A stretch of DNA of 64,000 nucleotides, from contig NZ_JANHDJ010000001.1 of the NCBI RefSeq assembly GCF_024494645.1, forward strand, positions 496,001 to 560,000. Direction: 5' to 3'. Each line of letters opens with the position of its first letter. Within the stretch, counting starts at the first letter, position 1. The notes beneath the pieces are model-generated. The model was not told the origin of the DNA. It did not search any database and was given only the letters and a program-made list of their open reading frames with translations. Origin of the DNA: Halohasta litorea (lineage in GTDB: Archaea; Halobacteriota; Halobacteria; Halobacteriales; Haloferacaceae). Position numbers and translations under genes: made by a program. Below are positions 1-64,000 of this stretch, one piece after another.

Positions 1-1
1 G

Positions 2-259
2 AGCGTCGGCATGGAATCCGACGAGACGCCCGTTCCCGCAGACTGTCTCCACAGCGATCTCACGGTGCTTGATGCCGTGTATGCCCCCCTCGAAACGCGC
101 CTGCTCCAGGAGGCACGTGAGACCGGAGCGACCACCATCGACGGCGCGTGGATGCTGCTGTTTCAGGGCGTCGAGGCTTTCGAGCAGTGGACCGACCGCG
201 AGGCCCCAGTCGAGGTGATGAACCGTGCGCTACGGGAGGCCCTCGACTCCTCTGAGTAG
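2..259 (+). CDS. aroE: Shikimate dehydrogenase, C-terminal part (5' end outside window)
   Basis: The reading frame is open to the left edge, so the gene starts outside the window; about 85 residues are visible. The fragment opens with SVGM, the end of the usual AroE NATSVGM motif. It continues with [12 protein letters not shown] and [15 protein letters not shown], the conserved C-terminal segment that packs on the NADP-binding domain, with the final Gln-Gly next to the shikimate site. The family reduces 3-dehydroshikimate to shikimate with NADPH in the aromatic amino acid pathway. It lies upstream of the chorismate-using pab operon, which fits the pathway, although separate promoters follow. 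The ATG at 11 is internal. The stop codon TAG forms part of a GTAG-N7-CTAC inverted repeat. Confidence 0.9.
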
Positions 260-270
260 CCACTGACTAC
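256..270. repeat. GTAG-N7-CTAC interrupted palindrome at aroE stop
   Basis: The TAG stop of aroE lies inside GTAGCCACTGACTAC, a 4-bp-arm interrupted palindrome. The same shape recurs at the ends of several other genes in this window (11136, 36808, 51315, 62191, 62266). It may act as a weak 3'-end hairpin; function unproven. Confidence 0.45.
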
Positions 271-304
271 CAGCGTCCTGGCACGTTATAGGTCGCTTGT
301 AACG

Positions 305-312
305 TTTAAATA
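305..312 (+). promoter_or_regulatory. TATA box of the helix-hairpin-helix gene
   Basis: TTTAAATA is centred about 27 bp before the ATG at 336. That is the spacing of haloarchaeal leaderless promoters, so transcription should begin close to the start codon. Confidence 0.7.
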
Positions 313-335
313 CAGTCGTCATGTAGCTACACCCA

Positions 336-1073
336 ATGGCCCTGTTGAACAAATTGAAGTCGATTCTCGGTATCGGAGGCGGCCGCGATAGAGAGGATCA
401 GCGGACGGATACGTCCGTGACGGTCGAACGCGAGGCCAGCGAACCCGCCTCGGAGGACACCGAAGCATCTCCACCCTCCGATAGCGAATCGACCGACGCT
501 GACGAGCCGGTCGCTGCTGGCACCGACGCGACGGCCTCAACCGGCTCGATGACCGAGTCGGCGGCCGACGACCCCGAAACTGCCGCCGAACCGAGCGAAG
601 CTGCCGCCCCTCCAGCCGATGCCGACGACGAGGATGTCGAGGACGTTATCGACGAGGCCGAACCGTCGAGCGATTCCGAGGACGCTGTCGCCGCTGGCAC
701 TGACGCGACAGCCTCGACCGACTCGTTGGTCGACAGCGACGGGACCGACCCCGACGACGCCGCCGAACCCGGCGAGGCAACCGGACCGCCGACCGGCAGC
801 ATCGACGATGCCGAGGACTCGGTCGACGACCACGACGAGTCGGAGCCGGATGCCGAGGACTCGGTCGACGACCACGACGAGTCGGAGCCGGATGCCGAGG
901 CCTCGGTCGAGACGATCAAGGGCATCGGGCCAGCCTACTCCGACCGCCTCGGTGATGCCGGGATCGAATCGGTATCGGCGCTCGCCGCAGCCGACGCCGA
1001 GGAACTCGGCGAGGCGATCGACGTCTCGCCCAAGATCGTCGCCGACTGGATCGACCGCGCCGAAGCCCAGTAG
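336..1073 (+). CDS. Acidic helix-hairpin-helix DNA-binding protein
   Basis: This 245-residue protein has three parts. The N-terminus is short and basic (MALLNKLKSILGIGGGRDR). The middle, about residues 25-190, is a very long Asp/Glu/Ser/Ala-rich and probably disordered region. The C-terminal 50 residues form a helix-hairpin-helix pair, with IKGIGPAYSDRLGDAGIES followed by a second hairpin-like LGEAIDVSPKIV; this is the module used for sequence-independent DNA binding. The middle has internal repeats: VAAGTDATAST occurs twice, and a perfect 42-bp unit occurs twice in tandem (807-890). The promoter supports the chosen start. The specific function is unknown; chromatin or repair-associated binding would be a guess. 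Confidence 0.8.
   Translation: MALLNKLKSILGIGGGRDREDQRTDTSVTVEREASEPASEDTEASPPSDSESTDADEPVAAGTDATASTGSMTESAADDPETAAEPSEAAAPPADADDEDVEDVIDEAEPSSDSEDAVAAGTDATASTDSLVDSDGTDPDDAAEPGEATGPPTGSIDDAEDSVDDHDESEPDAEDSVDDHDESEPDAEASVETIKGIGPAYSDRLGDAGIESVSALAAADAEELGEAIDVSPKIVADWIDRAEAQ
807..890 (+). repeat. Perfect 42-bp tandem duplication inside the HHH gene
   Basis: Two exact 42-bp copies (807-848 and 849-890) encode a DAEDSVDDHDESEP unit. A third partial copy begins at 891. The in-frame length change affects only the disordered acidic linker. Confidence 0.85.
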
Positions 1074-1139
1074 GGCCTTACTCGCGGCCCTTCAGGGGAA
1101 CGCGAAACTGTTACCCGCAGGGGGTGACTCCCGTTTCGT

Positions 1140-2714
1140 ATGTCAACGCCGACCGTTGTCACCGACCGGCCCACCTTTCGGTCGGTGGCTGCCGACGCGC
1201 CACCGGGCGCACGCGTCCCCATCGAGGTTCGAACCGACATTCGGGACCCCTTTACCTCCTACCGCCGCGCCCGCAAGGGCCCCGGCGGCGTCTTCCTGGA
1301 GACCACCGGCGGCCAGTCCGGCTGGGGATATTTTGCGACCGAGCCGGTCGACCGACTCACGGTCTCCCCCGACGCCGCCGTCGCCAACCGTGAGGCCACC
1401 ACCGCGACGAACGCGATGGGCAACTACCGGCGTGAGACCCCGTCGCTGGCGGCTCTCGATGGGCTACTCTCGGGGGAGACGCTGGTCCGCGGTCCCTGTT
1501 CGGTTCCCTACCCCTGTGGCGCCTTCGGCTGGCTCTCCTACGATATCGCCAGAGAGCTAGAGACGCTGCCCGGCGACGCGGCCGCCGACCGCCGACTCCC
1601 CAGACTCCAGGTCGGTGTCTTCGACTGTGTGGCCGCATGGGAAGCCCCCCACGAGGAGCCGGTTCGGCTCCACGTCACCTGCTGTCCGAAACTCCCCGAT
1701 TCGGAAGGGTTTGCGGAGTCCGAACTGGATGCGATCTACGACCGGGCAGTCGATCGGGCGACGGCGCTTGCGACCGCTGCCGCGGCTGGTGATCCCGACG
1801 TGGGTGAGCCACCGGTCGAGTCGGCCGCCGCCGCGTTCGAAAGCGAGTGTGGCCGGGCGGCGTTCGCAGACCGTGTTCGGCAGATCAAACGGTATATCCG
1901 TGACGGCGATACGTTTCAGGCGAACCTCTCGCAGTGTTTGACGGCTCCGGCGGCCGTCCACCCGGTTGAGGCCTACGACGCCCTCCGGCGGGTCAACCCC
2001 GCACCCTATTCGGGCCTCCTGGAGTTCTCGGGCCGCGGCGAGGATCGATGGAGCGGGCTCGATCTCGTCAGTGCGAGCCCGGAACTCCTCTTAGAGCGCG
2101 AGGGCGACAAACTGCTCACCGAACCGATCGCTGGCACGCGACCCCGTGGCGCTACTCCGGAGGCCGACGACGCTTTTGAGGCCGATTTGCTGAGCAACGC
2201 AAAAGAACGGGCCGAACACGCGATGTTGGTCGACCTCGAACGCAACGACCTCGGCAAGGTCAGCGCCTTCGGCACCGTCGAGGTGGGCGAGTACCGGCGT
2301 GTCGACCGCTACTCGGAGGTGATGCATCTCGTCTCGCGTATCAACGGCGAACTCCGCGAGGATCGCTCGCTGGCCGACGCCATCGCTGCGGTCTTCCCTG
2401 GCGGGACGATCACCGGCGCGCCGAAACCCCGAACGATGGAGATCATCGACGAGTTGGAGCCGACTCAGCGCGGCCCCTACACCGGGAGCATGGGGATCTT
2501 CGGCTTCGACGGCCGGGCGACGCTCAATATAATTATTCGGACCCTCACGCGGCACGACGACCGGTATCGGCTCCGGGTTGGGGCGGGGATCGTCCACGAT
2601 TCCGAGCCCGACGCCGAGTACGACGAAACGATGGCGAAGGGCCAGGCCCTTGTGACGGCCATCGACGAGGCGTTGGATGCCGGTCAGATGACCATCCAGG
2701 AGGCCGCGGAATGA
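1140..2714 (+). CDS. pabB: Chorismate-binding synthase, aminodeoxychorismate synthase component I (or TrpE-like)
   Basis: This 524-residue member of the anthranilate/aminodeoxychorismate synthase family aminates chorismate using ammonia supplied by the downstream glutaminase. The C-terminal catalytic domain (about residues 235-515) shows FQANLSQC, SASPELLLERE, EPIAGTRPRG, LVDLERNDLGKV and FPGGTITGAPKPRTMEIID, which contain the chorismate and Mg2+ ligands. The gene overlaps pabA by 4 bp (ATGA), and a class-IV lyase gene follows, so p-aminobenzoate synthesis for folate is the likely role. The motif reads PIAGT rather than the PIKGT of E. coli PabB. PIAGT is more usual in anthranilate synthase, so a TrpE function cannot be excluded. 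The start is the first ATG in frame. Confidence 0.82.
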   Translation: MSTPTVVTDRPTFRSVAADAPPGARVPIEVRTDIRDPFTSYRRARKGPGGVFLETTGGQSGWGYFATEPVDRLTVSPDAAVANREATTATNAMGNYRRETPSLAALDGLLSGETLVRGPCSVPYPCGAFGWLSYDIARELETLPGDAAADRRLPRLQVGVFDCVAAWEAPHEEPVRLHVTCCPKLPDSEGFAESELDAIYDRAVDRATALATAAAAGDPDVGEPPVESAAAAFESECGRAAFADRVRQIKRYIRDGDTFQANLSQCLTAPAAVHPVEAYDALRRVNPAPYSGLLEFSGRGEDRWSGLDLVSASPELLLEREGDKLLTEPIAGTRPRGATPEADDAFEADLLSNAKERAEHAMLVDLERNDLGKVSAFGTVEVGEYRRVDRYSEVMHLVSRINGELREDRSLADAIAAVFPGGTITGAPKPRTMEIIDELEPTQRGPYTGSMGIFGFDGRATLNIIIRTLTRHDDRYRLRVGAGIVHDSEPDAEYDETMAKGQALVTAIDEALDAGQMTIQEAAE

Positions 2715-3361
2715 CCGCCGCCGAAGCCGAGCCGCGGACCGGCGAGGGCGTCGTCGCCGGGAACGTCGACGGCGGCCCCCGGATTCTCGTGGTCGACAAC
2801 TACGACTCGTTCGTCTACAACCTCGTCCAGTACGTCGGCGAATTTGCTGGTGCGGTGGCGGTTCGTCGCAATGATGCGATCGACCTCGCGTCGATTCGGC
2901 GGCTCGACCCCGACGGGATCGTCCTCTCGCCGGGTCCTGGAACCCCGCAGTCGGCGGGCGTCTCGATGGACGTCTTCGAACTCGACCGGCCGATCTTCGG
3001 CGTCTGCCTCGGCCATCAGGCGATGTGTGCCGCCCTGGGTGCGCCGGTGGGCCACGCGCCGGATGTCGTCCACGGCAAGCCATCGGAGATCAGCCACGAC
3101 GGCGAGGGACTATTTAAAGGCCTCCCCGAGCGCCTTCGAGTCGGCCGGTATCACTCGTTGTGTGTCGACCGCGCCGACCTCCCCGACGAACTGGTCGAGA
3201 CCGCCCACACGACCGACGAACGTGAGGTCGTTATGGGCGTTCGCCACCGCAGTAAACCTCACTTCGGCGTCCAGTTCCACCCCGAGAGCATCCTGACCGA
3301 CGACGGCAAGCGAATGGTCGGCAACTTCGTTCTGCGGTGTGCGGAGGTCGAGGATGACTGA
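2711..3361 (+). CDS. pabA: Aminodeoxychorismate/anthranilate synthase glutamine amidotransferase subunit
   Basis: This 216-residue class-I glutaminase delivers ammonia to the pabB product. It begins with an extension of about 25 residues and then the typical VDNYDSFVYNLVQYVGE. The catalytic cysteine lies in FGVCLGHQAMC, and the His-Glu pair of the triad is in FHPESILTDDGK near the C-terminus. RYHSLCVD, also typical of the family, lies between. It overlaps pabB by 4 bp and pabC by 8 bp, indicating translational coupling and a 1:1 complex. Such subunits can be shared between PabB and TrpE. Confidence 0.92.
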   Translation: MTAAEAEPRTGEGVVAGNVDGGPRILVVDNYDSFVYNLVQYVGEFAGAVAVRRNDAIDLASIRRLDPDGIVLSPGPGTPQSAGVSMDVFELDRPIFGVCLGHQAMCAALGAPVGHAPDVVHGKPSEISHDGEGLFKGLPERLRVGRYHSLCVDRADLPDELVETAHTTDEREVVMGVRHRSKPHFGVQFHPESILTDDGKRMVGNFVLRCAEVEDD

Positions 3362-4259
3362 GGAGCCTGTGTATCACGTCGACGGCGACCTCGTGGCGGC
3401 CGACGAGGCGACGGTGAACGTCCGTGATCGCGGCTTTTTATACGGCGATGCGGCTTTCGAGACGATGCGCGCCTACGGCGGCGATGTATTCGAGTGGGAG
3501 GCCCATATGGACAGGCTCGCAGAGACTTGCGAGGTACTCGGGTTGGACCATGGACTGAGCGACGGCGACCTACGAGAGCGCGTCGACGAGACGCTTGCGG
3601 CGAACACCCTCCAGGAGGCCTACATCCGCCTGTCGATCACTCGTGGCGTCCAGCCGGGGAAACTAACGCCCGACGAGGCGGTCGACCCCACCGTCGTCGT
3701 CATCGTCAGTGAACTGCCGCGAGGCGGACAGGGGAGCCAGCCAGTCTGGGACGGCCCGGCAACGCTCCAGACGGTCAAAACCAAGCGCATCCCCGATGCC
3801 TCGATTCCCGCCCGCGCGAAGACCCACAACTATCTCAACGGTATCCTCGCCCGGCTCGAACTCCGAGTGACGGGGGCCGACGAGGCCCTGCTGGTCGACG
3901 CCGAGGGCCACGTCACCGAGGGGGCGACGAGCAACCTGTTTTTCGTCCGCGATAATGCCCTCCGAACGCCGAGTCTCGACGGGCCGGTGCTGCCGGGGAT
4001 CACCCGGCGCGTGGTTCTTGAACTGGCACGCGAAGAGGGGATTCCGGTCGAGGAGGGCCAGTATTCCCCTGAGGAGATCCGGAGTGCCGATGAGGTGTTT
4101 CTGACGAATTCGACGTGGGAACTCAGGCCGGTCGAGACCGTCGACGGGCTCTCTGTTAGTGAGGCGGACGATGGGTCGACAGGGACAGCCGCTGGGCCGG
4201 TGACGACGCTGTTGTCGCGGTTGTTCGATGCCCGCGTCGAGTCGGCGTACTACGACTGA
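3354..4259 (+). CDS. pabC: Aminodeoxychorismate lyase (class IV PLP aminotransferase fold)
   Basis: This 301-residue fold-type IV PLP enzyme carries the PLP-binding lysine in ARAKTHNYLNGILARLE and the phosphate/substrate loop EGATSNLFFV, with VRDRGFLYGDAAFETMR near the N-terminus. The same fold covers branched-chain aminotransferase, D-amino acid transaminase and 4-amino-4-deoxychorismate lyase. The position directly after pabB-pabA, with the ATG at 3354 overlapping pabA's end, argues for the lyase that releases p-aminobenzoate and pyruvate. An in-frame upstream start at 3339 lies deeper in pabA and is less likely. Confidence 0.87.
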   Translation: MTEEPVYHVDGDLVAADEATVNVRDRGFLYGDAAFETMRAYGGDVFEWEAHMDRLAETCEVLGLDHGLSDGDLRERVDETLAANTLQEAYIRLSITRGVQPGKLTPDEAVDPTVVVIVSELPRGGQGSQPVWDGPATLQTVKTKRIPDASIPARAKTHNYLNGILARLELRVTGADEALLVDAEGHVTEGATSNLFFVRDNALRTPSLDGPVLPGITRRVVLELAREEGIPVEEGQYSPEEIRSADEVFLTNSTWELRPVETVDGLSVSEADDGSTGTAAGPVTTLLSRLFDARVESAYYD

Positions 4260-4326
4260 CCAGTCGTCGACCGAAAGGCGGTTGATTTCCTGAATAATTA
4301 TACAGTTGCGAAACACGTTTCGATAT

Positions 4327-5025
4327 ATGGGTTTGCGTTCATCGATCTGGCCACCGACCCAACGACAGCGCATCGGTGTTGCCGTGCTAGTTGCGCTTCT
4401 CTTGGTTTTAAACCCGCTGTACCTGCCGGTTCTCAATCTCGATATGTCCGCTCACACGTATGCCGTGGAACCGGTTACGGTCGACGACAGGACCATTGGT
4501 GTTGCTGATACGTCGCTGCGGGGCGACCCAATCGATGGAGTTGCCTGCACCGGTTGGCGTCCTTCTGCGGGGTGTTCCTACGAACGAACCCACATACAGC
4601 AGGGGACTCTCGAAATCGAACTGGTAGATCCGAGAGTCGAGATCGAAACACGGTACGCGTACCATCCGGGGGCCGAAGACACAGTCTACTACCGCCGTAC
4701 TGCTGCCGGGGAGCCGTTCCCCGAGTCGCTCAGCTTGGAGCCGGTCGACCCCGAAACCGTCGTCGAGTCGGTTGCGGTCTCTCCGGAGCAACTCTCAGTC
4801 CGTGCCCGGCTCGGGCTGGCGCTCGGCTGGCTGCAGACGGATCAGCCGCTCACCGATGCGAATCGAATCGTCGACACCGATGACGGATACGTGATGCTCG
4901 TCGAGACGGGCCGAAGCTGGCTCAGCAGTGGGGACACCGTCGAAGCAGGGATTTCCGCGTTCATGTTTTTGCTCGGTCTCGCCGTCCTGTGGCGGACGTA
5001 TAAATGGCTTCCGGCTGAGTGGTAG
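4327..5025 (+). CDS. Membrane-anchored protein of unknown function
   Basis: The protein is 232 residues from the ATG at 4327. An AT-rich TATA-like AATAATTATA about 30 bp upstream favours this start over an in-frame TTG at 4306. There is one hydrophobic segment near the N-terminus (VAVLVALLLVLNPLYLPVL) and another near the C-terminus (AFMFLLGLAVLW). Between them lies an extracytoplasmic domain of about 150 residues with two cysteines (ACTGW, GCSYER) that could form a disulfide. No family was recognised. It sits alone between the pab operon and the phosphate permease. Confidence 0.7.
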   Translation: MGLRSSIWPPTQRQRIGVAVLVALLLVLNPLYLPVLNLDMSAHTYAVEPVTVDDRTIGVADTSLRGDPIDGVACTGWRPSAGCSYERTHIQQGTLEIELVDPRVEIETRYAYHPGAEDTVYYRRTAAGEPFPESLSLEPVDPETVVESVAVSPEQLSVRARLGLALGWLQTDQPLTDANRIVDTDDGYVMLVETGRSWLSSGDTVEAGISAFMFLLGLAVLWRTYKWLPAEW

Positions 5026-5121
5026 TCGACTGCCGTTCATAAGCCCACTACAGACTCGCCGCTCGCAGACCAATCACGCAGCCGCCACTAGCTACTTGCG
5101 GCCCGTCGTCGTCGTGCTTCT

Positions 5122-6288
5122 ATGGTCGTCACGGCACTGACCGCAGGGATCCTCGCCTCGCTGTTCGTCGGGTTCAACATCGGCGGCTCGTCGACCGGCA
5201 TCGCGTGGGGACCCGCGGTCGGGGCGGGCGTCCTCCGCAAAGTGACCGCCGCCGGGCTGATGGTCGGCTTCGTCTTTTTAGGGGGGTGGACGGTCGGCCG
5301 CAACGTCATCGAGACGCTCAGCGGCGACATCATCACCATCGAAATCTCGCTGCCTGCTGGCGTCGCCGTCCTGTTTTTCATCGGCCTCGGAATCCTGATC
5401 GCCAACATCTTTGGCGTCCCCATCCCCACCTCGATGACGACCGTCAGCGCGATCGCCGGGCTCGGGGTGGCGACCGACACGCTCAACTACGCGACGATGG
5501 GCGAGATCGTCTCGTGGTGGTTCGTCACGCCCGTCATCGGCTTCTGGATCGGGGGCGTCATCGGTCGCTACTTCTATCCGGCTCTCGATGCTCGAATCGA
5601 CGTCAGCACGACTCCCGGTCCGCTCCTGTCGGTGGGTCGACGCGGCCTACGCCCGACCGTCTCGCTCGGCTCGAACACGACCGGCCGCGAGCTGGCCAGC
5701 ACGCTCGGGGTGCTCGCCATCGGCTGTTATATGTCGTTCAGCGCGGGCGCGAGCAACGTCCCGAACGCGGTCGCGCCACTGGTCAGCAGCGGCGCGCTCG
5801 ATGCGAACCCCGCCATCCTGCTGGCGACGGCTGCGATCGGAGTCGGTGGGTTCACGATCGCCCGGCGGACCATGCAGTCGGTCGGCACCGAACTCAGCGA
5901 TATCCCGCTTTTGGCGGCGCTGATCGTCATGCTCGTCGCCGCGACGATCACCACTTTCCTCTCGTCGATCGGTATCCCGATCAGCCTCGTGATGGGGATG
6001 GTGATGACCATCGTCGGCCTCGGGTGGGGACGGGCAACGCGGCCGATCACCGTGGGCGAGGCTATCCATGGGGATGTCGACGCCGAGATCGCCACCGGGG
6101 CGCTAACCGCCGAACCCGATACACCAGTCCGCGAGATCGGCCAACCCGAGGCGCAGGCGACGCTGGACGCTGGCGAGCTGTTCCGGCCGCGGGCGATCGC
6201 GAAATACCTCTCGATGTGGATTATCGGCCCGACGGTGGCGCTGGGGCTGTCGTACCTCTTTTTCACTCTCGTGCCGGTTGCGATGTAG
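5122..6288 (+). CDS. pit: PiT-family inorganic phosphate permease
   Basis: This 388-residue polytopic membrane protein resembles low-affinity phosphate:cation symporters. The inverted family repeats are visible: GFNIGGSSTGIAWGPAVGAGVL near the N-terminus and SFSAGASNVPNAVAPLV in the second half. Each is followed by hydrophobic helices and a conserved loop (GVPIPTSMTTVSAIAG and IGIPISLVMGMVMTIVG). These are the PF01384 signatures. About ten membrane segments are apparent. It stands alone, without an adjacent PhoU-like regulator. Confidence 0.9.
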   Translation: MVVTALTAGILASLFVGFNIGGSSTGIAWGPAVGAGVLRKVTAAGLMVGFVFLGGWTVGRNVIETLSGDIITIEISLPAGVAVLFFIGLGILIANIFGVPIPTSMTTVSAIAGLGVATDTLNYATMGEIVSWWFVTPVIGFWIGGVIGRYFYPALDARIDVSTTPGPLLSVGRRGLRPTVSLGSNTTGRELASTLGVLAIGCYMSFSAGASNVPNAVAPLVSSGALDANPAILLATAAIGVGGFTIARRTMQSVGTELSDIPLLAALIVMLVAATITTFLSSIGIPISLVMGMVMTIVGLGWGRATRPITVGEAIHGDVDAEIATGALTAEPDTPVREIGQPEAQATLDAGELFRPRAIAKYLSMWIIGPTVALGLSYLFFTLVPVAM

Positions 6289-6325
6289 CTCTTCGACACC
6301 GGTGGCCTGCTGTGGGAAAACACAT

Positions 6326-6334
6326 CGTTAAAGG
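6326..6334 (+). promoter_or_regulatory. TATA box of the Rieske gene
   Basis: CGTTAAAGG lies about 28 bp upstream of the ATG at 6358, consistent with leaderless transcription. Confidence 0.55.
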
Positions 6335-6357
6335 CTCACAGTCGACTGTCACCGACA

Positions 6358-6780
6358 ATGAGTTCCGCGAGTCGGATCACATCGATCGACGATGTGCCCG
6401 AAGAGACGACCTTTCTGTTCCGCGTGCAACCGGTCGACGATGGCGACGAAGTGAAGGAGGCGATCCTGCTCCACGACGACGAGGGTGTCGTGAGTTGGCT
6501 CAACTACTGCCAACACTTCACCCATATCAAACTCGACAAGGGATCGGGGGCAGAGATGCGAGACGGCGAAGTCATCTGTACTAACCACGGCGCGTATTTC
6601 GAGGCCGACAGCGGCCGCTGCACGTTCGGCCCGTGTGAGGGGGCATTTTTAAATGAGCTGGCGGTCGGCGTCGACGACGGCGCAGTGTATCTGGTCGACG
6701 ACGACTACGAGTTCGTCGGAACCGGTGGGATCGAAACCGACGCCGATGATCTGGGATCGAAGTCGAACTACGAGTTCTGA
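6358..6780 (+). CDS. Rieske [2Fe-2S] domain protein
   Basis: This 140-residue soluble protein has both Rieske cluster-binding boxes: a CxH box in NYCQHFTH (about residues 50-57) and a CxxH box in VICTNHGAYF (about residues 75-84). They are followed by the GxC-type loop GRCTFGPCEGAFL. The two Cys and two His bind a [2Fe-2S] cluster that transfers one electron. It is about the size of a ferredoxin-like Rieske subunit (NirD or dioxygenase ferredoxin type) and has no membrane anchor, so it is not a cytochrome bc subunit. No oxygenase or reductase partner is adjacent, so the partner is unknown. Confidence 0.9.
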   Translation: MSSASRITSIDDVPEETTFLFRVQPVDDGDEVKEAILLHDDEGVVSWLNYCQHFTHIKLDKGSGAEMRDGEVICTNHGAYFEADSGRCTFGPCEGAFLNELAVGVDDGAVYLVDDDYEFVGTGGIETDADDLGSKSNYEF

Positions 6781-6886
6781 AACCGAATCGTCGAAACATA
6801 TCCCTCTATTCGGTTCTCTCGACGCAACTCGGATACACACAAAGCTATCTGAGAGGTAGAGTACCGCTAAAAACGACCTGTTGGAG

Positions 6887-6910
6887 TAGCTGGAAGTAGA
6901 TTTCAACTAC
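6887..6910 (-). repeat. Partial duplicate of tRNA-iMet 3' end (att-like)
   Basis: This 24-bp stretch matches the T-arm and acceptor end of the adjacent tRNA (7032-7055) with two mismatches, about 145 bp downstream in the direction of tRNA transcription. Elements that integrate at tRNA 3' ends leave such direct repeats. No integrase lies between the copies, so it is at best a relic. Confidence 0.6.
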
Positions 6911-6972
6911 GCCAACTTCGGTCGCTTCGCTCCCTCGTTGTCTACTTCAAACCTATTCCGAAGCAATCTACA

Positions 6973-7023
6973 CGGACTCACGTACGTTCGCCGAGCCAAG
7001 ACTCGGCGATATGGTGTGAGTCC
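6973..7023 (-). terminator. Nested inverted repeat downstream of tRNA-iMet
   Basis: The outer arms are CGGACTCAC and GTGAGTCCG, and the inner arms are CGCCGAG and CTCGGCG. They form a two-part hairpin only 9 bp past the tRNA 3' end. It could be a terminator or processing structure for the minus-strand tRNA transcript. Confidence 0.45.
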
Positions 7024-7031
7024 GAGAAATA

Positions 7032-7106
7032 TAGCGGGAAGTAGATTTGAACTACCGATCTCCGGGTTATGAGCCCGGCGGAATCTCCTGGCTATCCCAT
7101 CCCGCT
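7032..7106 (-). tRNA. Initiator tRNA-Met (CAU)
   Basis: The minus strand folds into a cloverleaf with acceptor stem AGCGGGA/TCCCGCT and discriminator A. The anticodon loop is CTCATAA, giving anticodon CAU, on a stem with three consecutive G-C pairs next to the loop (CCGGG/CCCGG), the initiator hallmark. The T-arm is GGTAG-TTCAAAT-CTACT. The A1-U72 pair also fits an archaeal initiator. CCA is not encoded. A TATA-like CCTTAAC lies about 29 bp upstream (near 7135). Confidence 0.93.
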
Positions 7107-7378
7107 ATCAAAGCGAATGCCACAGTTACGGTTAAGGGTTATGATTCAACCGCAGTATGGCAGTTTCGACCGAGTCACTGCCTCCCACGAGCGTACTGTT
7201 GGCGCATCTCGACGACACAATCGATACCCATTACTGACGCCGAGCGAGAGCCGAAATAGATGTCGACCGATCACTGGTGGTCTCGCGCTGTTGGCGTCCG
7301 GTCACGACGAATCCCTCCTGGACGTGGCTGGCACCACGGTGTTGAACCGCTGGTCTCAAGGCCCAGACCGGGGACATA
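7107..7378. other. Intergenic region upstream of tRNA-iMet and YeiH-like gene
   Basis: It holds the divergent promoters of the tRNA (TATA-like element around 7133-7138, minus strand) and presumably of the plus-strand membrane protein. I see no credible gene, repeat or RNA in it. Confidence 0.55.
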
Positions 7379-8371
7379 ATGCGGTTCGTACGGCTGCTTC
7401 GACTGCTTCCGGGTGTTGGGCTGCTCTGTGTCGGGGCGATACTTGCACGAGCGATTGCATCGATCTCCGGTGTTCCCTCGCTGCTTGTGGCAATCGGACT
7501 CGGAGCCATCCTGGTGAACGGTCCCGGTGTTCCGGACCGATACGCGCCGGGACTTGCGACACACGACCTCTGGCTCGCCGGTGGAATCGTGCTGATGGGT
7601 GCGTCGCTCACGCTTGAGACGGTTCGTGAGGCCGGTATCGTCGTCCTGGTAGTCGTCGTCTCAGTCGCTGGGCTCACCATCGGCGTCGTCGAGCTGCTCT
7701 CACGGCATGCGTTCGGTCTCGACGAGAAACTCGGCTCGCTGCTCGCGGCGGGGGCTGGGATCTGCGGGGTATCGGCAGTCGTCGCGGTGGCCGGGGCGGT
7801 CCGCGCACGGGAAGACCAGATCGCGTATGCGGCGGCGACGGTGCTGCTGTTCGATGCCGTCACGCTCGTCGTCTACCCGACCGCTGGCGAACTGCTCGGG
7901 CTCTCGGATGTCGTCTTCGGCATCTGGACTGGTGTCAGTATGTTCTCGACAGGGCCGGTCGTCGCCGTGGGCGTGAGCTACTCGGAGGTGGCCGGACAGT
8001 GGGCGACGCTGACGAAACTCACTCGAAACGCGTTGATCGGCTTCGTCGTGATCGCCTATGCGGCCTCCTACGCGCGAACCGAAACCGACGGTCGACTCTC
8101 GGCGCGGACGCTCTACGAGGAGTTCCCGACGTTCATATTCGGGTTTCTCGCCCTCGCCGTGTTTGCGAGTCTCAGCCTGTTTTCGCCGACACAGCTCGCG
8201 GCGATCGACACCGCCTACAGCTGGCTGTTCAGCATGGCCTTCGTTGGACTCGGCAGCGAGATCCATCTCGGGAAGCTCCGAAACACCGGCCTCCGGCCGA
8301 TCGTCGTCGTGTTGCTGTCGCTGGTACTCGGGAGTTCCGTATCGTTGGCCGTACTGATGGCGGTGTTCTGA
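7379..8371 (+). CDS. YeiH/UPF0324-family integral membrane protein
   Basis: This 330-residue protein has about ten hydrophobic segments. The family signature lies in the middle: GAGICGVSAVVAVAGAVRA, followed by the ATVLLFDAVTLVVYP helix, matching the GTSICG...ATVVLFG pattern of YeiH (PF03601). A C-terminal FVGLGSEIHLGKLRNTG matches the family GLG(T/S) motif. Members are annotated as putative sulfate or sulfonate exporters, but the substrate is not established. It is a single-gene unit next to tRNA-iMet. Confidence 0.85.
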   Translation: MRFVRLLRLLPGVGLLCVGAILARAIASISGVPSLLVAIGLGAILVNGPGVPDRYAPGLATHDLWLAGGIVLMGASLTLETVREAGIVVLVVVVSVAGLTIGVVELLSRHAFGLDEKLGSLLAAGAGICGVSAVVAVAGAVRAREDQIAYAAATVLLFDAVTLVVYPTAGELLGLSDVVFGIWTGVSMFSTGPVVAVGVSYSEVAGQWATLTKLTRNALIGFVVIAYAASYARTETDGRLSARTLYEEFPTFIFGFLALAVFASLSLFSPTQLAAIDTAYSWLFSMAFVGLGSEIHLGKLRNTGLRPIVVVLLSLVLGSSVSLAVLMAVF

Positions 8372-8436
8372 CTCGGTGGGGTACTGTTCTTAAAAAGACG
8401 GCCGCTCGCAGACTGAACTGAGAAACGCTAGCCCAA

Positions 8437-8703
8437 TCAGACCGAGAGTTTGCTGCGGGCCTTGACGACGTCGAGGGCGTCGGCGTCGATCGTGTCGACC
8501 TCCAGCCAGTGGGGGACGTACTCGCGTTTCTCGTAGGTTTCGTGTTCGTCCTCGGTGCCGATCGTACACCACAGCTGGACCTCGTCGGGTCCGTGCCAGT
8601 CGCCCTGGCGCTGGATGCCGAAACAGACCTGCTGTTCCCCATCGTAGTTGATGATCGCACCCTTCCGGATGCCGGGGTCCCCGTTGACGATGAGCTGCTG
8701 CAT
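8437..8703 (-). CDS. Small conserved haloarchaeal protein (HAH_0734 type)
   Basis: This 88-residue soluble protein starts [20 protein letters not shown] and contains [21 protein letters not shown]. It resembles the haloarchaeal HAH_0734 family, which has no known function. The start at 8703 gives the typical length; an open frame upstream on this strand is an artefact of GC-rich DNA. It is transcribed divergently from the ribosomal protein operon and may share its control region. Confidence 0.8.
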
Positions 8704-8875
8704 GATTCCTCGTTCGACTGGTCGGCGTTTAATGGCTTCGGAACGGGTGGCTGCAACCGGCCTGCGCCCGCCGGTTGTATGCCACTGTATCCCACGAAAT
8801 CGGCCGCAGGCGACAGACCCGAACCAAACGGGTTTTAACGGCCCATACCAAACCACCGCCAAGGTAGATCTCACT

Positions 8876-9160
8876 ATGGAAATGCCACGCCGAATGAATA
8901 CGTACTGTCCGCACTGTGACTCCCACCAGGAACACGAAGTCGAAAAGGTCCGCACGGGCCGCTCGACGGGGATGAAGAAGGTCCAGGACCGCCAGCGACG
9001 CCGCGCCAAATCCACCATCGGGAACGCAGGCAAGTTCTCGAAGGTGCCCGGTGGCGACAAGCCGACCAAGAAGACCAACCTCACCTACCGGTGCAGCGAC
9101 TGCGGCAAGGCCCACGTCCGGAAAGGATGGCGCGCTGGCCGACTCACCTTCCAGGAGTAA
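8876..9160 (+). CDS. rpl44e: 50S ribosomal protein L44e
   Basis: This 94-residue zinc-ribbon ribosomal protein begins [21 protein letters not shown] and ends [18 protein letters not shown]. It has CPHC (residues 11-14) and CSDC near the C-terminus forming the Zn site. [21 protein letters not shown] is the family's central segment. It heads the operon rpl44e-rps27e-eIF2alpha-nop10-PAC2, conserved in archaea. A TATA-like GTTTTAACGG at 8831-8840 leaves room for a short leader. Confidence 0.96.
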
Positions 9161-9162
9161 GT

Positions 9163-9336
9163 ATGGCAGGAACATACGTCCGCGTCAAATGTGGCGACTG
9201 CGAGAACGAACAGATCGTCTTCGGCAAGGCCGCGACGACCGTCTCCTGTGCGGTCTGCGGCACCACCCTCGCCGTGCCGACCGGCGGCATGGCCGAGATC
9301 GACCACGAGATCGTCGAGACCGTCGAAGCTCGATAA
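9163..9336 (+). CDS. rps27e: 30S ribosomal protein S27e
   Basis: This 57-residue zinc-ribbon protein (MAGTYVRVKCGDCENEQIVF...) has two CxxC knuckles, CGDC (residues 10-13) and CAVC (about 29-32). The length is normal for archaeal S27e. It starts 2 bp after the L44e stop, so the two are co-translated. Confidence 0.96.
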   Translation: MAGTYVRVKCGDCENEQIVFGKAATTVSCAVCGTTLAVPTGGMAEIDHEIVETVEAR

Positions 9337-9368
9337 CGCGGTACTGATTCAAGGAGTTTACATAGCAA

Positions 9369-10169
9369 ATGAAATACAGTGGCTGGCCCGAGACGGGCGA
9401 CCTCGTCGTCGGTAAAGTCGACGAAATCACCGATTTCGGGGTCTTCGTCGACCTCGAAGAGTACGAAGACAAACGCGGGCTCGCCCACATCAGCGAGGTC
9501 GCATCCGGCTGGATCAAGAACGTCCGCGACCACGTCCGCGAGGGACAGACCGTCGTCGCCAAGGTCCTCGACGTAAAAGAGGGCTCCGAGCAGATCGACC
9601 TCTCGATCAAGGACGTCAACGAACACCAGCGCAAGGAGAAGATCCAGGAGTGGAAAAACGAGCAGAAGGCCGACAACTGGATGCTGCTCGCACTCGGCGA
9701 GGACGTCGACGACGAGACCTACGGCGCGGTCGCCAACGCCCTGCTCGCGGAGTACGATTCGCTGTACGACGCCTTCGAGGAGGCGGCGATCCACGGCGAG
9801 GCGGCCCTCGACGAGGCCGACCTCGACGACGAGGAGATCGAGGCCATCGTCGAGACCGCCCGGGAGAACGTCTCGGTCCCGTACGTCAACGTCACCGGCT
9901 ACGTCGACCTCGAATGTCCGTCCGCCGACGGCGTCGACGCGGTCAAGGAGGCGCTGAAGGCCGCCGAGGGCAACGGCGAGATCCCCAACGAGATCGAGCT
10001 CTCGGTGTCGTATGTCGGCTCGCCGGAGTACCGGATCAAGGTCCGTGCGCCCGACTACAAAACGGCCGAAAAGGAACTCGAAGCCAGCGCCACCCGCGCC
10101 AAAGAGGCCATCGAAGCCGTCGGCGGCTCCGGCGAGTACCACCGCGAGCGGCGTGAAGACGACGAGTAA
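9369..10169 (+). CDS. eif2a: Translation initiation factor 2 subunit alpha
   Basis: This 266-residue a/eIF2-alpha has an N-terminal S1/OB domain ([20 protein letters not shown] through [17 protein letters not shown], residues 5-85), a central helical domain (about 90-170) and a C-terminal alpha-beta domain (about 175-260). It is part of the heterotrimer that brings initiator Met-tRNA to the small subunit. It follows S27e and precedes Nop10 by 2 bp. Confidence 0.95.
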
Positions 10170-10171
10170 CC

Positions 10172-10354
10172 GTGAAATCCGACATTCGGGTCTGTAGCGA
10201 CTGGGCGGGCGAACACGACCGCCCCGTCTATAGTCTCGGTGAGACGTGTCCCGACTGCGGGGCACCCACCGAAAACAGCGCGCCAGCGCCGTTCAGCCCC
10301 GAAGACCCCTACGGCGAGTACCGACGCTCTCTTAAGCGGCGCGTACGCCAGTAG
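10172..10354 (+). CDS. nop10: H/ACA ribonucleoprotein subunit Nop10
   Basis: This 60-residue protein starts with GTG. Its Zn-ribbon and linker motif include TCPDCGAPTENSAPAPFSPEDP and a basic tail RRSLKRRVRQ. Nop10 binds Cbf5 (encoded at 16046) and is needed for RNA-guided pseudouridylation of rRNA. Archaeal Nop10 usually carries four Cys ligands; the residues visible here are VCSDW near the N-terminus and CPDC, so the first knuckle appears reduced to one cysteine. Confidence 0.92.
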   Translation: MKSDIRVCSDWAGEHDRPVYSLGETCPDCGAPTENSAPAPFSPEDPYGEYRRSLKRRVRQ

Positions 10355-10358
10355 GGGC

Positions 10359-11126
10359 ATGGACGAGATCGATATCGAACACGTCGCAGAACTTTCTCTC
10401 TCCGATCCTGTTCTCATCGAAGGACTGCCGGGCGTCGGCCATATCGGCAAGCTCGTCGCCGAACACCTCGTCGAGGAGTTCGACGGCGAGCTCGTTCGCC
10501 GCGTCTACGCCGACGAGTTCCCGCCACAGGTGACCGTCGACGACGAGGGCGTCACCGACCTCACCGCCGCCGAATTCCACGCCATCGAGACGCCGGGCGA
10601 CGCCTCGGACCTCCTCGTACTGACCGGCGACCATCAAGCCTCGACGAACGCCGGACACTACAAGCTCACGTCGGCATTCCTCGATGTCGCCGAGGCCTTC
10701 GGCGTCGAGCAGGCCTACGCGCTCGGCGGCGTCCCGACCGGCGAACTCGTCGAGGAGTACACCGTCCTCGGCGCGGTGACCGACGCCGACCTCAAAGAAT
10801 CGCTCGAAGCCGCCGACGTGGAGTTCCGTGCCGACGAACCGGCCGGTGGGATCGTCGGCGTCAGTGGCCTCCTTCTCGGCCTCGGCGAGCGTCGCGGACT
10901 GGATGCTACCTGTCTGATGGGCGAGACCAGCGGCTATCTCGTCGATCCCAAAAGCGCCCAAGCCGTCCTGGAGGTCCTCCAGGAGGTCATCGGTTTCGAG
11001 GTCGACTTCAGTTCGCTGGAGGATCGCGCCGAAGAGATGGAGGAGGTCGTCGGCAAGATCCAAGAGATGCAGTCCCAGCAACAACAGCAGGTCATGCCCG
11101 ACGACGAACTCCGGTATATCGGCTGA
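10359..11126 (+). CDS. PAC2-family proteasome assembly chaperone
   Basis: This 255-residue protein of the PAC2/COG2047 family has LIEGLPGVGHIGKLVAEHLV at the N-terminus, LLVLTGDHQASTNAGHYKL in the middle and ALGGVPTGELVEEY. The C-terminal helix is followed by a Gln-rich stretch (QSQQQQQ) and ends in RYIG. Archaeal members (PbaB type) help assemble 20S proteasomes. The chain does not end with a strict HbYX motif. It starts 4 bp after the nop10 stop and is the last gene of the translation operon. Confidence 0.87.
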   Translation: MDEIDIEHVAELSLSDPVLIEGLPGVGHIGKLVAEHLVEEFDGELVRRVYADEFPPQVTVDDEGVTDLTAAEFHAIETPGDASDLLVLTGDHQASTNAGHYKLTSAFLDVAEAFGVEQAYALGGVPTGELVEEYTVLGAVTDADLKESLEAADVEFRADEPAGGIVGVSGLLLGLGERRGLDATCLMGETSGYLVDPKSAQAVLEVLQEVIGFEVDFSSLEDRAEEMEEVVGKIQEMQSQQQQQVMPDDELRYIG

Positions 11127-11135
11127 AACCCGCTG

Positions 11136-11150
11136 GTAGTCAGTACCTAC
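11136..11150. repeat. GTAG-N7-CTAC interrupted palindrome after the PAC2 gene
   Basis: GTAGTCAGTACCTAC begins 9 bp after the PAC2 stop codon. It matches the shape of similar elements at 256, 36808, 51315, 62191 and 62266. Confidence 0.45.
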
Positions 11151-11274
11151 GGCCCTGTTAGCTACAGGCTACTACCGTCGGATCCATCGGCAGAACGCCC
11201 GACCAGTCGGCCGTGTTTTCAGGGGAGTCGACCGGTGAGCCAAAGTTTTACCACACTCAGTACAACGGGTCGGT

Positions 11275-12441
11275 ATGACCTCTGTCCGCATTGCGGGTGT
11301 CGGGCTGACGCCGTTCGGTGCCCACGCTGACCGCGCCGGACGTGAGCTGTTCGCCTCGGCCGCGCTGGCAGCTTTCGAAGACGCTGGCGTCGAGCGACGC
11401 GATGTCGACCAGCTCAACTACGGCAATTTCATGGGTGCACTCGCCGAGCAGCAGGGCCACCAAGCGCCGCTGATGGCCGAGGCCGCCGGGCTCTCGTGTC
11501 CGGCCACGCGGTACGAGGAGGCCTGTGCCTCGGCGGGCGTCGCCGTCCGGGAGGCCGTTCGGACGATCCGGTCGGGCGAGGCCGATGTGGTGCTGGCTGG
11601 CGGGATGGAACGAATGACCACCCTCGACACCGGGAAGGCCACCGCTGCGCTGGCGATCGCCGCCGACGAACTCTACGAGGTTCGGGCCGGTGTCACCTTC
11701 CCCAGTGCGTATGCCCTGATGGCGCGGGCCTACTTCGACCGCTTCGGCGGTGAGCGCGAGGATCTGGCGCATATTGCCGTTAAAAACCATGCCAACGCGG
11801 TCGACAACGAGTTCGCCCAGTACCAGACGGAGATCACCGTCGAACAGGCCCTCGACAGCCCGCCAGTTGCCACACCCCTCCACCTCTACGACGCCTGTCC
11901 GATCACCGACGGGGCCAGCGCCGTCCTGCTGGTCTCCGAAGCGTACGCCGACGATCACGGTATCGAGGCCCCGGTATCGATCACCGGGACGGGACAGGGC
12001 GGCGACAACCTCGCCCTCCAGGACCGCGAGCAGATGGCCCAGACGCCAGCGACCGAAATCGCCGCCGCGGAGGCCTACGGCGAGGCCGGAATTACGGCTG
12101 CGGACGTCGACTTCGCGGAGGTCCACGACTGCTTTACGATCGCCGAGGTGCTCGCCATCGAGGGGCTCGGCCTCTTCGAGCCCGGGGAGGGTATCGCAGC
12201 GGCCCGCGAGGGGGCGACGACCGCCGACGGCGAGACGCCGATCAATCTCTCGGGCGGGTTAAAAGCGAAAGGACATCCGGTCGGCGCGACCGGCGGAAGT
12301 CAGATCGCCGAGATCACCCGCCTCCTTCGCGGCGATCATCCGAACAGCGACGCCGTCGACGACGCCACCGTCGGCGTCGCCCACAACGCGGGTGGCACCG
12401 TCGCCAGTGCTGTCGTGCACGTCCTGGAGGCCGACCAATGA
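11275..12441 (+). CDS. Thiolase-family acyltransferase (SCP-x/archaeal acetoacetyl-CoA thiolase type)
   Basis: This 388-residue thiolase has the nucleophilic cysteine in YEEACASAGVAV, the second catalytic region in DFAEVHDCFTIAE, and the C-terminal glycine-rich GGLKAKGHPVGATGGSQ with the catalytic His. Archaeal thiolases of this class work with a separately encoded DUF35 OB-fold protein, and that gene overlaps this one by 4 bp. The reaction is probably acetoacetyl-CoA formation or cleavage, feeding mevalonate or beta-oxidation; the substrate cannot be read from sequence. A TATA-like AGTTTTACC lies about 27 bp upstream of the ATG. Confidence 0.85.
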   Translation: MTSVRIAGVGLTPFGAHADRAGRELFASAALAAFEDAGVERRDVDQLNYGNFMGALAEQQGHQAPLMAEAAGLSCPATRYEEACASAGVAVREAVRTIRSGEADVVLAGGMERMTTLDTGKATAALAIAADELYEVRAGVTFPSAYALMARAYFDRFGGEREDLAHIAVKNHANAVDNEFAQYQTEITVEQALDSPPVATPLHLYDACPITDGASAVLLVSEAYADDHGIEAPVSITGTGQGGDNLALQDREQMAQTPATEIAAAEAYGEAGITAADVDFAEVHDCFTIAEVLAIEGLGLFEPGEGIAAAREGATTADGETPINLSGGLKAKGHPVGATGGSQIAEITRLLRGDHPNSDAVDDATVGVAHNAGGTVASAVVHVLEADQ

Positions 12442-12833
12442 CGGACCATACACTCGACGAGGAGGTAGCGACCTACGACGAGTGGCTCGACGCCATCGAG
12501 GCGGGCGAGGGGTTCTATCTCGAATCGCCGGAGGGCCACGGATCGCTGCCGCCGCGGCGGGTCTGTCCCCACTCGGGAGCGACCGATCTCAGCCGGGAGC
12601 CGCTGTCCGAGACCGGTACGGTCGAAACCTACACCGTCGTCCACGTCGGGGCGACGGCGTTCGACGACGACACGCCGTATATAAGCGCAATCGTCGACTT
12701 CGGACCGGTCGAACTCACCGGCGTCGTCCGTGGCGTGGATCTTGAGGCAGTCGCTGTCGGCGACGAGGTGGGTGTGACTGTCGAAACGCGCGAGACGACC
12801 GACGACCGGCTCGTCGTCTTCCGGCCTGCCTGA
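12438..12833 (+). CDS. DUF35 OB-fold partner protein of thiolase
   Basis: This 131-residue protein has an N-terminal helix, a rubredoxin-like segment and an OB fold (about residues 55-130, GTVETYTVVHVGATAF...). In the family the zinc ribbon has two CxxC pairs. Here only one cysteine is visible (RRVCPHSGATDL), so zinc binding is probably lost. Known DUF35 proteins bridge thiolase and HMG-CoA synthase in archaea and shuttle intermediates. The 4-bp overlap with the thiolase gene indicates a complex. No HMG-CoA synthase gene is adjacent. Confidence 0.85.
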   Translation: MTDHTLDEEVATYDEWLDAIEAGEGFYLESPEGHGSLPPRRVCPHSGATDLSREPLSETGTVETYTVVHVGATAFDDDTPYISAIVDFGPVELTGVVRGVDLEAVAVGDEVGVTVETRETTDDRLVVFRPA

Positions 12834-13802
12834 TCAGTTCGGTGTCCGTTCGGGTATCTCGCTGTCGGCGTCGATCCAGTCGCCGACGACATCCTGGAAC
12901 TCCGCGGGGAACTCGACGTGTGGCAACAGCAGCGCTCGATCGAAGACGACAAGCGTTGCATCGGCCTCGTCGGCGAGTTCGCGGCCATCCGACAGCGGCG
13001 TGATGTCCGCGTCCCGGCCCCAGACGATCGTGGTTGGCACGTCGAGCGACCGGATCGCCCCGGCGAGGTCGACGTCGCTATTTAAATAGCCGCTGATGAA
13101 CGACGCCGGAGCGAAGCGGGCGTTGGGCTGGTGGGCGGTCTGCCACTCGTAGTCCTGCCAGTCTTCGGTCACCTTCGTCGGATCGTAGTAGCCGTGGTCG
13201 GCGTTGAAGTAGCGGATCGAGGGCTTGGAGGCGATGAGATTGAAGAGGGCTTCGCCGACGACGGGGGCACGGATCAGTTCGCGGAGCCACTGTTTCGGCG
13301 GCTTTGGACCGGCGATTGCAGTTGGACAGATAAGGAGGAGGTCGCTAACGTCGTGGTCAGTCGGTCCCTTGGTGAGCGCCCCCAGCGTGTAGGCGGCGGT
13401 CAGCGAGGAGGCGACGACGGCGGGGGAGTCGAACTCCGCGAGGAAGTCCTCGACGAACTCGGTGTAGAGGGTCGACGAGTAGTTGAGCGGTGGGCGGTCC
13501 GACCGACCGAAGCCGGGGAGATCCGGGGCAACGACGTGGTAATCGTCTGCTAACGCCCCGAAAATCTCGCGGAACTCGCCGCTGGACCCGGCAGCGTTGA
13601 TACCATGGAGCAAAACGAGGGTTGGATCGTCGGGGTCGCCAGCCGCAGTGTAGGCGATATCCATCCCGCGCCACCGATAGGGTTCCTGTCGGCCATCGAG
13701 TGCTGGGGGGAGATCCTCGGCGCGCGACCGCAGCTGACGGTTGAGTGCGACGATCCCACCGACACCGGCGAGCGCCGAGCCGAGTAGCTTCCGGAGAGAC
13801 AT
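12834..13802 (-). CDS. Alpha/beta hydrolase
   Basis: This 322-residue protein has a hydrophobic N-terminus (KLLGSALAGVGGIVALNRQL) that may be a membrane anchor. The oxyanion segment is LVLLHGINAAGSSGEF, the nucleophile elbow is VVASSLTAAYTLG, with Ala and Thr replacing the usual flanking glycines, the acid is in VWGRDADITPLSDG, and the catalytic His is in LLLPHVEFPAEF. The substrate is unknown. The stop codon abuts the convergent DUF35 gene with no spacer. A TATA-like AAATAACTAAAC (plus 13827-13838, read on minus) lies about 28 bp upstream. Confidence 0.88.
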   Translation of the reverse strand: MSLRKLLGSALAGVGGIVALNRQLRSRAEDLPPALDGRQEPYRWRGMDIAYTAAGDPDDPTLVLLHGINAAGSSGEFREIFGALADDYHVVAPDLPGFGRSDRPPLNYSSTLYTEFVEDFLAEFDSPAVVASSLTAAYTLGALTKGPTDHDVSDLLLICPTAIAGPKPPKQWLRELIRAPVVGEALFNLIASKPSIRYFNADHGYYDPTKVTEDWQDYEWQTAHQPNARFAPASFISGYLNSDVDLAGAIRSLDVPTTIVWGRDADITPLSDGRELADEADATLVVFDRALLLPHVEFPAEFQDVVGDWIDADSEIPERTPN

Positions 13803-13867
13803 ACCGCTAGTTGGGTGAGGAGCGGTTTAGTTATTTGTGAGCCGCAGTTCCGGTCGCCGGTTCGATC

Positions 13868-14038
13868 TCAGTTCGCGGTGCGATCGTAGGCGGAATCGAG
13901 CCGCTCGATCAGCTCGCCGATGGGGAGTTGGATCCCGAGCCGACGGACCGCCAGCGCGACCGGCAGCAGGAGGATACCGAGCATGACGGTAAACTGGTAC
14001 AGGGCAAACACGGTGAGTCGCGTAACCGATTCTATCAT
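13868..14038 (-). CDS. Small single-pass membrane protein
   Basis: This 56-residue protein begins MIESVTRLTVFALYQFTVML. It has one long hydrophobic segment (TVFALYQFTVMLGILLLPVALAV), then RRLGIQLPIGELIERLDSAYDR as a cytoplasmic amphipathic tail. The start is chosen because a strong TATA (14065-14073) is about 31 bp upstream; a longer frame from 14053 would place the start too close to the TATA box. The function is unknown. Similar short haloarchaeal proteins seem familiar to me, but I cannot name a family. Confidence 0.7.
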   Translation of the reverse strand: MIESVTRLTVFALYQFTVMLGILLLPVALAVRRLGIQLPIGELIERLDSAYDRTAN

Positions 14039-14355
14039 AACCGTATCTCCCAAGCTGCGCTCCCTATATATAACCGTTCTGGGGCCGTGATATCCACCAC
14101 CCCGTCGCAGTCATGCGATTAAACTGAGTTTGGATCGACTCCAACTCAGATGGATCTCCTGTCGGTGGTCGAACGTAAACGGTGTGGCCCACCCGAGTGA
14201 TAGCTATAACTTATGGGAAACGAGTGGCTGCCTTGCGCCTATTTGTGGCGAGTGGTGTCACGGCTCCTGGAGGGCGGTAGCATGCCTCCTGGAAGCGACC
14301 CGCGTGGCGCGGCGGAACCACAAGACACGAAACCCTCCGGCTCATTGACCGAGTA
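14039..14355. other. Intergenic region with promoter, hairpin and candidate upstream ORFs of DUF555
   Basis: Besides the minus-strand TATA at 14065 it has a plus-strand TATA-like GATTAAAC (14117-14123). A hairpin with CTGAGTTTGGA/TCCAACTCAG arms follows at 14124-14149. Further on is a 16-codon ORF (14150-14200) and a 47-codon ORF (14213-14356) ending in TAATG at the DUF555 start. The DNA could equally be a structured 5' leader. Confidence 0.5.
14065..14073 (-). promoter_or_regulatory. TATA box of the small membrane protein gene
   Basis: Reading on the minus strand gives TTATATATA, about 31 bp from the ATG at 14038. Confidence 0.6.
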
Positions 14356-14356
14356 A
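14213..14356 (+). CDS. Candidate 47-residue upstream ORF coupled to DUF555 gene
   Basis: The frame starts MGNEWLPCAYLWRVVSRLLE and ends with a TAA whose last base is the A of the DUF555 ATG (TAATG at 14354-14358), the arrangement of translationally coupled genes. Third codon positions are less GC-biased than in neighbouring genes, and no family was recognised. It could be a real small protein, a regulatory uORF, or chance within a structured RNA leader. Confidence 0.4.
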   Translation: MGNEWLPCAYLWRVVSRLLEGGSMPPGSDPRGAAEPQDTKPSGSLTE

Positions 14357-14724
14357 TGAGTAACTATCTCGTTGCGATGGAGGCGGCGTGGTTGGTTCGT
14401 GATGTGGAGGATATCGACGATGCGATCGGGGTTGCGGTGAGCTCCGCGGGCAAGCGGCTCAACGAAAAAGGCAAGGAGTACGTCGACGTCGAGGTCGGCG
14501 TTACCGGCTGTCCGGCCTGCGGTGAGCCGTTCGACTCCGGCTTTATCGCGGCTGACACTGCGCTCGTCGGGCTGTTGTTGGAGATCGATATCTTCAACGC
14601 CGACAGCGTCGAACACGCCTCGCGCATCGCCAAAAGCGAGGTCGGCGGCGCGCTGCGTGACGTCCCGCTGTCGGTGATCGACGTCATCGAGACCGACCCC
14701 GACGAGGACGACGACGGGCAGTAA
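14356..14724 (+). CDS. DUF555 (UPF0212) family protein
   Basis: This 122-residue protein of an archaea-specific family begins MSNYLVAMEAAWLVRDVEDI. It contains VSSAGKRLNEKGKEYVDVEVG and a CPACGEPF knuckle (about residues 52-59) that could bind metal with other ligands. The C-terminus is acidic (DPDEDDDGQ). The function is unknown. The gene is preceded by a leader containing small ORFs and hairpins and followed by an HTH-CBS regulator gene with its own promoter region. Confidence 0.88.
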   Translation: MSNYLVAMEAAWLVRDVEDIDDAIGVAVSSAGKRLNEKGKEYVDVEVGVTGCPACGEPFDSGFIAADTALVGLLLEIDIFNADSVEHASRIAKSEVGGALRDVPLSVIDVIETDPDEDDDGQ

Positions 14725-14803
14725 CGCCGCCGGTTTCTCGATCCGCTGACCGTCGACTGCCACTGACGAAAGCTTTTCAAATAACCTTGAGTTATAGGCG
14801 GCT

Positions 14804-15343
14804 ATGGAACTGCCGACGCCACAGGATCTCCGGGAGCGGCGGACCGCCCTCGGGCTGACCCAGAGCTCGCTCGCCGAGGCCGCAGGCGTCTCCCAGCCGC
14901 TGATCGCTCGCATCGAGGGCGGGGACGTCGACCCACGGCTCTCGACGCTGCGCCGGATCGTCAATGCCTTAGACGAGGCCGAGGGCGAAGTCGTGCGTGC
15001 GGCCGACCTTATGCACGAGAACGTCATCAGCGTCGCACCCGACGATTCGGTCCGGGAGGCGATCGAGACGATGGAGGCCGAAGCCTACTCCCAGCTGCCG
15101 GTGTTGCAGAGTGGGATTCCAGTCGGTTCGATCAGCCAAGGCGACGTGATCCGGGCCGGGGAGGACGTGGGCAACCACCCCGTCAGCGAGGTCATGAGCG
15201 AGTCGTTCCCGACGGTGGCGACCGACGCGACCGTCGACGAGATCCGGAACCTCCTGGAGCACTACAAGGCGGTCATGGTCACCGACGGCGGCAGCACGGT
15301 CGGGATTATTACCGAGGCCGACATCGCGGCCCAGCTTTCCTGA
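14804..15343 (+). CDS. HTH (XRE) - CBS pair transcriptional regulator
   Basis: This 179-residue protein has an N-terminal Cro/C1-type helix-turn-helix (residues 1-60: LRERRTALGLTQSSLAEAAG, SQPLIARIEGG). Two CBS domains follow (about 66-120 and 125-178), with MHENVISVAPDDSVREA and MSESFPTVATDATVDEI. CBS pairs usually bind adenosyl ligands such as AMP, ATP or SAM, so this is probably a ligand-sensing repressor. Its targets are unknown; autoregulation is possible. TATA-like sequence (CTTTTCAAATAAC) lies 25-35 bp upstream. Confidence 0.9.
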   Translation: MELPTPQDLRERRTALGLTQSSLAEAAGVSQPLIARIEGGDVDPRLSTLRRIVNALDEAEGEVVRAADLMHENVISVAPDDSVREAIETMEAEAYSQLPVLQSGIPVGSISQGDVIRAGEDVGNHPVSEVMSESFPTVATDATVDEIRNLLEHYKAVMVTDGGSTVGIITEADIAAQLS

Positions 15344-15442
15344 TTCGCCGTCTCCGTCGGCCGCTTGCGGTATGCGACGCCACCACAGCCCACGGCGATT
15401 CCGAAGGACAATCTCTTTTAGCCGGACCCCAAGAGGAACAGT

Positions 15443-16021
15443 ATGTTACTAACCGTCTCTGGGCCGCCCGGCAGCGGCAAGAGTACGAACGCCGCCGCCC
15501 TCGCCGACCGCTTCGACCTCGATCACGTCAGCGGCGGCGACATCTTCCGGGAGCTCGCCGACGAACGCGGCTATTCCCCTGTCGAGTTCAACGAGCTGGC
15601 CGAGGAAAACGAGCAGATCGACCGTGATCTCGACCGCAGGCTCCGCGATATCGCTGTCGACGGCGAGGACATCCTGCTTGAATCCCGCCTCGCAGGCTGG
15701 CTCGCGGCCGACCACGCGGATATCAAGATCTGGCTCGATGCACCCCGTGAGATCCGCGCCGAACGTATCGCCGACCGCGAAGACAAACCGGTCGAGGTCG
15801 CCCGCCAGGAGACCTCGCGCCGCGAGAACAGCGAGTCACTCCGGTACAAGGAGTATTACAACATCGATATCGCCGATCTCACGATCTACGACATCACCTG
15901 CAATACGGCCCGCTGGGGCCCCGAATCGATGCAGCAGGTCCTCGCGACCGCCGTCGAAGCCTACGACCCCGCTGCCGACGAGGGGAAAGCGCCCGTCGAA
16001 GACGTCGTCTACGATTTCTAA
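15443..16021 (+). CDS. cmk: Cytidylate kinase (archaeal)
   Basis: This 192-residue P-loop kinase has the Walker A motif GPPGSGKST (residues 7-15), the archaeal Cmk signature [16 protein letters not shown], then [10 protein letters not shown] and a lid region [17 protein letters not shown]. It phosphorylates CMP/dCMP with ATP. In archaea it is commonly next to the pseudouridine synthase gene, as here (24 bp spacing). A TATA-like CTCTTTTAGC about 25-30 bp upstream supports the ATG at 15443. Confidence 0.95.
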
Positions 16022-16045
16022 CCATGACACGCCGACCGTTTTCCG

Positions 16046-16960
16046 ATGACTGACCCGCTTCGCGCTCCACCCGACGATCGCTCGGCGGCCGAACTGCTCT
16101 CCTTCGGCGTCGTCAACCTCGACAAGCCCGCCGGTCCCTCGGCCCATCAGGTCGCTGGCTGGGTCCGGGATCTGGCGAACGACGCCGTCGAAGATCTCGA
16201 ACCCGACGGACCGACTGTCGACCGCGCGGCCCACGCCGGAACCCTCGACCCCAAAGTTACCGGCTGCCTCCCGATGCTTCTCGGTGATGCCACCCGGATG
16301 GCCCAGGTGTTCCTGGAGGGCCGCAAGGAGTACGTCTCGGTGCTCGAACTCCACGGCCCGGCTCCCGCGAACCTCGAATCCGTTCTCGCTGAGTTCGAGG
16401 CACCCCTCTACCAGAAACCACCCCGGAAGAGCGCCGTGAGTCGCCGACTACGCGTCCGGGAGATCCACCAACTGGAGCTCCTCGATCTGGCCGACCGGCA
16501 GGCCCTGATTCGGATTCAGTGCGAAAGCGGCACCTACGTCCGCAAACTCTGTCACGATCTCGGACTCGCCCTCGGCACCGGCGCGCACATGGGCCATCTC
16601 CGGCGGACGGCGACCGACCCCTTCGATGATGCCTCGCTGGTGAACCTCCAGTCTCTTACTGACGCCCTCGAATTCGCCCGCGAGGGCGACGAGGAATTGC
16701 TCCGGGAGATCGTCCAGCCCGCCGAGCACGCGCTGACCCACTTACCGAGCGTCGAGATCGCCCCCTCGGCGGCCCGCGAGGTCGCCACCGGCGCGCCGGT
16801 GTACGCGCCGGGCGTGATCGGTGTCGACGACGAGATCGAAGACGGTGCGCTCGTCGCCTGCTTCACGCCCGATGGGAGTGCCGTCTGTCTCGGGACGATG
16901 GTCGGCGATCCCGACGCCGACAGCGGCGAGGTCCTCGACCTCGAACGCGTATTAGTCTGA
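16046..16960 (+). CDS. cbf5: H/ACA RNP pseudouridine synthase Cbf5 (TruB family)
   Basis: This 304-residue enzyme converts specific rRNA uridines to pseudouridine when guided by H/ACA RNA. The catalytic Asp is in HAGTLDPKVTGCLP (about residues 72-85). GTYVRKLCHDLG and the TruB fold follow, and a C-terminal PUA domain (about 230-304) contains VYAPGVIGVDDEI. Its partner Nop10 is encoded at 10172. It is co-oriented with cmk and probably in the same transcript. Confidence 0.95.
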   Translation: MTDPLRAPPDDRSAAELLSFGVVNLDKPAGPSAHQVAGWVRDLANDAVEDLEPDGPTVDRAAHAGTLDPKVTGCLPMLLGDATRMAQVFLEGRKEYVSVLELHGPAPANLESVLAEFEAPLYQKPPRKSAVSRRLRVREIHQLELLDLADRQALIRIQCESGTYVRKLCHDLGLALGTGAHMGHLRRTATDPFDDASLVNLQSLTDALEFAREGDEELLREIVQPAEHALTHLPSVEIAPSAAREVATGAPVYAPGVIGVDDEIEDGALVACFTPDGSAVCLGTMVGDPDADSGEVLDLERVLV

Positions 16961-17028
16961 GTTTCCGTTCACACGTTCAGTCGGCGGCGGGGGAACACTC
17001 TTTGCGGAATTTGTCGTTAGAGAGTCAT

Positions 17029-17880
17029 ATGTCTCTCGCCCGTCACGGGGATGGTCCGGCTGCGGTCTTCGATGCGTTCCGCTCGCAGATACACCCCGTC
17101 TTCATGTTGCCGCCGGTGGCCGCCTCGGCGTTCGGGGCCGTGCTCGCGGTCGACTTCACGGTTCCGCTCGCTGCCCTCCACATGGCGACGGCGTTCTGTG
17201 CGCTGTACGTCGCCCACCTCAAGGACGGCTACGTCGACTTCCACATCCGCGATGAGGACGACGACCACCCGCTGTCGGCCCGCGGCTGTCGGGTCGGCCT
17301 CGCCGGTGCCTCCGTGGCCTTCTTTGCGGGCTGTCTTGCGCTTGGGGTGTTGGTTGATCCGATTGCAGCCCTGCTGACGCTGCCGGGATGGCTGATCGGC
17401 TACCTCCACGCCCCGCAGTTGGATCTCCACCCGGTCGGCGCGACCGCGGGCTATCCGACGGGGATCGGGATCGCCCTGCTCGGCGGGTTCTACGTCCAGA
17501 CTACAACCCTGACGCTCCCGGTCGTTGCCTACGCGGTCGTCTTTACGACCATTCTCTGTGGGATCAAGACGGTCGACGACGCTACCGACTACGCCTACGA
17601 CACATCGATCGACAAGCGGACCGTGGCCGTTGTGCTGGGCCGCCAGCGGGCCAGACGACTGGCCCACTGGCTGATGATCGTTGGGATGGCTGCAGTCGTC
17701 CTGCTGGCGGCACTCGGCGTGTTTCCACCGACCGCCGTGCTTGCGCCGGTGGTCTTCGGAGCCGTGTTCGTGGTGTCCAGAGCTGCCGACGAGAAGCACG
17801 CGACGATGCTGCTGATCCGTGGCTCTTACCTCTTTTTGGCCGTTCTCGTGGTCGCGGCGTGGTTCCAGCCGCTTCGGTAG
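17029..17880 (+). CDS. UbiA-family prenyltransferase
   Basis: This 283-residue membrane protein has about eight hydrophobic helices and two Asp-rich loops: HLKDGYVDFHIRDEDDDHPLSARG (about residues 63-86) and IKTVDDATDYAYDTSIDKRTVAVVLG (about 177-202). The loops bind the Mg2+-diphosphate of the prenyl donor. UbiA enzymes make quinones, ether lipids, heme or C50 carotenoids. A lycopene cyclase-domain gene 275 bp downstream hints at carotenoid chemistry, but the substrate cannot be settled here. The ATG at 17029 is preferred over a start at 17002 because the TATA-like sequence is near 17000. Confidence 0.85.
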   Translation: MSLARHGDGPAAVFDAFRSQIHPVFMLPPVAASAFGAVLAVDFTVPLAALHMATAFCALYVAHLKDGYVDFHIRDEDDDHPLSARGCRVGLAGASVAFFAGCLALGVLVDPIAALLTLPGWLIGYLHAPQLDLHPVGATAGYPTGIGIALLGGFYVQTTTLTLPVVAYAVVFTTILCGIKTVDDATDYAYDTSIDKRTVAVVLGRQRARRLAHWLMIVGMAAVVLLAALGVFPPTAVLAPVVFGAVFVVSRAADEKHATMLLIRGSYLFLAVLVVAAWFQPLR

Positions 17881-17913
17881 CCTACTAAACGCACAGGACC
17901 TGTCGATATATCA

Positions 17914-17951
17914 ACACACATTCTTATAATGGTGTGTGGAGTAATACCACA
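17914..17951 (+). promoter_or_regulatory. Nested palindromes over the promoter of a 38-residue ORF
   Basis: A CTTATAAT TATA box (17923-17930) lies between CACACA (17915-17920) and TGTGTG (17933-17938) arms. A second inverted repeat, TGTGG/CCACA (17935-17951), covers the expected transcription start. The TATA is about 29 bp before the ATG at 17956. The layout looks like an operator for a dimeric regulator. Confidence 0.6.
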
Positions 17952-17955
17952 TAGC

Positions 17956-18072
17956 ATGGAATCTACGGAACGTATCGACTCGTCCGAATCAGATAGCGAC
18001 TCACGAACGACCACGCCGAACAAGATGATCTTCGAATCGGCGCTGTGGACCGAGCGCCCGAAGTATAAGTAG
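17956..18072 (+). CDS. Small 38-residue protein, unknown
   Basis: This ORF is too short for ordinary gene calling. It starts MESTERIDSSESDSDSRTTT and ends in a basic tail (WTERPKYK). A strong TATA box about 29 bp upstream fits leaderless transcription, and nested palindromes flank it. The N-terminal half is hydrophilic and Ser/Asp-rich; the C-terminal half (NKMIFESALW) is hydrophobic and aromatic. There is no Cys or membrane segment. It lies between a UbiA prenyltransferase and a lycopene cyclase-domain gene. Without homologues I cannot prove expression. Confidence 0.5.
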   Translation: MESTERIDSSESDSDSRTTTPNKMIFESALWTERPKYK

Positions 18073-18154
18073 GCAGCGTCTTACCGACCCTTCCGCCGAG
18101 CGTCTGACCCTCAGTCGACCGGAGTTTTTTGCGGCTGTGTTGCAGTCTGAGTGT

Positions 18155-18463
18155 ATGGGCCACAATATTTCCGTTCTGGGTCGGTACACCTACCTCGCGA
18201 CCGAACTGTTCTGGGGGCTGGTGGCGGCGGTGTTGCTCAGACGGAGCGGCTCCGAGCGGCGGGCCGCCCGGACGATCCTCGCGTTGTATCCGCTCGGCTA
18301 CCTCTGGGATCGCTACACCCTGGAGGCGGGTGTCTTCGAGATTCCGCTGCGAACGGGCGTCGAAGTGGCCGGTATCCCCATCGAGGAACACCTGTTCATG
18401 CTCGTGGTCCCCTCGATGGTGATCGGAGCCCACGAAACGCTCTGTGAACGGTTTGGTCGATAG
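18155..18463 (+). CDS. Single lycopene cyclase-domain protein
   Basis: This 102-residue membrane protein matches one CrtYcd-type lycopene cyclase domain: YLATELFWGLVAAVLL, LYPLGYLWDRYTLEAG, then the diagnostic PxEE-like IPIEEHLFMLVVP. Typical haloarchaeal lycopene cyclase is a fusion of two such domains (about 230-240 residues), whereas this gene has only one. It could work as a homodimer, pair with another subunit encoded elsewhere, or have a different substrate. The ATG at 18155 is preferred; an in-frame GTG lies at 18137. A T-rich element (18124-18130) lies about 28 bp upstream. Confidence 0.8.
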   Translation: MGHNISVLGRYTYLATELFWGLVAAVLLRRSGSERRAARTILALYPLGYLWDRYTLEAGVFEIPLRTGVEVAGIPIEEHLFMLVVPSMVIGAHETLCERFGR

Positions 18464-18521
18464 CTGTGGGTGGTATACAGTGGCAAACCGCACGACAGAG
18501 CGGGGTCTGGGAAACGAAGGG

Positions 18522-18528
18522 CTTAAAC
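18522..18528 (+). promoter_or_regulatory. TATA box of tRNA-Pro
   Basis: CTTAAAC is centred about 29 bp upstream of the tRNA 5' end. Confidence 0.6.
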
Positions 18529-18553
18529 GATTCACTCGCATCGTTTCGGGTGC

Positions 18554-18624
18554 GGGACTGTGGGGTAGTGGTATCCTCTGCGGATGGGGTCCGTAGGACC
18601 TGAGTTCGACTCTCGGCAGTCCCA
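18554..18624 (+). tRNA. tRNA-Pro (GGG)
   Basis: The cloverleaf has acceptor stem GGGACTG/CAGTCCC with discriminator A and a D-arm GGGTAGTGGTATCCTC. The anticodon arm is TGCGG-ATGGGGT-CCGTA, giving anticodon GGG. The T-arm is CTGAG-TTCGACT-CTCGG. The discriminator A73 and GGG anticodon fit proline. CCA is not encoded. An AT-rich island follows it. Confidence 0.93.
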
Positions 18625-18924
18625 TTCCGAATTCTACACGTCTTTATCATCGCCCGGTAGAACCCTCTGAGGCATTTAAATTCTCTTTTAGTGGTGAGCT
18701 ATATATGGGTCGAGATCCGGCAGAAATCAAGCACGCAGTCATCGAGTTCGACCGAGATTGATCGCTCAGTGGTGGTTCGGTCGCCTTCGCTCCCAGAGAG
18801 CGGACAGACAATCTTATGCTGTGTCTCTAAAGGAAGACTGATTTCAAAATATACCGCTCAGCAAAGCAGTGCCAGTCGACGCAAGCGAAGCGCAGGGTCG
18901 ACGCGAAACATCATCGATAGGGTA
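18625..18924. other. Intergenic edge of an AT-rich island
   Basis: It contains AT-rich TATA-like stretches (18673-18680, 18703-18711) and short CTTCG-type repeats, but no credible gene. An open frame at 18691-18945 has no recognisable features. No clear duplicate of the tRNA-Pro 3' end was found. Confidence 0.5.
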
Positions 18925-19810
18925 TTAGGAAAGGTTAGGTTTTAATGATGAATCGTTCACCGGAATATCTACATCTTTGTCTTGTAACAAATCAGTCAGC
19001 ACTCGTTTGAGATAATCATCTGACTGGGAGTGTACACGAATTTCATCAATAAATGTCGTTGTATCTAATTTTATTTTACGGACACGATCCTCCGTATCTG
19101 GCATAGACGTAATACTATTTTCTATATTCAATTTTTCTCTGCTATAATCTGTGACAACGAAACGAAATTCAGATTCATTTCTAAATTCTTTCTTTTTGTA
19201 GAAAAATGGGGCTATAGCCTTATTTCTCATTTTTTCACCGCCCTCTTCAAAATCGATATATTCAACGTCTCCAACATACAATTTTCCTTCTGATGATATT
19301 ATACTATCCTTAAAAGATTCAAAATTTGATTTAATTACTACACCGTCTGTTTTGGTAGTGTAAGAACCCCACATATTCGAGTCTTCAACATTTCCAATGT
19401 TCCAACAGTTAGCAAACGTGATTTCACGCATTCTTTCAATCATGTCATATGCAGACCATACTTTGGACCTTGCCCCCCTATAATAGTCTCTTCTAATGTC
19501 ATTACGAACGTTTTCTGTGTATTTATGGCGTACTGGTCCAAAATCAAATAGATATTTGTTCTGTGAATCATCTACAATCATTTTTTCCAACTCTAATAGT
19601 GCATTTCTTGAAAGAGTCCCCTCATAATCATCCTCAAATTCCTTGGTCTGGAGTGCAATAAGATTCATTTCATTCGGTCCTTCAATCATATTTAGAAGTT
19701 TAGCTAAGCTAGTATACCTCCAGATGCTCTCTGTTGGTTCTCTTCCAAACAACTCAAATTTACTACTCATATTTTCACATAATGAACACTGTTAATAATT
19801 CTAACGTTGA
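18640..19810. mobile_element. AT-rich probable horizontally acquired segment next to tRNA-Pro
   Basis: Base composition falls sharply across this stretch relative to both flanks. The single gene uses AT-ending codons (AAT, AAA, ATA, AGA), and composition recovers at the creatininase gene. It starts beside tRNA-Pro. No integrase, transposase or terminal repeat is visible, so the boundaries are approximate. Confidence 0.5.
18925..19770 (-). CDS. DUF2971-family protein
   Basis: This 281-residue protein is recognised as DUF2971 by IWRYTSLAKLLNMIEGP near the N-terminus, FANCWNIGNVEDSNMWGSYT in the middle (the family's W...S.MW.YT motif) and VGDVEYIDFEE plus FFYKKKEFRNESEFRFVV. The function is unknown; members are often found in variable or phage-defence regions. 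Its codons are strongly AT-rich, unlike every neighbour, which marks recent transfer. A minus-strand TATA (ATTATTAAC, plus 19789-19800) is 20-30 bp upstream of the start. It is monocistronic, with no partner gene inside the island. Confidence 0.85.
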   Translation of the reverse strand: MSSKFELFGREPTESIWRYTSLAKLLNMIEGPNEMNLIALQTKEFEDDYEGTLSRNALLELEKMIVDDSQNKYLFDFGPVRHKYTENVRNDIRRDYYRGARSKVWSAYDMIERMREITFANCWNIGNVEDSNMWGSYTTKTDGVVIKSNFESFKDSIISSEGKLYVGDVEYIDFEEGGEKMRNKAIAPFFYKKKEFRNESEFRFVVTDYSREKLNIENSITSMPDTEDRVRKIKLDTTTFIDEIRVHSQSDDYLKRVLTDLLQDKDVDIPVNDSSLKPNLS

Positions 19811-19827
19811 TTAGTACCCGACCCTTA

Positions 19828-20556
19828 TCACCGCTCCCGCGCGTCGACAGCCCCCAACAGCTCACACAGCGCCGCCGCCGCGTCGTCGACCAGTCGTTCG
19901 CCATCAGCAGCCGTCCCGGCAGCAGGATCGCCGACAACGCCGTTGTCGGTGAACTCCGCCGAATCGTGGGCCAGATTGACGCCAGCGACCCACTCGCCCC
20001 AGCCCTCGCTGCCACCCTTGCTGGCCGCCTCCAACTCGTCTTCATTTATAAGATTCGGCCGAATGTGCCGGAGCACTGCCGTCTCGCGGGCCCCGCCGTG
20101 GCCCATCGGGAGCTCGCTGTCGACGCTGTCGAACCACGTGAAGGCGACCGCGTAGGCGTCGTCGTGACGGGAAATATCGCCGGTGAGTTCGCGGAGGGCG
20201 TCGGTGTTGCCGCCGTGGCCGTTGACGATCACCACGCGGTCGAAACCGTGGTGGGCGAGACTGGCGACCGTCTCCCGAACGTAGCCCCGGAAGGTATCGG
20301 GCGAGACCCACAGCGTCCCATCGAAGGCACGATGTTCTTCGGCGATGCCGACCGGGATGGCCGGAGCGATCGGTACGTCGACACCTGTCTCGTTTCGATA
20401 CGCCTCGACACCAGCCGCCGCGACCGCTTCGGCGGTGAACCTGTCGGTACCGAGCGGTGCGTGGGGGCCGTGCTGTTCGGTACTGCCGACCGGGAGGACC
20501 GCGAGGTCAGTCTCCAACTCCTGGACCTCGGGCCACGTCGACTCCGAGAGGTGCAT
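19828..20556 (-). CDS. Creatininase-family metal-dependent amidohydrolase
   Basis: This 242-residue enzyme has the family metal-binding motifs VGSTEQHGPHAPLGTD (about residues 23-38), VIVNGHGGNTDALREL (about 109-124), and SELPMGHGGARETAVL with the conserved Glu. The family includes creatininase, mycofactocin peptidase MftE and the archaeal FAPy deformylase ArfB of the riboflavin/F420 pathway. In an F420-using haloarchaeon an ArfB-like role is plausible, but sequence alone does not decide. Its TATA box is excellent (20579-20586). Confidence 0.85.
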   Translation of the reverse strand: MHLSESTWPEVQELETDLAVLPVGSTEQHGPHAPLGTDRFTAEAVAAAGVEAYRNETGVDVPIAPAIPVGIAEEHRAFDGTLWVSPDTFRGYVRETVASLAHHGFDRVVIVNGHGGNTDALRELTGDISRHDDAYAVAFTWFDSVDSELPMGHGGARETAVLRHIRPNLINEDELEAASKGGSEGWGEWVAGVNLAHDSAEFTDNGVVGDPAAGTAADGERLVDDAAAALCELLGAVDARER

Positions 20557-20578
20557 ACTCCTTCGAGGAGCGGAGCAC

Positions 20579-20586
20579 TATTTAAA
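20579..20586 (-). promoter_or_regulatory. TATA box of the creatininase-family gene
   Basis: On the minus strand this reads TTTAAATA, about 26 bp from the ATG at 20556. Confidence 0.7.
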
Positions 20587-20661
20587 CCCCAGTCAGTCGA
20601 CTGGTCGGCGGTTCGACGGCTCCAAACCTGTTTGTGGCTGCCGGGCGTCATCTCAGGGGCT

Positions 20662-21021
20662 ATGGCTAACACAGGCACTGACGACGAAGACAACATCGAA
20701 ATCGAAGATACCGACCAAGGTAGCCGCGAACTCGGCGTCGAGTTCGGCGAGCTCGGCGCGGAACTCGAAGCCCACGAATATCCGACGACTGCCGAGACGC
20801 TCATCGGGGAGTACGGCGACCACGAACTCGAACTGCCCAGCGGCGAGGAGTCGTTCCGGGAGGTGCTCGGTCCCTATGCTGACGAAGCCGATCAGGAGTT
20901 CACCGATGCCGGGGCGGTCCGGCAGGCCGTGCTGAGCATGGTCGGCGACGGAGCTGTCGGCGAGGCTGGCTACAGCGACCGCGGGGTCGACTCCGAAGGC
21001 GACGACACTGACTCGTTTTGA
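20662..21021 (+). CDS. DUF5789-family acidic protein
   Basis: This 119-residue, very acidic soluble protein has the family sequence ELGVEFGELGAELEAHEYPT, LIGEYGDHELELPSGEE and VRQAVLSMVGDGAVGEAGYS. It is haloarchaea-specific and of unknown function. The stop codon is immediately followed by the convergent ABC transporter stop with no spacer. Confidence 0.87.
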   Translation: MANTGTDDEDNIEIEDTDQGSRELGVEFGELGAELEAHEYPTTAETLIGEYGDHELELPSGEESFREVLGPYADEADQEFTDAGAVRQAVLSMVGDGAVGEAGYSDRGVDSEGDDTDSF

Positions 21022-22959
21022 TCAGTCCTCGGCGGCCTCGGTCCGGGCCTGTCGGCGCGAGGCGCGCTCGATGAACTCCTGGGGCAGCGAGTCGATTTCG
21101 CCAGCCTGGACGCCCCAGAGGTGGGCATACAGGCCGTCGTCACCGAGCAGTTCCTCGTGGGTGCCGCGTTCGACGATCCGGCCGTCTTCGAGCACGACGA
21201 TCCCGTCGGCGTCTTTGATCGTCGACAGCCGATGGGCGATGGTGAACGTCGTCCGGTCGGCTGTGAGCTCGTCGAGGCTCCGCTGGATCAGCATCTCGGT
21301 TTCGGTGTCGACGTCGCTGGTGGCCTCGTCGAGCACCAGGATATCGGGGTCTTCGAGCATCGCGCGGGCGATGGTGAGCCGCTGGCGCTGGCCGCCGGAG
21401 AGTTTGACGCCGCGTTCGCCGACCATCGTATCGTACCCCTCCGGCAGATTTCGGATGAACGAGTGGGCCTCGGCAGCCTCGGCGGCCTGTTTGATCTCCT
21501 CGTCGCTGGCCTCGAAGCTCCCGTAGGCGATGTTGTCCCGAACGGTTCCGTAGAACAGATACGACTCCTGGCCGACGTAGCCGATCGACTGCCGGAGCGA
21601 GGTCCGGCTCACGTTGCGAATATCCTGGCCGTCGATTCTGACGGCTCCCTCGTCGACATCATACAGCCGCAGGAGGAGTTTGAGGACGGTCGACTTCCCC
21701 GCGCCGGTCGGCCCGACGAGTGCGAGGGTGTCGCCACCCTCTACGGTGAAGTCGATATCGTCGAGAATCGGTTGCTCGTCTTCATAGCTGAAGCTCACGT
21801 CGTCGTACTCGACCCGGCCCTCGGAGACGGTCAGTTCCTCGGTTTCCGAGTCGGATTCCAGGAGGGCCGTCTCGTCCATCAGCCCAAAGATGCGCTCGGC
21901 GGAGGCCTCGGCGCGCTGGTACATGTTGATAATCTGGCCGAACTGGGCCATCGGCCAGACGAGCTGCTGGGTGAAGAGGATGAAGACGACGAACTCGCCG
22001 GTGGAGAGCGTCCCAGTGAATGGGCCGGGGGCCGAGCCCGAAAAGACCCAGAAGCCGCCGACGAGGAAGGTGAGGATGAACCCTGCCCCCGAGATGATCT
22101 GCAAGCCGGGGAAGAAGCGAATCCGGATCGTGATCGCCCCCCAGTTCGTCTCGTAGTAGTCCCGCGAGACGTCGTCGACGCGGCCCGACTCGAAACTCTC
22201 GGTGTTCGAGGATTTGATGACCTGAATCCCCCCAAGGTTGTTTTCGAGCCGGGAGTTTACCGTGCCGACGCTGGAGCGGACAGCGGCGTACTTGGGCTGG
22301 ATCTTTTTGATGAAGATGTAGGTAAACACCGCGATGAGGGGGACCGGCGAGAGCGCGACGAGGGCGAGTTGTGGGTTGAGATAGAGCAGGTAGCCCGCGA
22401 TGGCGACGACCATGACCACCAGCCGGAAGGCGGAGTTGAGCCCGTCATTCAAGAAGCGTTCGAGCTGGTTGACATCGTTCGAGAGGATACTCATTAGCTC
22501 GCCGGTCTGTTTATCGGCGAAAAACGACATATTGAGCCGCTGCATCGTGTCGTAGCTGTCGGTTCGGACGTCGTGTTGGATGTCCTGGGCGAACGAATTA
22601 AAGCCCCAGTTTCGGAGCCAGTGGAAGCCAGCCCCGATGATAAAGGAGCCGGTGATCAGGCCGATAACGAGGAAAAACTGGTCGACTTCGGCCCCGGGGA
22701 GCCATGCCTCCGGGACGAGCGGGAGCGAGAAGGGTTCGATGCCCTGAAAGAGGCTATCGATGGCGATTCCCAGCAAAATAGTGGGGAGGAGATCGAGCAG
22801 TCGGGCCCCGAGGCTCGCGCCGATCCCGAGGGCGACCGCGAGCCAGTAGGGCCGCCCGTAGTCGCCGACAAGCCGCCGCATGGGGTCGTCGACGCGTTCG
22901 CGTTGCTCGGCGAACGGATCATCCTCCTCCGCGTCGCTGCCCGCCTCGACGCCACTCAT
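21022..22959 (-). CDS. ABC exporter, fused membrane and ATPase domains
   Basis: This 645-residue half-transporter has an ABC_membrane domain with six helices (about residues 35-345) and a C-terminal nucleotide-binding domain. The NBD has Walker A GPTGAGKST (about 414-422), signature LSGGQRQR (about 518-525), Walker B ILVLDEATSDVD and H-loop IAHRLSTI. It resembles MsbA/multidrug/lipid exporters and should act as a homodimer. The substrate is unknown. It is monocistronic. Confidence 0.93.
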   Translation of the reverse strand: MSGVEAGSDAEEDDPFAEQRERVDDPMRRLVGDYGRPYWLAVALGIGASLGARLLDLLPTILLGIAIDSLFQGIEPFSLPLVPEAWLPGAEVDQFFLVIGLITGSFIIGAGFHWLRNWGFNSFAQDIQHDVRTDSYDTMQRLNMSFFADKQTGELMSILSNDVNQLERFLNDGLNSAFRLVVMVVAIAGYLLYLNPQLALVALSPVPLIAVFTYIFIKKIQPKYAAVRSSVGTVNSRLENNLGGIQVIKSSNTESFESGRVDDVSRDYYETNWGAITIRIRFFPGLQIISGAGFILTFLVGGFWVFSGSAPGPFTGTLSTGEFVVFILFTQQLVWPMAQFGQIINMYQRAEASAERIFGLMDETALLESDSETEELTVSEGRVEYDDVSFSYEDEQPILDDIDFTVEGGDTLALVGPTGAGKSTVLKLLLRLYDVDEGAVRIDGQDIRNVSRTSLRQSIGYVGQESYLFYGTVRDNIAYGSFEASDEEIKQAAEAAEAHSFIRNLPEGYDTMVGERGVKLSGGQRQRLTIARAMLEDPDILVLDEATSDVDTETEMLIQRSLDELTADRTTFTIAHRLSTIKDADGIVVLEDGRIVERGTHEELLGDDGLYAHLWGVQAGEIDSLPQEFIERASRRQARTEAAED

Positions 22960-23009
22960 TGGCTGTGGTAGCGGGCCAGCGCAAAAGAGGGTTGGCTTCC
23001 CGGCGTGGC

Positions 23010-23489
23010 TCAGCGGTACTGCTCGGGGATCTCGATTCGGTCGCCTTCCTCGATTCCGTTGTCGGTGGTGTACTCGTAGGGAACCTCCAGGACGTACTTC
23101 GCAGTGCCGCGGAACGTCTCGTCGTCCTCCGGCTGGGCGTGGTGAATCGTCGTGATCTCACCGTCGGCAGTTATAAATACGATATCGATTGGGAACGCCA
23201 TGTTTCGCATGACGTAGCCTTTGGTGCTCTCGGCGTTGTGGATGAACAGCATTCCCTCGTTTTCGCCGAGCGAGGTGGTATTGCTCAGGCCGGTGTAGCG
23301 GAGTGAGCCGTTGTCCGCGATCCGGACGTCGACGGTGGCAAGCTCCTCGTTGGTGTCGCTGTCGACGGCGGTGACAGTGGTCCAGTTGTAGGCGCTATCC
23401 GCAGGTGGGCCGCCGAGTGCGGCACAGCCGCCGAGGGCGACCAGACAGCAGACGGCGAGGATCGGGAGCCAGTTCGAGCGAGCAGCCAT
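23010..23489 (-). CDS. DUF192 lipoprotein
   Basis: This 159-residue protein has a signal peptide ending in a lipobox (LVALGGCAALGG, Cys near residue 22), so it is lipid-anchored outside the membrane. The mature part is a DUF192 domain with GLSNTTSLGENEGMLFIHN, YVMRNMAFPIDIVFI and YVLEVPYEYTTDNGI. The family folds as a small beta barrel and its role is unknown. It lies 50 bp downstream of the ABC exporter start, and the two could be co-transcribed on the minus strand. Confidence 0.88.
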   Translation of the reverse strand: MAARSNWLPILAVCCLVALGGCAALGGPPADSAYNWTTVTAVDSDTNEELATVDVRIADNGSLRYTGLSNTTSLGENEGMLFIHNAESTKGYVMRNMAFPIDIVFITADGEITTIHHAQPEDDETFRGTAKYVLEVPYEYTTDNGIEEGDRIEIPEQYR

Positions 23490-23573
23490 GCGGCTATGTC
23501 TCCTGTGGAGGAGTATATCGGTTCCGACGCGGAAGGAAAACGTTATTCACGCGTAGGAAGTCTGATCGAATGC

Positions 23574-23646
23574 GGGCTCGTGGTCTAGTGGTTATGACGC
23601 GGCCTTTACAAGGCTGAGATCGGTGGTTCGACTCCGCCCGAGCCCA
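23574..23646 (+). tRNA. tRNA-Val (UAC)
   Basis: The acceptor stem is GGGCTCG/CGAGCCC with discriminator A. The anticodon arm is CGGCC-TTTACAA-GGCTG, anticodon UAC. The T-arm is GGTGG-TTCGACT-CCGCC. A TATA-like CGTTATTCAC lies about 29 bp upstream (23541-23550). The last 22 nt of its T-arm and acceptor are repeated exactly at 23742-23763. Confidence 0.94.
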
Positions 23647-23741
23647 TCCGAACCGGCGAGCGATAGCGAGCCGTCTTCGATGTTCTGCGAGGAAGGAGTG
23701 AACCAGACAAGTCGCGCGCAGCGTAGCGAGCACGTCTTGGC

Positions 23742-23763
23742 GTGGTTCGACTCCGCCCGAGCC
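23742..23763 (+). repeat. Exact 22-bp duplicate of the tRNA-Val 3' end (att-like)
   Basis: This 22-bp stretch is identical to 23623-23644 inside tRNA-Val and lies 119 bp downstream in the same orientation. This is the arrangement left by elements that integrate at tRNA 3' ends. Only about 95 bp without a gene separates the tRNA end and the copy, so the element is gone or reduced to a scar. Confidence 0.7.
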
Positions 23764-23871
23764 GTTATAAAAACGACAGTCGACGCCGCCGACACACCTA
23801 CCGTCGACCACACAGTGAAAGATGGACCATACGAGGGTAACTGAAAAATAGTCCTACGAGGACAGCCACTC

Positions 23872-23885
23872 GATAGAGTTCTATC
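23872..23885. promoter_or_regulatory. Palindrome directly before the start of the exported repeat protein
   Basis: The arms GATAGA and TCTATC with a GT spacer end one base before the ATG at 23886. This is a possible operator or translation-control hairpin. Confidence 0.4.
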
Positions 23886-25316
23886 ATGTCCGCCTCGCTA
23901 CGGGTGCGTCGACGCGCCGTTCTTTGTACACTGGGGATTGCTGCAACGGGCACCGCCGCCGAGACAGTCGCCGCACAGCAGGCTGACGACGGCGATACCG
24001 CCAACGAGACGGCACCCGGCAACGACAGTGACCCCGTCGACGACGGCACCGAGCCGGAGCCCGATGACCGTGGCACCGCGACCGACGACGAGACGGATGG
24101 CGAGGCCGACGAGTACGAACAGGACGCGGAGCCGGAGGCGTTCGATCCGCAGCTCGATCTCGACTGTTATGCGCTCTCGGTCGACGCCGAAACCTACGAT
24201 AGCGTCGAACTGCGGTTTACTGACGGCACAACCGTCACGTTCGACGATGGCTACAACGGCGCGACCACCTTCGGCTTCAGCGGCGACGGGCGGCTCGATC
24301 CGGACGCCGAGACCGCCATCGAGGAGTTCCGTGGGCCGATCGCCTGGGCGACCGTGATCGCTGGCGAGGCCACGGAGACGGTCACCAACAGCGGCCGCTG
24401 TCCGTTCGCCGACCTCACGTTCGACTGCGATTCCGCGCGGTTCAGTCGGGGCAACGACGTCCGGCTACGGTTTACCGATGGCTCGGTCAAACAGTGGGAC
24501 CCGCCTGCCGACCCCGACCAAACGCAATTCGGCTCACCGGGTCGCGTGATCGAATCGGTCGGCGAGGAGAGTGTGGATATCGAGATCGTGAACCCCGATC
24601 CGGACTGCGAGCCGGGCGGCTACGCCACCGTCTTCGACTGCACCGAGGTGACCGTCGGCCCCGAGGAGTTCGCCGCCGAGCCGACGTTCGACCGCGCCAT
24701 GCTGACGTTCACCGACGGGTCGACCCAGTCGTTCGATGGGCCGGATCACAGATCGGCGTTTACCGCCCCCGAAACGTTCGCTGGGACCGGGGACCACGTT
24801 GGGGCGCTGATCGAATCGATCGGCATCGAAAAGGGGGACGGAGATATCGCCTTTCGGCTCGTGAATCCGACCGTCGACGACTGCGAACCAGCCCCACCCG
24901 CCGAGGCCGACGGGGATGCAACCGACGACGGGTCGAATCCAGCCAGCGATCGCACCGAGGGCGGCTCGGCTGCCGACACCGAGGACGGCGATGACGCACG
25001 CTCCAGCCCACCCGACACCGGCCCGGAGACCGATCACTCACCATCCTCCGGCGGTCTGCCCGTGGTCCAGGAGACGATCGGTCGGCAACTCCCGTGGTGG
25101 AGCGGGATCGCGGCGGCCGGTGGCGCGGCCGGGACGGTCTCGTATCTGGTTTCACGAACTCTCGGCGAGACGCCCGAGGCGGCCGAGACGAGCGTTGAAT
25201 CGCCCAGTGAGAACTCGGATGGAAGCGACGATGGCCGTACGGACGCCGCAGCGGTCGACGATGCGGAGGCGGTCGATGAGACGCCGAACCGGTCGGAGCG
25301 GTTCGGGAACGGATAG
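23886..25316 (+). CDS. Tat-exported protein with three internal repeats
   Basis: This 476-residue protein has an N-terminal twin-arginine-like signal (RVRRRAVLCTLGIAATGTAA), then an acidic Thr/Asp-rich linker (about 35-90). About residues 95-335 hold three related domains, each starting with a cysteine (LDCYALSV, LTFDCDSARF, TVFDCTEVTV). Each has an xFTDG(T/S) turn, and the second and third end with a Val/Ile-rich strand and DC(E) (PDPDCEP, TVDDCEP). A second acidic linker follows, then a hydrophobic segment (WSGIAAAGGAAGTVSYLVS, about 402-420) and an acidic tail. No named family was recognised. It is probably surface-located and held by paired cysteines. Confidence 0.75.
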   Translation: MSASLRVRRRAVLCTLGIAATGTAAETVAAQQADDGDTANETAPGNDSDPVDDGTEPEPDDRGTATDDETDGEADEYEQDAEPEAFDPQLDLDCYALSVDAETYDSVELRFTDGTTVTFDDGYNGATTFGFSGDGRLDPDAETAIEEFRGPIAWATVIAGEATETVTNSGRCPFADLTFDCDSARFSRGNDVRLRFTDGSVKQWDPPADPDQTQFGSPGRVIESVGEESVDIEIVNPDPDCEPGGYATVFDCTEVTVGPEEFAAEPTFDRAMLTFTDGSTQSFDGPDHRSAFTAPETFAGTGDHVGALIESIGIEKGDGDIAFRLVNPTVDDCEPAPPAEADGDATDDGSNPASDRTEGGSAADTEDGDDARSSPPDTGPETDHSPSSGGLPVVQETIGRQLPWWSGIAAAGGAAGTVSYLVSRTLGETPEAAETSVESPSENSDGSDDGRTDAAAVDDAEAVDETPNRSERFGNG

Positions 25317-25356
25317 GCCTGTGTGAATAACGCACTCGCCGCGCCGTCTTCGAAAT

Positions 25357-25366
25357 CCTTTTTACT
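25357..25366 (+). promoter_or_regulatory. TATA-like element of tRNA-Phe
   Basis: CCTTTTTACT lies about 30 bp upstream of the tRNA 5' end. Confidence 0.5.
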
Positions 25367-25391
25367 GCTATCGCCCTCGCTTCGAGTGCGC

Positions 25392-25465
25392 GCCGCCTTA
25401 GCTCAGACTGGGAGAGCACTCGACTGAAGATCGAGCTGTCCCTGGTTCAAATCCGGGAGGCGGCA
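25392..25465 (+). tRNA. tRNA-Phe (GAA)
   Basis: The acceptor stem is GCCGCCT/AGGCGGC with discriminator A. The anticodon arm is CTCGA-CTGAAGA-TCGAG, anticodon GAA. The T-arm is CCTGG-TTCAAAT-CCGGG. CCA is not encoded. The 200 bp after it hold only short CTTCGTTCGC-type repeats and no duplicated tRNA end. Confidence 0.95.
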
Positions 25466-25664
25466 TTCCACTTTTTGCTACGTCGGGTGTCCTCGCTCAC
25501 TTCGTTCGCTGCGGGCACCACTCCTTGCAAAAACTTGGGGAAAAACAGCCGGACGCTCTCGTCGGTCGCGTCCGGTGAAACCGTGGCTCGCTTCGCCCAC
25601 CACGGTATGCATTCAATTAGGGCCACCGCACCGATCCGCCCGGGCGATGAATCCGATCCATCCG

Positions 25665-26894
25665 TCACTCCTCTGTTTGAATTACCCCAAGGGTGCCTGC
25701 GATCTGTCTGGCAAACCCTGCCTCCACGACGACCGTGACGAGGATGACCAGAAAGACCGTGCCGAGCAGGATTTCCGCACCGGCAGGATCCGACGGGGGC
25801 GTGTCGGTCTGGAGTCGGATGGCGAACAGGGTGGCGACCGAGGCGGGGATGATACCCCGTGGACCGACGAGACTTATAAATAGCCGTTCGCGCATCGAGA
25901 ACCCGCCGCCGACCGTCGACACGAAGACGACCGCCGGGCGGAGTACGACCATCAGAACGGCGACGACCGCAAGTCCAGCGAGGCCGAGCGCGAAGAGTTC
26001 GGAGAATTCGAGCAGCGCCGCGAGCGTGATGAACACGAACGAGAGGACGAGCAGCGTCACGTCCTGTTTGAACTGCAAAATGGTGTCCCGGTGTGGGAGT
26101 TCGAGGTTCCCGAGGGTGAACCCGGCGGTCGCTGCGGCAACGATCCCGGCCTCCGAGAACACCGAGTCCGCCGCCGCGAACGCGACGACCGCGCCCGCCA
26201 ACGTGAGCAACCGCGCCGTCTGTGGGGCTGCCCGCGCCGGGAGGTCGACTTCGGTGAGGAGATACCGGACGACCGCCGCGATCAGAAGGCCGATGAGAAC
26301 TCCCAGTACGAGGCGTTGGAGAAACAGGAATACGTAGCCGCGCGGGCGGAGTGCCTGAGCCGTCATCGCCTTAAAAAGGACGACCGCGAGCACTGATGCG
26401 GTGACATCGTTGACGATCCCTTCAGTTTCGAGTGTTGTGGCGACCGTCTCGCGGACAGGGACCACCGCGAGGATCGGCGTGATGACCGTCGGTCCGGTGG
26501 CGACCAGTAAGGCAGCAATGAGCAACGAGATGTCCCAACTCGGGCCGACCAGCAGTCGGACGGTCAGGGCGGTCCCGAGGAAGGTCAGCGCAGCCCCGAC
26601 GGTGACCAGCCGCCTCACCGCTCGCGGGCCTGTTCGGATGGCCTCGGCATCAAGCCGGAACGAGCCCTCGAAGACGATGATGGCGACGCTCACGCCGACG
26701 ATCGTCGACAAACTCGCTCCGAAGGTCTCGGGCGTGATCAGGCCGAGTCCCTCGGGGCCAATGGTGAGGCCCGCGCCGATGAGAAACAGCACACTTGGCA
26801 CGCGGTATTTGGCGGCGAGCAACTGGGCCCCGACGCCGAGGGCGACGATGGCCGCGACCAGTGTGATGAGATCGAGGTCGACGTGGATAGACAC
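25665..26894 (-). CDS. Cation:proton antiporter (CPA1/NhaP-like)
   Basis: This 409-residue protein has about 12 hydrophobic helices. Family motifs are VPSVLFLIGAGLTIGP (first helices), VATGPTVITPILAVVPV and TEGIVNDVTASVLAVVLFK, the last holding the conserved Glu-Gly and Asn-Asp of the ion site. FSMRERLFISLVGPRGIIPASVATLFAI follows near the end. It lacks a C-terminal TrkA-N/RCK domain. It probably exchanges Na+ or K+ for H+ in a salt-rich habitat. Confidence 0.9.
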   Translation of the reverse strand: MSIHVDLDLITLVAAIVALGVGAQLLAAKYRVPSVLFLIGAGLTIGPEGLGLITPETFGASLSTIVGVSVAIIVFEGSFRLDAEAIRTGPRAVRRLVTVGAALTFLGTALTVRLLVGPSWDISLLIAALLVATGPTVITPILAVVPVRETVATTLETEGIVNDVTASVLAVVLFKAMTAQALRPRGYVFLFLQRLVLGVLIGLLIAAVVRYLLTEVDLPARAAPQTARLLTLAGAVVAFAAADSVFSEAGIVAAATAGFTLGNLELPHRDTILQFKQDVTLLVLSFVFITLAALLEFSELFALGLAGLAVVAVLMVVLRPAVVFVSTVGGGFSMRERLFISLVGPRGIIPASVATLFAIRLQTDTPPSDPAGAEILLGTVFLVILVTVVVEAGFARQIAGTLGVIQTEE

Positions 26895-27138
26895 CGGCTA
26901 CCGACCTCCTACAGTTCGGACATCGACGGGCGGCTGGCCTGCTGGACTGCTGGACTGCCGGTGGAGGTTGGACCGGTCGAGAGACACAACCCGTCGTACC
27001 ACGCCCGTACCCAAGCCTTCTTTTCCACGCTTGGAAGGACGTCACCCTGTCGACCGCTTTTAAAGAAGTCTCGTCGCTCCCGACGACGACTGCTCGTTCG
27101 GTGCCAGCAGCGATACCCAAACAGGACCACCGTTGATT
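26895..27138. other. Intergenic region upstream of antiporter gene
   Basis: On the minus strand there is a strong TATA-like TTTAAAAGC (plus 27055-27063), which would give a leader of about 140 nt before the antiporter ATG. There is also a TTCCA-CGC-TTGGAA hairpin (around 27026-27040). No credible gene is seen. Confidence 0.45.
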
Positions 27139-27636
27139 TCAGTCAGAAAACGTCTCGGGCAGTTTGTCGACCAACTCGATTTCGCGCTGCCGGAGCTCCT
27201 TTATAAACCGAATCGCCGCGACGTAGCTCACGACTGCGATGACGGCCGCGAGACAGAAACTCCCGACGAACACTCGGATAAATACCTCCGGACCGACAGA
27301 CAGCGAGAGATCGGCGATCGAGAACTCCGTGACCGAGATTCCCGGCACGGGGCCGAGCAGTCGCGAGCCGAGCCAGAAGCCCGCCGCGTAGATCGCCCAC
27401 TTCACCGGCGGGTTCATGATGACGAGGACGGCCAGCAGCGCGAGACTGCTCACACGGTCGACATAGCGGATGAGCGCCGCAAACAGAACGAGCGCGATCC
27501 CGAAGTTCGGGAGGGCGGCCACGAACAGCCCCAGCGAGAAACTCAGGGCGATATCCGTCGCTGGGTGGTCCTCACCGAAGGCCGCTTCGAGTTGCTCGCG
27601 GACGTAGCCGCGATACGTTACAAGCCGCTGTCTCAT
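27139..27636 (-). CDS. DUF2062 membrane protein
   Basis: This 165-residue protein has DIALSFSLGLFVAALPNFG in the first third, the DUF2062 signature of a Gly-Pro-rich hydrophobic turn. ALLAVLVIMNPPVKWAIY (the conserved NP pair) follows, with two further hydrophobic segments. Relatives are fused to glycosyltransferases or are free-standing; the function is unknown. The start is the ATG at 27636; a GTG just before it is less likely. Confidence 0.85.
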   Translation of the reverse strand: MRQRLVTYRGYVREQLEAAFGEDHPATDIALSFSLGLFVAALPNFGIALVLFAALIRYVDRVSSLALLAVLVIMNPPVKWAIYAAGFWLGSRLLGPVPGISVTEFSIADLSLSVGPEVFIRVFVGSFCLAAVIAVVSYVAAIRFIKELRQREIELVDKLPETFSD

Positions 27637-27706
27637 CACACGTACACATTCAGTCCCACGCTGATTAATACGCTGATCGGGTTTCGGTCTCTAAGGGGTC
27701 GAAGGC

Positions 27707-28546
27707 TTACCGCGACTGGTGGCGATATCGCCACAACCCACCCGACCCCGCTTCGTCGACTTGTTGGACCGATGGAACCGATGCCAGTACGTCGAACGCT
27801 GCCGGAATCGGCCTCTGGTCCGACGTTTCGTCGGCAATATTCTCTACGACGTTCCGGAGCGTCTCTTCGGTAGCCTGCCCCCGTGTTTCGAGCGCGGCGA
27901 ACGCCTCGCGTATCACAACCCGTTGGTCGTCCGACTCGACCTGGGCCTCGATTGCCCGTCGAGCGTTGCCGAACGGCTGTCCATCGGTCGACCCGAACAC
28001 CGCTCTCCCGTCGGCTGCGTCGTCGACACCGGGCGGTCGATCGGAGTGCCACCGAGCAGCCAGTAAATCGGAGTCGAGCCGCCGCACAGCCGGGAGTTCT
28101 CGGAACATCGGTTCGACACACTCGGCCCACCACTGGTGTCGGTCGTCGTAGCCCGCGGTCTGCTCGAAAAAGATCGCGTCCCGGAGTTCGCTCGCGGTCG
28201 CCTCGCCCCAGTACTGCAGAAAGCCGTACGCCGCCCGGATCGCCGCAGCACATGGCTCATCGATGGTCTGACTGCCGAGTTCCCGCTCGACAGCCAGCGG
28301 GACGTCGATCCACCCGTCGGCACTCCCGTCGCCGGGGGCCGCGAGCACGCGCCGACCGCTGTCGGTCAGTTCGTACGTCTCGTCGGTTCGGCGAACTACC
28401 CCCGAATCAGCCAGCACGTCGAGCCGGTCGGCGAGCCTGTCAGGATCGTCAGCAGCGTGTGCTGCGAGCGAGCCCGCTGTCTGTGGTCCCGTCGACAATC
28501 GCCGGAGGAGCCGTCGATCCTGCTCTGTGAGTGTGGTCGGTCCCAT
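27707..28546 (-). CDS. Winged-helix protein with three HTH-like segments
   Basis: This 279-residue soluble protein begins with a clear winged helix (residues 5-68: LTEQDRRLLRRLSTGPQTAG, RLADRLDVLADSGVVRR, YELTDSGRRVLA). Two further helical segments look like related wHTH domains: AAIRAAYGFLQYWGEATASE (about 93-160) and VVIREAFAALETRGQATEET (about 208-279). Each carries a G(E/Q)AT turn and ends in a Val-rich wing. No named family was recognised. It may be a DNA-binding regulator; no ligand domain is apparent. Confidence 0.75.
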   Translation of the reverse strand: MGPTTLTEQDRRLLRRLSTGPQTAGSLAAHAADDPDRLADRLDVLADSGVVRRTDETYELTDSGRRVLAAPGDGSADGWIDVPLAVERELGSQTIDEPCAAAIRAAYGFLQYWGEATASELRDAIFFEQTAGYDDRHQWWAECVEPMFRELPAVRRLDSDLLAARWHSDRPPGVDDAADGRAVFGSTDGQPFGNARRAIEAQVESDDQRVVIREAFAALETRGQATEETLRNVVENIADETSDQRPIPAAFDVLASVPSVQQVDEAGSGGLWRYRHQSR

Positions 28547-28668
28547 ACAATAGCTACGTGACCGGCGTCTATCAGTCTCCGCGTGGTCGGCTTCGACTGA
28601 CTCTCACCGCCTCGAACCCGTCAGCGAGACGCCACAATCGCTTTTCGTCGCCCCGGCGTCGACCGCCC

Positions 28669-28959
28669 ATGACCGACCACATCCGGCAGGCCCGCCAGTC
28701 CGTCCAGGAGGCTGCCGACGAAGCCGAAGCGAACGTCCGCGAGCAGTTGATACACGTAGCGGAGGGACTCGATGAGTTGGAATCGGGCGAGAAAACGGAC
28801 CGGACGGTGACGGACCCCGACACATTGGAAACCATTGAAGCGAAGCTCGTAGGGTTGGGTGATCAGGTCGACGATCCCGAAGCAGCCACGCAACTCCGGG
28901 CGGCCCGGGACGAACTCGATCTCCACCGACGGGCCCAGGGACTCACGAGCGAGGAGTAG
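28669..28959 (+). CDS. Small helical haloarchaeal protein (probably DUF7553)
   Basis: This 96-residue, all-helical, acidic protein begins MTDHIRQARQSVQEAADEAE. It includes REQLIHVAEGLDELESGEK and IEAKLVGLGDQVDDPEAATQ. It fits a haloarchaeal family that I believe is DUF7553; the number is from memory. The amphipathic heptads suggest a helical bundle or coiled coil. The function is unknown. Confidence 0.7.
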   Translation: MTDHIRQARQSVQEAADEAEANVREQLIHVAEGLDELESGEKTDRTVTDPDTLETIEAKLVGLGDQVDDPEAATQLRAARDELDLHRRAQGLTSEE

Positions 28960-28965
28960 CCGCCG

Positions 28966-30534
28966 TTAACTCGCCTGACACTCCCACTCGATGACTGTGA
29001 ACGGACGTGCCGTGTCTAAGCTTCCGTCAAGCGGGCTGGGCTGGTAGACCCTGGAGACGGTCAGTTGGTCGACTGGCCGGTCGTGGGCCGTCGCGACCTG
29101 CCCGCAGGCCCAGTCGGCGTAGGCCTCGGCGATCTCGTCGCCAGTGTCGTCCTCGCCGGAGTCCTGGACCTTCTGCAGATATTTGCGGTGCCGGAACGTC
29201 TCGTAGCTCCCGGCGGCATCAGGCGGGTGCTTGAAGGTGTCGGCGGTTCCAGGAAGGTCGGCGATCACCGTCCCGTTGCTGAGTTCGGCCTCGACGACGT
29301 ACCAACTGTAGGACTCCGACGGATCCGGAGCGTACAGGCCCCAACTCTGCTGGTCGACGGTGGCGCTGTCGATCTCCTCGGGGACGCTGTAGTCGGAGAC
29401 GTCCGCCGCGCCGAACATGAGCATCCAGACGACTACCAACAGCCCGATCACCGTCAGCAGTGACCGGGCGTATGATACTGCATACGAGGCCGCAAACGCG
29501 TGGCCACGCGCTCGGAGGCCGTCGAGCAGTCGCCGCTCGATCGGCGGTCGGCCCACCGGCCCGAGGTCGTCGACCGTCGGCAGCCGGTTGCGCCAGCGGT
29601 CCGGCACCCGACGCGAGAGGTGGTCCCAGAAGGGGGCCGTAAGGAAGGGAAGTACCGAGGCGATCAGTCCGAGCGGGAAGATTCCGACGCTCATCGTCAC
29701 GAGCATGCCGCTGAACGCGCCGATGTAGGCTAGCGCGGCGAGCGCCCGGAGCCGACCCACGGGCACAACCAAGAACAGCACCGACCCCGATAGCAACGTG
29801 ATCCAACCGTAGTTGAGCACAGTCATGACCGTCGGATAGCTGGCGAGCACGTCGCCCAGCAAGATCGTCATCACGTCGTTTTTCAATGCGATTTCGAGGG
29901 CTTCGCCCGCATACCAGGTCTCGCCTTGGTGTTTTAGAATCGCATTCGAAATGAAGACGATCAGTGGCTGGAGCAGCACGGCGACGGTCCCGAAACTGGC
30001 GACCGCTGATCGGGCCGACCCGCGCCGAAGCGCATCGACCGACCACCGCTCGCCGAGCGGTGTGGTGAGCGCGACGAACAGGATCACCCGGAGCAGTCGG
30101 TCGCCGCCGTTGAGCACCGCAGGGTTGCGGGCGTGCAGCGAGAACAGCAAGATCAGCGACAGCGCCCCGACTAGCCGGGTTCGGTAGCCGAATACGAATG
30201 CGACCGCGAGCAGTCCGGCCACGACAAACAAGAGCTGTTGGAACCACAGCTCCCCCGAAAGCGCGTGGATCGATAGTCCGGTAAACTGGCTATAAGTGGC
30301 TTCGTACACCGAGAGCGGATAGACGCCGCTGTCGGTGTAGAACTGCGCCATGCTTCCGGCCCGATGAAGCAGGTCGATCAGCAGCGTCAGCCCGAGGGCG
30401 ATTCGCATCGCCGCCAGCGACCGGGTGTCGACGATGAACCGCGAGCGAATCCGGCTCCAGACGGGATCGAGACGGACCCGTAGCCGATCGGTCGGCGAGT
30501 ACTCGGCGTGCGGATCGGGGCTGTTTGTGTCCAT
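28966..30534 (-). CDS. HTTM (gamma-carboxylase-like) membrane protein
   Basis: This 522-residue protein opens with about 30 polar residues, then SLAAMRIALGLTLLIDLLHRAG, the HTTM-domain start. YTDSGVYPLSVYEATYSQF, ARNPAVLNGGDRLLRVILFVALTTPLGERWSVDAL and QPLIVFISNAILKHQGETWYAGEAL follow. HTTM proteins resemble the membrane half of vitamin K-dependent gamma-carboxylase; prokaryotic roles are mostly unknown. The last 150 residues form a soluble extracytoplasmic domain. Convergent with the small helical gene (6-bp gap). Confidence 0.88.
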   Translation of the reverse strand: MDTNSPDPHAEYSPTDRLRVRLDPVWSRIRSRFIVDTRSLAAMRIALGLTLLIDLLHRAGSMAQFYTDSGVYPLSVYEATYSQFTGLSIHALSGELWFQQLLFVVAGLLAVAFVFGYRTRLVGALSLILLFSLHARNPAVLNGGDRLLRVILFVALTTPLGERWSVDALRRGSARSAVASFGTVAVLLQPLIVFISNAILKHQGETWYAGEALEIALKNDVMTILLGDVLASYPTVMTVLNYGWITLLSGSVLFLVVPVGRLRALAALAYIGAFSGMLVTMSVGIFPLGLIASVLPFLTAPFWDHLSRRVPDRWRNRLPTVDDLGPVGRPPIERRLLDGLRARGHAFAASYAVSYARSLLTVIGLLVVVWMLMFGAADVSDYSVPEEIDSATVDQQSWGLYAPDPSESYSWYVVEAELSNGTVIADLPGTADTFKHPPDAAGSYETFRHRKYLQKVQDSGEDDTGDEIAEAYADWACGQVATAHDRPVDQLTVSRVYQPSPLDGSLDTARPFTVIEWECQAS

Positions 30535-30624
30535 AGTCGATGTCTAGGAACCGAGCGGTGGAAAACAGTATTCAGATGGTGAATGTATGCTTTGTGTTCA
30601 CGCAGCGGGCGTCGTACCGAACAC

Positions 30625-30634
30625 AATATATAAG
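30625..30634 (+). promoter_or_regulatory. TATA box of the dap leader transcript
   Basis: AATATATAAG is centred about 32 bp before the ATG at 30662. Transcription should start a few bases before that ATG, placing about 170 nt of leader before dapA. Confidence 0.65.
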
Positions 30635-30661
30635 TTCAGGTGCGCCACACTGTTCGGTGTG

Positions 30662-30736
30662 ATGCCCACTCGCCTCGCGGCCGTCGCCAGCCCCTCGACA
30701 GCGGTGGGTCCGAAGCCGAAGAAGCGTTTCTTCTGA
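30662..30736 (+). CDS. Candidate 24-residue lysine leader peptide
   Basis: A 25-codon frame starts at the position expected for a leaderless transcript. Its last seven sense codons encode KPKKRFF, so three lysine codons (all AAG) sit just before the stop. They are directly upstream of the lysine-biosynthetic dapA-dapB. The codons lie inside a perfect 6-bp hairpin (GAAGAA-GCGT-TTCTTC, 30718-30733). This resembles bacterial leader-peptide attenuators. The assignment is inference. Confidence 0.5.
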   Translation: MPTRLAAVASPSTAVGPKPKKRFF

Positions 30737-30746
30737 CTGCTCGTTG

Positions 30747-30776
30747 CGGGCGTGGCGTCCCGTTTCGGGTGTTTTT
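30747..30776 (+). promoter_or_regulatory. Candidate attenuator: alternative hairpins with a U-run before dapA
   Basis: CCCG (30759-30762) can pair upstream with CGGG (30747-30750) or downstream with CGGG (30766-30769). The second pairing is followed by GTTTTT, which would serve as a T-rich archaeal termination signal. The stems are only 4-5 bp, so the evidence is modest. A TATA-like ACTATACAG near 30800-30807 might also give dapA a second promoter. Confidence 0.4.
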
Positions 30777-30830
30777 ACTCATCTCGCAGAGTGCGACGAC
30801 TATACAGCAGCCGACGACAACACACAACCC

Positions 30831-31751
30831 ATGACAGACATCGACTTCAGCGGGGTCTTTCCGGCGATGGTGACCCCCTTTACCGAAGATAACGAGATCG
30901 ACACCGAAACACTCCGCGAGGACGCCCAGCGGCTCGAAAAAGCGGGCGTCGACGGGCTCGTTCCCGTCGGCTCGACCGGCGAGAGCGCGACGCTCTCGCA
31001 TGCCGAACACGTCGAGGTCATCGAGGCCGTCGTCGACGCCGTCGAGGACGTCCCCGTGATCGCAGGCACCGGCTCGAACAACACCGCCGAAGCCCTCGAC
31101 CTCTCACAGCAGGCCGCCGACGCGGGTGCTGATGCTCTCCTCCTGATTTCTCCCTACTACAACAAACCCGAACCCGAGGGGATGTACCAGCACTACAAAG
31201 CGGTCGCCGACGCGGTCGACGTCCCGCAGATCGTCTACAATGTCCCCAGCCGCACGGGTCGCAATATCGAAGTCGAGACCGCCGTCCGGCTCGCCGAACA
31301 CGACAACATCCGGGGTTACAAGGCTGCCTCCGGGGACCTGAACCGGATCAGCGAGGTCATCGAACGCACTCGTGAGGAGGATTTCGCGGTCCTCTCGGGC
31401 GACGACGGACTGACGCTGCCGACCCTCTCGGTTGGCGGCCACGGCGCGATCAGCGTCGTCGCCAACGTCGAACCCGAGCGAACCTGTGCGATGGTCGGGG
31501 CGGCCCTGGAGGGCGACTACGCCTTCGCGCGGGCGCTCCACCACGAACTCGCGCCGCTCGTCCGCCAGTTGTTCGTCGAGACCAACCCCATTCCAGTGAA
31601 AGCCGCCATGGAGATCCGCGGCTACGCCCCCGGCCGGATTCGGTCGCCGCTCACTGAACTCTCCGACGAACACCGCGAGGAACTGGCCGCCCGACTGGCT
31701 GAACTCGACGGCGAGCCAGCGACGCCCGACGAGGCGGAGGTCCCGAACTGA
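30831..31751 (+). CDS. dapA: 4-hydroxy-tetrahydrodipicolinate synthase
   Basis: This 306-residue TIM-barrel aldolase condenses pyruvate with aspartate semialdehyde, the first committed step of DAP/lysine synthesis. Signature residues are PVGSTGESATLSHAEH (Thr-Thr-type site), the Tyr of YNVPSRTG (about residue 138) and the Schiff-base lysine of IRGYKAASGD (about 166). The start is the ATG at 30831. dapB follows with a 1-bp overlap (TGATG). An upstream leader probably regulates it. Confidence 0.93.
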   Translation: MTDIDFSGVFPAMVTPFTEDNEIDTETLREDAQRLEKAGVDGLVPVGSTGESATLSHAEHVEVIEAVVDAVEDVPVIAGTGSNNTAEALDLSQQAADAGADALLLISPYYNKPEPEGMYQHYKAVADAVDVPQIVYNVPSRTGRNIEVETAVRLAEHDNIRGYKAASGDLNRISEVIERTREEDFAVLSGDDGLTLPTLSVGGHGAISVVANVEPERTCAMVGAALEGDYAFARALHHELAPLVRQLFVETNPIPVKAAMEIRGYAPGRIRSPLTELSDEHREELAARLAELDGEPATPDEAEVPN

Positions 31752-32518
31752 TGGTCCGGCTCGCGGTCACCGGCGCGGCCGGGCGGATGGGCCAGGAGGT
31801 ACTCGCGGCCGCCGCCGACCGCGAGGTCGAGGTGGCGTTCGCGGTCAACCGCAGTCCAGTCGCAGAGCCGATTGCGGGCGTCGACGTCCAGCCAACCGAC
31901 GAGTTCGCCGCCCTGTTGGCCGACCACCAGCCGGATGCCGTCGTCGACTTCACGGGGCCCGACTCCGCGGTCGACTACGCTGACGCCTGCGCCGAGATCG
32001 GCGTCGCGCTGGTCACCGGCACCACCGGTTTTGACGAGGCTGGCCTCGCGGCTCTGAAGGCGGCCAGCGAGTCGACGGCCGTTCTGAAGGCCTCGAACTT
32101 CTCGCGTGGTGTTGCCGCGCTTCGATTGGCGGTCCAGGAGGCCACCGCCGCCCTCCCCGACGCGGATATCGAACTCACCGAAACCCACCACAACGCCAAG
32201 CGCGATGCGCCGAGTGGGACCGCCAAAACGCTGCTCGACGATATCCAGGAGGTCCGCGAGGACCTCTCCGAGCGCGTCCATGGTCGAGAGGGCGAGGCCC
32301 CACGGTCGACCGACGAGATCGGCGTCCACGCCCGCCGGGCCGGAGATATCGCGGGCAAACACGAGGTCCTGCTTGGCGGGAGCAACGAGACGCTCTCACT
32401 CACGCATCGGGCTGGCGACCGGAGCATCTTCGCCGACGGAGCGCTGGATGCCGCCGAGTGGCTGGCCGGACGCGAGGCTGGCTGGTACGACTTCTTCGAG
32501 GTTATCGAGGGCGAGTAG
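31751..32518 (+). CDS. dapB: 4-hydroxy-tetrahydrodipicolinate reductase
   Basis: This 255-residue NAD(P)H enzyme has a Rossmann start VTGAAGRMGQEVL (residues 5-17). GTTGFDEAGL (about 94) follows, then the signature ELTETHHNAKRDAPSGTAKTL (about 142-160) with the catalytic His and Lys, and VLLGGSNETLSLTHRAGDRS. It reduces the DapA product. Translationally coupled to dapA. Confidence 0.95.
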   Translation: MVRLAVTGAAGRMGQEVLAAAADREVEVAFAVNRSPVAEPIAGVDVQPTDEFAALLADHQPDAVVDFTGPDSAVDYADACAEIGVALVTGTTGFDEAGLAALKAASESTAVLKASNFSRGVAALRLAVQEATAALPDADIELTETHHNAKRDAPSGTAKTLLDDIQEVREDLSERVHGREGEAPRSTDEIGVHARRAGDIAGKHEVLLGGSNETLSLTHRAGDRSIFADGALDAAEWLAGREAGWYDFFEVIEGE

Positions 32519-32938
32519 CCTCGTCGACGCCCCGAGTTCATTGAAGCGGTCTTCCGGATGGGGTGAACTCCGTTATCGAATCGTCGACACAGCAGGGCTA
32601 CCGGATGAGTCACTCCGGTTTTCGTTCGACTAGCGGAAGATATTATCATTGATTATTGATATATTCGGATCTGTGTGTCTGCTGAAAATCATAAGTAAAT
32701 AAATAGATGCTAGAAAAAGTATCCAATGTTATATTTATTGTCTATAGGTGTTTGGCAAGAAACTCTATATTTATTTTTAATTTAATTTATTATGGCCTAA
32801 TATCTGGGTATTTTATGAGGTATTTGGATTCGGCCACTGTTTTTCAATAACTCATTTCGAGTAATTGGATATCTGTCATACATCAAAAATCCGGTATATC
32901 GGTACTTTCATTATAATTCATTATTGTGTTCGGGTCGT
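32519..32938. other. AT-rich 420-bp gap between dapB and gntP
   Basis: From about 32640 to 32935 the DNA is strikingly AT-rich with no open frame of note. The only clear element is the TATA at 32911. The abrupt change of composition suggests an insertion boundary or an extended regulatory region. Confidence 0.6.
32911..32918 (+). promoter_or_regulatory. TATA box of the GntP-family gene
   Basis: TTATAATT is centred about 25 bp before the ATG at 32939, supporting leaderless transcription and this start. Confidence 0.6.
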
Positions 32939-34300
32939 ATGCTCGAAGGATTACCACTGGTACTGTTGCTCGCTGCATCGGTTGCGTTCATCATCATAGC
33001 CACGGCGAAGTTGGACCTCCATGCGTTTCTTGCACTCCTCATCGCCGCCTATCTGACCGGTCTCGTCGCAGGAATCGACCCTGCAGAGGTCGCCTCGCTG
33101 GTGACCGGCGGGTTCGGCGGCATCCTCGGCTACATCGGGATCGTCATCATCGCGGGGACGATTATCGGCACCTGTCTCGAACGGTCCGGTGCCGCGATCG
33201 TCATCGCGGAGACGATCCTCGATTATGTCGGCGAGGAGTACACGACACAAGTAATGGCGATCACGGGGAGTTTCGTCTCCATTCCGGTGTTCTGTGACTC
33301 CGGGTTCGTCATCCTCTCGGGACTGAACCGGTCGCTCGCCGAGCGCTCGGGGCTCTCGCTGTCGACGCTCGGCGTGGCGCTCGCCGGTGGGCTCTACGTC
33401 ACACACGTCTTCGTACCGCCGACGCCCGGTCCGATCGCGGCGGCGGGAATCATCGGTGCGGACATCGGCCTGGTCATGATCGCCGGGCTCATCGTCAGCG
33501 CGCCGATCGTCCTCGTCGCCGCGCTGTGGGCCGACAAAGTCGCCTCGAACTACCACATCGATCCGAATCCGGAGATGACGATCCAGGAGATCAAAGACGA
33601 GTACGGGACGATGCCCTCGCGTGCCGCGTCGTTCGCGCCGCTCCTCGTCCCGATCGCACTCATCGCGCTCGGATCGATCGCCGCTTTCCCCGAAGCGGAG
33701 AACCCGGAACTCATCACCGGGCCGCTCCAGCGCTGGCTGCTGTTCATCGGTGATCCGGCGGTCGCGCTGCTCATCGGCGCGTTCATCGCCTTTGCAATCG
33801 TCCCCGATTTCAGCAGCAAAGTCACCGACGACTGGGTTTCCGACGGGATCAAAAGTGCCGCGGTCATCCTCGCGGTGACCGGTGCTGGCGGCGCGTTCGG
33901 CGAAGTCCTCTCGGCGCTGCCCCTCGAGAACTTCATCACTGATACGCTGGGTGGTCTCGGTATCGGGCTGTTGGCCGCGTTCGTCATCGCCGCAGCGATG
34001 AAGACGGCCCTCGGCTCCTCGACGGTCGCGATCCTGACCACGGCTAGCCTCGTCGCGCCGCTGCTCGGTTCGCTCGGACTGAACACGGAGATCGGTCAGG
34101 TGTTCACCGTCCTCGCGATCGGTGCCGGTAGCATGACCGTCAGCCACGCCAACGACTCCTACTTCTGGATCATCACGGAGTTCTCCGACATGGAAACGGC
34201 GACGGCCTATCAGGCCTGGACGCTTGCGACGCTGGTGCTTGGCGTTTCGAGTATCATCTGGATCGTCATCCTCCGGAACATCGTGGGAGTGGTCTTCTAG
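32939..34300 (+). CDS. GntP-family organic acid:H+ symporter
   Basis: This 453-residue permease has about 12-14 membrane segments and GntP motifs: FGGILGYIGIVIIAGTIIGTCLE, GSFVSIPVFCDSGFVILSGL, YVTHVFVPPTPGPIAAAG, and SHANDSYFWIITEF near the end. The family imports gluconate or related sugar acids such as glycerate. The convergent glycerate kinase gene overlaps its stop by 4 bp, so glycerate is a likely substrate. It interrupts the dap cluster. Confidence 0.9.
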   Translation: MLEGLPLVLLLAASVAFIIIATAKLDLHAFLALLIAAYLTGLVAGIDPAEVASLVTGGFGGILGYIGIVIIAGTIIGTCLERSGAAIVIAETILDYVGEEYTTQVMAITGSFVSIPVFCDSGFVILSGLNRSLAERSGLSLSTLGVALAGGLYVTHVFVPPTPGPIAAAGIIGADIGLVMIAGLIVSAPIVLVAALWADKVASNYHIDPNPEMTIQEIKDEYGTMPSRAASFAPLLVPIALIALGSIAAFPEAENPELITGPLQRWLLFIGDPAVALLIGAFIAFAIVPDFSSKVTDDWVSDGIKSAAVILAVTGAGGAFGEVLSALPLENFITDTLGGLGIGLLAAFVIAAAMKTALGSSTVAILTTASLVAPLLGSLGLNTEIGQVFTVLAIGAGSMTVSHANDSYFWIITEFSDMETATAYQAWTLATLVLGVSSIIWIVILRNIVGVVF

Positions 34301-35637
34301 TCGACGACCACTACTCGCAGATCGTTGAGGTTCGTCCCGGTCGGTCCCGTCAGAACGAGGCCGTCCCGGGATTCGAGATACGGATACACGTCGTTTTCAG
34401 CGAGGGCCGCCCGAGCCGTCTCGGGGTCTTCGACGGTCGTTTCGTCGACCACTGCGCCCGCCGCGTCGGTCGCGCCGTCGATGCCGTCGGTGTCGACCGC
34501 TGCAACCACGATCCGTCCCTCGTCGTCTTCTTTGCTGCCATTGAGTTCGAGCGCCGCGCTCGTCGCGAACTCCTGATTCGGGCCGCCAGACCCGTTTCCG
34601 CGGATCGTTACCGTCGTCTCCCCGCCGGAGAGGATCACGGCTGGCGGCGAGACCGGCGTGTCTGTTGCCTGTACCTCCTCTGCGATGGCGACGTGGGTCG
34701 TGGCCGCATCGCGGGCCTCACCGCGAACCCGCGAGGAGAGCACGAGGGTCTCGTATCCGCGGTCGGCCGCCGCCGCTTGGGCCGCCGCAAGCACCGTCAT
34801 CCCGTCGGCGACGACGTGGTTCGAGACGGCCGCGACCACGGGATCGTCCGCACTCGGCGTTTCGTCGATCTCGCCGGACACACCGGATTCCAGATGAGCG
34901 ATGACGGCGTCGGGCGCGTCGATCCCGTACCGTTCGAGCACCGCGAGCGCCTCGTCGAACGTCGACTCATCGGGCGCGACGGGGCCGCTGGCGATCACGC
35001 TCAGGTCGTTGCCGACGACGTCGCTGAAGATCAGCGAGACGACCGTCGCGGGGGCCGCACGACGCGCCAGCCGACCGCCCTTCAGCGCCGAGAGGTGTTT
35101 GCGGACGGCATTGATCTCGTGGATATCGGCCCCGCTTTCGAGCAACGAATCGGTCGTCGATTGGAGATCCGCGAGCGAGACCTCCCCTGCCGGTGCGGGG
35201 AGGAGTGCACTCCCGCCGCCGGTGATCAGCGCGAGGACGAGCGTGTCCTCGGCGGCCGCATCCGCCGCTGCCAGCAGCTCCCGTGTCCCGTCGACCGCCC
35301 GCTCGCTCGGCACCGGGTGATCGCCCTCTCGCACCGTCACGCGCTCGGTGTCGACGGGATCGTCCGTGACAACGACGCCACGATCGATCCGGTCGCCGAG
35401 GATGGCTTCGAGTGCGACCGCGACGTGTGCCGCGGCGTTGCCGCCGCCGAGGACGACGATCTCCTCGTAGCCCCCGAGGTCATACGTCGAGTCGGCGATT
35501 CGGAGGGTGTCTCCGTCGAGCCCCACGGCATCCCGGACGATCGTTCGGGGATGGCCCGCCTCGATGCCCGCCTCGATGCAGTCGAGTGCAGTCCCGTGGG
35601 CCTCACTTGCGGCGAGGCGATCGCGGTCCTCGATCAT
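34297..35637 (-). CDS. Glycerate 2-kinase (MOFRL/DUF4147 type)
   Basis: This 446-residue protein has the N-terminal DUF4147 domain (VLGGGNAAAHVAVALEAILG, EGDHPVPSERAVDGTREL, LALITGGGSALLPAPAG, INAVRKHLSALKGGRLA) and the C-terminal MOFRL domain (VILSGGETTVTIRGNGSGGPNQEFA, VDTDGIDGATDAAGA). It phosphorylates D-glycerate to 2-phosphoglycerate. Its TAG stop and the permease's TAG stop share one palindromic CTAG (34297-34300). A small ORF overlaps its start by ATGA. Confidence 0.92.
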   Translation of the reverse strand: MIEDRDRLAASEAHGTALDCIEAGIEAGHPRTIVRDAVGLDGDTLRIADSTYDLGGYEEIVVLGGGNAAAHVAVALEAILGDRIDRGVVVTDDPVDTERVTVREGDHPVPSERAVDGTRELLAAADAAAEDTLVLALITGGGSALLPAPAGEVSLADLQSTTDSLLESGADIHEINAVRKHLSALKGGRLARRAAPATVVSLIFSDVVGNDLSVIASGPVAPDESTFDEALAVLERYGIDAPDAVIAHLESGVSGEIDETPSADDPVVAAVSNHVVADGMTVLAAAQAAAADRGYETLVLSSRVRGEARDAATTHVAIAEEVQATDTPVSPPAVILSGGETTVTIRGNGSGGPNQEFATSAALELNGSKEDDEGRIVVAAVDTDGIDGATDAAGAVVDETTVEDPETARAALAENDVYPYLESRDGLVLTGPTGTNLNDLRVVVVD

Positions 35638-35774
35638 GCGTCGATACCCGTGGAGGCTGTGGGCTTGGGGGTGCTGCTCGGCGACTCGCCGCTCGGAGTT
35701 GGCCTCCGGTCCCGCGTCGCCGACGTGACCGTGAGTAACTCACTGGGTCGATCGACGGCTGCCAGTTGTTCCAT
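35634..35774 (-). CDS. Candidate 46-residue ORF coupled to glycerate kinase
   Basis: This ORF starts MEQLAAVDRPSELLTVTS and ends with a TGA overlapping the glycerate kinase ATG (ATGA, 35634-35637). A TATA-like ACTTTAG (plus 35802-35808, minus strand) sits about 30 bp upstream of its ATG. The composition is Ser/Thr/Pro-rich with several codons rare in neighbours (AGG, TTA), and no family is known. It could be a short coupled leader ORF or coincidence. Confidence 0.35.
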   Translation of the reverse strand: MEQLAAVDRPSELLTVTSATRDRRPTPSGESPSSTPKPTASTGIDA

Positions 35775-35968
35775 ACCCCGACAGTATTCCGGCAACTGCT
35801 AAAGTTCCTGTCCTAGAACGCAGGAAGGAGCGACCACGGGCAGGCAACCTCACAGTCGACCGGCGAGCACGGCCGACGATTCCCCCACTCGACACGGCAC
35901 CGACCTTCATCCCGTCGACCGCAACCGATGGGTCTTATTGGGTGGCCGAGAAAGCCGAATTTACACGA

Positions 35969-36811
35969 ATGTCGACACTCCAATCCGAAATCCAGGCGCT
36001 CTGGAACCGCTACGACGACGGCCTGACCGCCGACGAGGCGACCGACGAGGACCTCGCAACGCTCGATGTCTTCCTGGAGGCCCTCGAAGCAGGCGACGTC
36101 CGGTCGGCCGAGAAGACCGGCGACGACGTGACCTCGTGGGAGGCCAACGCGTGGGTCAAACAGGGGATTCTCCTCAACTTCGGCCTCCGGCACACCGAAG
36201 CCCGGAGCCACGGCGGCGTCGACTACCACGACGTCCTCCCCCTCCGGCAGACTGCCGACCTCAACGAACGCGGCACCCGGAACACGCCCGACGGCACCAC
36301 GATCCGCCGGGGGGCCTACCTCGGCTCCGACTGCATCATGATGAGTCCCTCCTTCGTCAACATCGGTGCCTATGTCGGCGACGGCACGCTGGTCGACTCC
36401 TGTGACACGGTCGGTTCCTGCGCGCAGCTCGGCGAGAACGTGAAATTGGGTGCGAACACACTTATCGGCGGCGTCCTGGAGCCCGTTGAGGGCGCGCCGG
36501 TCATCATCGAAGACGGCGTCTCGCTGGGCGCTGGCTGCCGGGTTACCTCCGGCTTCAAGATTGGCGAAAACTCGATCGTCGGCGAAAACACCCTCCTCAC
36601 ACCACGCATTCCCGTCTACGATCTCGTTGAAGAGGAGGTCATCTACGGTCACCTCCCCTCCGACCGTCGGGCGTTCACCCGCTATGTCGAATCCTCGGTC
36701 AGCGACCACGCTTTGTTCGATGGTGGGGCGTACAAGCCAGCCGTTGTCGCCACGGGTGTCGAAGAGGAAACGCTTGAAGCGACCCAACGCGAGGACGCGC
36801 TGCGGGAGTAG
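35969..36811 (+). CDS. dapD: 2,3,4,5-tetrahydropyridine-2,6-dicarboxylate N-succinyltransferase
   Basis: This 280-residue enzyme has a left-handed beta-helix. An N-terminal helical domain precedes hexapeptide repeats such as IRRGAYLGSDCIMMSPSFVN, IGAYVGDGTLVDSCDTVGSC and LGENVKLGANTLIGG, and it ends with DRRAFTRYVESSVSDH. It succinylates tetrahydrodipicolinate with succinyl-CoA, so lysine is made by the succinylase branch. TCTTATTG about 30 bp upstream supports the ATG at 35969. Confidence 0.93.
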   Translation: MSTLQSEIQALWNRYDDGLTADEATDEDLATLDVFLEALEAGDVRSAEKTGDDVTSWEANAWVKQGILLNFGLRHTEARSHGGVDYHDVLPLRQTADLNERGTRNTPDGTTIRRGAYLGSDCIMMSPSFVNIGAYVGDGTLVDSCDTVGSCAQLGENVKLGANTLIGGVLEPVEGAPVIIEDGVSLGAGCRVTSGFKIGENSIVGENTLLTPRIPVYDLVEEEVIYGHLPSDRRAFTRYVESSVSDHALFDGGAYKPAVVATGVEEETLEATQREDALRE

Positions 36812-36822
36812 TCACTGACTAC
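36808..36822. repeat. GTAG-N7-CTAC interrupted palindrome at dapD stop
   Basis: GTAGTCACTGACTAC includes the dapD TAG stop. Here the arms extend to AGTAGTC/GACTACT, making this the best hairpin of the set. Confidence 0.5.
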
Positions 36823-37002
36823 TGCTGCGTAGCCGAACGATAACGGCCGTTTGTGAACGAACGTCCGATTCTTGGCAACCCCTGTTGTATCCGGTGGACA
36901 TATGTATAGGGATGTGCATGGGTAGGTAACGACTAGCATCCCGTCGACAGCTACGGCAGTTTCGTGGCTCCCGAGGGGATCGGACTCGCATCCAGCAGAC
37001 CT

Positions 37003-37890
37003 ATGAGCACGCTTACCCACGCAGTCGATTTCGAGAAGTACCACGGCACCGGCAACGATTTCATTATTGTAGACGCGACCGATTCGGTCCCCGACCGGAG
37101 CGCCTTCGCCACGACCCACTGCGATCGGCAGCGCGGCGTCGGCAGCGATTCCGACGGCCCGACCGGCGCCGACGGCGTCCTGTTTTTGGATCTCGAAGAC
37201 CGGTTTTCGCCGCCGCGGATCATCATGACGCTCCTCCAGCCCGACGGTTCGGTCGCACCGATCTGCGGCAACGGCGCGCGGTGTGCGGCCGTTTGGGCGA
37301 TGGACCGAACCGACGCCGAGGCGGTTATGATCGACACCCAGGCCGGAACACGCCAGGCAACGCGGGCCGAGGCTGGCATCACCGTCGAGATGGGTGAGCC
37401 GACGTTCGACCCCGATCGGCTCCCGCTGGCTGGCGATCGAACCGAGCCACTCGTCGAGGAGTCCGTCGAAGGACTCACTATCACCGCGGTCAACACGGGT
37501 GTCCCCCACGCCGTCGCGTTCGTCGATACGATCGACGCGGTCGACGTCGAGTCGGTTGCCCCCGCAGTTCGGCACGCCGACGTGTTCCCCGCCGGGGCGA
37601 ACGTCACCTTCGCCGAACGGGTCGACTCCCGCCGCGAGGGCGTCCCGCGATTCCGCCAGCGGAGCTACGAACGCGGCATCGAGGGCGAAACACAGGCCTG
37701 TGCCACCGGCTCGGTGGCGATCGTCGCCGCCGCTACCCGGCTCGGCCTGATCGAGTCGGCCGACACGGTCGAGCTCTCGGTTCCCGGCGGCGAGCTACAG
37801 GTCGAACGCGCCGATCGCGGTGGCCTCCTGCTGACCGGCGCGGTCGACCACGAGTTCGACGGCACCGTGGCCGCAGTAGTCGACGACTAA
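37003..37890 (+). CDS. dapF: Diaminopimelate epimerase
   Basis: This 295-residue cofactor-free epimerase interconverts LL- and meso-DAP. Both catalytic cysteines are present, in PICGNGARCAA (about residue 87) and ETQACATGSVAIV (about 230). The N-terminal VDFEKYHGTGNDFIIVDATD is typical. The start at ATG 37003 gives the normal N-terminus; an upstream in-frame GTG adds residues not typical of the family. Confidence 0.94.
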   Translation: MSTLTHAVDFEKYHGTGNDFIIVDATDSVPDRSAFATTHCDRQRGVGSDSDGPTGADGVLFLDLEDRFSPPRIIMTLLQPDGSVAPICGNGARCAAVWAMDRTDAEAVMIDTQAGTRQATRAEAGITVEMGEPTFDPDRLPLAGDRTEPLVEESVEGLTITAVNTGVPHAVAFVDTIDAVDVESVAPAVRHADVFPAGANVTFAERVDSRREGVPRFRQRSYERGIEGETQACATGSVAIVAAATRLGLIESADTVELSVPGGELQVERADRGGLLLTGAVDHEFDGTVAAVVDD

Positions 37891-37959
37891 CTCGCGGACG
37901 CCGGTAGGGTCGGCGCACGAACCAAAGCATTGAACGCCCGAGCGGCCCCAGACGGAGTA

Positions 37960-39195
37960 ATGGCTACCAGGGACCTCGCCGACTCACCGCTCGTTCGTCG
38001 ACTCGCCGACTGGGACGACACGCGCTTAGCGTCGCTCGCCGACGAGTACGACACGCCACTCTACGTCACCGATCTCGACCGCGTCAAAGCCAACTACCGC
38101 CGGTTTTCGGCGGCGTTCCCCGATGCTCACGTGATGTATGCTGCCAAGGCTCACACCGGCCGGTCGGTCCTGGAGGCCCTCCTTTCGGTCGGTGCCGACA
38201 TCGAGTGTGCCGCCTGGGGCGAACTCCAGCGCTCGATCGACGCCGGAGCCGACCCGAACACCCTTCAGTATACGGCGGTGAACCCCCCGGATCACGACCT
38301 CGATTACGCCGTCGATCTCGCCGAGGAGGCTCCTGGACTGACGATCACCATCGGAGCGACCGATACCCTCGACCGCCTCGCCGAGCGCGGCTACGATGGC
38401 CGGATCGCCATTCGGATCAACCCCGGTATCGGGACGGGCCACCACGAGAAAGTAGCGACGGGCAGTGACGCCAAGTTCGGGATTCCCTACGAACAGGTCC
38501 CCGCCGTCGCCGACCGGGTCCGCGAGGAGTTCGAGCTCGTCGGGATTCACTCCCATGCGGGCAGTGGCGTCTTGACCGACGACTTGGAGGAGCACTGTCG
38601 AGCGATCGAGCGCGTCGGCGAGATGGCTCGCCGGGTCGGCTCCCTGGAGTTCGTCGACATCGGCGGCGGCTTCGGCGTTCCCTACCACGAGGACGAACCG
38701 CCGCTCGATCTGGAGAAGACCGCCGAAATGGTTCGGGATGCGATCGGCGAGATCGACGCCCAGCTCAAACTGGAGCCGGGCCGCTACATCGTCGCCGATG
38801 CGGGGCTCATCCTCACGGCGGTCAACACGATCAAAGAGACCCCCAGCGCAACGGTCGTCGGCGTCGACGCCAGCCTTGCGACCCTCATTCGCCCGGCGAT
38901 GTTCGGCTCCTACCACCCGATGCGGAATATTAGCGCGCCCAATCGCCAACCCGAACCGGTCACCGTCGGCGGCCCGGTCTGCACCAGCGCTGACGTATTC
39001 GCCACCGATCGGCCCATCGCCCGCCCCGAACGCGAGGACGTTCTCGCCATCGGCAACGCGGGCTCCTACGGCTACGAACTCGCCTCCCAGTTCCACTCCC
39101 AGCCGCGGCCCGCCGAAGTGGCACTCGAAGACGGCGAGGCCCGTATCGTCCGTCGACGCGAAACCCTCGACGACGTGACCCGCGTCGAGCAGTAG
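37960..39195 (+). CDS. lysA: Diaminopimelate decarboxylase
   Basis: This 411-residue fold-type III PLP enzyme decarboxylates meso-DAP to lysine. The PLP lysine is in VMYAAKAHTG (about residue 58). GVGSGH-like IHSHAGSGV, FVDIGGGFGVPY, LKLEPGRYIVADAG, the C-terminal CTSADVFATD with the catalytic Cys, and GAYG-like NAGSYGYELASQFH complete the site. An in-frame TTG at 37930 is a possible alternative start. It follows dapF by about 70 bp. Confidence 0.93.
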   Translation: MATRDLADSPLVRRLADWDDTRLASLADEYDTPLYVTDLDRVKANYRRFSAAFPDAHVMYAAKAHTGRSVLEALLSVGADIECAAWGELQRSIDAGADPNTLQYTAVNPPDHDLDYAVDLAEEAPGLTITIGATDTLDRLAERGYDGRIAIRINPGIGTGHHEKVATGSDAKFGIPYEQVPAVADRVREEFELVGIHSHAGSGVLTDDLEEHCRAIERVGEMARRVGSLEFVDIGGGFGVPYHEDEPPLDLEKTAEMVRDAIGEIDAQLKLEPGRYIVADAGLILTAVNTIKETPSATVVGVDASLATLIRPAMFGSYHPMRNISAPNRQPEPVTVGGPVCTSADVFATDRPIARPEREDVLAIGNAGSYGYELASQFHSQPRPAEVALEDGEARIVRRRETLDDVTRVEQ

Positions 39196-39225
39196 CAGCG
39201 CTGTTGGACTGACCGGCAGGACTGC

Positions 39226-39756
39226 CTACCGCAGCCGTCGGGCGTAGTAGACCGTGTCTACACCGGGTTCGCGGTCGTCTTTGACCCGGTGGACACACTC
39301 GAAGCCGAGCGAGTCGAGGATCGCAATATGGCCGCGGTTCGTGTGCCACGTTTTCGTCGAGACCGCTGACTGCGGGAGCTCAGTCGGCGGTGTCTCCAGG
39401 AGATACTTATAAAAGCGCGTGGCGATCCCCTCGCCCCGGTAGGCTTCGTCGACCAAAAGCACCGAAACGTGAGTCGTCGGCGTGTAGTCGGCCAGTGGCC
39501 CGCTGCCTGCTTGTGGTTCAAGCGATGCAAACCCGACTAGCTGCCCCTCGTCGAAGGCTCCGAGCAGCGGTCTGTCGAGGCAAGCCTGGAGGTAGTCGTC
39601 GATACTGGTCGGTCCCGGCTCGATACCCGGTCGAGAGATCCTCGCCCGAGCGTCGTCGGTCAGCGGCGGGACGAACGCCTCGTCGGCCGCCGACAGCAGC
39701 CGTCGAATCGCGTCCCTCTCGGCGGTCGGCTGTCGGATAACTCTCAGCGTCGCCAT
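39226..39756 (-). CDS. GNAT-family acetyltransferase
   Basis: This 176-residue protein begins MATLRVIRQPTAERDAIRRL. The acetyl-CoA-binding motif A is HVSVLLVDEAYRGEGIATRFYKY (RGEGIA as the Q/RxxGxG/A loop), then TWHTNRGHIAILDSLGFE. The substrate is unknown. An upstream extension to 39819 lacks support. Convergent with lysA. Confidence 0.87.
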   Translation of the reverse strand: MATLRVIRQPTAERDAIRRLLSAADEAFVPPLTDDARARISRPGIEPGPTSIDDYLQACLDRPLLGAFDEGQLVGFASLEPQAGSGPLADYTPTTHVSVLLVDEAYRGEGIATRFYKYLLETPPTELPQSAVSTKTWHTNRGHIAILDSLGFECVHRVKDDREPGVDTVYYARRLR

Positions 39757-39893
39757 TGGTCGGGTTGATCGCTCGGCGGTCAAAACGACTCGGTTGTGTG
39801 ATCGAACGGACGAGAGCATCGCTCCACGAACGGAGGCAGTCGGAAATATGTTATTAATACATATTTATTATCCTGTATATACTATATTCGGTG

Positions 39894-41465
39894 ATGTCCG
39901 TGTTTCGGGTCCTCCATGTCGACGACGACGCGGCGATCGGCGGCTTGCTGGAGACCTATCTCGAAGAGTCGGTCGACAGGGAGGAGTTCGCCGTCACCAC
40001 CGCACGGAGCGTCAGCGAGGCCGAGACGGTTCTCGACGAGATTGATATCGACTGTATCGTCTGTGACTATCAGATGCCCGGCACCGACGGCCTCGAATTC
40101 CTCCGGCGAATCCGCGACCGAGAGCCGAACAAGCCCTTTATACTGTTTACCAACAAGGGGTCGGCCGATGTCGCCAGCGAAGCGATCGAGGCGGGGGTGA
40201 CAGACTACCTGCGGAAGGGCGGCGGCCCCGAGCAGTACGAGGTGTTGGCAAACCGGATCGCCAACGCCGTCCAACAGGAGCGGGGGCGGATCGCCCGCAC
40301 CCAGCTCATGGAGTCGACGGCGGTTATCTCGGGGCTCTATGAGGTCATCAACGAGACCGATCTCTCGTTTGCACAGAAACTCGACCGCGTCCTAACGATC
40401 GGGACGACCGAACTCGGTTATCCGATCGGCTACATCACCCACATCGAGGGCGACTCGCTGGACGTGCTCGCCGCCGTTGGCGACCACGAGGTGATCCAGG
40501 AGGACGCCACGGTCCCACTCGATGCGACCTACTGCAAACACACGATCGAAGACGGGACTCCCCAGGCGGTGAGCGATGCCAAACGCGACGACCAGTGGGC
40601 CGACTCGAAGGCCCTCGCCGAGACGGAGCTCCAGTGTTACGTCGGCGCGCCGATCATCGTCGACGGCGAGGTCTACGGCACGCTCTGTTTCGCAAGCCGC
40701 GGGCCACAGGACAGCACGACCGTCGAGGACGACGAGCTGACGGTCAAAACGCTGGCCCAGTGGGTCGGCTACGAGATCGACCGCCACGAGTACGAACGCG
40801 AGCTCAAACGCCAGATCGATCGGCTCGAGGAGTTCACCGGCGTCGTCTCCCACGACCTGCGGAACCCGCTCAACATCGCCCAGGGGCGGATCGACATCGT
40901 CAAAGAAGAATGCGATTCCGAGAGCGTCGCCCCGATCGACCGGGCCCTCGACCGGATGGAGGAGATCATCGAGGACACGCTCACGTTGGCCCGACAGGGC
41001 CAGACGGTCGACGACAGCGACATCGAGCCGGTCGCGATCGACGACGTCATCGACCACTCCCGGGAGATCGTCGAAACCGGCGGCTCGGAGCTCCGACTCA
41101 TCGACGATTTCGTCGCCCACGCCGACCGCAACCGGCTGTATCAGCTGTTCGAGAACCTGGTTCGGAACGCGGTCGAACACAGCGAGGGACCGGTAACGAT
41201 CCGGGTCGGAAAACTCGATGTGATGTTTACCTCCACCCGCGTCGAGAGCGACGGCACCTTCGGGTTCTACGTCGAAGACGACGGCCCCGGTGTCCCCGAG
41301 GAGAAACGCGAGGAGGTCTTCGAAGCTGGGGAGTCGACCAACCCACAGGGGACGGGGTTCGGCCTGTCGATCGTCAAGCGGATCGCTGAGGCCCACGGTT
41401 GGGAGGTCGATCTCGAAGAGAGCTTCGACGGCGGCGCGCGCTTCGTGTTTACGAACGTCAGATAA
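39894..41465 (+). CDS. Hybrid sensor: receiver - GAF - histidine kinase
   Basis: This 523-residue soluble protein has an N-terminal receiver domain (residues 5-125: HVDDDAA, phospho-acceptor Asp in CIVCDYQMPGTDG, Lys in YLRKGGG). A GAF domain follows (about 150-295: LTIGTTELGYPIGYITHIEG, YVGAPIIVDGEVYGTLCF). The HisKA region has FTGVVSHDLRNPLNIAQGRI (about 310-330), and a HATPase domain has LFENLVRNAVEHS, EDDGPGVPEEKREEVFEAG and GTGFGLSIVKRI. It has no membrane segment. It is a typical haloarchaeal signalling protein, either taking phosphate at the REC domain or modulated by it. Its partner is unknown. The TATA at about 39857-39867 supports the start. Confidence 0.93.
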   Translation: MSVFRVLHVDDDAAIGGLLETYLEESVDREEFAVTTARSVSEAETVLDEIDIDCIVCDYQMPGTDGLEFLRRIRDREPNKPFILFTNKGSADVASEAIEAGVTDYLRKGGGPEQYEVLANRIANAVQQERGRIARTQLMESTAVISGLYEVINETDLSFAQKLDRVLTIGTTELGYPIGYITHIEGDSLDVLAAVGDHEVIQEDATVPLDATYCKHTIEDGTPQAVSDAKRDDQWADSKALAETELQCYVGAPIIVDGEVYGTLCFASRGPQDSTTVEDDELTVKTLAQWVGYEIDRHEYERELKRQIDRLEEFTGVVSHDLRNPLNIAQGRIDIVKEECDSESVAPIDRALDRMEEIIEDTLTLARQGQTVDDSDIEPVAIDDVIDHSREIVETGGSELRLIDDFVAHADRNRLYQLFENLVRNAVEHSEGPVTIRVGKLDVMFTSTRVESDGTFGFYVEDDGPGVPEEKREEVFEAGESTNPQGTGFGLSIVKRIAEAHGWEVDLEESFDGGARFVFTNVR

Positions 41466-42287
41466 TCAGTCGAACCGGACGGCGATGTTCGTCACCGGGA
41501 GCCGAGCCTGTTCCGGATGGCGGACCGTCCCATCTCGCTCGACCGCGAGGTCGGCGGTGACAGTGTCGGTAGCCGCATCGTAGCTGACGTTCCGGTACCC
41601 TTCGGCTCGGAGCCGCCGGTCCCAGCCGTCGGCACGGGGTGACTCGATCCGAACGCGGAGGTCATCCCCCTCGACGGTCCGGTTGTGGAGGGTTCGGGTG
41701 TTCGGTCGGAGCTCGCCGACGACCAGGACGGTTCGCTCGCCGCCGACGCCAGTGGTCGACCCACCCTGTGCCGTGGCGACTGTCGGGACGAGAGCACGCT
41801 CCTCGCCGACGACGAACGGCAGCGACGAGCGGGCGATGCTTCGCCCGTCGTCGGCGCGGAAGACGACGCCGCTCTCGTAGACGACATCGCCGCCGTCGCT
41901 CCGGAACACCAGCGGCTGCAGCGTCACGTTGGTCACGTTGTTCGGGTCGTCGACGAACGCCTCCCCCGGTGTCGTGCTGTTCTGGCCGATGGTGATCGTT
42001 ACCGGATCGCCGACGGCGACGGTACCGCTGGCGAGTCGCATCTCCGTCGCCCGGCTGGGGTCCTCGTAGCGGGCGATATCGCCGAAGTTGTCGGCCAGCA
42101 CGTCGAAGGCGCGTTCGACGTTCCGAACCTCCTCGGCGGCCTGTCGGTCCTCCAGGCCGCTGAAGCCGAAGACGGTCGCGGTCGTGATCGTCGTGATGAC
42201 GATCGAAAAGACGAGGATGTAGCCCAGCGTCTCGCTGACCCCACGGTTGTCGGCTCCCAACAGTCCCATCGGTCGCGGTCCGGTCAT
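41466..42287 (-). CDS. Pilin-like protein 5 of the Tad/T4P-like operon
   Basis: This 273-residue protein has a short basic N-terminus, the type IV pilin-like helix NRGVSETLGYILVFSIVITTI (about residues 14-34), and a large extracytoplasmic beta-rich domain. Haloarchaeal operons with a TadA/TadC pair carry several such proteins (DUF7289-like, number from memory). It is the last gene and starts by a 4-bp ATGA overlap with the preceding pilin-like gene. It is probably a structural or tip subunit. Confidence 0.75.
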   Translation of the reverse strand: MTGPRPMGLLGADNRGVSETLGYILVFSIVITTITTATVFGFSGLEDRQAAEEVRNVERAFDVLADNFGDIARYEDPSRATEMRLASGTVAVGDPVTITIGQNSTTPGEAFVDDPNNVTNVTLQPLVFRSDGGDVVYESGVVFRADDGRSIARSSLPFVVGEERALVPTVATAQGGSTTGVGGERTVLVVGELRPNTRTLHNRTVEGDDLRVRIESPRADGWDRRLRAEGYRNVSYDAATDTVTADLAVERDGTVRHPEQARLPVTNIAVRFD

Positions 42288-42778
42288 CCCTCGACCACCA
42301 GCCGACCGGCCTCGACGGGCTCGCCCGCTGGCGGCGTCTCGTAGACGATCCGCAGGTCGCCGCCGTTCAGTTGCCCATCGGTCGAGACGGGAACGGCCGT
42401 CTCGGGATAGCTCACGGTGACGTTCATCGTCGGGTTCGAGGTCAGGAGGTTGATCGTCTCGTTTCTGATCTCGATCCGATACCCGGTTCCGGCGACCTGC
42501 CGGGGTAGGTTCACGTCGAGTGCCACCGTCCCCCTCGCTGTCGTGCTGTTGGCGTCGGCGTGGGCGACCTGCGCGAGGCGGTCGGCCTCGTGGATGTTCG
42601 CGGCCAACTGCGAGCCGACGACAGTCAGTTCGTCGTCGACGACCTGTTCTGATTGGCCCTCCAGGAGCCCCCCGCCAGCGGTCACCAAGACTCCGAGGAG
42701 GAGCCCGGCGACCGCCAACATCAATACGTAGCCGACGGTCACCGAGACGCCGCGCCGATCACGACGAAAACGGCTCAT
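42284..42778 (-). CDS. Pilin-like protein 4 of the operon
   Basis: This 164-residue protein begins MSRFRRDRRGVSVTVGYVLM, with a single hydrophobic helix (SVTVGYVLMLAVAGLLLGVLV) right after a basic patch. The remainder is a polar extracellular domain (EVDDELTV..., VEAGRLVVEG). DUF7266-like haloarchaeal proteins look similar. It is coupled to both neighbours by ATGA overlaps (42775-42778 and 42284-42287). A longer frame to 42895 is rejected because of the overlap. Confidence 0.72.
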   Translation of the reverse strand: MSRFRRDRRGVSVTVGYVLMLAVAGLLLGVLVTAGGGLLEGQSEQVVDDELTVVGSQLAANIHEADRLAQVAHADANSTTARGTVALDVNLPRQVAGTGYRIEIRNETINLLTSNPTMNVTVSYPETAVPVSTDGQLNGGDLRIVYETPPAGEPVEAGRLVVEG

Positions 42779-43713
42779 TGCGGCTCTCCTGGTGCGACCC
42801 GCACCGTCGTTTCGAACAGCAAGTCCTGAGACTGGTATGTGATGTCGACCGTTACCGAGTACACCGCGTCGTTCTCGTAGACGCCGCTGCCCCACGAACT
42901 CACCGAGTCGGCCGTCACCTCGGCGGTCCCCTCCTCGCTACCGACGTTGACGAACCGGATCTCGTCGGGTGAGTTCGGTGGCCACAGCGCCCGGAAACAG
43001 TCGGTACTCGCCCCGTTTGTCGAGAGTTGGCTGGCGGTGAAGCCGACGGTCGTCGTCCCGTCGTGTTCGATCGAACACTGCCGGGTCGGCGTCGACCCGT
43101 CGACCGCCTCGGCGACCGAGAGCGTGTCGCTCCCATCCTCGTAGAGGTAGTAGGTCACGTTGTCGCCAGTGGAGTTTATAAACCGGACGCCCATGGCGTC
43201 GGTGTCGCTGGTTGCCGCGGTCGCAGGTTCCAGCTCCGACGGCTCGACTGTGAGGCGGAACCCACGGGCATTGTCGATCCCCTCGGCGAACGTCCAGTTG
43301 GTGCTGTACTCGCCGAATGCGCGGGGATCGCCCGATTCGTCCCACCGCAGCAGTTGTCCAGCCGTGGCGCTCCCGTTTCGGCTGAGGGTGGCGACCGTCC
43401 CGTGACGGGCCCGCTCGCGGTCGACCAGCGGCCCCATGGCGTCGACGGCGGTATCGACGTCGCCGGGGTCGCCGCCACCACCCCGATTTTCGGCCTCGAT
43501 CAGCTCGCCGACGGCGTCGACCGCCTCGCCCCGAAGCTCGATGGCCTCGCTGCCGTCGGCGGTCGTATCCCGCGTGGCGACGTTCTCGGTGAAGATGGCG
43601 GTGTTCAACAGCAGCGCGACCGTCACCAACATGACGGCGAGGGCGAGTGCGGTCACCAACAGCAGCTGGCCGCGGTCGCTGTCGCCGTCGAACCGGGCTC
43701 TCACATCCGCCAT
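42775..43713 (-). CDS. Pilin-like protein 3 of the operon
   Basis: This 312-residue protein has the N-terminal RGQLLLVTALALAVMLVTVALLLNTAIF helix (about residues 14-42), resembling TadE/TadG minor pseudopilins. A large extracytoplasmic domain of about 265 residues follows, with two cysteines (RQCSIEHD, TDCFRAL). It may be a minor pilin or assembly component. It overlaps the preceding gene by 13 bp and the next by 4 bp. Confidence 0.75.
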   Translation of the reverse strand: MADVRARFDGDSDRGQLLLVTALALAVMLVTVALLLNTAIFTENVATRDTTADGSEAIELRGEAVDAVGELIEAENRGGGGDPGDVDTAVDAMGPLVDRERARHGTVATLSRNGSATAGQLLRWDESGDPRAFGEYSTNWTFAEGIDNARGFRLTVEPSELEPATAATSDTDAMGVRFINSTGDNVTYYLYEDGSDTLSVAEAVDGSTPTRQCSIEHDGTTTVGFTASQLSTNGASTDCFRALWPPNSPDEIRFVNVGSEEGTAEVTADSVSSWGSGVYENDAVYSVTVDITYQSQDLLFETTVRVAPGEPQ

Positions 43714-44330
43714 GTGGTTACACGCACCTCCACGCGGTTGTACAGCAGCTCGCTGCCGGGGTCGGCATCCGGCGCGTAAAACGATGCGTCGGAGTCGCTC
43801 GCGACAGCCGACAGCGACTGGGGGTCACTGCCGGTGAGCGTGGCCGAATCCGCAAGCGTGACCGTCCGGCTGGCGGTCACCGCGTTGTCACTCGGGCGGC
43901 CCATCTCGACCATCGACACCGTCCGTCGCGACGGCGTGCCGGTCGTGTTGTGGACCCGCAGCCTCACGTTGTAGGCGATCCGCCGCTCGGCCAGCGTGTC
44001 GTTGAGTCTACTTAAAAAGGCGTTCTGTGAGCCCGAGTCGGTGTAGTAGCCGCTTTCGGGGCTGTCCTGGAAGGCTCCCCGCGAGGCGTTCCAGTAGAGG
44101 ATCGCTTCCTGGAGGCTGCCGTCCTCGGCGGCCGTCGACAGCAGATCCCCGGTTAGCGCCCGTTGTTGGTTTTCGATATGCTGGTTCGACGTGCTGGCCG
44201 ACAGCGGGGTGACCGCCGTCGCCTGCATGGCGAACAGCAGCCCGCTCACCAGCAACAGCGCGGCGATAAACGCCTCGACCGTGTGGGCCTGCCCGCGATC
44301 CGTGTCGACGGTCTCGTGTTTTCGGTTCAT
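43701..44330 (-). CDS. Pilin-like protein 2 of the operon (DUF7288-like)
   Basis: This 209-residue protein begins with about 10 polar residues, then RGQAHTVEAFIAALLLVSGL, a helix resembling pseudopilins, then an extracytoplasmic domain with Asn/Ser-rich stretches (NASRG, NDTLAE, NTTGTPS). I associate it with DUF7288 from memory. It is one base from the upstream gene's stop. Confidence 0.75.
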   Translation of the reverse strand: MNRKHETVDTDRGQAHTVEAFIAALLLVSGLLFAMQATAVTPLSASTSNQHIENQQRALTGDLLSTAAEDGSLQEAILYWNASRGAFQDSPESGYYTDSGSQNAFLSRLNDTLAERRIAYNVRLRVHNTTGTPSRRTVSMVEMGRPSDNAVTASRTVTLADSATLTGSDPQSLSAVASDSDASFYAPDADPGSELLYNRVEVRVTTWRM

Positions 44331-44331
44331 A

Positions 44332-44844
44332 TTACCACACCTTCACCACGAATCGGTACTGATCGCCCTCGATCATCACCGCGCGGCTTGCCACGGTGAC
44401 TTCCGAGGCGGGGCTGTCGTCTCCGCGTGTGAGCGTGTAGTCGGTGCCATCGACGCTCCGGGTGACCGGCGGGCCAGTCGTCGGCGAGTCGCTCAGGTGT
44501 CGCACGGTGACGTTCACGTCCCTGTCGACGCCGAGCAGGTCGCCGGTCGGCTCGGAGGTGTCGAACCCACAGTCGGCGGTGTCACCGAGACTCTCGTTTG
44601 GCCCGAAGAAGGCGGCCGTACACGCCGCCGACAGTACGGAGGGGGTGGCGGGGTCGGCCGCCAGCATCGAGCCCGTCAGGTGGTCGGCCGTCCGGTCGGC
44701 GACGACCGGCGAGCTCCCGGCGGCGGTCGAAAACGGCTCGAACAGTGTGGGGACGAACGCGAAGACGATCCCCACCGCGATGATGAACACGCCCGCGCCG
44801 ATGCCGAAATCGATCACTGTCTGTCCCCGATCAGTTCGTCTCAT
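44332..44844 (-). CDS. Pilin-like protein 1 of the operon (DUF7287-like)
   Basis: This 170-residue protein starts MRRTDRGQTVIDFGIGAGVF, with a single hydrophobic helix (IDFGIGAGVFIIAVGIVFAFVPTLF). The rest is exported, with cysteines in SAACTAAFF and DCGFD. It begins by ATGA overlap (44841-44844) with the TadC-like gene, so its product is made with the assembly machinery. Confidence 0.77.
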   Translation of the reverse strand: MRRTDRGQTVIDFGIGAGVFIIAVGIVFAFVPTLFEPFSTAAGSSPVVADRTADHLTGSMLAADPATPSVLSAACTAAFFGPNESLGDTADCGFDTSEPTGDLLGVDRDVNVTVRHLSDSPTTGPPVTRSVDGTDYTLTRGDDSPASEVTVASRAVMIEGDQYRFVVKVW

Positions 44845-46874
44845 CCGACCACCACCCAGACCGCCAGCGCGATCGTCTGGAGGATGACGACGAACTTGAC
44901 ACCCGAGGCCAGTTTCGCGGTCCGGATGTAGCCCGCGATCAGCCCCGCCAACACGGCCTGGATCGAGACGGCATGGAAGAACAGCAGCGACAGCAGATCC
45001 GGATTGACGCCGCCGCCGAACTCCTGGCCGCCGCTGGCCGCGCCGCCACCGCTGCCCGACGCCTGGTCGGTGAGTCCCGCCATCACGTCGATGAACTGCG
45101 TCTGGAGGATCGCCATCACACCCAACAGCGTGAGGTAGGTCATCAGGATAATGGCGACCTGCATCCGGGTTCGTGAGATCCGCTCGCGTTCGATGTCGTC
45201 GGTGTTTTCACTCGCCTGGGCGGCGGTCCGCAACACGTCGGTGATCTCGCTGGAGGCCTCCTGGGCCTCGGTGATGAGTTTGACCGTCCGGGCCAGCCGT
45301 GGGAGGTGGTATTTGTTGTTGAACTCGACGAACGCCTCCCGGAGACTGATGCCGTAGTTGACTTTGGCGTACATCACCTCGAACTCGTCGGCGAGTTTGC
45401 CGCTGGAGGTCTCGGCAACAGTCATGATCGAATCCAGGAGCGTCTGGCCGGTGTCGTTGGCGCTCGACAGTTTTCTGAGATTGGTCGAGAGCTTCCCCGT
45501 GATGGCGTTCCGCGTGTAGACGTTCCACTCGTAGAAAATCGCCAGCGGGATACAGATCAGATAGATCGGGGCGTACGCCCAGATGAAGGTGCTCCAGACC
45601 GGCCGATCGATCCACGCCTGGATCGACAGCGGTGCCCGGCCGGTCCCGACCGCAACGCCAACCACGAGCAGTGCGGCGGGGACGGTCAGCGCCAGCGTGA
45701 ACAGGGGATTGTCGCGGAAAAACAGGTGTGGAGCCGTCAGTACCCGTTTGATCTTGTAGGCCCGCTCGCCGGATTTGATCCGGTCGAAGACCCGGAAGCG
45801 ACCGACGAACCCCTCGACGAGACCGAGATGGGTGAGCCCTTCCTTGGTCGACTCCCTGAGTCGATCGCTGCTGGCCCTCGGTCGGAGGTAGCCGTCGCCG
45901 GGGTCGTCCTGTTTGACCGTCGAGACGAGCACGAGGAACGCCGCGCCGATCAGCGGGATCAACAGATAGATCGTCCCGTAGAGGAGTCGCTCGTCGGCGT
46001 TACCGAGCATCCCCATGATGACCAGAATGATCACGAGCAGCAGGGGAAACAGCGAGAGCGTCATGTACATCTCGCCGAATAGTTCCAGGGTCTCTAAGGT
46101 CATCTCCTGTTGCTGTTTGGCGGTCCGCATGTGGGCGTCCTTCTTGTCCTTCAGGAAGGATTCCATATCCCCGCCGGAGTTGACGATCGACAGCATATCG
46201 GTCAGAAACTGCGCCAGCGGCTCGCTCGGCGTCTCTAAGGACTGCTTGCGGATCGCGTTGCGGTAGTCGGTGCCGAAATACTCGGTTTCGTTGACGATGC
46301 TCTGGAACTCCCGGGCGATCTCGTCGTAGGTGTCTTCGGCCTCGGCCATCGCCCGGAGGATCTCTAGCTGATTGAGCCCGCCGACCGACAGCGCGTACAT
46401 AAAGGAGATCGCGTCGGGCAGCAGGATGTTGATGTTCCGTTTGCGCTCTCCGGCCCGCATATACGGGAGGCCGACCAGCCCGCCGAATCCGAGGGTAAAC
46501 CCGATCGAGCCGAAGACGATCCCCGCCAGCCCGACGGTCACCGGGACGACCAGCGACCGCAGGAAGGCGGCCACCTGGCTCGAACCCACCGGGATCCCGA
46601 GACTCAGCATATCCGGCGAGAGGAGGCCGAACCGGAACAGTCCGTACCCCAAAAGCGAGCCGACGATCCACAACACGCCCCCGAGGATCGTCCCGATCCC
46701 CAGCGCCCGCGAAATGTAGATCTCGACGGTATCGGCCATCCGCGCCTCGGTCAGTTTCCCCTCTAGGTCGTCGACGAAGTCGCTGCTGTCGTCGAACACC
46801 AGCCGGTAGAGGGGGTAGAACGCATCGGCGAGGCCGTCGGTCTCGGCGTCAGTTCGGGTGGTTTGGAGGCTCAT
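44841..46874 (-). CDS. TadC/PilC-like pilus assembly membrane protein
   Basis: This 677-residue polytopic protein contains two GspF/TadC-type domains. The first follows the helices near residues 50-130 (SFMYALSVGGLNQLEILRAMAEA through LAQFLTDMLSIVNSGGDMESF). The second lies in the C-terminal half (LRKLSSANDTGQTLLDSIMT, LRTAAQASENTDDIERERI). Such proteins form the platform that the ATPase turns to insert pilins. It directly follows the ATPase gene, separated by no bases. Confidence 0.88.
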   Translation of the reverse strand: MSLQTTRTDAETDGLADAFYPLYRLVFDDSSDFVDDLEGKLTEARMADTVEIYISRALGIGTILGGVLWIVGSLLGYGLFRFGLLSPDMLSLGIPVGSSQVAAFLRSLVVPVTVGLAGIVFGSIGFTLGFGGLVGLPYMRAGERKRNINILLPDAISFMYALSVGGLNQLEILRAMAEAEDTYDEIAREFQSIVNETEYFGTDYRNAIRKQSLETPSEPLAQFLTDMLSIVNSGGDMESFLKDKKDAHMRTAKQQQEMTLETLELFGEMYMTLSLFPLLLVIILVIMGMLGNADERLLYGTIYLLIPLIGAAFLVLVSTVKQDDPGDGYLRPRASSDRLRESTKEGLTHLGLVEGFVGRFRVFDRIKSGERAYKIKRVLTAPHLFFRDNPLFTLALTVPAALLVVGVAVGTGRAPLSIQAWIDRPVWSTFIWAYAPIYLICIPLAIFYEWNVYTRNAITGKLSTNLRKLSSANDTGQTLLDSIMTVAETSSGKLADEFEVMYAKVNYGISLREAFVEFNNKYHLPRLARTVKLITEAQEASSEITDVLRTAAQASENTDDIERERISRTRMQVAIILMTYLTLLGVMAILQTQFIDVMAGLTDQASGSGGGAASGGQEFGGGVNPDLLSLLFFHAVSIQAVLAGLIAGYIRTAKLASGVKFVVILQTIALAVWVVVG

Positions 46875-49800
46875 CTACTCGTCCTCGGCTGGGTCGATCT
46901 CGTCTCCGCCCCACCCCTCGGCCGATTCATCAGCCGGTCGGTCGAACGGCTCACCGACCGGCGAGTCGCCAGCGTCTTCCTCGGCGAGGAAGCTTTCGAT
47001 CGGGTCCTGCTCATCGGCTGGCTGGTCATCAACCGTTGGCTCGGTATCGTCCGCCGACTCGTCGGCGTTCGTCGCCTCCGATTCGCGTGCCGTCTCGTCG
47101 GCGTCGGCTGCCGACTCCTCGCCGGCCGCTTCCGGTTCCAACATCCCCGTGAGCGCATCGCTGATCGAGGCTCCCGTCCGGCCGCGGTACTCCTCGAACA
47201 GTTCCTCTCCCTCGTCGAGGATTTCCGCGGCGAGTTCGCGCTGCTCCTCGCCGGGATCGGGCCGCGGCACCAGCGCCTCCGTCTCGGGGTCGACGTCGAT
47301 CAGCACCGACTCCATCTCTCGGAGGTCTTCGAGGCTCGCCTCCAGCTGGTCGTTGGCCATCAGCGCGAGGATGGTGTCGGGATCGTTGATATAAGCCTGG
47401 ACCGTCGCCGCGACCTGCGTGTAGGTATTCAATCCCCGGTCGATCAGGTAGGCCAACACGAGTCGCCGTTCGAACATCTCGCTTTCCAGCTCCGCGTCGG
47501 TCCAGCCGCGGTCGAACTTGATCTCCTCTAAGGTGTTGGAGGTCCCCATCTTCAGGAACCGGTCGCCCTCGGCCTGCCACTGGTAGATGTCCTGGACGTT
47601 GATCTCGTCGTTCTCCGCATCGTAGTGGTTGATTTCGGTGAGCGACTTGTTCCGGCGGACCTTCTTGCCCTTGACACGCGTCGAGGTCTGAATAGAGACG
47701 AGATCGAGCGCCGAAAACATCGTCTTCGAGACGTTGATCGGCTGGGTCGTAAACCGCTTGAGCACCTCGCCGACCGAATCGGCGTGGAACGTCGTGTAGG
47801 TGGTGTGGCCCGTCGACATGACCTGGAAGAGAGTTCGGCCTTCCTCTCCTCTGATCTCGCCCATCACGATGTAGTCGGGCCGCTGGCGCAGGGCGGCCTC
47901 CAGGAGATCGAACTCGTCGATGTCGCCCTTGTCGCCCTCGGTAAAGGAGGGCCGCGTCACGGAGGCAATCCAGTTGCGTTGTGGGAGTTCGACCTCGCGA
48001 GTATCTTCGATCGAGACGATTTTAGTGTTCGATGGAATGAAAAGCGAAACCGCATTCAGCGAGGTCGTCTTCCCCGAGGCCGTGCCGCCAGCGAAGATGA
48101 GGCTCTTGTCGTTCTCGATGGCCAGCCAGAGGAAGGCCATCTCGTCGAGCGAGAACGTCTTCCAGTTCACGAGGTCGATCGGCGTGAAGGGGACCTCCTT
48201 GAACTGCCGGATGGTGTAGTTGGTACCGTGATCGGAGACTTCCTTGCCGAGGGTGAGCTGTGCTCGTGAGCCGTCGGGGAGGGTGGCGTCGACCTGTGGG
48301 CTGCGCTTGGAGACGCCCTTCCCGGAGCGCTGGGCGAGTTTGACGACGAAATCGTCGAGTTCTGTCTCGCCGTGGACGACGTTGGTGATGATCTGCTCGT
48401 ACCCCGAGTGGTAGACGAACACGGGGGAGTTGTAGCCGTCACAGGAGATATCCTCGACGTTGATGTCGTGTTTGATCGGGTCGATCCGCTCGTAGCCGAG
48501 GAAGTCCCGCTGGAGGTAGTACAGCAGTTTCTCGACCTGGTATTCGGTCAGTGTCTCGGGGTTTTCGGCGAGCACTGCGGGCTCGGGCCGGGCGGCGATG
48601 CCGTCGAGGTTGCGGCCGCCCGACTCGTTGTCGGCATCTGTCTCGCCGTCAACCTCGATTCCGAAGCTCGCCAGGAGCTCGCCGAGATCGCTGTCGGGGT
48701 TCGGGTCGAGGCGGTACTCGTCGGGGTCGAGCCGGTCGGGGACGAGTCGCTCGGCCAGCGGCGGCCGGTCGGCGTCGCCGGTGTCGTGGTCCCGTGAGGC
48801 GAGATACTCGCCGTACCGGGTGTCCCCGGCTCTGTTGTCGGCCGCGTCGTTCTCGTCGTCTTCGAGCTCATCCAGCATCGTTTCGAGCCCCGCGATCGGC
48901 TCCTCGAAGCGCTCGACCAGCCGTTCGAACCGATCGAGCAGGGCGTTGGCGTAGATCGCGAACCTCGGCGGTAGCTCGGCGAATCGGTCGCCCAGCGACG
49001 ACTCCGTCGACCGGTCGTAGAGATCGTACCGGGCCAACAGCCGGTAGGTCTCCGACTCGATGACCGCCCGGCGGGCGTCGCTGTCTGCGGCCTCCGCGCC
49101 CTGGTCGCCGTACTTGATCGCGGTCCGAAGCTTTCCGGTCAGGTAGGTTGCGATCTCCTTTTCGATCTCGTTTCTGTACGGCTCGACCGTGTAGTACTTC
49201 GTCTCGTTTTCCTTCGTCGACCGGAAGACGATCACGAACGCCTGCGGCTCGTTGACCCAGTAGCGTTCGACCTCAGCGAAGTGGGTCTTTTTCGCCATCG
49301 GCACTGCCTTTTCGAGGTCGTAGCGGTTGACCAGCGTGGTCCGTCCATCGTCGGTCGTAAAGAAGGCGTCCTCGTCGATGCCGTCCTGGATGTCCACCGT
49401 TCGTTCGTCGACCAACTCCGCGAGCCGCTCGGCGGTGTCGGCACCGCCAGCGAGCATGGAGTCGAGCGCCTCGGGGTCCCAGCCGAGCGCCTCGCCCCTG
49501 TCGAAGGAGATGAGCTCGCCTTCCTCAGTTCGCGGACGGCTGCCGTCGGGCTCGTAGTAGTAGAGGCGTTTGTGGTGTTCCCAGAGCCACGTTCCCTTGA
49601 CGACCGGCGTGGTCTCGGGATTGCAGAACTCCTCGAAGAAGTTGTGAAGCCGGATCCCGCGGTCGACCCCGTCGTCGACGGCTTCGGCGAACGCCAGGGG
49701 GTGCATCCCCGCCAGCTCCTCGATCTCCATGCCGAGGGACTCGACGCGCGCCCAGCCGTCATCGTCGGCCCCCTCGACGTCTCCACCCTCGTCGAAGGTA

Positions 49801-50000
49801 TCGGTCGCGCTGCTCGCCGCCGACCGCCCGGACGCCAGCTCATCGGCGGCCCCGGAGGGCCCGTACTCGTTGAGGTAGTCCTCCCAGGTGTACTCGCCGA
49901 CGGCGGGTGACTCGTCTGTTCCTGACGACGCCCGAGCGGTCGACTCCTCGTCGGAGGGCTCGGCCTGTTCGGAGACGCCTTCGGCGTCGTCGACTGCCAT
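46875..50000 (-). CDS. TadA/VirB11-like type IV secretion-pilus ATPase
   Basis: This 1041-residue ATPase has a very acidic first 60 residues and a long N-terminal domain (about 60-520, including AVPMAKKTHFAEVERYWVNE). The catalytic part has Walker A FAGGTASGKTTSLN (about 636-648), an Asp box (SIEDTREVELPQR), Walker B-like YIVMGEIRGEEGRTLFQ (about 707-722) and a His box GHTTYTTFHAD (about 728-738). The C-terminus again is acidic (about 930-1041). It powers pilus assembly or secretion. It is longer than typical PilB/TadA proteins (400-600 residues), mainly because of the N-terminal domain. First gene of the seven-gene operon. Confidence 0.9.
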   Translation of the reverse strand: MAVDDAEGVSEQAEPSDEESTARASSGTDESPAVGEYTWEDYLNEYGPSGAADELASGRSAASSATDTFDEGGDVEGADDDGWARVESLGMEIEELAGMHPLAFAEAVDDGVDRGIRLHNFFEEFCNPETTPVVKGTWLWEHHKRLYYYEPDGSRPRTEEGELISFDRGEALGWDPEALDSMLAGGADTAERLAELVDERTVDIQDGIDEDAFFTTDDGRTTLVNRYDLEKAVPMAKKTHFAEVERYWVNEPQAFVIVFRSTKENETKYYTVEPYRNEIEKEIATYLTGKLRTAIKYGDQGAEAADSDARRAVIESETYRLLARYDLYDRSTESSLGDRFAELPPRFAIYANALLDRFERLVERFEEPIAGLETMLDELEDDENDAADNRAGDTRYGEYLASRDHDTGDADRPPLAERLVPDRLDPDEYRLDPNPDSDLGELLASFGIEVDGETDADNESGGRNLDGIAARPEPAVLAENPETLTEYQVEKLLYYLQRDFLGYERIDPIKHDINVEDISCDGYNSPVFVYHSGYEQIITNVVHGETELDDFVVKLAQRSGKGVSKRSPQVDATLPDGSRAQLTLGKEVSDHGTNYTIRQFKEVPFTPIDLVNWKTFSLDEMAFLWLAIENDKSLIFAGGTASGKTTSLNAVSLFIPSNTKIVSIEDTREVELPQRNWIASVTRPSFTEGDKGDIDEFDLLEAALRQRPDYIVMGEIRGEEGRTLFQVMSTGHTTYTTFHADSVGEVLKRFTTQPINVSKTMFSALDLVSIQTSTRVKGKKVRRNKSLTEINHYDAENDEINVQDIYQWQAEGDRFLKMGTSNTLEEIKFDRGWTDAELESEMFERRLVLAYLIDRGLNTYTQVAATVQAYINDPDTILALMANDQLEASLEDLREMESVLIDVDPETEALVPRPDPGEEQRELAAEILDEGEELFEEYRGRTGASISDALTGMLEPEAAGEESAADADETARESEATNADESADDTEPTVDDQPADEQDPIESFLAEEDAGDSPVGEPFDRPADESAEGWGGDEIDPAEDE

Positions 50001-50142
50001 GGCCCGTCGTAGCTGCTGTTTGCATATATAGTTCTGGGGAGTAGTATCAGATGTGATAACTAACTGACCCCAACAGCGGGCGCTTCCAGACGATTGCTAT
50101 GGGTTTTCGCCGTCCGGCCCCGATTGTCGTGTCGGCTCGCTG

Positions 50143-50544
50143 TCAGGGTACGGGGGTCACCGACGGGCCGAGTTCCTCGACGGCTTCGACGATCGCCTCG
50201 TGGTCGGCGGTCGCCTCGTAATAAAAGACGAGATCGAAGGTGCCCTCGCGGAGCAGCTGTTGGCACTCCCAGACGAACTCCTCGTCGTCGACGGTCAGTC
50301 CCTGGAACTGGTTCGACGAGAAGTTCGTGTCGTCGTTGCCCGCATAAATGTAGGTCTCGCCCTTGTTTGCGTGCTCGGCGATGATCTCATTTAAATCGAC
50401 GGTGAGTTCGTGCATTTCGAGGTCCTCCTGGCCCGTGAGGTCGGTGTGGACGATCAGGCCGACCAGTTCGATCTCGCCGGGCTCCAAGAGTGCTTTGGTT
50501 CGCTGATAGAGGTCCGAATCGAGTGTCTCGCTCATATCGGCCAT
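50143..50544 (-). CDS. DUF5778-family protein
   Basis: This 133-residue acidic protein has DSDLYQRTKALLEPGEIELVG, ETYIYAGNDDTNFSSNQFQG and EFVWECQQLLREGTFDLVFYYEA, matching a haloarchaeal family with no known function. Starts at 50544 or 50535 are both possible. It is divergent from the membrane protein at 50641. Confidence 0.85.
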   Translation of the reverse strand: MADMSETLDSDLYQRTKALLEPGEIELVGLIVHTDLTGQEDLEMHELTVDLNEIIAEHANKGETYIYAGNDDTNFSSNQFQGLTVDDEEFVWECQQLLREGTFDLVFYYEATADHEAIVEAVEELGPSVTPVP

Positions 50545-50611
50545 GGGAGGTCGACCAGTAAACGACTGCCGATCCTGTGCCGACGAGAGCCGAAGTGAAC
50601 CAACACGAACG

Positions 50612-50619
50612 TTTATAAA
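50612..50619 (+). promoter_or_regulatory. TATA box of the membrane protein gene
   Basis: TTTATAAA is centred about 25 bp upstream of the ATG at 50641. Confidence 0.7.
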
Positions 50620-50640
50620 TGCTGTGTTACACGTTTACGT

Positions 50641-51318
50641 ATGGCCGACTCGGTCCGACGGTTTGTCGTTGGTCGTGACCGGACGGTAACGCGCCGGATT
50701 CTGCTGATAGCTGCGGCGTTGACGGTTTCGGCCTTCGGGACGCTCGCCGTGCCGACACTCTGGGAGACGTATGTGTCCCCAAGCGGTGCCGAAACGATGC
50801 AGACCGCGGCGGCTATCGGGTTCGTCCTCTCGGTGATTGCGGCGGTCTACGTCGTCGCAAAAACCGCCAACATCAACCCGTACGTTCCGACGGCGGCAGT
50901 GTTCGTCGTGCTCACGAGCTACGGCGTCACCGGCGTCGTCACCGAGTCACAGCTCGTCTTCTTCGTCGGCCCGGCGATCTTTTTGGGCATCCTGGTCGCG
51001 CTGTCGGCCTACGCCAACGACGGGGCGTTGGCCTCGCTGTCGATCGTCTTCTTTCCCGTTTTGGGGTACATGATCAACGCCCCATACGGCATCGCCGAAG
51101 GGTTTCGCCTCCTCAACCGACTCCGCATCGCGCTCGTGTTCAGCCTGCTTTTCACGCTCTCGATCGGCATCGCTGGCTTCCTGACTGGGGTGTTCCTCCG
51201 ACGGCTCGTCGACTACGCCGACATGATCACCATCGAGGAACTGCGCCACCCTGAAACAGTCGACTCGGAGGGGCCGCCCGACGATCTCTCCCACGAAACC
51301 GACTCGACCGACGAGTAG
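50641..51318 (+). CDS. Polytopic membrane protein, unknown
   Basis: This 225-residue protein has a basic N-terminus (RRFVVGRDRTVTRR) and about five to six hydrophobic segments (ILLIAAALTVSAFG, AAAIGFVLSVIAAVYVV, TAAVFVVLTSYGVTGVV, LVFFVGPAIFLGILVALS, SLSIVFFPVLGYMI, LVFSLLFTLSIGIAGFLTG). An acidic cytoplasmic tail follows. No family was recognised. The TATA box makes the start secure. Confidence 0.75.
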   Translation: MADSVRRFVVGRDRTVTRRILLIAAALTVSAFGTLAVPTLWETYVSPSGAETMQTAAAIGFVLSVIAAVYVVAKTANINPYVPTAAVFVVLTSYGVTGVVTESQLVFFVGPAIFLGILVALSAYANDGALASLSIVFFPVLGYMINAPYGIAEGFRLLNRLRIALVFSLLFTLSIGIAGFLTGVFLRRLVDYADMITIEELRHPETVDSEGPPDDLSHETDSTDE

Positions 51319-51329
51319 TCACTGGCTAC
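51315..51329. repeat. GTAG-N7-CTAC interrupted palindrome at gene end
   Basis: GTAGTCACTGGCTAC contains the TAG stop of the membrane protein gene and closely matches the element at the dapD end. Confidence 0.45.
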
Positions 51330-51432
51330 TGCTCGGTAGCGGCCTAATTACTATCTCAGTGTTGCTGTCTGCGAGAGTCGAGTACTGTCGTTGTCGGCAT
51401 CAACCGAAAACAGGGACGCCAACAGCGCCTGC

Positions 51433-52497
51433 TCAGTCGGCGGTCGCGACCGGTTCGTTCTCGTCGGCCATCGCCAGCACGTCGTCGAAGAAGTCCAGCG
51501 AGTCGTGTGGGCCGGGGTTGGCCTCGGGGTGGTACTGTCGGGTGATGATGCCGAGGTCCTCGCTGGCGAGCCCCTCGGCGGTGTCGTCGTTGACGTTGAT
51601 CTGTTTGACCGACAGCTCACCGGGGTCGGAGACGGTGTAGCCGTGGTTCTGGGTCGTCATGACGACGCGGCCCGAATCGAGATCGCGGACTGGCTGATTG
51701 ACACCGCGGTGGCCGAACGACATTTTCTCGGTGTCGCCGCCGAACGCACGGGCGACGATCTGCTGGCCGAGACAGATACCGGCGATCGGGAGCTCTCCGG
51801 CGAACTCCTCGACCAGCGACTGGGCATTGGTAAAGTTGGCCGGATCGCCCGGCCCGTTCGAAATGAACAGCACGTCGGGCGCTACCTCGCGGACATCGTC
51901 GGCGCTGGCTTCACAGGACAGCACGTGAACGTCTGCCCCGCGCTCGTTGAGCGAGCTGATGATCGACCCTTTCGCGCCGCAGTCGATCAGTGCGACATCG
52001 TAGGAGCCATCGCCGAGGTGAGTCGTTTGTTCCGGCGTCGTCACCTGCGAGCCGATGTCGACGTGGTCACTCATCGCCTTACAGTCGGCGAGTTCGGCCT
52101 TCGCGTCCTCCGGCGTCGCGTCCTCACCGGCTGCGATTCCGCACTTCATCGCGCCCTCCTCTCGGATGGAGGTGACGAGATCGCGGGTTTCGATGTGGTC
52201 GATCGCTGGCACGCCCTCGCTTTCGAGCCACGTCGCCACCGAGTCGGTGAACTCGCGGGCGATGGCGGCACGGGGGTGGACGCGACCGGACTCGAAGCGG
52301 TCCGCCCGGACCCCGTAGTTGCCGATCAGTGGGTACGAGAAGGTAAGGACCTGTTCCTCGTAGGAGGGGTCGGTGAGGCTTTCTTCGTACCCTGTATAGG
52401 CGGTCGTGAAAACCAGTTCTCCGCGTGTACGGCCCGGCGCGCGGCAGCGGGCTTCGAGCACGCGGCCGTCGGCCAGTGCGATGTAGGCGTCCGACAT
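51433..52497 (-). CDS. carA: Carbamoyl-phosphate synthase small subunit
   Basis: This 354-residue glutaminase subunit has an N-terminal domain (YIALADGRVLEARCRAPG, TGYEESLTDPSYEEQVLTF, YGVRADRFES). Its class-I amidotransferase domain has the nucleophile in IAGICLGQQIVARAFGG and the His-Glu dyad in QYHPEANPGPHDSLDFF. It supplies ammonia for carbamoyl phosphate in pyrimidine and arginine synthesis. carB is not adjacent. TATA CTTAAG (plus 52523-52528, minus strand) lies about 28 bp upstream; the Lrp gene is divergent. Confidence 0.94.
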   Translation of the reverse strand: MSDAYIALADGRVLEARCRAPGRTRGELVFTTAYTGYEESLTDPSYEEQVLTFSYPLIGNYGVRADRFESGRVHPRAAIAREFTDSVATWLESEGVPAIDHIETRDLVTSIREEGAMKCGIAAGEDATPEDAKAELADCKAMSDHVDIGSQVTTPEQTTHLGDGSYDVALIDCGAKGSIISSLNERGADVHVLSCEASADDVREVAPDVLFISNGPGDPANFTNAQSLVEEFAGELPIAGICLGQQIVARAFGGDTEKMSFGHRGVNQPVRDLDSGRVVMTTQNHGYTVSDPGELSVKQINVNDDTAEGLASEDLGIITRQYHPEANPGPHDSLDFFDDVLAMADENEPVATAD

Positions 52498-52548
52498 TAC
52501 GAGTTACGTATCGTTCTTCGTTCTTAAGTGCGTCGTTCGAAGTTGAGC

Positions 52549-52561
52549 TACGAAATTCGTA
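52549..52561. promoter_or_regulatory. Palindromic operator candidate in the carA-Lrp intergenic region
   Basis: TACGAAATTCGTA is a perfect 13-bp palindrome about 35-45 bp before the Lrp gene ATG and some 50 bp from the carA start. Lrp/AsnC proteins bind such AT-centred dyads, so autoregulation, and perhaps carA control, is likely. A TATA-like TAATCAC (52561-52567) directly follows it. Confidence 0.5.
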
Positions 52562-52593
52562 ATCACTAACTCCGCTCATCCACACCGGGGTGT

Positions 52594-53007
52594 ATGGACG
52601 ACCTCGACCGCCAAATTCTGTCGATCCTCCGGCGGGACGCTCGGACGCCGTACACGGAGATCGCCGACCGAGTTGGAACCTCCGAGGGGACGGTGCGGAA
52701 CCGCGTCGACCGACTCACAAGCGAGGGAATCATCGAACGGTTCACCGTCACCACACGGACGGGGAACGTGAAAGCGATGATCGAGGTCTCGGTCGACATG
52801 AACGTCAACACCAGCGCGGTCTCCGAGCGGTTGGCCGACTGGGAGGAAGTCGACTTCGTCTGGCAGGTCTCGGGCGAAGACGACATCGTGCTCGTGGTCG
52901 ATTGTGTCGACACCCAGGCCGTCAACGACCTGATTTCGCAGGCCCGCGAGATGGACGAGGTCAAAGGAACCACGACGCGGCTGATTTTGGACGAGCGGCT
53001 CGGTTGA
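52594..53007 (+). CDS. Lrp/AsnC-family transcriptional regulator
   Basis: This 137-residue protein has an N-terminal winged helix (residues 1-60: MDDLDRQILSILRRDARTPY, TEIADRVGTSEGTVRNRVDR). Its C-terminal RAM domain (about 70-137: VKAMIEVSVDMN, DFVWQVSGEDDIVLVVDC, DEVKGTTTRLILDER) binds amino acids and drives oligomerisation. It is divergent from carA with a palindromic site between, so it probably regulates itself and possibly carA. Confidence 0.92.
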   Translation: MDDLDRQILSILRRDARTPYTEIADRVGTSEGTVRNRVDRLTSEGIIERFTVTTRTGNVKAMIEVSVDMNVNTSAVSERLADWEEVDFVWQVSGEDDIVLVVDCVDTQAVNDLISQAREMDEVKGTTTRLILDERLG

Positions 53008-53162
53008 TATCTATTCCTGAACGGTGAGCGTTCTCCTCGCAGTCCCGTACCGCTTGGTTCCAGTGCGAGCGAATCCGGTATTTTACTGTTGTCTCGAATA
53101 CATAAAATTCTGTTTGAGTGATAGAAAAACTAAATAAACTATAACATTAATAATGATGTTGT

Positions 53163-53996
53163 ATGGAGTTTACACACGAGGAGTCGATCAGCCGACTTCG
53201 AGACGTCGTATCGAGCGGTGAACCGATTATCGGGGCCGGGGCAGGCACGGGAATGTCGGCGAAGTTCGCCGAGCGCGGCGGCGTCGATCTACTGATCATC
53301 TACAACTCCGGGCGGTATCGGATGAACGGTCGGGGCTCTCTCGCTGGCCTCCTGCCGTACGGCGACGCCAACGAGATCGTCGTCGACATGGGTCGACAGG
53401 TGCTGCCAGTCGTCGAGGACACGCCCGTGCTGGCAGGGGTCAACGGCACCGATCCCTTCCGGCAGATGGACGTGTTCATCGAGGACCTCCGGCGACGGGG
53501 CTTTTCGGGCGTCCAGAACTTCCCGACGGTCGGCCTGATCGACGAGGACAGCAGCTTCCGGCAGAACCTCGAAGAGACTGGGATGGGCTACGACAAAGAA
53601 GTAGAAATGATCCGCGAGGCCTCCGAGCAGGGGATGCTCACCTGTCCCTACGTGTTCAGCGAACAGCAGGCCCGCGCAATGACCGAAGCGGGCGCGGACG
53701 TGATCGTCTCGCATATGGGTCTGACCACCTCCGGCGATATCGGCGCGGAGACGGCCCTCGACCTTGAGGCGGCCGCCGAGCGTGTCCAGGCCCACCACGA
53801 TGCCGCCAAGGACGTCAACGAGGACGTCATGGTTATCTGTCACGGCGGGCCCATCGCGTGGCCCGACGACGCCGAGTACGTACTCAACAACACCGAGGGC
53901 GTCGTCGGCTTCTTCGGGGCTTCAAGTATCGAACGCCTGCCGACCGAGGAGGCGATCCAGGAGCAGGCCCGCGAGTTCAAGGAGATCGAGTTCTGA
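53163..53996 (+). CDS. TIM-barrel enzyme, PEP hydrolase-like (COG5564)
   Basis: This 277-residue predicted TIM barrel has EPIIGAGAGTGMSAKFAERGG, DLLIIYNSGRYRMNGRGSLAG, LAGVNGTDPFRQM, GVQNFPTVGLIDEDSSFRQN and DVIVSHMGLTTSG, all typical of the COG5564 family. Its reaction is not established. It is followed with 1-bp overlap by a UPF0261 gene. In plants the two domains are fused in Tm-1. The AT-rich upstream DNA (53085-53160) contains a TATA-like element near 53132-53141. Confidence 0.88.
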   Translation: MEFTHEESISRLRDVVSSGEPIIGAGAGTGMSAKFAERGGVDLLIIYNSGRYRMNGRGSLAGLLPYGDANEIVVDMGRQVLPVVEDTPVLAGVNGTDPFRQMDVFIEDLRRRGFSGVQNFPTVGLIDEDSSFRQNLEETGMGYDKEVEMIREASEQGMLTCPYVFSEQQARAMTEAGADVIVSHMGLTTSGDIGAETALDLEAAAERVQAHHDAAKDVNEDVMVICHGGPIAWPDDAEYVLNNTEGVVGFFGASSIERLPTEEAIQEQAREFKEIEF

Positions 53997-55219
53997 TGGC
54001 GGTCGTCATTGTTGGCACGCTCGATACCAAAGGCGAAGAGATCGGCTTCGCCCGGGACGTCCTCCAAGCGCAGGGTGTCAATGTCCACATCGTCGACACC
54101 GGCGTCGTCGGCGAGCCGCAGATTGAACCCGACACCTCGGCGGGCGAGGTCGCCGAGGCCGCCGGGACCACACTCGATGCCCTCCGCGAAGAGGCCGACC
54201 GCGGCGAGGCGATGGAAGCGATGGGCGAGGGCGCGACCGCCATCACCCAGCGAATGCATGAGGCGGGCGACCTCCAGGGGATCATGGGTCTCGGCGGCTC
54301 GGGCAACACCTCGATCGCGACAACCGCGATGCGCGCCCTCCCGGTCGGGGTCCCCAAACTCATGGTCTCGACGATGGCCTCCGGCGACACCGAACCCTAC
54401 GTCGGGGCCCGCGACATCATGATGTTGTACTCGGTCGCGGACATCGAGGGGCTCAACCAGCTCTCCCGGCAGGTGATCGCCAACGCCGCCCTCGCGATGG
54501 TCGGGATGGTAACCAACGAGCCCGACGTGGAGGTCGACGAAAAGCCAACCATCGGCATCACGATGTTCGGCGTGACCACGCCCTGTGCCAAGACCGCCCG
54601 CGCGTATCTCGAAGACCGGGGCTACGAAACGATCGTCTTCCACGCGACAGGGACGGGTGGCCGGGCGATGGAGAGCTTGATCGAGGAGGGCGTCATCGAC
54701 GGCGTCCTGGATCTCACGACGACCGAGTGGGCCGACGAACTCGTCGGCGGCGTCCTGAATGCTGGCCCCGATCGGCTCGACGCCGCGGGCGAGCGTGGGA
54801 TTCCGCAGGTCGTCTCGACGGGCGCACTCGACATGGTCAACTTTGGGCCCCGAGACTCGGTGCCCGACGAGTTTGAAGGGCGAAACTTCCACATCCACAA
54901 CCCGCAGGTGACGCTGATGCGAACCACGGCCGAGGAGAACGCCGAACTCGGCAGTATTATCGGCGAGAAACTCGCCGCCGCAACCGGACCGACCGCACTC
55001 GTGTTGCCGCTGGGTGGCGTCTCGATGCTCGACGTGGAGGGCGAGGATTTCTACGATCCCGATGCCGACGCCGCGCTGTTCGATGCGCTCCGGGAGTCAG
55101 CCGACGACGAGGTAGAGCTGATCGAGCTGGAAACCGACATCAACGACGATGCCTTCGCCGAGCGACTGGCCGAAACCCTCGACGGGTATATGCGCGCTGC
55201 CGGGGTCGCCCCCGAGTAA
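53996..55219 (+). CDS. UPF0261 / Tm-1-like ATP-binding protein
   Basis: This 407-residue protein has an N-terminal domain with VVIVGTLDTKGEEIGFARDV, LQGIMGLGGSGNTSIATTAM, MVSTMASGDTEPYVGARDIM, and a C-terminal domain with GITMFGVTTPCAKTARAYLE, FHATGTGGRAMESLIEEGVI, DLTTTEWADELVGGVLNAG. These match the Tm-1 N-terminal half, which binds ATP. The start ATG at 53996 overlaps the preceding stop (TGATG). The physiological substrate is unknown. Confidence 0.9.
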   Translation: MAVVIVGTLDTKGEEIGFARDVLQAQGVNVHIVDTGVVGEPQIEPDTSAGEVAEAAGTTLDALREEADRGEAMEAMGEGATAITQRMHEAGDLQGIMGLGGSGNTSIATTAMRALPVGVPKLMVSTMASGDTEPYVGARDIMMLYSVADIEGLNQLSRQVIANAALAMVGMVTNEPDVEVDEKPTIGITMFGVTTPCAKTARAYLEDRGYETIVFHATGTGGRAMESLIEEGVIDGVLDLTTTEWADELVGGVLNAGPDRLDAAGERGIPQVVSTGALDMVNFGPRDSVPDEFEGRNFHIHNPQVTLMRTTAEENAELGSIIGEKLAAATGPTALVLPLGGVSMLDVEGEDFYDPDADAALFDALRESADDEVELIELETDINDDAFAERLAETLDGYMRAAGVAPE

Positions 55220-55290
55220 CGACTGTTCGGGCGGCTCCGACCCCACCCAGTATCGAACCCTTATTGACCCCACTGGGCTATTAGTCGCCT

Positions 55291-55854
55291 ATGAGTGCTG
55301 ACGACGCGGGCGAGGAACGCCACGCGAACGCCGGACAGGACGTCATTGCGGTCGACGCCGACGACACCGAACAGGAGTTAGTCAACCGACTCGATGCCCA
55401 CACGGGCGACGGGATTCGCCACCGAGCCTTTACGTGTCTCGTTTTCGACACCGAGGGCCGCCTGTTGCTCGGCCAGCGAAGCCCCGACAAACGCCTGTGG
55501 GATACCCACTGGGACGGGACGGTCGCCTCCCACCCCGTCGAGGGACAGAGCCAAACGGACGCCACGATCCAGCGTCTCGAAGAGGAACTCGGTATCACTC
55601 CCGACCAGTACGGCGACGTGGAGCTCACCGACCGCTTCGAGTACAAACGCTACTACGAGAACGCGGGCGTCGAGTGGGAGGTCTGTGCGGTCCTCAAAGT
55701 CACCCTCGACGACACCTCCCTCGATCCCGACGAGGAGGAGATTGCGGGCCTGCTGTGGGTCGACTACGAACACCTCCACGACAACCCACAGTGGTACCGC
55801 CAACTCCGGCTCTGTCCGTGGTTCGATATCGCCATGCGCCGGGATTTCGCCTAA
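55291..55854 (+). CDS. idi: Isopentenyl-diphosphate delta-isomerase, type 1 (Nudix)
   Basis: This 187-residue Nudix-fold protein has the metal ligands seen in IDI-1 (HTGDGIRHRAF; SHP; EWEVCAVL) and the Nudix-like RLEEELGI. The segment expected to hold the catalytic cysteine reads WDGTVASHPVEG, with Ala in place of Cys67 of the E. coli enzyme. IDI-1 interconverts IPP and DMAPP for archaeal lipids and carotenoids. The substitution leaves the mechanism uncertain. Confidence 0.85.
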   Translation: MSADDAGEERHANAGQDVIAVDADDTEQELVNRLDAHTGDGIRHRAFTCLVFDTEGRLLLGQRSPDKRLWDTHWDGTVASHPVEGQSQTDATIQRLEEELGITPDQYGDVELTDRFEYKRYYENAGVEWEVCAVLKVTLDDTSLDPDEEEIAGLLWVDYEHLHDNPQWYRQLRLCPWFDIAMRRDFA

Positions 55855-55912
55855 CGGCGACTGCTCGATTCCACCGATTTCGAATCCCGTTTCGGCTTTT
55901 CGGAGTCGAACG

Positions 55913-56125
55913 CTACTTCGTTCGCGTCACCGAGGTCCCTTTTTTCGCCCCGGCGATCTGCACCGAAAACACCCGTTCTCGCGGGATGAGTTCGTAGACG
56001 TCCCGCCCGTTTTTCTCACCGGCTTTGACCCGCCAGTGTTCGGTTTCCTCCTCGTACGAAATCTTCGAGGCAGCGACATCGTACTCGATCGGTCCATCCG
56101 GTGTTTCGTATTTGATGACGGCCAT
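55913..56125 (-). CDS. Small haloarchaeal protein, unknown
   Basis: This 70-residue soluble protein begins MAVIKYETPDGPIEYDVAAS and ends AGAKKGTSVTRTK. It is beta-rich with charged turns; no cysteine or membrane segment. An upstream extension (to 56161) is less likely because the TATA-like CGTATATAAATAG (minus, plus 56147-56157) fits the ATG at 56125. No family was recognised. Confidence 0.65.
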   Translation of the reverse strand: MAVIKYETPDGPIEYDVAASKISYEEETEHWRVKAGEKNGRDVYELIPRERVFSVQIAGAKKGTSVTRTK

Positions 56126-56220
56126 ACTGTCACTTCGTGCTCGACTATTTATATACGCCACGCGGCCGACGGCCCCCAGGAGGGGAAAGCGTTTACCTCA
56201 CGGCTGAACGTCGGATACGT

Positions 56221-58059
56221 ATGAGTCTGGAGGATTTCACCGATGTCGACGAGGGCGAGGAGCCCGACGAGTCCGTCGAAGCGTCGACGGCCGACGAGCC
56301 CGTTCCGTCGGAGGCCGACCCGGAGCCCGACCCTGACGACGAGTTCCAGGAGTACTCGGTCACGGTCGACGGCGAGGACGTCGGCCTCGGTGCGCTGTCG
56401 GTCGCCCAGGGCCTGCGGGTCAGCGAAGAGGCCGACGACACCACCCTGCGGGCGTTCGTCGTCACGGGGAACCGCGACTCGGTCAGATTGGGCAAATACC
56501 TGCTGGTCCCCTATCCGGACGACGAAACGCTGTTCTGTCGGATCGTCGGCCTCGAATACGCCCAGGAGTTCCAGGCCGACGACGCCACCGAGATCCACGT
56601 CCGGCGGATGATGCGCCAGTCGGGTATCGAGGAGCGGGACTACAAGTTCATGGCCGAACTCGAACCGGTGGCCGTTCTTTATAAAGACTACGACGAAAAC
56701 GGTGAGGCCGAACTCAAACGCCGGATGACCGACCGCGTCCCCAAACCCGGCGCAAACGTCGCCGAGGCGACCGACAGCGCCGAGATCAAAACGGGCCTCA
56801 AGATCCCCTCCGAGGGCGTCTTCCTCGGCCATCTCTCGGTCGGCGGCGAGAAGGTCAAAACTGCTGCCAGCCCGCCGACGATTGACTACCGCCTGAAGGA
56901 CGACTACGATTCGGGCGATCCGCTCGTCTTCCGCCATACGCTCGTGGCTGGCGGCACCGGCTCGGGGAAAACCCACGCCTCGAAGAACGTCCTCCGGCAG
57001 TATCTCGATGCGGATCGGGCCTACCCGATGGACGACGGTCGGACGGTCCAGCCAGCGGTCGTCCAGTTCGACCCGCAAGACGAGTACGCCCAGATGCATG
57101 ACGATAATCCCGAGTTAGACAGTGCCTACGCCCGTCGGCTCGACCGAGAAGGCATTGCCTACGGGGGTGTTGACGATACGATCGCATTAGTTCCAAAAGA
57201 AGACGGGACCAGCTACGGCGGGGAAAGCCACCGCGCCGAGCGCATCGAGTTCACGATTCCCTTTTCGATGACCAAAGAGCGGCCGTGGCTCGTCGCGGGG
57301 AGCAGCCTCAACGAAAACCAGTTTTCGGCGCTTCGAACCCTCCTCAATCGGTTCTTCCGCCAGTACGGCGAGAGCGGCACCTACAAGAAATTCAAAGGGT
57401 TCCTGGACGACCCCGCACTCAAGGAGGAACTCGACGAGTCGGGACGGGTCCACGAGGCGACCTTCGATGCGGTCAAACGCCGGGTGTTGGCCATCCCGTC
57501 GGGGATCTTCGATCAGTCGGCCAAACCGATCACCGAACTCGATCATCAGCTCGTCCGGCCCGGTGGCCTCACCGTGATTCCAACGTACCACCTGAGTTCG
57601 AGCCGAGCCAAGGAGCTGTTCGTGCTGGCTGTCTCGGCGTATCTGATCGACGACAAGCTCTCGAATACGCCCGACAGCGACCGGATCAAGGAGACGCCGG
57701 TCGTGTTGGGAATGGACGAGGCCCACAACTTCCTCACCGAAGCCGATACCGTTCAGGCCCGGAAAGTCATCCAGAAGTTCACTGAGGCCGCCAAACAAGG
57801 TCGAAAGGAGCGGCTCGGCTTGTTTTTGATTACCCAGGACCCACAGGATATCGCCGACTCGGTATTCAAACAAATAAACACGAAACTGGTGTTGAATCTC
57901 GGCGACGAGGACGCGATCAACAGTGTAAATATTCCGTCGACGCTCCAGTCGAAGGTGCCGTATATGGAAAAAGGCCAGATGGTGGTCTACTCACCTGATA
58001 ATTCCGAACCCGTCGAGCTGATCGGACTATCGACGTGTCTCACACGTCACGGCTCATAA
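56221..58059 (+). CDS. HerA-like ATPase
   Basis: This 612-residue protein has an acidic N-terminus (first 45 residues), a HAS-barrel-like domain (about 45-170) and a hexameric ATPase core. The core has Walker A AGGTGSGKTHASKNVLR (244-251) and a Walker B-like VVLGMDEAHNFLTEAD (about 499-508). A motif such as GLFLITQDPQDIADSVFKQINT carries the arginine-finger or sensor region. HerA family members move on DNA and often work with nuclease NurA; no NurA gene is adjacent. It could act in recombination repair, but the partner is unknown. Confidence 0.85.
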   Translation: MSLEDFTDVDEGEEPDESVEASTADEPVPSEADPEPDPDDEFQEYSVTVDGEDVGLGALSVAQGLRVSEEADDTTLRAFVVTGNRDSVRLGKYLLVPYPDDETLFCRIVGLEYAQEFQADDATEIHVRRMMRQSGIEERDYKFMAELEPVAVLYKDYDENGEAELKRRMTDRVPKPGANVAEATDSAEIKTGLKIPSEGVFLGHLSVGGEKVKTAASPPTIDYRLKDDYDSGDPLVFRHTLVAGGTGSGKTHASKNVLRQYLDADRAYPMDDGRTVQPAVVQFDPQDEYAQMHDDNPELDSAYARRLDREGIAYGGVDDTIALVPKEDGTSYGGESHRAERIEFTIPFSMTKERPWLVAGSSLNENQFSALRTLLNRFFRQYGESGTYKKFKGFLDDPALKEELDESGRVHEATFDAVKRRVLAIPSGIFDQSAKPITELDHQLVRPGGLTVIPTYHLSSSRAKELFVLAVSAYLIDDKLSNTPDSDRIKETPVVLGMDEAHNFLTEADTVQARKVIQKFTEAAKQGRKERLGLFLITQDPQDIADSVFKQINTKLVLNLGDEDAINSVNIPSTLQSKVPYMEKGQMVVYSPDNSEPVELIGLSTCLTRHGS

Positions 58060-58075
58060 AAAAAGCGGTCGGCGT

Positions 58076-58369
58076 TCAGTGCTGTTCGTAGACCTGGATT
58101 TCGCCGGAGCCGGTGACGATGACGCCCCACTCGCCCAACTGGAAGCCTATGAAACACGAGCGCGTGGGTGCGGCGTTCGGTTCGCGGACGATCTGTTCGA
58201 GTGCGTCCGGGTCGACGGCCTCGTACAGCGGCGGCAGATCGAGCGGATCGCACCCGCTGGCCGCGGCGAGTGCATCGATAACCGCCTCGGTGATCGGTCG
58301 GTTCTGTGCCGGATCGTACTGTGTAATGTAGTGGAGTTCCCCCTCCCCCTGAACTGCTGCATTAGACAT
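58076..58369 (-). CDS. HalOD1 output-domain protein
   Basis: This 97-residue protein matches the HalOD1 domain: ITEAVIDALAAASGCDPLDLPPLYEAVDPDALEQIV and FIGFQLGEWGVIVTGSGEIQVY. Such domains appear alone or at the ends of haloarchaeal signalling proteins; the function is unknown. On the minus strand the promoter has TATA (GGTTATAAAATC, plus 58423-58434) and a palindrome ACATAT-N7-ATATGT (58401-58419). Confidence 0.88.
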   Translation of the reverse strand: MSNAAVQGEGELHYITQYDPAQNRPITEAVIDALAAASGCDPLDLPPLYEAVDPDALEQIVREPNAAPTRSCFIGFQLGEWGVIVTGSGEIQVYEQH

Positions 58370-58527
58370 ACACTACTTCGAACGACGCCACCGGCAATGA
58401 ACATATGCCTGCTATATGTGTGATTTTATAACCGCTCGCTGTACCACGTTGGTCGTACGTTACCGACTGATGATATACCAATAGACACGGCACTCCGGTT
58501 GACCGAACTTCCTCGCAGCGAAGGGTG

Positions 58528-60180
58528 TCAGTCCTGTTCGTTCTGTGGGTCTACGGTCGACTGGTCGTTCGTATTCTCTGCCGACTGGTCGTCTCCGGTC
58601 GTCGACTGATCGTCCGCGTCCTCGGTCGATTGGTCGTCGGGGAGTCGAGGCGTCGGCTCTCGATCGATCGCGTCCGATGTGTTTTCGCTATCGGCTCCGT
58701 CAAGCGCGATTAGTTGGTCCCTAACTGCGGGTCGTTTGACCGTGCCGGAGGCGGTTCGCGGCAACGAGTCAGTGACGGCGATCTGTCGTGGGAGCTTGTA
58801 GCCAGCCAGCCGCTCGCGGCAGAACTCCTCGATGGCCCCCACCGAGAGCGTCTCCGTCTTCGGGACGACGAGCGCGCTCACGCGCTCGCCCCATGTTTCG
58901 TCGTCGATCCCGACGACTGCAGCCTCGTCGATGTCGGGATGCGAGCGGAGCACCTCGACGATCTCGCCGGGATCGACGTTTTCGCCGCCGGTGATGATGC
59001 GGTCGTCGATCCGGTTGAGTACGTAGAGATACCCCTCGTCGGTCGAGTAGCCGATATCGCCCGTTCGGAGCCCGTGCTCGCAGAACGCATCGACGTTGGC
59101 GTCGACGTCGCCGTAGTAGCCGGCGGTTACCATCGGTCCAGCCACGACGATCTCGCCGCGTTCTTCGGGCTCGACCGGTTCACCATCGTCGTCGACAATT
59201 GAGAGGTCGGTCCACATAAGCGGCCGACCGACTGTCCCGGAGCGTTTGAACGCCTGCTGGGGACGGGCGGTGGCGATCTGGGAGGCGGTTTCAGTCATCC
59301 CGTAGGTCGGAAAGACGGGAATCGAGTAGTTCCGGCAGCGCTCGATCAACGATTCGGGGGCGGGTGCGCCGCCCAACAGGACCGCCCGCAGGGAATCCGA
59401 CAGCGTCCCCCGGCGTTCGAGCATCTCCGAGAGCATCGTCGGGACCAAGGAGACGACCGTCACGTCGTAGCGCTCGATGTCGTCGGCGACCCCACCGGGA
59501 TCGAACCCCGACCGGAGGACGACCGCGGTGCCGTACAGCGTCGACCGTAACACGGGCGCAATGCCGCCGACGTGGTAGAGCGCCAGCGTCATGAGCCACC
59601 GGTCGTCGGGCTCGACACCGAGGCGGAACGCCGAAGCCGCCGCACTCGCCAAGAGGTTGCCCATCGTGAGGACGACCGCCTTCGGCTCGCCGGTCGACCC
59701 CGACGTAAAGACCATCAGCTGTGGGTCGTCGAACGCCCAGTCGATCGGCTCGACCGGCTCGGGCTCGACCGCCCGGAACGACTGGACTTCCTCCCACTGG
59801 GGTTCGTCAATGGAGGCCACTGGGGTCGCCGCCGCGGACTCGACGGCGAGCTGTTCGGTGTCGGCCCCACAGACCAGCATCGAGAGGTCGCTGTGGTCGA
59901 TCTGGTCGCCGAGTTCCGACGGCGTTAGCCGGTCGTTCAATGGGACGAGCCGGAGCCCCAGCCGCTGGGCGGCATGCAGCAGACAGACCGACAACAGCTG
60001 TGTCGACATGAGCATCCCGACGTGGTCGCCGGGTTCGATCCCGAGGGCGGCGAGTCGCCCCGCCGTCTCGTCGACCGCGGCATCGAGGCCGCTGTAGGAC
60101 CATCGGGTGTCGCTGTCGGTGTCGATCAACGCGAGGTCGTCCGGCGTCGAGGCAGCCCGGTGGGTGAGCCAATCGTTCAT
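58528..60180 (-). CDS. menE: o-succinylbenzoate-CoA ligase (AMP-forming)
   Basis: This 550-residue adenylate-forming ligase has the P-loop-like MVFTSGSTGEPKAVVLTMGN (about residues 157-176), the A5-type motif FPTYGMTETASQI, GLRTGDIGYSTDEGYLYVLNRIDDRIITGGENVDP with the hinge Asp, and the catalytic lysine in LPRTASGTVKRPAV. It activates o-succinylbenzoate with CoA in menaquinone synthesis. The assignment rests on overall similarity; other acyl-CoA ligases share these motifs. The last 55 residues are an acidic DDQST-type repeat tail not usual for MenE. No other men genes are nearby. Confidence 0.78.
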   Translation of the reverse strand: MNDWLTHRAASTPDDLALIDTDSDTRWSYSGLDAAVDETAGRLAALGIEPGDHVGMLMSTQLLSVCLLHAAQRLGLRLVPLNDRLTPSELGDQIDHSDLSMLVCGADTEQLAVESAAATPVASIDEPQWEEVQSFRAVEPEPVEPIDWAFDDPQLMVFTSGSTGEPKAVVLTMGNLLASAAASAFRLGVEPDDRWLMTLALYHVGGIAPVLRSTLYGTAVVLRSGFDPGGVADDIERYDVTVVSLVPTMLSEMLERRGTLSDSLRAVLLGGAPAPESLIERCRNYSIPVFPTYGMTETASQIATARPQQAFKRSGTVGRPLMWTDLSIVDDDGEPVEPEERGEIVVAGPMVTAGYYGDVDANVDAFCEHGLRTGDIGYSTDEGYLYVLNRIDDRIITGGENVDPGEIVEVLRSHPDIDEAAVVGIDDETWGERVSALVVPKTETLSVGAIEEFCRERLAGYKLPRQIAVTDSLPRTASGTVKRPAVRDQLIALDGADSENTSDAIDREPTPRLPDDQSTEDADDQSTTGDDQSAENTNDQSTVDPQNEQD

Positions 60181-60205
60181 TCGGCAGTGGGTCCGTTCGG
60201 TATTC

Positions 60206-60643
60206 TCATGTGTCGTCCTCAGGCGCGCGAACTGTCAGGACGGGTATCTCGGACGTTCGGACGATCCGCTCGGTGACGCTGCCGAGCAGGTACCGGTCCA
60301 GCCCCGTTCGGCCGTGGGTCCCCATGACGATCAGGTCGATATCGTTGTCCGTGGCGTACTCGATAATCCCCCTGTGTGGCGTTTCGGAGATCAGCTCCGA
60401 GACCACGGCCACACCGGCGTCCTCGGCGGCGTCTGTCACTCCTTCGAGGGCTTCCCGTCCCTCCTCCTTGAGTGCGCCTAGCACCGCCTCCCTGCCCGCA
60501 TCGAGCGCGGGGTAGGCGGTCGTATCCAGGACGTACAGCCCGTGGAGTCGGGCGTCGGTCTCCGCCGCAAGCTCGACGGCGTGGTCGATCGCCGCCTCCG
60601 AGGCTGGCCCCCCGTCGGTCGGAAGGAGAATCTCACTGTACAT
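60206..60643 (-). CDS. Universal stress protein (UspA family)
   Basis: This 145-residue UspA domain begins MYSEILLPTDGGPASEAAID. It has the ATP-binding signature IVMGTHGRTGLDRYLLGSVTERIVR near the C-terminus. It lies 25 bp upstream of menE in the same direction, so the two could be co-transcribed. A TATA-like GATTATG (plus 60669-60675, minus strand) is about 29 bp upstream. Confidence 0.93.
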   Translation of the reverse strand: MYSEILLPTDGGPASEAAIDHAVELAAETDARLHGLYVLDTTAYPALDAGREAVLGALKEEGREALEGVTDAAEDAGVAVVSELISETPHRGIIEYATDNDIDLIVMGTHGRTGLDRYLLGSVTERIVRTSEIPVLTVRAPEDDT

Positions 60644-60919
60644 TTGCCTACATGGTCCGTCCGACTGTACATAATCCCTTGGGCGCCCACTGAGTAGCCG
60701 CCAGGAGTCCACAGCCAGATCGGCGTCAGATTCTTATATACTACCGTTGTGACGGCGCTTCACTCGCGTCTCTGCCGTTTTGTTTTGGCTGCTCCACGTC
60801 ATGCGATTCGATGACATCGATCACGCATATGTTTATATGCCTGCGGCGATAACTATATGTTAGGAAGCCCACGAGCCCTTCTTCTTTTTTCTGGCCAGTG
60901 GGACCGTCCGGGGGAAACC
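60644..60919. other. Divergent promoter region of the USP and TFB genes
   Basis: It holds the minus-strand USP promoter, a TTATATAC element near 60735, and the palindromic TFB promoter (60825-60840). No credible gene is seen; an ATG at 60857 is in frame with TFB but lies too close to the TATA. Confidence 0.6.
60825..60840 (+). promoter_or_regulatory. Palindromic TATA promoter of TFB
   Basis: GCATAT-GTTT-ATATGC is a perfect inverted repeat containing TTTATATG. It would place the transcription start near 60861, leaving a 5' leader of about 60 nt before the ATG at 60920. Confidence 0.5.
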
Positions 60920-61915
60920 ATGAGCGAAACAACAATCAGAAGCTACGTCAGGGGCGAGGACCGAGCGACAGAACAGACCGACGAGCGGGCGGCCGACGAG
61001 CGGGAAGCCGATGAGACACTCAGCTGTCCGGAGTGTAGCGGCCAGCTGATCACCGACGAGGAACACGGCGAGACGGTGTGTACCGACTGCGGACTCGTCG
61101 TCGAACAGGACGCCGTCGACCGCGGGCCGGAGTGGCGCGCCTTCGACAGCGCCCAGCGGGATTCGAAGTCGCGTGTGGGGGCACCGACGACGAAGATGAT
61201 GCACGACAAGGGGCTCTCGACGAATATCGGCTGGCAGAACCGCGACGCCTACGGGAAGGCGCTGTCCTCGAACCAGCGCCGACAGATGCAGCGGCTCCGC
61301 ACGTGGAACGAGCGGTTCCGCACGCGCGACAGCAAAGAGCGCAATCTCAAGCAGGCACTCGGCGAGATCGACCGGATGGCCAGTGCCCTTGGGCTGCCAA
61401 AGGCCGTCCGCGAAACGGCATCAGTCATCTACCGGCGGGCGCTCGATGAGGACCTGCTGCCGGGCCGGTCCATCGAGGGCGTGGCGACCGCATCGTTGTA
61501 TGCCGCCGCCCGACAGATGGGCAACCCACGGAGTTTGGACGAGTTCGCCGCGGTCTCACGAGTCGAGAAAATGGAGATGACCCGGACCTACCGGTATGTG
61601 GTCCGCGAGCTCAAACTCGAAGTCCAGCCTGCGGACCCCGAACAGTACGTCCCGCGGTTCGTCTCGCGGCTCGAACTCAACGACGAGGTCGAACGCGAGG
61701 CCCGCTCGCTGCTCCGCGGCGCGAAGGAGGCGGGCATCACCAGCGGCAAATCGCCGGTCGGCCTCGCGGCGGCAGCCGTCTACGCTGCCGCACTGCTCAC
61801 CAATCAGAAGGTGACCCAGAGCCAAGTCGGGGACGTCGCCGACATCTCCGAAGTGACGATCCGCAACAGATACAAGGAGCTGTTGGAAGTCGATCACGGC
61901 GAACTGTTCGACTAA
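60920..61915 (+). CDS. tfb: Transcription initiation factor B (TFB)
   Basis: This 331-residue archaeal TFIIB homologue has an N-terminal zinc ribbon with CPECSGQLITDEEHGETVCTDCG (about residues 34-57). The B-finger/B-linker follows (GPEWRAFDSAQRDSKSRVG), then two cyclin-like repeats (about 135-225 and 230-320, with EVTIRNRYKELLE). It recruits RNA polymerase to TATA-bound TBP. Haloarchaea often have several TFB paralogues; this is one. The start is set by the promoter and by the typical N-terminal MSETTIRSY. Confidence 0.94.
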   Translation: MSETTIRSYVRGEDRATEQTDERAADEREADETLSCPECSGQLITDEEHGETVCTDCGLVVEQDAVDRGPEWRAFDSAQRDSKSRVGAPTTKMMHDKGLSTNIGWQNRDAYGKALSSNQRRQMQRLRTWNERFRTRDSKERNLKQALGEIDRMASALGLPKAVRETASVIYRRALDEDLLPGRSIEGVATASLYAAARQMGNPRSLDEFAAVSRVEKMEMTRTYRYVVRELKLEVQPADPEQYVPRFVSRLELNDEVEREARSLLRGAKEAGITSGKSPVGLAAAAVYAAALLTNQKVTQSQVGDVADISEVTIRNRYKELLEVDHGELFD

Positions 61916-61996
61916 CACCGCCGGCTGCGGTTCCTATTTCAATTCGGCTGACAGATACATACAACGTTTTGTGACAGGCATGCGTTATCTCGTGTC

Positions 61997-62182
61997 ATGG
62001 AAGAAGCGTTTGTTCGACTCCTCTGTTCGGAGTGTGGCAAAAGTTGGCAGAAGACACCGACCGCCGTGCCCGACGTCCGGTCGAACTTCAGCTGTCCGAA
62101 CTGCCATGCGACGCGTCGGTTCGCGGAGTTCCTTCGCACCGAGCGGGATCTCGAAATGGTCAAACAGTTCCAAGGGGCCTAA
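61997..62182 (+). CDS. Small zinc-ribbon protein
   Basis: This 61-residue protein has two CxxC pairs, CSEC (residues 10-13) and CPNC (about 34-37), forming one zinc knuckle. The tail is FAEFLRTERDLEMVKQFQGA. It resembles a haloarchaeal putative zinc-binding family (DUF7836-like; number from memory). It lies 81 bp after tfb in the same direction and may be co-transcribed with it. Confidence 0.8.
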   Translation: MEEAFVRLLCSECGKSWQKTPTAVPDVRSNFSCPNCHATRRFAEFLRTERDLEMVKQFQGA

Positions 62183-62187
62183 ACCCC

Positions 62188-62280
62188 GTAGTAGGTGGCT
62201 CCTACTCCCGTGTCGCTTACACCTGCAAACCTCAAGACAAGCCGTCTCTCGACTCCCAAACCGTAGTAGTCGCCTCCTAC
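62188..62280. repeat. Pair of GTAG-N7-CTAC interrupted palindromes
   Basis: 62188-62205 and 62263-62280 are 18-bp near-repeats with 15 of 18 positions identical. Each contains a GTAG-N7-CTAC dyad (GTAGGTGGCTCCTAC and GTAGTCGCCTCCTAC). Confidence 0.5.
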
Positions 62281-62443
62281 AATAGGGAGCGATCAGGCTG
62301 TGCGCGCCAGCGAATAGGTGGGTCGTGAGTCGAAATCGACACCCTCATATCCCGGATCATCATTATTCATTAGTATCAAACCGACCGTCAGTCGGGTATA
62401 TAGAGGCTATATATGAGTTCCTTGTTAACTCGTCTCAAGATAG

Positions 62444-62453
62444 TACTATAACC
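62444..62453 (+). promoter_or_regulatory. TATA box of the UPF0058 gene
   Basis: TACTATAACC is centred about 30 bp before the ATG at 62479, consistent with leaderless transcription. Confidence 0.6.
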
Positions 62454-62478
62454 CTCCGGTCGCTACGAGAGTTTGCTC

Positions 62479-62724
62479 ATGAAGAAGCAGGAGCTCATTC
62501 ACCTACACGGCCTGCTTGCCGAGGTACGTACTCAGTGTGAGGCGTGGGAAGGCGAATTCGAACTCACCGAATACGAAACTCTTGGCATCAAGCCGACATC
62601 GATCCACAAGTCGAAGACCGATCACAAAGCAGCTGTTTTCAAACTGGCGAAGGGAATTACGTCCTCGATGGCCGAGGCCGAAGCGGAGTCCGAAGCCGAG
62701 CCGCTGGCACCCAACGCGGACTAA
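62479..62724 (+). CDS. UPF0058 family protein
   Basis: This 81-residue helical protein begins MKKQELIHLHGLLAEVRTQC. It includes YETLGIKPTSIHKSKTDHKAAVFKLAKGI and has an acidic tail (EAEAESEAEP). This archaeal family is of unknown function. The promoter fixes the start at 62479 rather than a GTG/TTG slightly upstream. Confidence 0.87.
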   Translation: MKKQELIHLHGLLAEVRTQCEAWEGEFELTEYETLGIKPTSIHKSKTDHKAAVFKLAKGITSSMAEAEAESEAEPLAPNAD

Positions 62725-62809
62725 CACTTTCAATAGTGTTCTACAGCTCTCAACTGTTGAGCGACAGCTACTGAGCGCCGAGGTTTTCACACGCAGCCGG
62801 GTGAACGCA

Positions 62810-63334
62810 TCACTCGGACTGCTCGTCGACACTGCCCAGCCGCTCGGCGATCGCTGCGCCGACTGTTCGGGGGTCCGCCTCGACGATTTCGATACTATCG
62901 CCGACAGTGATCGTTCCCGGTTCGATCACTCGGGCACAGATTCCGCCGCGTCCCTCCCCGAGCGCGTTGGCAACGCCGTCCTCGCCAGCTACTTCCTCGA
63001 CGTGTGCACATGGTGGTCGCGGTCGAGTCCCCCGGAGTTCGGCGCTCCCGATTCGGACCGTCGACTCGAGCAAATCGTGAAGCGCCACCCCCCGAGTGAC
63101 GACGTTCCGGCGGTGTCGGCCGTCCCGAAGGTCAATCCCGAACTCCTCGTGAATCGTCTCCACGGATTCGGCTTCCAGGAGCGTTACTTCACACACGTCG
63201 TAGGGTGAGTAGTAGCCCGTTCCCTGGAGGTAGCGATCGCCGACAATTCCACCCTCGACGACCTCAATCGACCGTGTTTCGGCCATCGGCTCGCCGCTTT
63301 CCGGCGCAACGAACAGTTGTTCGACTGTTCCCAT
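62810..63334 (-). CDS. MOSC-domain protein
   Basis: This 174-residue protein begins MGTVEQLFVAPESGEPMAET and contains EGGIVGDRYLQGTGYYSP, VTRGVALHDLLESTVRIGSAEL, a conserved cysteine in RPRPPCAHVEEVAG, and GRGGICARVIEPGTITVGD. MOSC domains carry or transfer molybdenum-cofactor sulfur; free-standing small MOSC proteins are also linked to thio-substrate chemistry. No molybdoenzyme gene is nearby. Confidence 0.88.
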   Translation of the reverse strand: MGTVEQLFVAPESGEPMAETRSIEVVEGGIVGDRYLQGTGYYSPYDVCEVTLLEAESVETIHEEFGIDLRDGRHRRNVVTRGVALHDLLESTVRIGSAELRGTRPRPPCAHVEEVAGEDGVANALGEGRGGICARVIEPGTITVGDSIEIVEADPRTVGAAIAERLGSVDEQSE

Positions 63335-63370
63335 ACCGACTGTAGCAGCCCGCTCGGTGTAACCGTTCGG

Positions 63371-64000
63371 CTACGAGCGTGTGAGCCGCACGTCGAGACA
63401 GACGTTCAGTTCGTGGGGCGCGTAGGATCGGACGACGTGTTCGGTTTCGACCCCCACGTCGTATTCGGGTTCGGCGGCCGCCCGGATCGCCTCGATACCG
63501 GGGCCGAAGGGGTCCGAATCGTGCTGGATGTCGTAGTAGTGGATCACACACTCCTCGCCCGCGAGGTCGACCGCCGTCTCCAGGAACTCTCCCGCACTGT
63601 GTGGGAGATTCATCACGAGTCGGTCGGCCCACCCGTGGTAGTCGTCGGCTACCGCTCGTACGTCGCCCGAAACCGCTGTTATACACTCACTAACGCCGTT
63701 TCGGCGGGCGTTTTCCCGGAGGTAGTCGATGGCCGTCTCGTTGAGATCGACGGCGACGACCTCGGCATCCCGGCTGGCTGCGGGAATCGCAAACGGACCG
63801 ACACCAGCGAACATATCCAGGACGCGTTCGTCAGCCTCGATCTGGTCGACGACGCGGTGGCGTTCGGTCGCCAGTCGGGGCGAAAAATAGACCGCCGCGA
63901 GATCAAGCAGGAACTCGTGGCCGTACTCGCGGTGGACGGTTTCGGTCGGCGATCGGTCGGTGTCGGGGTCCTCGCGTTCGGCCAGTAGTTCCCAATCACG
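63371..64000 (-). CDS. trm5: Trm5-like tRNA (m1G37) methyltransferase, C-terminal part (5' end outside window)
   Basis: The frame runs open to the right edge; 209 codons are visible. It contains HEFLLDLAAVYFSPRLATER, then the SAM-binding motif VLDMFAGVGPFAIPAA, NETAIDYLRENARRNG and an NLPHSAGEFLETAV catalytic motif, all typical of archaeal Trm5/Taw2. The family methylates N1 of G37 in tRNA or supplies a wyosine step. The first in-frame ATG (63814) is internal to the domain. Confidence 0.9.
   Translation of the reverse strand, partial: RDWELLAEREDPDTDRSPTETVHREYGHEFLLDLAAVYFSPRLATERHRVVDQIEADERVLDMFAGVGPFAIPAASRDAEVVAVDLNETAIDYLRENARRNGVSECITAVSGDVRAVADDYHGWADRLVMNLPHSAGEFLETAVDLAGEECVIHYYDIQHDSDPFGPGIEAIRAAAEPEYDVGVETEHVVRSYAPHELNVCLDVRLTRS

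Follow-up and report, generated by a model that had tools for sequence, protein, structure and literature searches.

Comparison of haloarchaeal sequences across the class Halobacteria strongly supports the presence of a lysine-sensing leader peptide in front of dapA. The window, a 64,000 nt stretch of the Halohasta litorea genome, carries one example of this arrangement. We consider it probable that the dapA(-dapB) transcript stands under a cis-acting lysine attenuator that is operated by the translating ribosome. An earlier note on this DNA had proposed attenuation by a Lys leader peptide. The idea of a Lys-sensing leader is backed by the comparison, while the anatomy given at that time, namely a hairpin over the Lys codons and a CCCG switch to a T-run terminator, is mostly unconserved.

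The leader reading frame and its promoter

The features of the locus are collected in Table 1. The opposing gene upstream of the leader region starts at 30534, and a G+C-rich hairpin region lies between the leader ORF and dapA. The TATA box and the three in-frame AAG codons ahead of the TGA had been recognized before and are indeed there, and the lysine genes do come next, as had also been stated. The dapB-like ORF is probably part of the dapA transcript. Further downstream, two ORFs at 32924-35637, one permease-like and the other kinase-like and in opposing orientation, interrupt the lysine cluster. They separate dapB from a dapD-like gene (35942-36811), after which dapF-like and lysA-like ORFs follow, as judged from inspected translations.

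Table 1. Features of the dapA leader region in the Halohasta litorea window
Feature	Position	Strand	Remarks
Strong TATA box and upstream AA element (AATATATAAG)	30625..30634	+	promoter of the leader transcript; equivalent at fixed spacing in 80/81 loci
Leader ORF, GTG start, 25 codons, VMPTRLAAVASPSTAVGPKPKKRFF, stop TGA 30734-30736	30659..30736	+	homologous ORF in 81/81 dapA loci
Putative regulatory Lys codons, AAG at 30713, 30719 and 30722	30713..30724	+	in-frame; comparison of 81 loci
P1 5' strand TGCTCG, outer stem	30738..30743	+	covariation; within the expected footprint of a ribosome that stands on the stop codon
P2 5' strand GCGGG, inner stem	30746..30750	+	covariation
P2 3' strand CCCGT	30759..30763	+	covariation; CCCG can alternatively pair with CGGG 30766-30769 (3:4)
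P1 3' strand CGGGTG	30766..30771	+	covariation
TTTTT immediately 3' of the hairpin	30772..30776	+	possible termination site, clade-local; relatives mostly T-enriched without a T-run
dapA, 4-hydroxy-tetrahydrodipicolinate synthase, presumed controlled gene	30831..31751	+	ATG 30831
dapB-like ORF, 1-base overlap with the dapA stop	31751..32518	+	translation inspected

We compared 81 dapA loci, namely that of the window and 80 others from named genomes of haloarchaea. This comparison of upstream regions, which the earlier note had suggested as a check, found the Lys codons and a hairpin, although a different one, to be conserved, and hence did not refute the proposal. All 81 loci have a leaderless-type mini-ORF, 23-33 codons long, that carries Lys codons close to its end (for example MRHVAHPPVGSVVSGVCPRFIKRKRV, VTRPASARGPRPAPATRLFSKKRA and MPRTARVADPVSVSGASATSFSKKRV in relatives). 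An in-frame start follows the TATA element in 80 of the 80 TATA-bearing loci, at a distance of 28 nt (74 loci), 29 nt (3) or 35 nt (3), and the ORF is open throughout. A start at that spacing occurs in the other two frames in only 10 and 14 loci. The fixed spacing from TATA to start, in frame with the Lys codons, argues for a leaderless transcript that begins with the start codon of the leader. In the window this conserved start corresponds to GTG 30659, 28 nt past the T of TAAG, and the peptide has 25 aa; the ATG at 30662 with 24 residues, as previously assigned, has to be replaced accordingly. Since the in-frame start is kept despite variation in ORF length, the reading frame does matter. 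The peptide sequence itself is seemingly of little importance, because the N-terminal part is variable and there is no surplus of changes at codon position 3. The tails also differ widely (KRKRA, KPKKRFF, AKRKPMF, KPKRTDDY), and Lys almost always adjoins Arg in a conserved basic tail.

At least two Lys codons are found among the last codons of the upstream mini-ORF in 79 of 81 dapA loci, compared to 3 of 142 control loci (trpC, hisG, hom, tyrS, leuA) that have the same kind of tail (Fisher p about 5e-54, with rows that are not phylogenetically independent). The ratio of AAA to AAG is 155:26 in the 81 leaders and 21:239 in the dapA genes. This opposite bias raises the possibility that the leader preferentially reads one tRNA-Lys isoacceptor. 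The preference for AAA could in part also come from a need for unstructured, A-rich RNA.

Across the 81 loci a predicted promoter is conserved 5' of the leader, and none is conserved between leader and dapA. The window has a weak TATA-like site, CTATAC at 30800-30805 (core 30801-30804), located 28 nt 5' of the dapA ATG. Such a site precedes the dapA ATG in only two of the 81 loci (the window and L006), and a second promoter as the main start of dapA was rejected on these grounds. It is possible that CTATAC provides a second, leader-independent start in the clade of the window.

The two-tier hairpin and its distance from the Lys codons

The leader stop is directly followed by a two-tier hairpin, which consists of an outer stem P1, an internal loop and an inner stem P2. 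In a structure-fitted alignment of 86 sequences, which is biased toward structure, 96.0% of the cells are paired, versus 37-53% when the structure is slid as a whole and 30-65% when a single helix is slid. Two-sided changes occur at 8 of the 12 pairs in the same alignment. P2 appears as CGGG:CCCG, CGAG:CTCG and CGGA:TCCG. The variants of P1 include GTGCTCG:CGGGCAC, GCGCTCG:CGGGCGC and TGACTCG:CGGGTCG, as well as CGTCCG:CGGACG in Halorubrum, CGCCC:GGGCG in Halopenitus and CGGGCT:GGCCCG in a further locus (L064). Counting by parsimony on the DapA tree, for 54 of the 86 aligned loci, revealed 13 independent compensatory double changes in P1 and 9 in P2, 22 in all, compared to 0-3 for slid partners. 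A swap test, which needs no structure-fitted alignment, points in the same direction: the P1 5' strand combined with the 3' strand of another locus reached a mean score of 9.5 +/- 0.25, and the true partners reached 11.7.

These helices agree only in part with those described earlier. Relatives do not share the 6-bp hairpin that had been placed over the Lys codons (30718-30733). In the sister species Halohasta salina (GAAGAAGCGTCCCTTT), whose DapA is 96% identical to that of the window, the 3' arm of this hairpin is disrupted, and we rejected the hairpin as a by-product of the K-K-R-F-F codons. The CCCG at 30759-30762 does have the two CGGG partners that had been reported. The upstream pairing is P2 and covaries, but the downstream pairing (3:4), although possible in most loci, shows zero compensatory changes and was therefore rejected as a conserved switch. 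The downstream CGGG is part of the P1 3' strand, and the outer stem P1 had been missed altogether. The T-run said to follow the second pairing is present in the window, but TTTT within 20 nt 3' of the hairpin occurs in only 7 of 86 loci, which belong to a few clades and include the window. TTT is found within these 20 nt in 25 of 86 loci and within the next 20 nt in 3 of 86, and no U-run follows the hairpin in the Halorubrum loci. A T-run as conserved terminator was rejected for this reason. The classical design of an intrinsic terminator, a hairpin plus U-run, is thus missing from most loci, and a terminator of the bacterial type is not general here.

The distance from the last Lys codon to P2 is 25.1 +/- 1.35 nt in the 81 loci, whereas that from the stop codon to P2 is 14.6 +/- 4.2 nt. 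In three loci (L010, L011, L040) the stop is lost and the ORF continues through P1 and P2, with the Lys-to-hairpin distance unchanged. Thus, it is the Lys codons and not the stop that are tied to the hairpin. If the footprint equals that of bacterial ribosomes, a ribosome waiting on the last Lys codon would have its edge just 5' of P1, and one that has arrived at the stop would cover the P1 5' strand. The mean folding energy of the free downstream RNA is -22.1 kcal/mol in the former case and -9.7 kcal/mol in the latter.

A probable ribosome-operated attenuator and its alternatives

We infer that the leader is translated and that the ribosome stalls on it when tRNA-Lys is uncharged. Transcription would begin at the leader's own GTG and the ribosome would translate the 25 codons. 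When charged tRNA-Lys is scarce, it would stall on the Lys codons, its front reaching almost to P1, and P1/P2 would stay folded. With ample lysine it would reach the stop codon, its footprint would cover the P1 5' strand and P1 would open. The intact hairpin would let RNA polymerase read through into dapA. An opened hairpin, with the leader RNA afterwards untranslated, would lead to early termination, either at a U-rich site past the hairpin or by FttA. FttA, to which polarity in archaea is ascribed (PMC12548453), is a plausible candidate for terminating the leader RNA. Starvation as the ON state is favoured because dapA makes lysine, and since P1/P2 would be present during the stall, it is taken as the read-through state. 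The ORFs that run through P2 in the three loci named above suggest that the conserved step is the opening of P1/P2 by the ribosome, and not a 3:4 terminator that forms. Provided that the rest holds, we lean towards transcription as the level at which the decision falls. Some leaders count against the proposed attenuator. The Halobacterium-like G003 and G012 keep the hairpin with one Lys codon, and so does g71. The hairpin region is kept with a single Lys codon in four g71 loci (L105, L211, L212, L213), where the oddly aromatic leader ends in FGFGFTGKFYTR, and in two g26 loci (L222, L223), where it ends in SGKRRTADH.

One may also take P1/P2 together with the U's for a terminator, in which case the same lysine sensor would work with the opposite logic. 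P1/P2 and the U-rich stretch would then form a terminator or pause hairpin that is prevented by the ribosome at the stop codon, and expression would need efficient leader translation. This would agree with a strong and conserved P1/P2, with the T-enrichment directly after it and with the TTTTT in the window, and the ORFs crossing both stems would simply melt the hairpin. However, lysine starvation would then shut lysine synthesis off, which would hardly be sensible for dapA, and the U-run is missing in most loci, so that we regard the reversed logic as unlikely. We give slightly less weight still to a ribosome-gated hairpin that alters access to the dapA start, or access of nucleases, and hence acts on translation or mRNA stability instead of transcription. 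That U-runs are not general would fit this idea, and leader-peptide control of translation or of RNA decay is known from bacteria. The hairpin, however, is distant from the dapA start (P2 end to dapA start, median 103 nt), and this distance is variable and the region in between unconserved. Moreover, the leader stop lies a median of 127 nt (range 58-236) from the dapA ATG, and in H. volcanii the coupling of termination and reinitiation weakens once the spacing exceeds 30-40 nt (PMC12548453). Reinitiation is thus unlikely, and termination-reinitiation from the leader to dapA was rejected because the spacing is too long.

It might also be that not the codons sense charged tRNA-Lys but that the Lys/Arg-rich tail stalls in the ribosomal tunnel on free lysine or another ligand. 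The conserved basic tail, in which Lys nearly always stands beside Arg, would be in line with such a nascent-peptide arrest. Its residues vary, however, while the Lys-codon-to-hairpin distance is constant, and the strong AAA bias suggests decoding; we consider the arrest improbable. Even harder to maintain is the view that a conserved RNA element, or a small protein, stands at dapA incidentally and has no part in lysine regulation. The Lys codons are locked to the hairpin, the promoter-start spacing is fixed, the stems covary, the element is linked to dapA and the background among control loci is low, all of which make such a coincidence highly improbable. The lysine attenuator with starvation as the ON state hence remains our preferred reading.

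Distribution, further leaders and known systems

A covariance model of the element matched 364 of 391 Halobacteria genomes, in 83 of 86 genera, and had no match in the other genomes of the phylum (E <= 1e-5). Every strong match with inspected flanks lies upstream of dapA. The element is usually single-copy. Second matches score weakly and do not point to a second gene; they have no leader or dapA context and were rejected, except for one (L110) that is the diverged dapA leader of its genome. Another 40 representatives retrieved by the model have the same layout, five of which needed manual reading. Among the 20 no-match genomes listed, three are without a close dapA homologue. Several no-match genomes have diverged leaders with the Lys codons kept (tails such as GLKRTKRGY and RRSKRDKR), and a clear leader was not found in G140, in the low-G+C g3 genomes (G014, G313, G316) and in the deep branches G021 and G218. 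H. volcanii uses the diaminopimelate route with HVO_1101 as dapA, and Halobacterium salinarum is without lysine biosynthesis (PMC8305020). The latter agrees with some genomes missing both dapA and the element.

The pheS gene provides a second candidate for a haloarchaeal leader peptide. A leader with terminal Phe codons precedes pheS in 20 of 29 haloarchaeal genomes (for example L275, L278, L279, L296), with tails such as PGFGFFFA and SGFGFFFAR and a promoter spacing that is constant in nearly all; the window's own genome has no such leader. The last Phe codon starts 6-12 nt 5' of the stop. Read by eye, most of these leaders are followed by a two-tier hairpin that starts about 9-12 nt past the stop, with P1 variants CGCGCGG:CCGCGCG, CGCGTGG:CCACGCG and GAGCGG:CCGCTC, and RNAalifold found no consensus structure in the pheS leader alignment. 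Tails with Phe are absent from the 142 control loci. This parallel makes it more credible that the Lys leader acts as an amino acid sensor.

Convincing Trp, His and Thr/Met/Ile leaders were not found before trpC, hisG and hom, respectively, nor was a Phe leader before pheA in the sampled haloarchaea, and Lys, Phe, Trp or His tails before tyrS and leuA did not exceed background. Upstream of trpC many haloarchaea (L117-L145) have palindrome-like TGTACA...TGTACA sites, which suggest a DNA-binding repressor and not a Trp leader. A leuA/cimA-like gene has a TATA-proximal leaderless ATG out of the enzyme frame in 21 of 21 haloarchaea (L330-L350), including the genome of the window (L335, G000:C11:707328-708098). 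A near-invariant TCGAGTTCTTC stretch marks the place where the two frames join, and neither ATG nor GTG occurs in the enzyme frame close to the promoter. This gene is a candidate for a programmed frameshift or a non-AUG start.

A description of amino-acid-sensing leader peptides from Archaea was not found in the open-access literature, and an earlier description in subscription papers or on bioRxiv is possible. Like the dapA leader, the uORFs listed in a start-site survey of H. volcanii are mini-ORFs in haloarchaeal 5' regions; they lie in long 5' UTRs and include one of 26 aa before pheS (HVO_2948) (Babski et al. 2016, PMC4983044, Table 2). All 16 uORFs listed there are acidic, dapA (HVO_1101) is not among them, and neither attenuation nor amino acid sensing was proposed (PMC4983044). 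Regulation by attenuation through uORFs has been stated in general terms for bacteria, archaea and eukaryotes in a tool paper, with no archaeal example in the accessible part of that text (PMC10219788).

Haloarchaea might possess a general class of amino-acid-sensing leaders, with Lys at dapA, Phe at pheS and perhaps more, in which archaeal termination is governed by a two-tier hairpin that the ribosome gates, probably via FttA and with no need for a terminator hairpin of the bacterial type. We put this forward tentatively, as a possibility that falls somewhat short of an even case. If true, attenuation evolved independently in Archaea, and the Phe/pheS parallel suggests that the principle is general. 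If confirmed, the dapA leader would be a class-wide case in genetically tractable organisms, with 83 of the 86 haloarchaeal genera sampled having it. It would make in vivo tests of archaeal transcription-translation coupling and FttA-dependent termination possible, and would reveal the way in which lysine synthesis is regulated in haloarchaea.

Leader-peptide attenuation is a textbook mechanism of bacteria and depends on the coupling of ribosome and RNA polymerase. The bacterial attenuators (trp, his, thr, pheA and E. coli pheM-pheST) share with the dapA leader a short leader ORF, codons for the end product that are positioned such that the place of the ribosome can set the downstream RNA structure, and a location before a biosynthesis or synthetase gene. 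The Phe leader of haloarchaeal pheS parallels E. coli pheM-pheST. A regular leader peptide found comparatively outside the classical bacterial groups has a precedent in the His leader peptides before hisS/hisZ in Firmicutes, which unlike the dapA leader are bacterial and use Rho-independent terminators (PMC2965389). The lysine riboswitch (L box) and the T-box also exert amino-acid-related control in cis on bacterial lysine and synthetase genes. However, a search of 30500-31000 against Rfam gave no family match up to E = 1, and a lysine riboswitch, T-box or other Rfam family was rejected. The dapA leader contains no large aptamer, and its conserved putative sensor is a coding frame. In contrast to the bacterial attenuators, it is archaeal, starts leaderless at a TATA promoter and concerns lysine. 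It has one nested two-tier hairpin instead of exchanging 1:2, 2:3 and 3:4 helices, and does without a general terminator hairpin with U-run.
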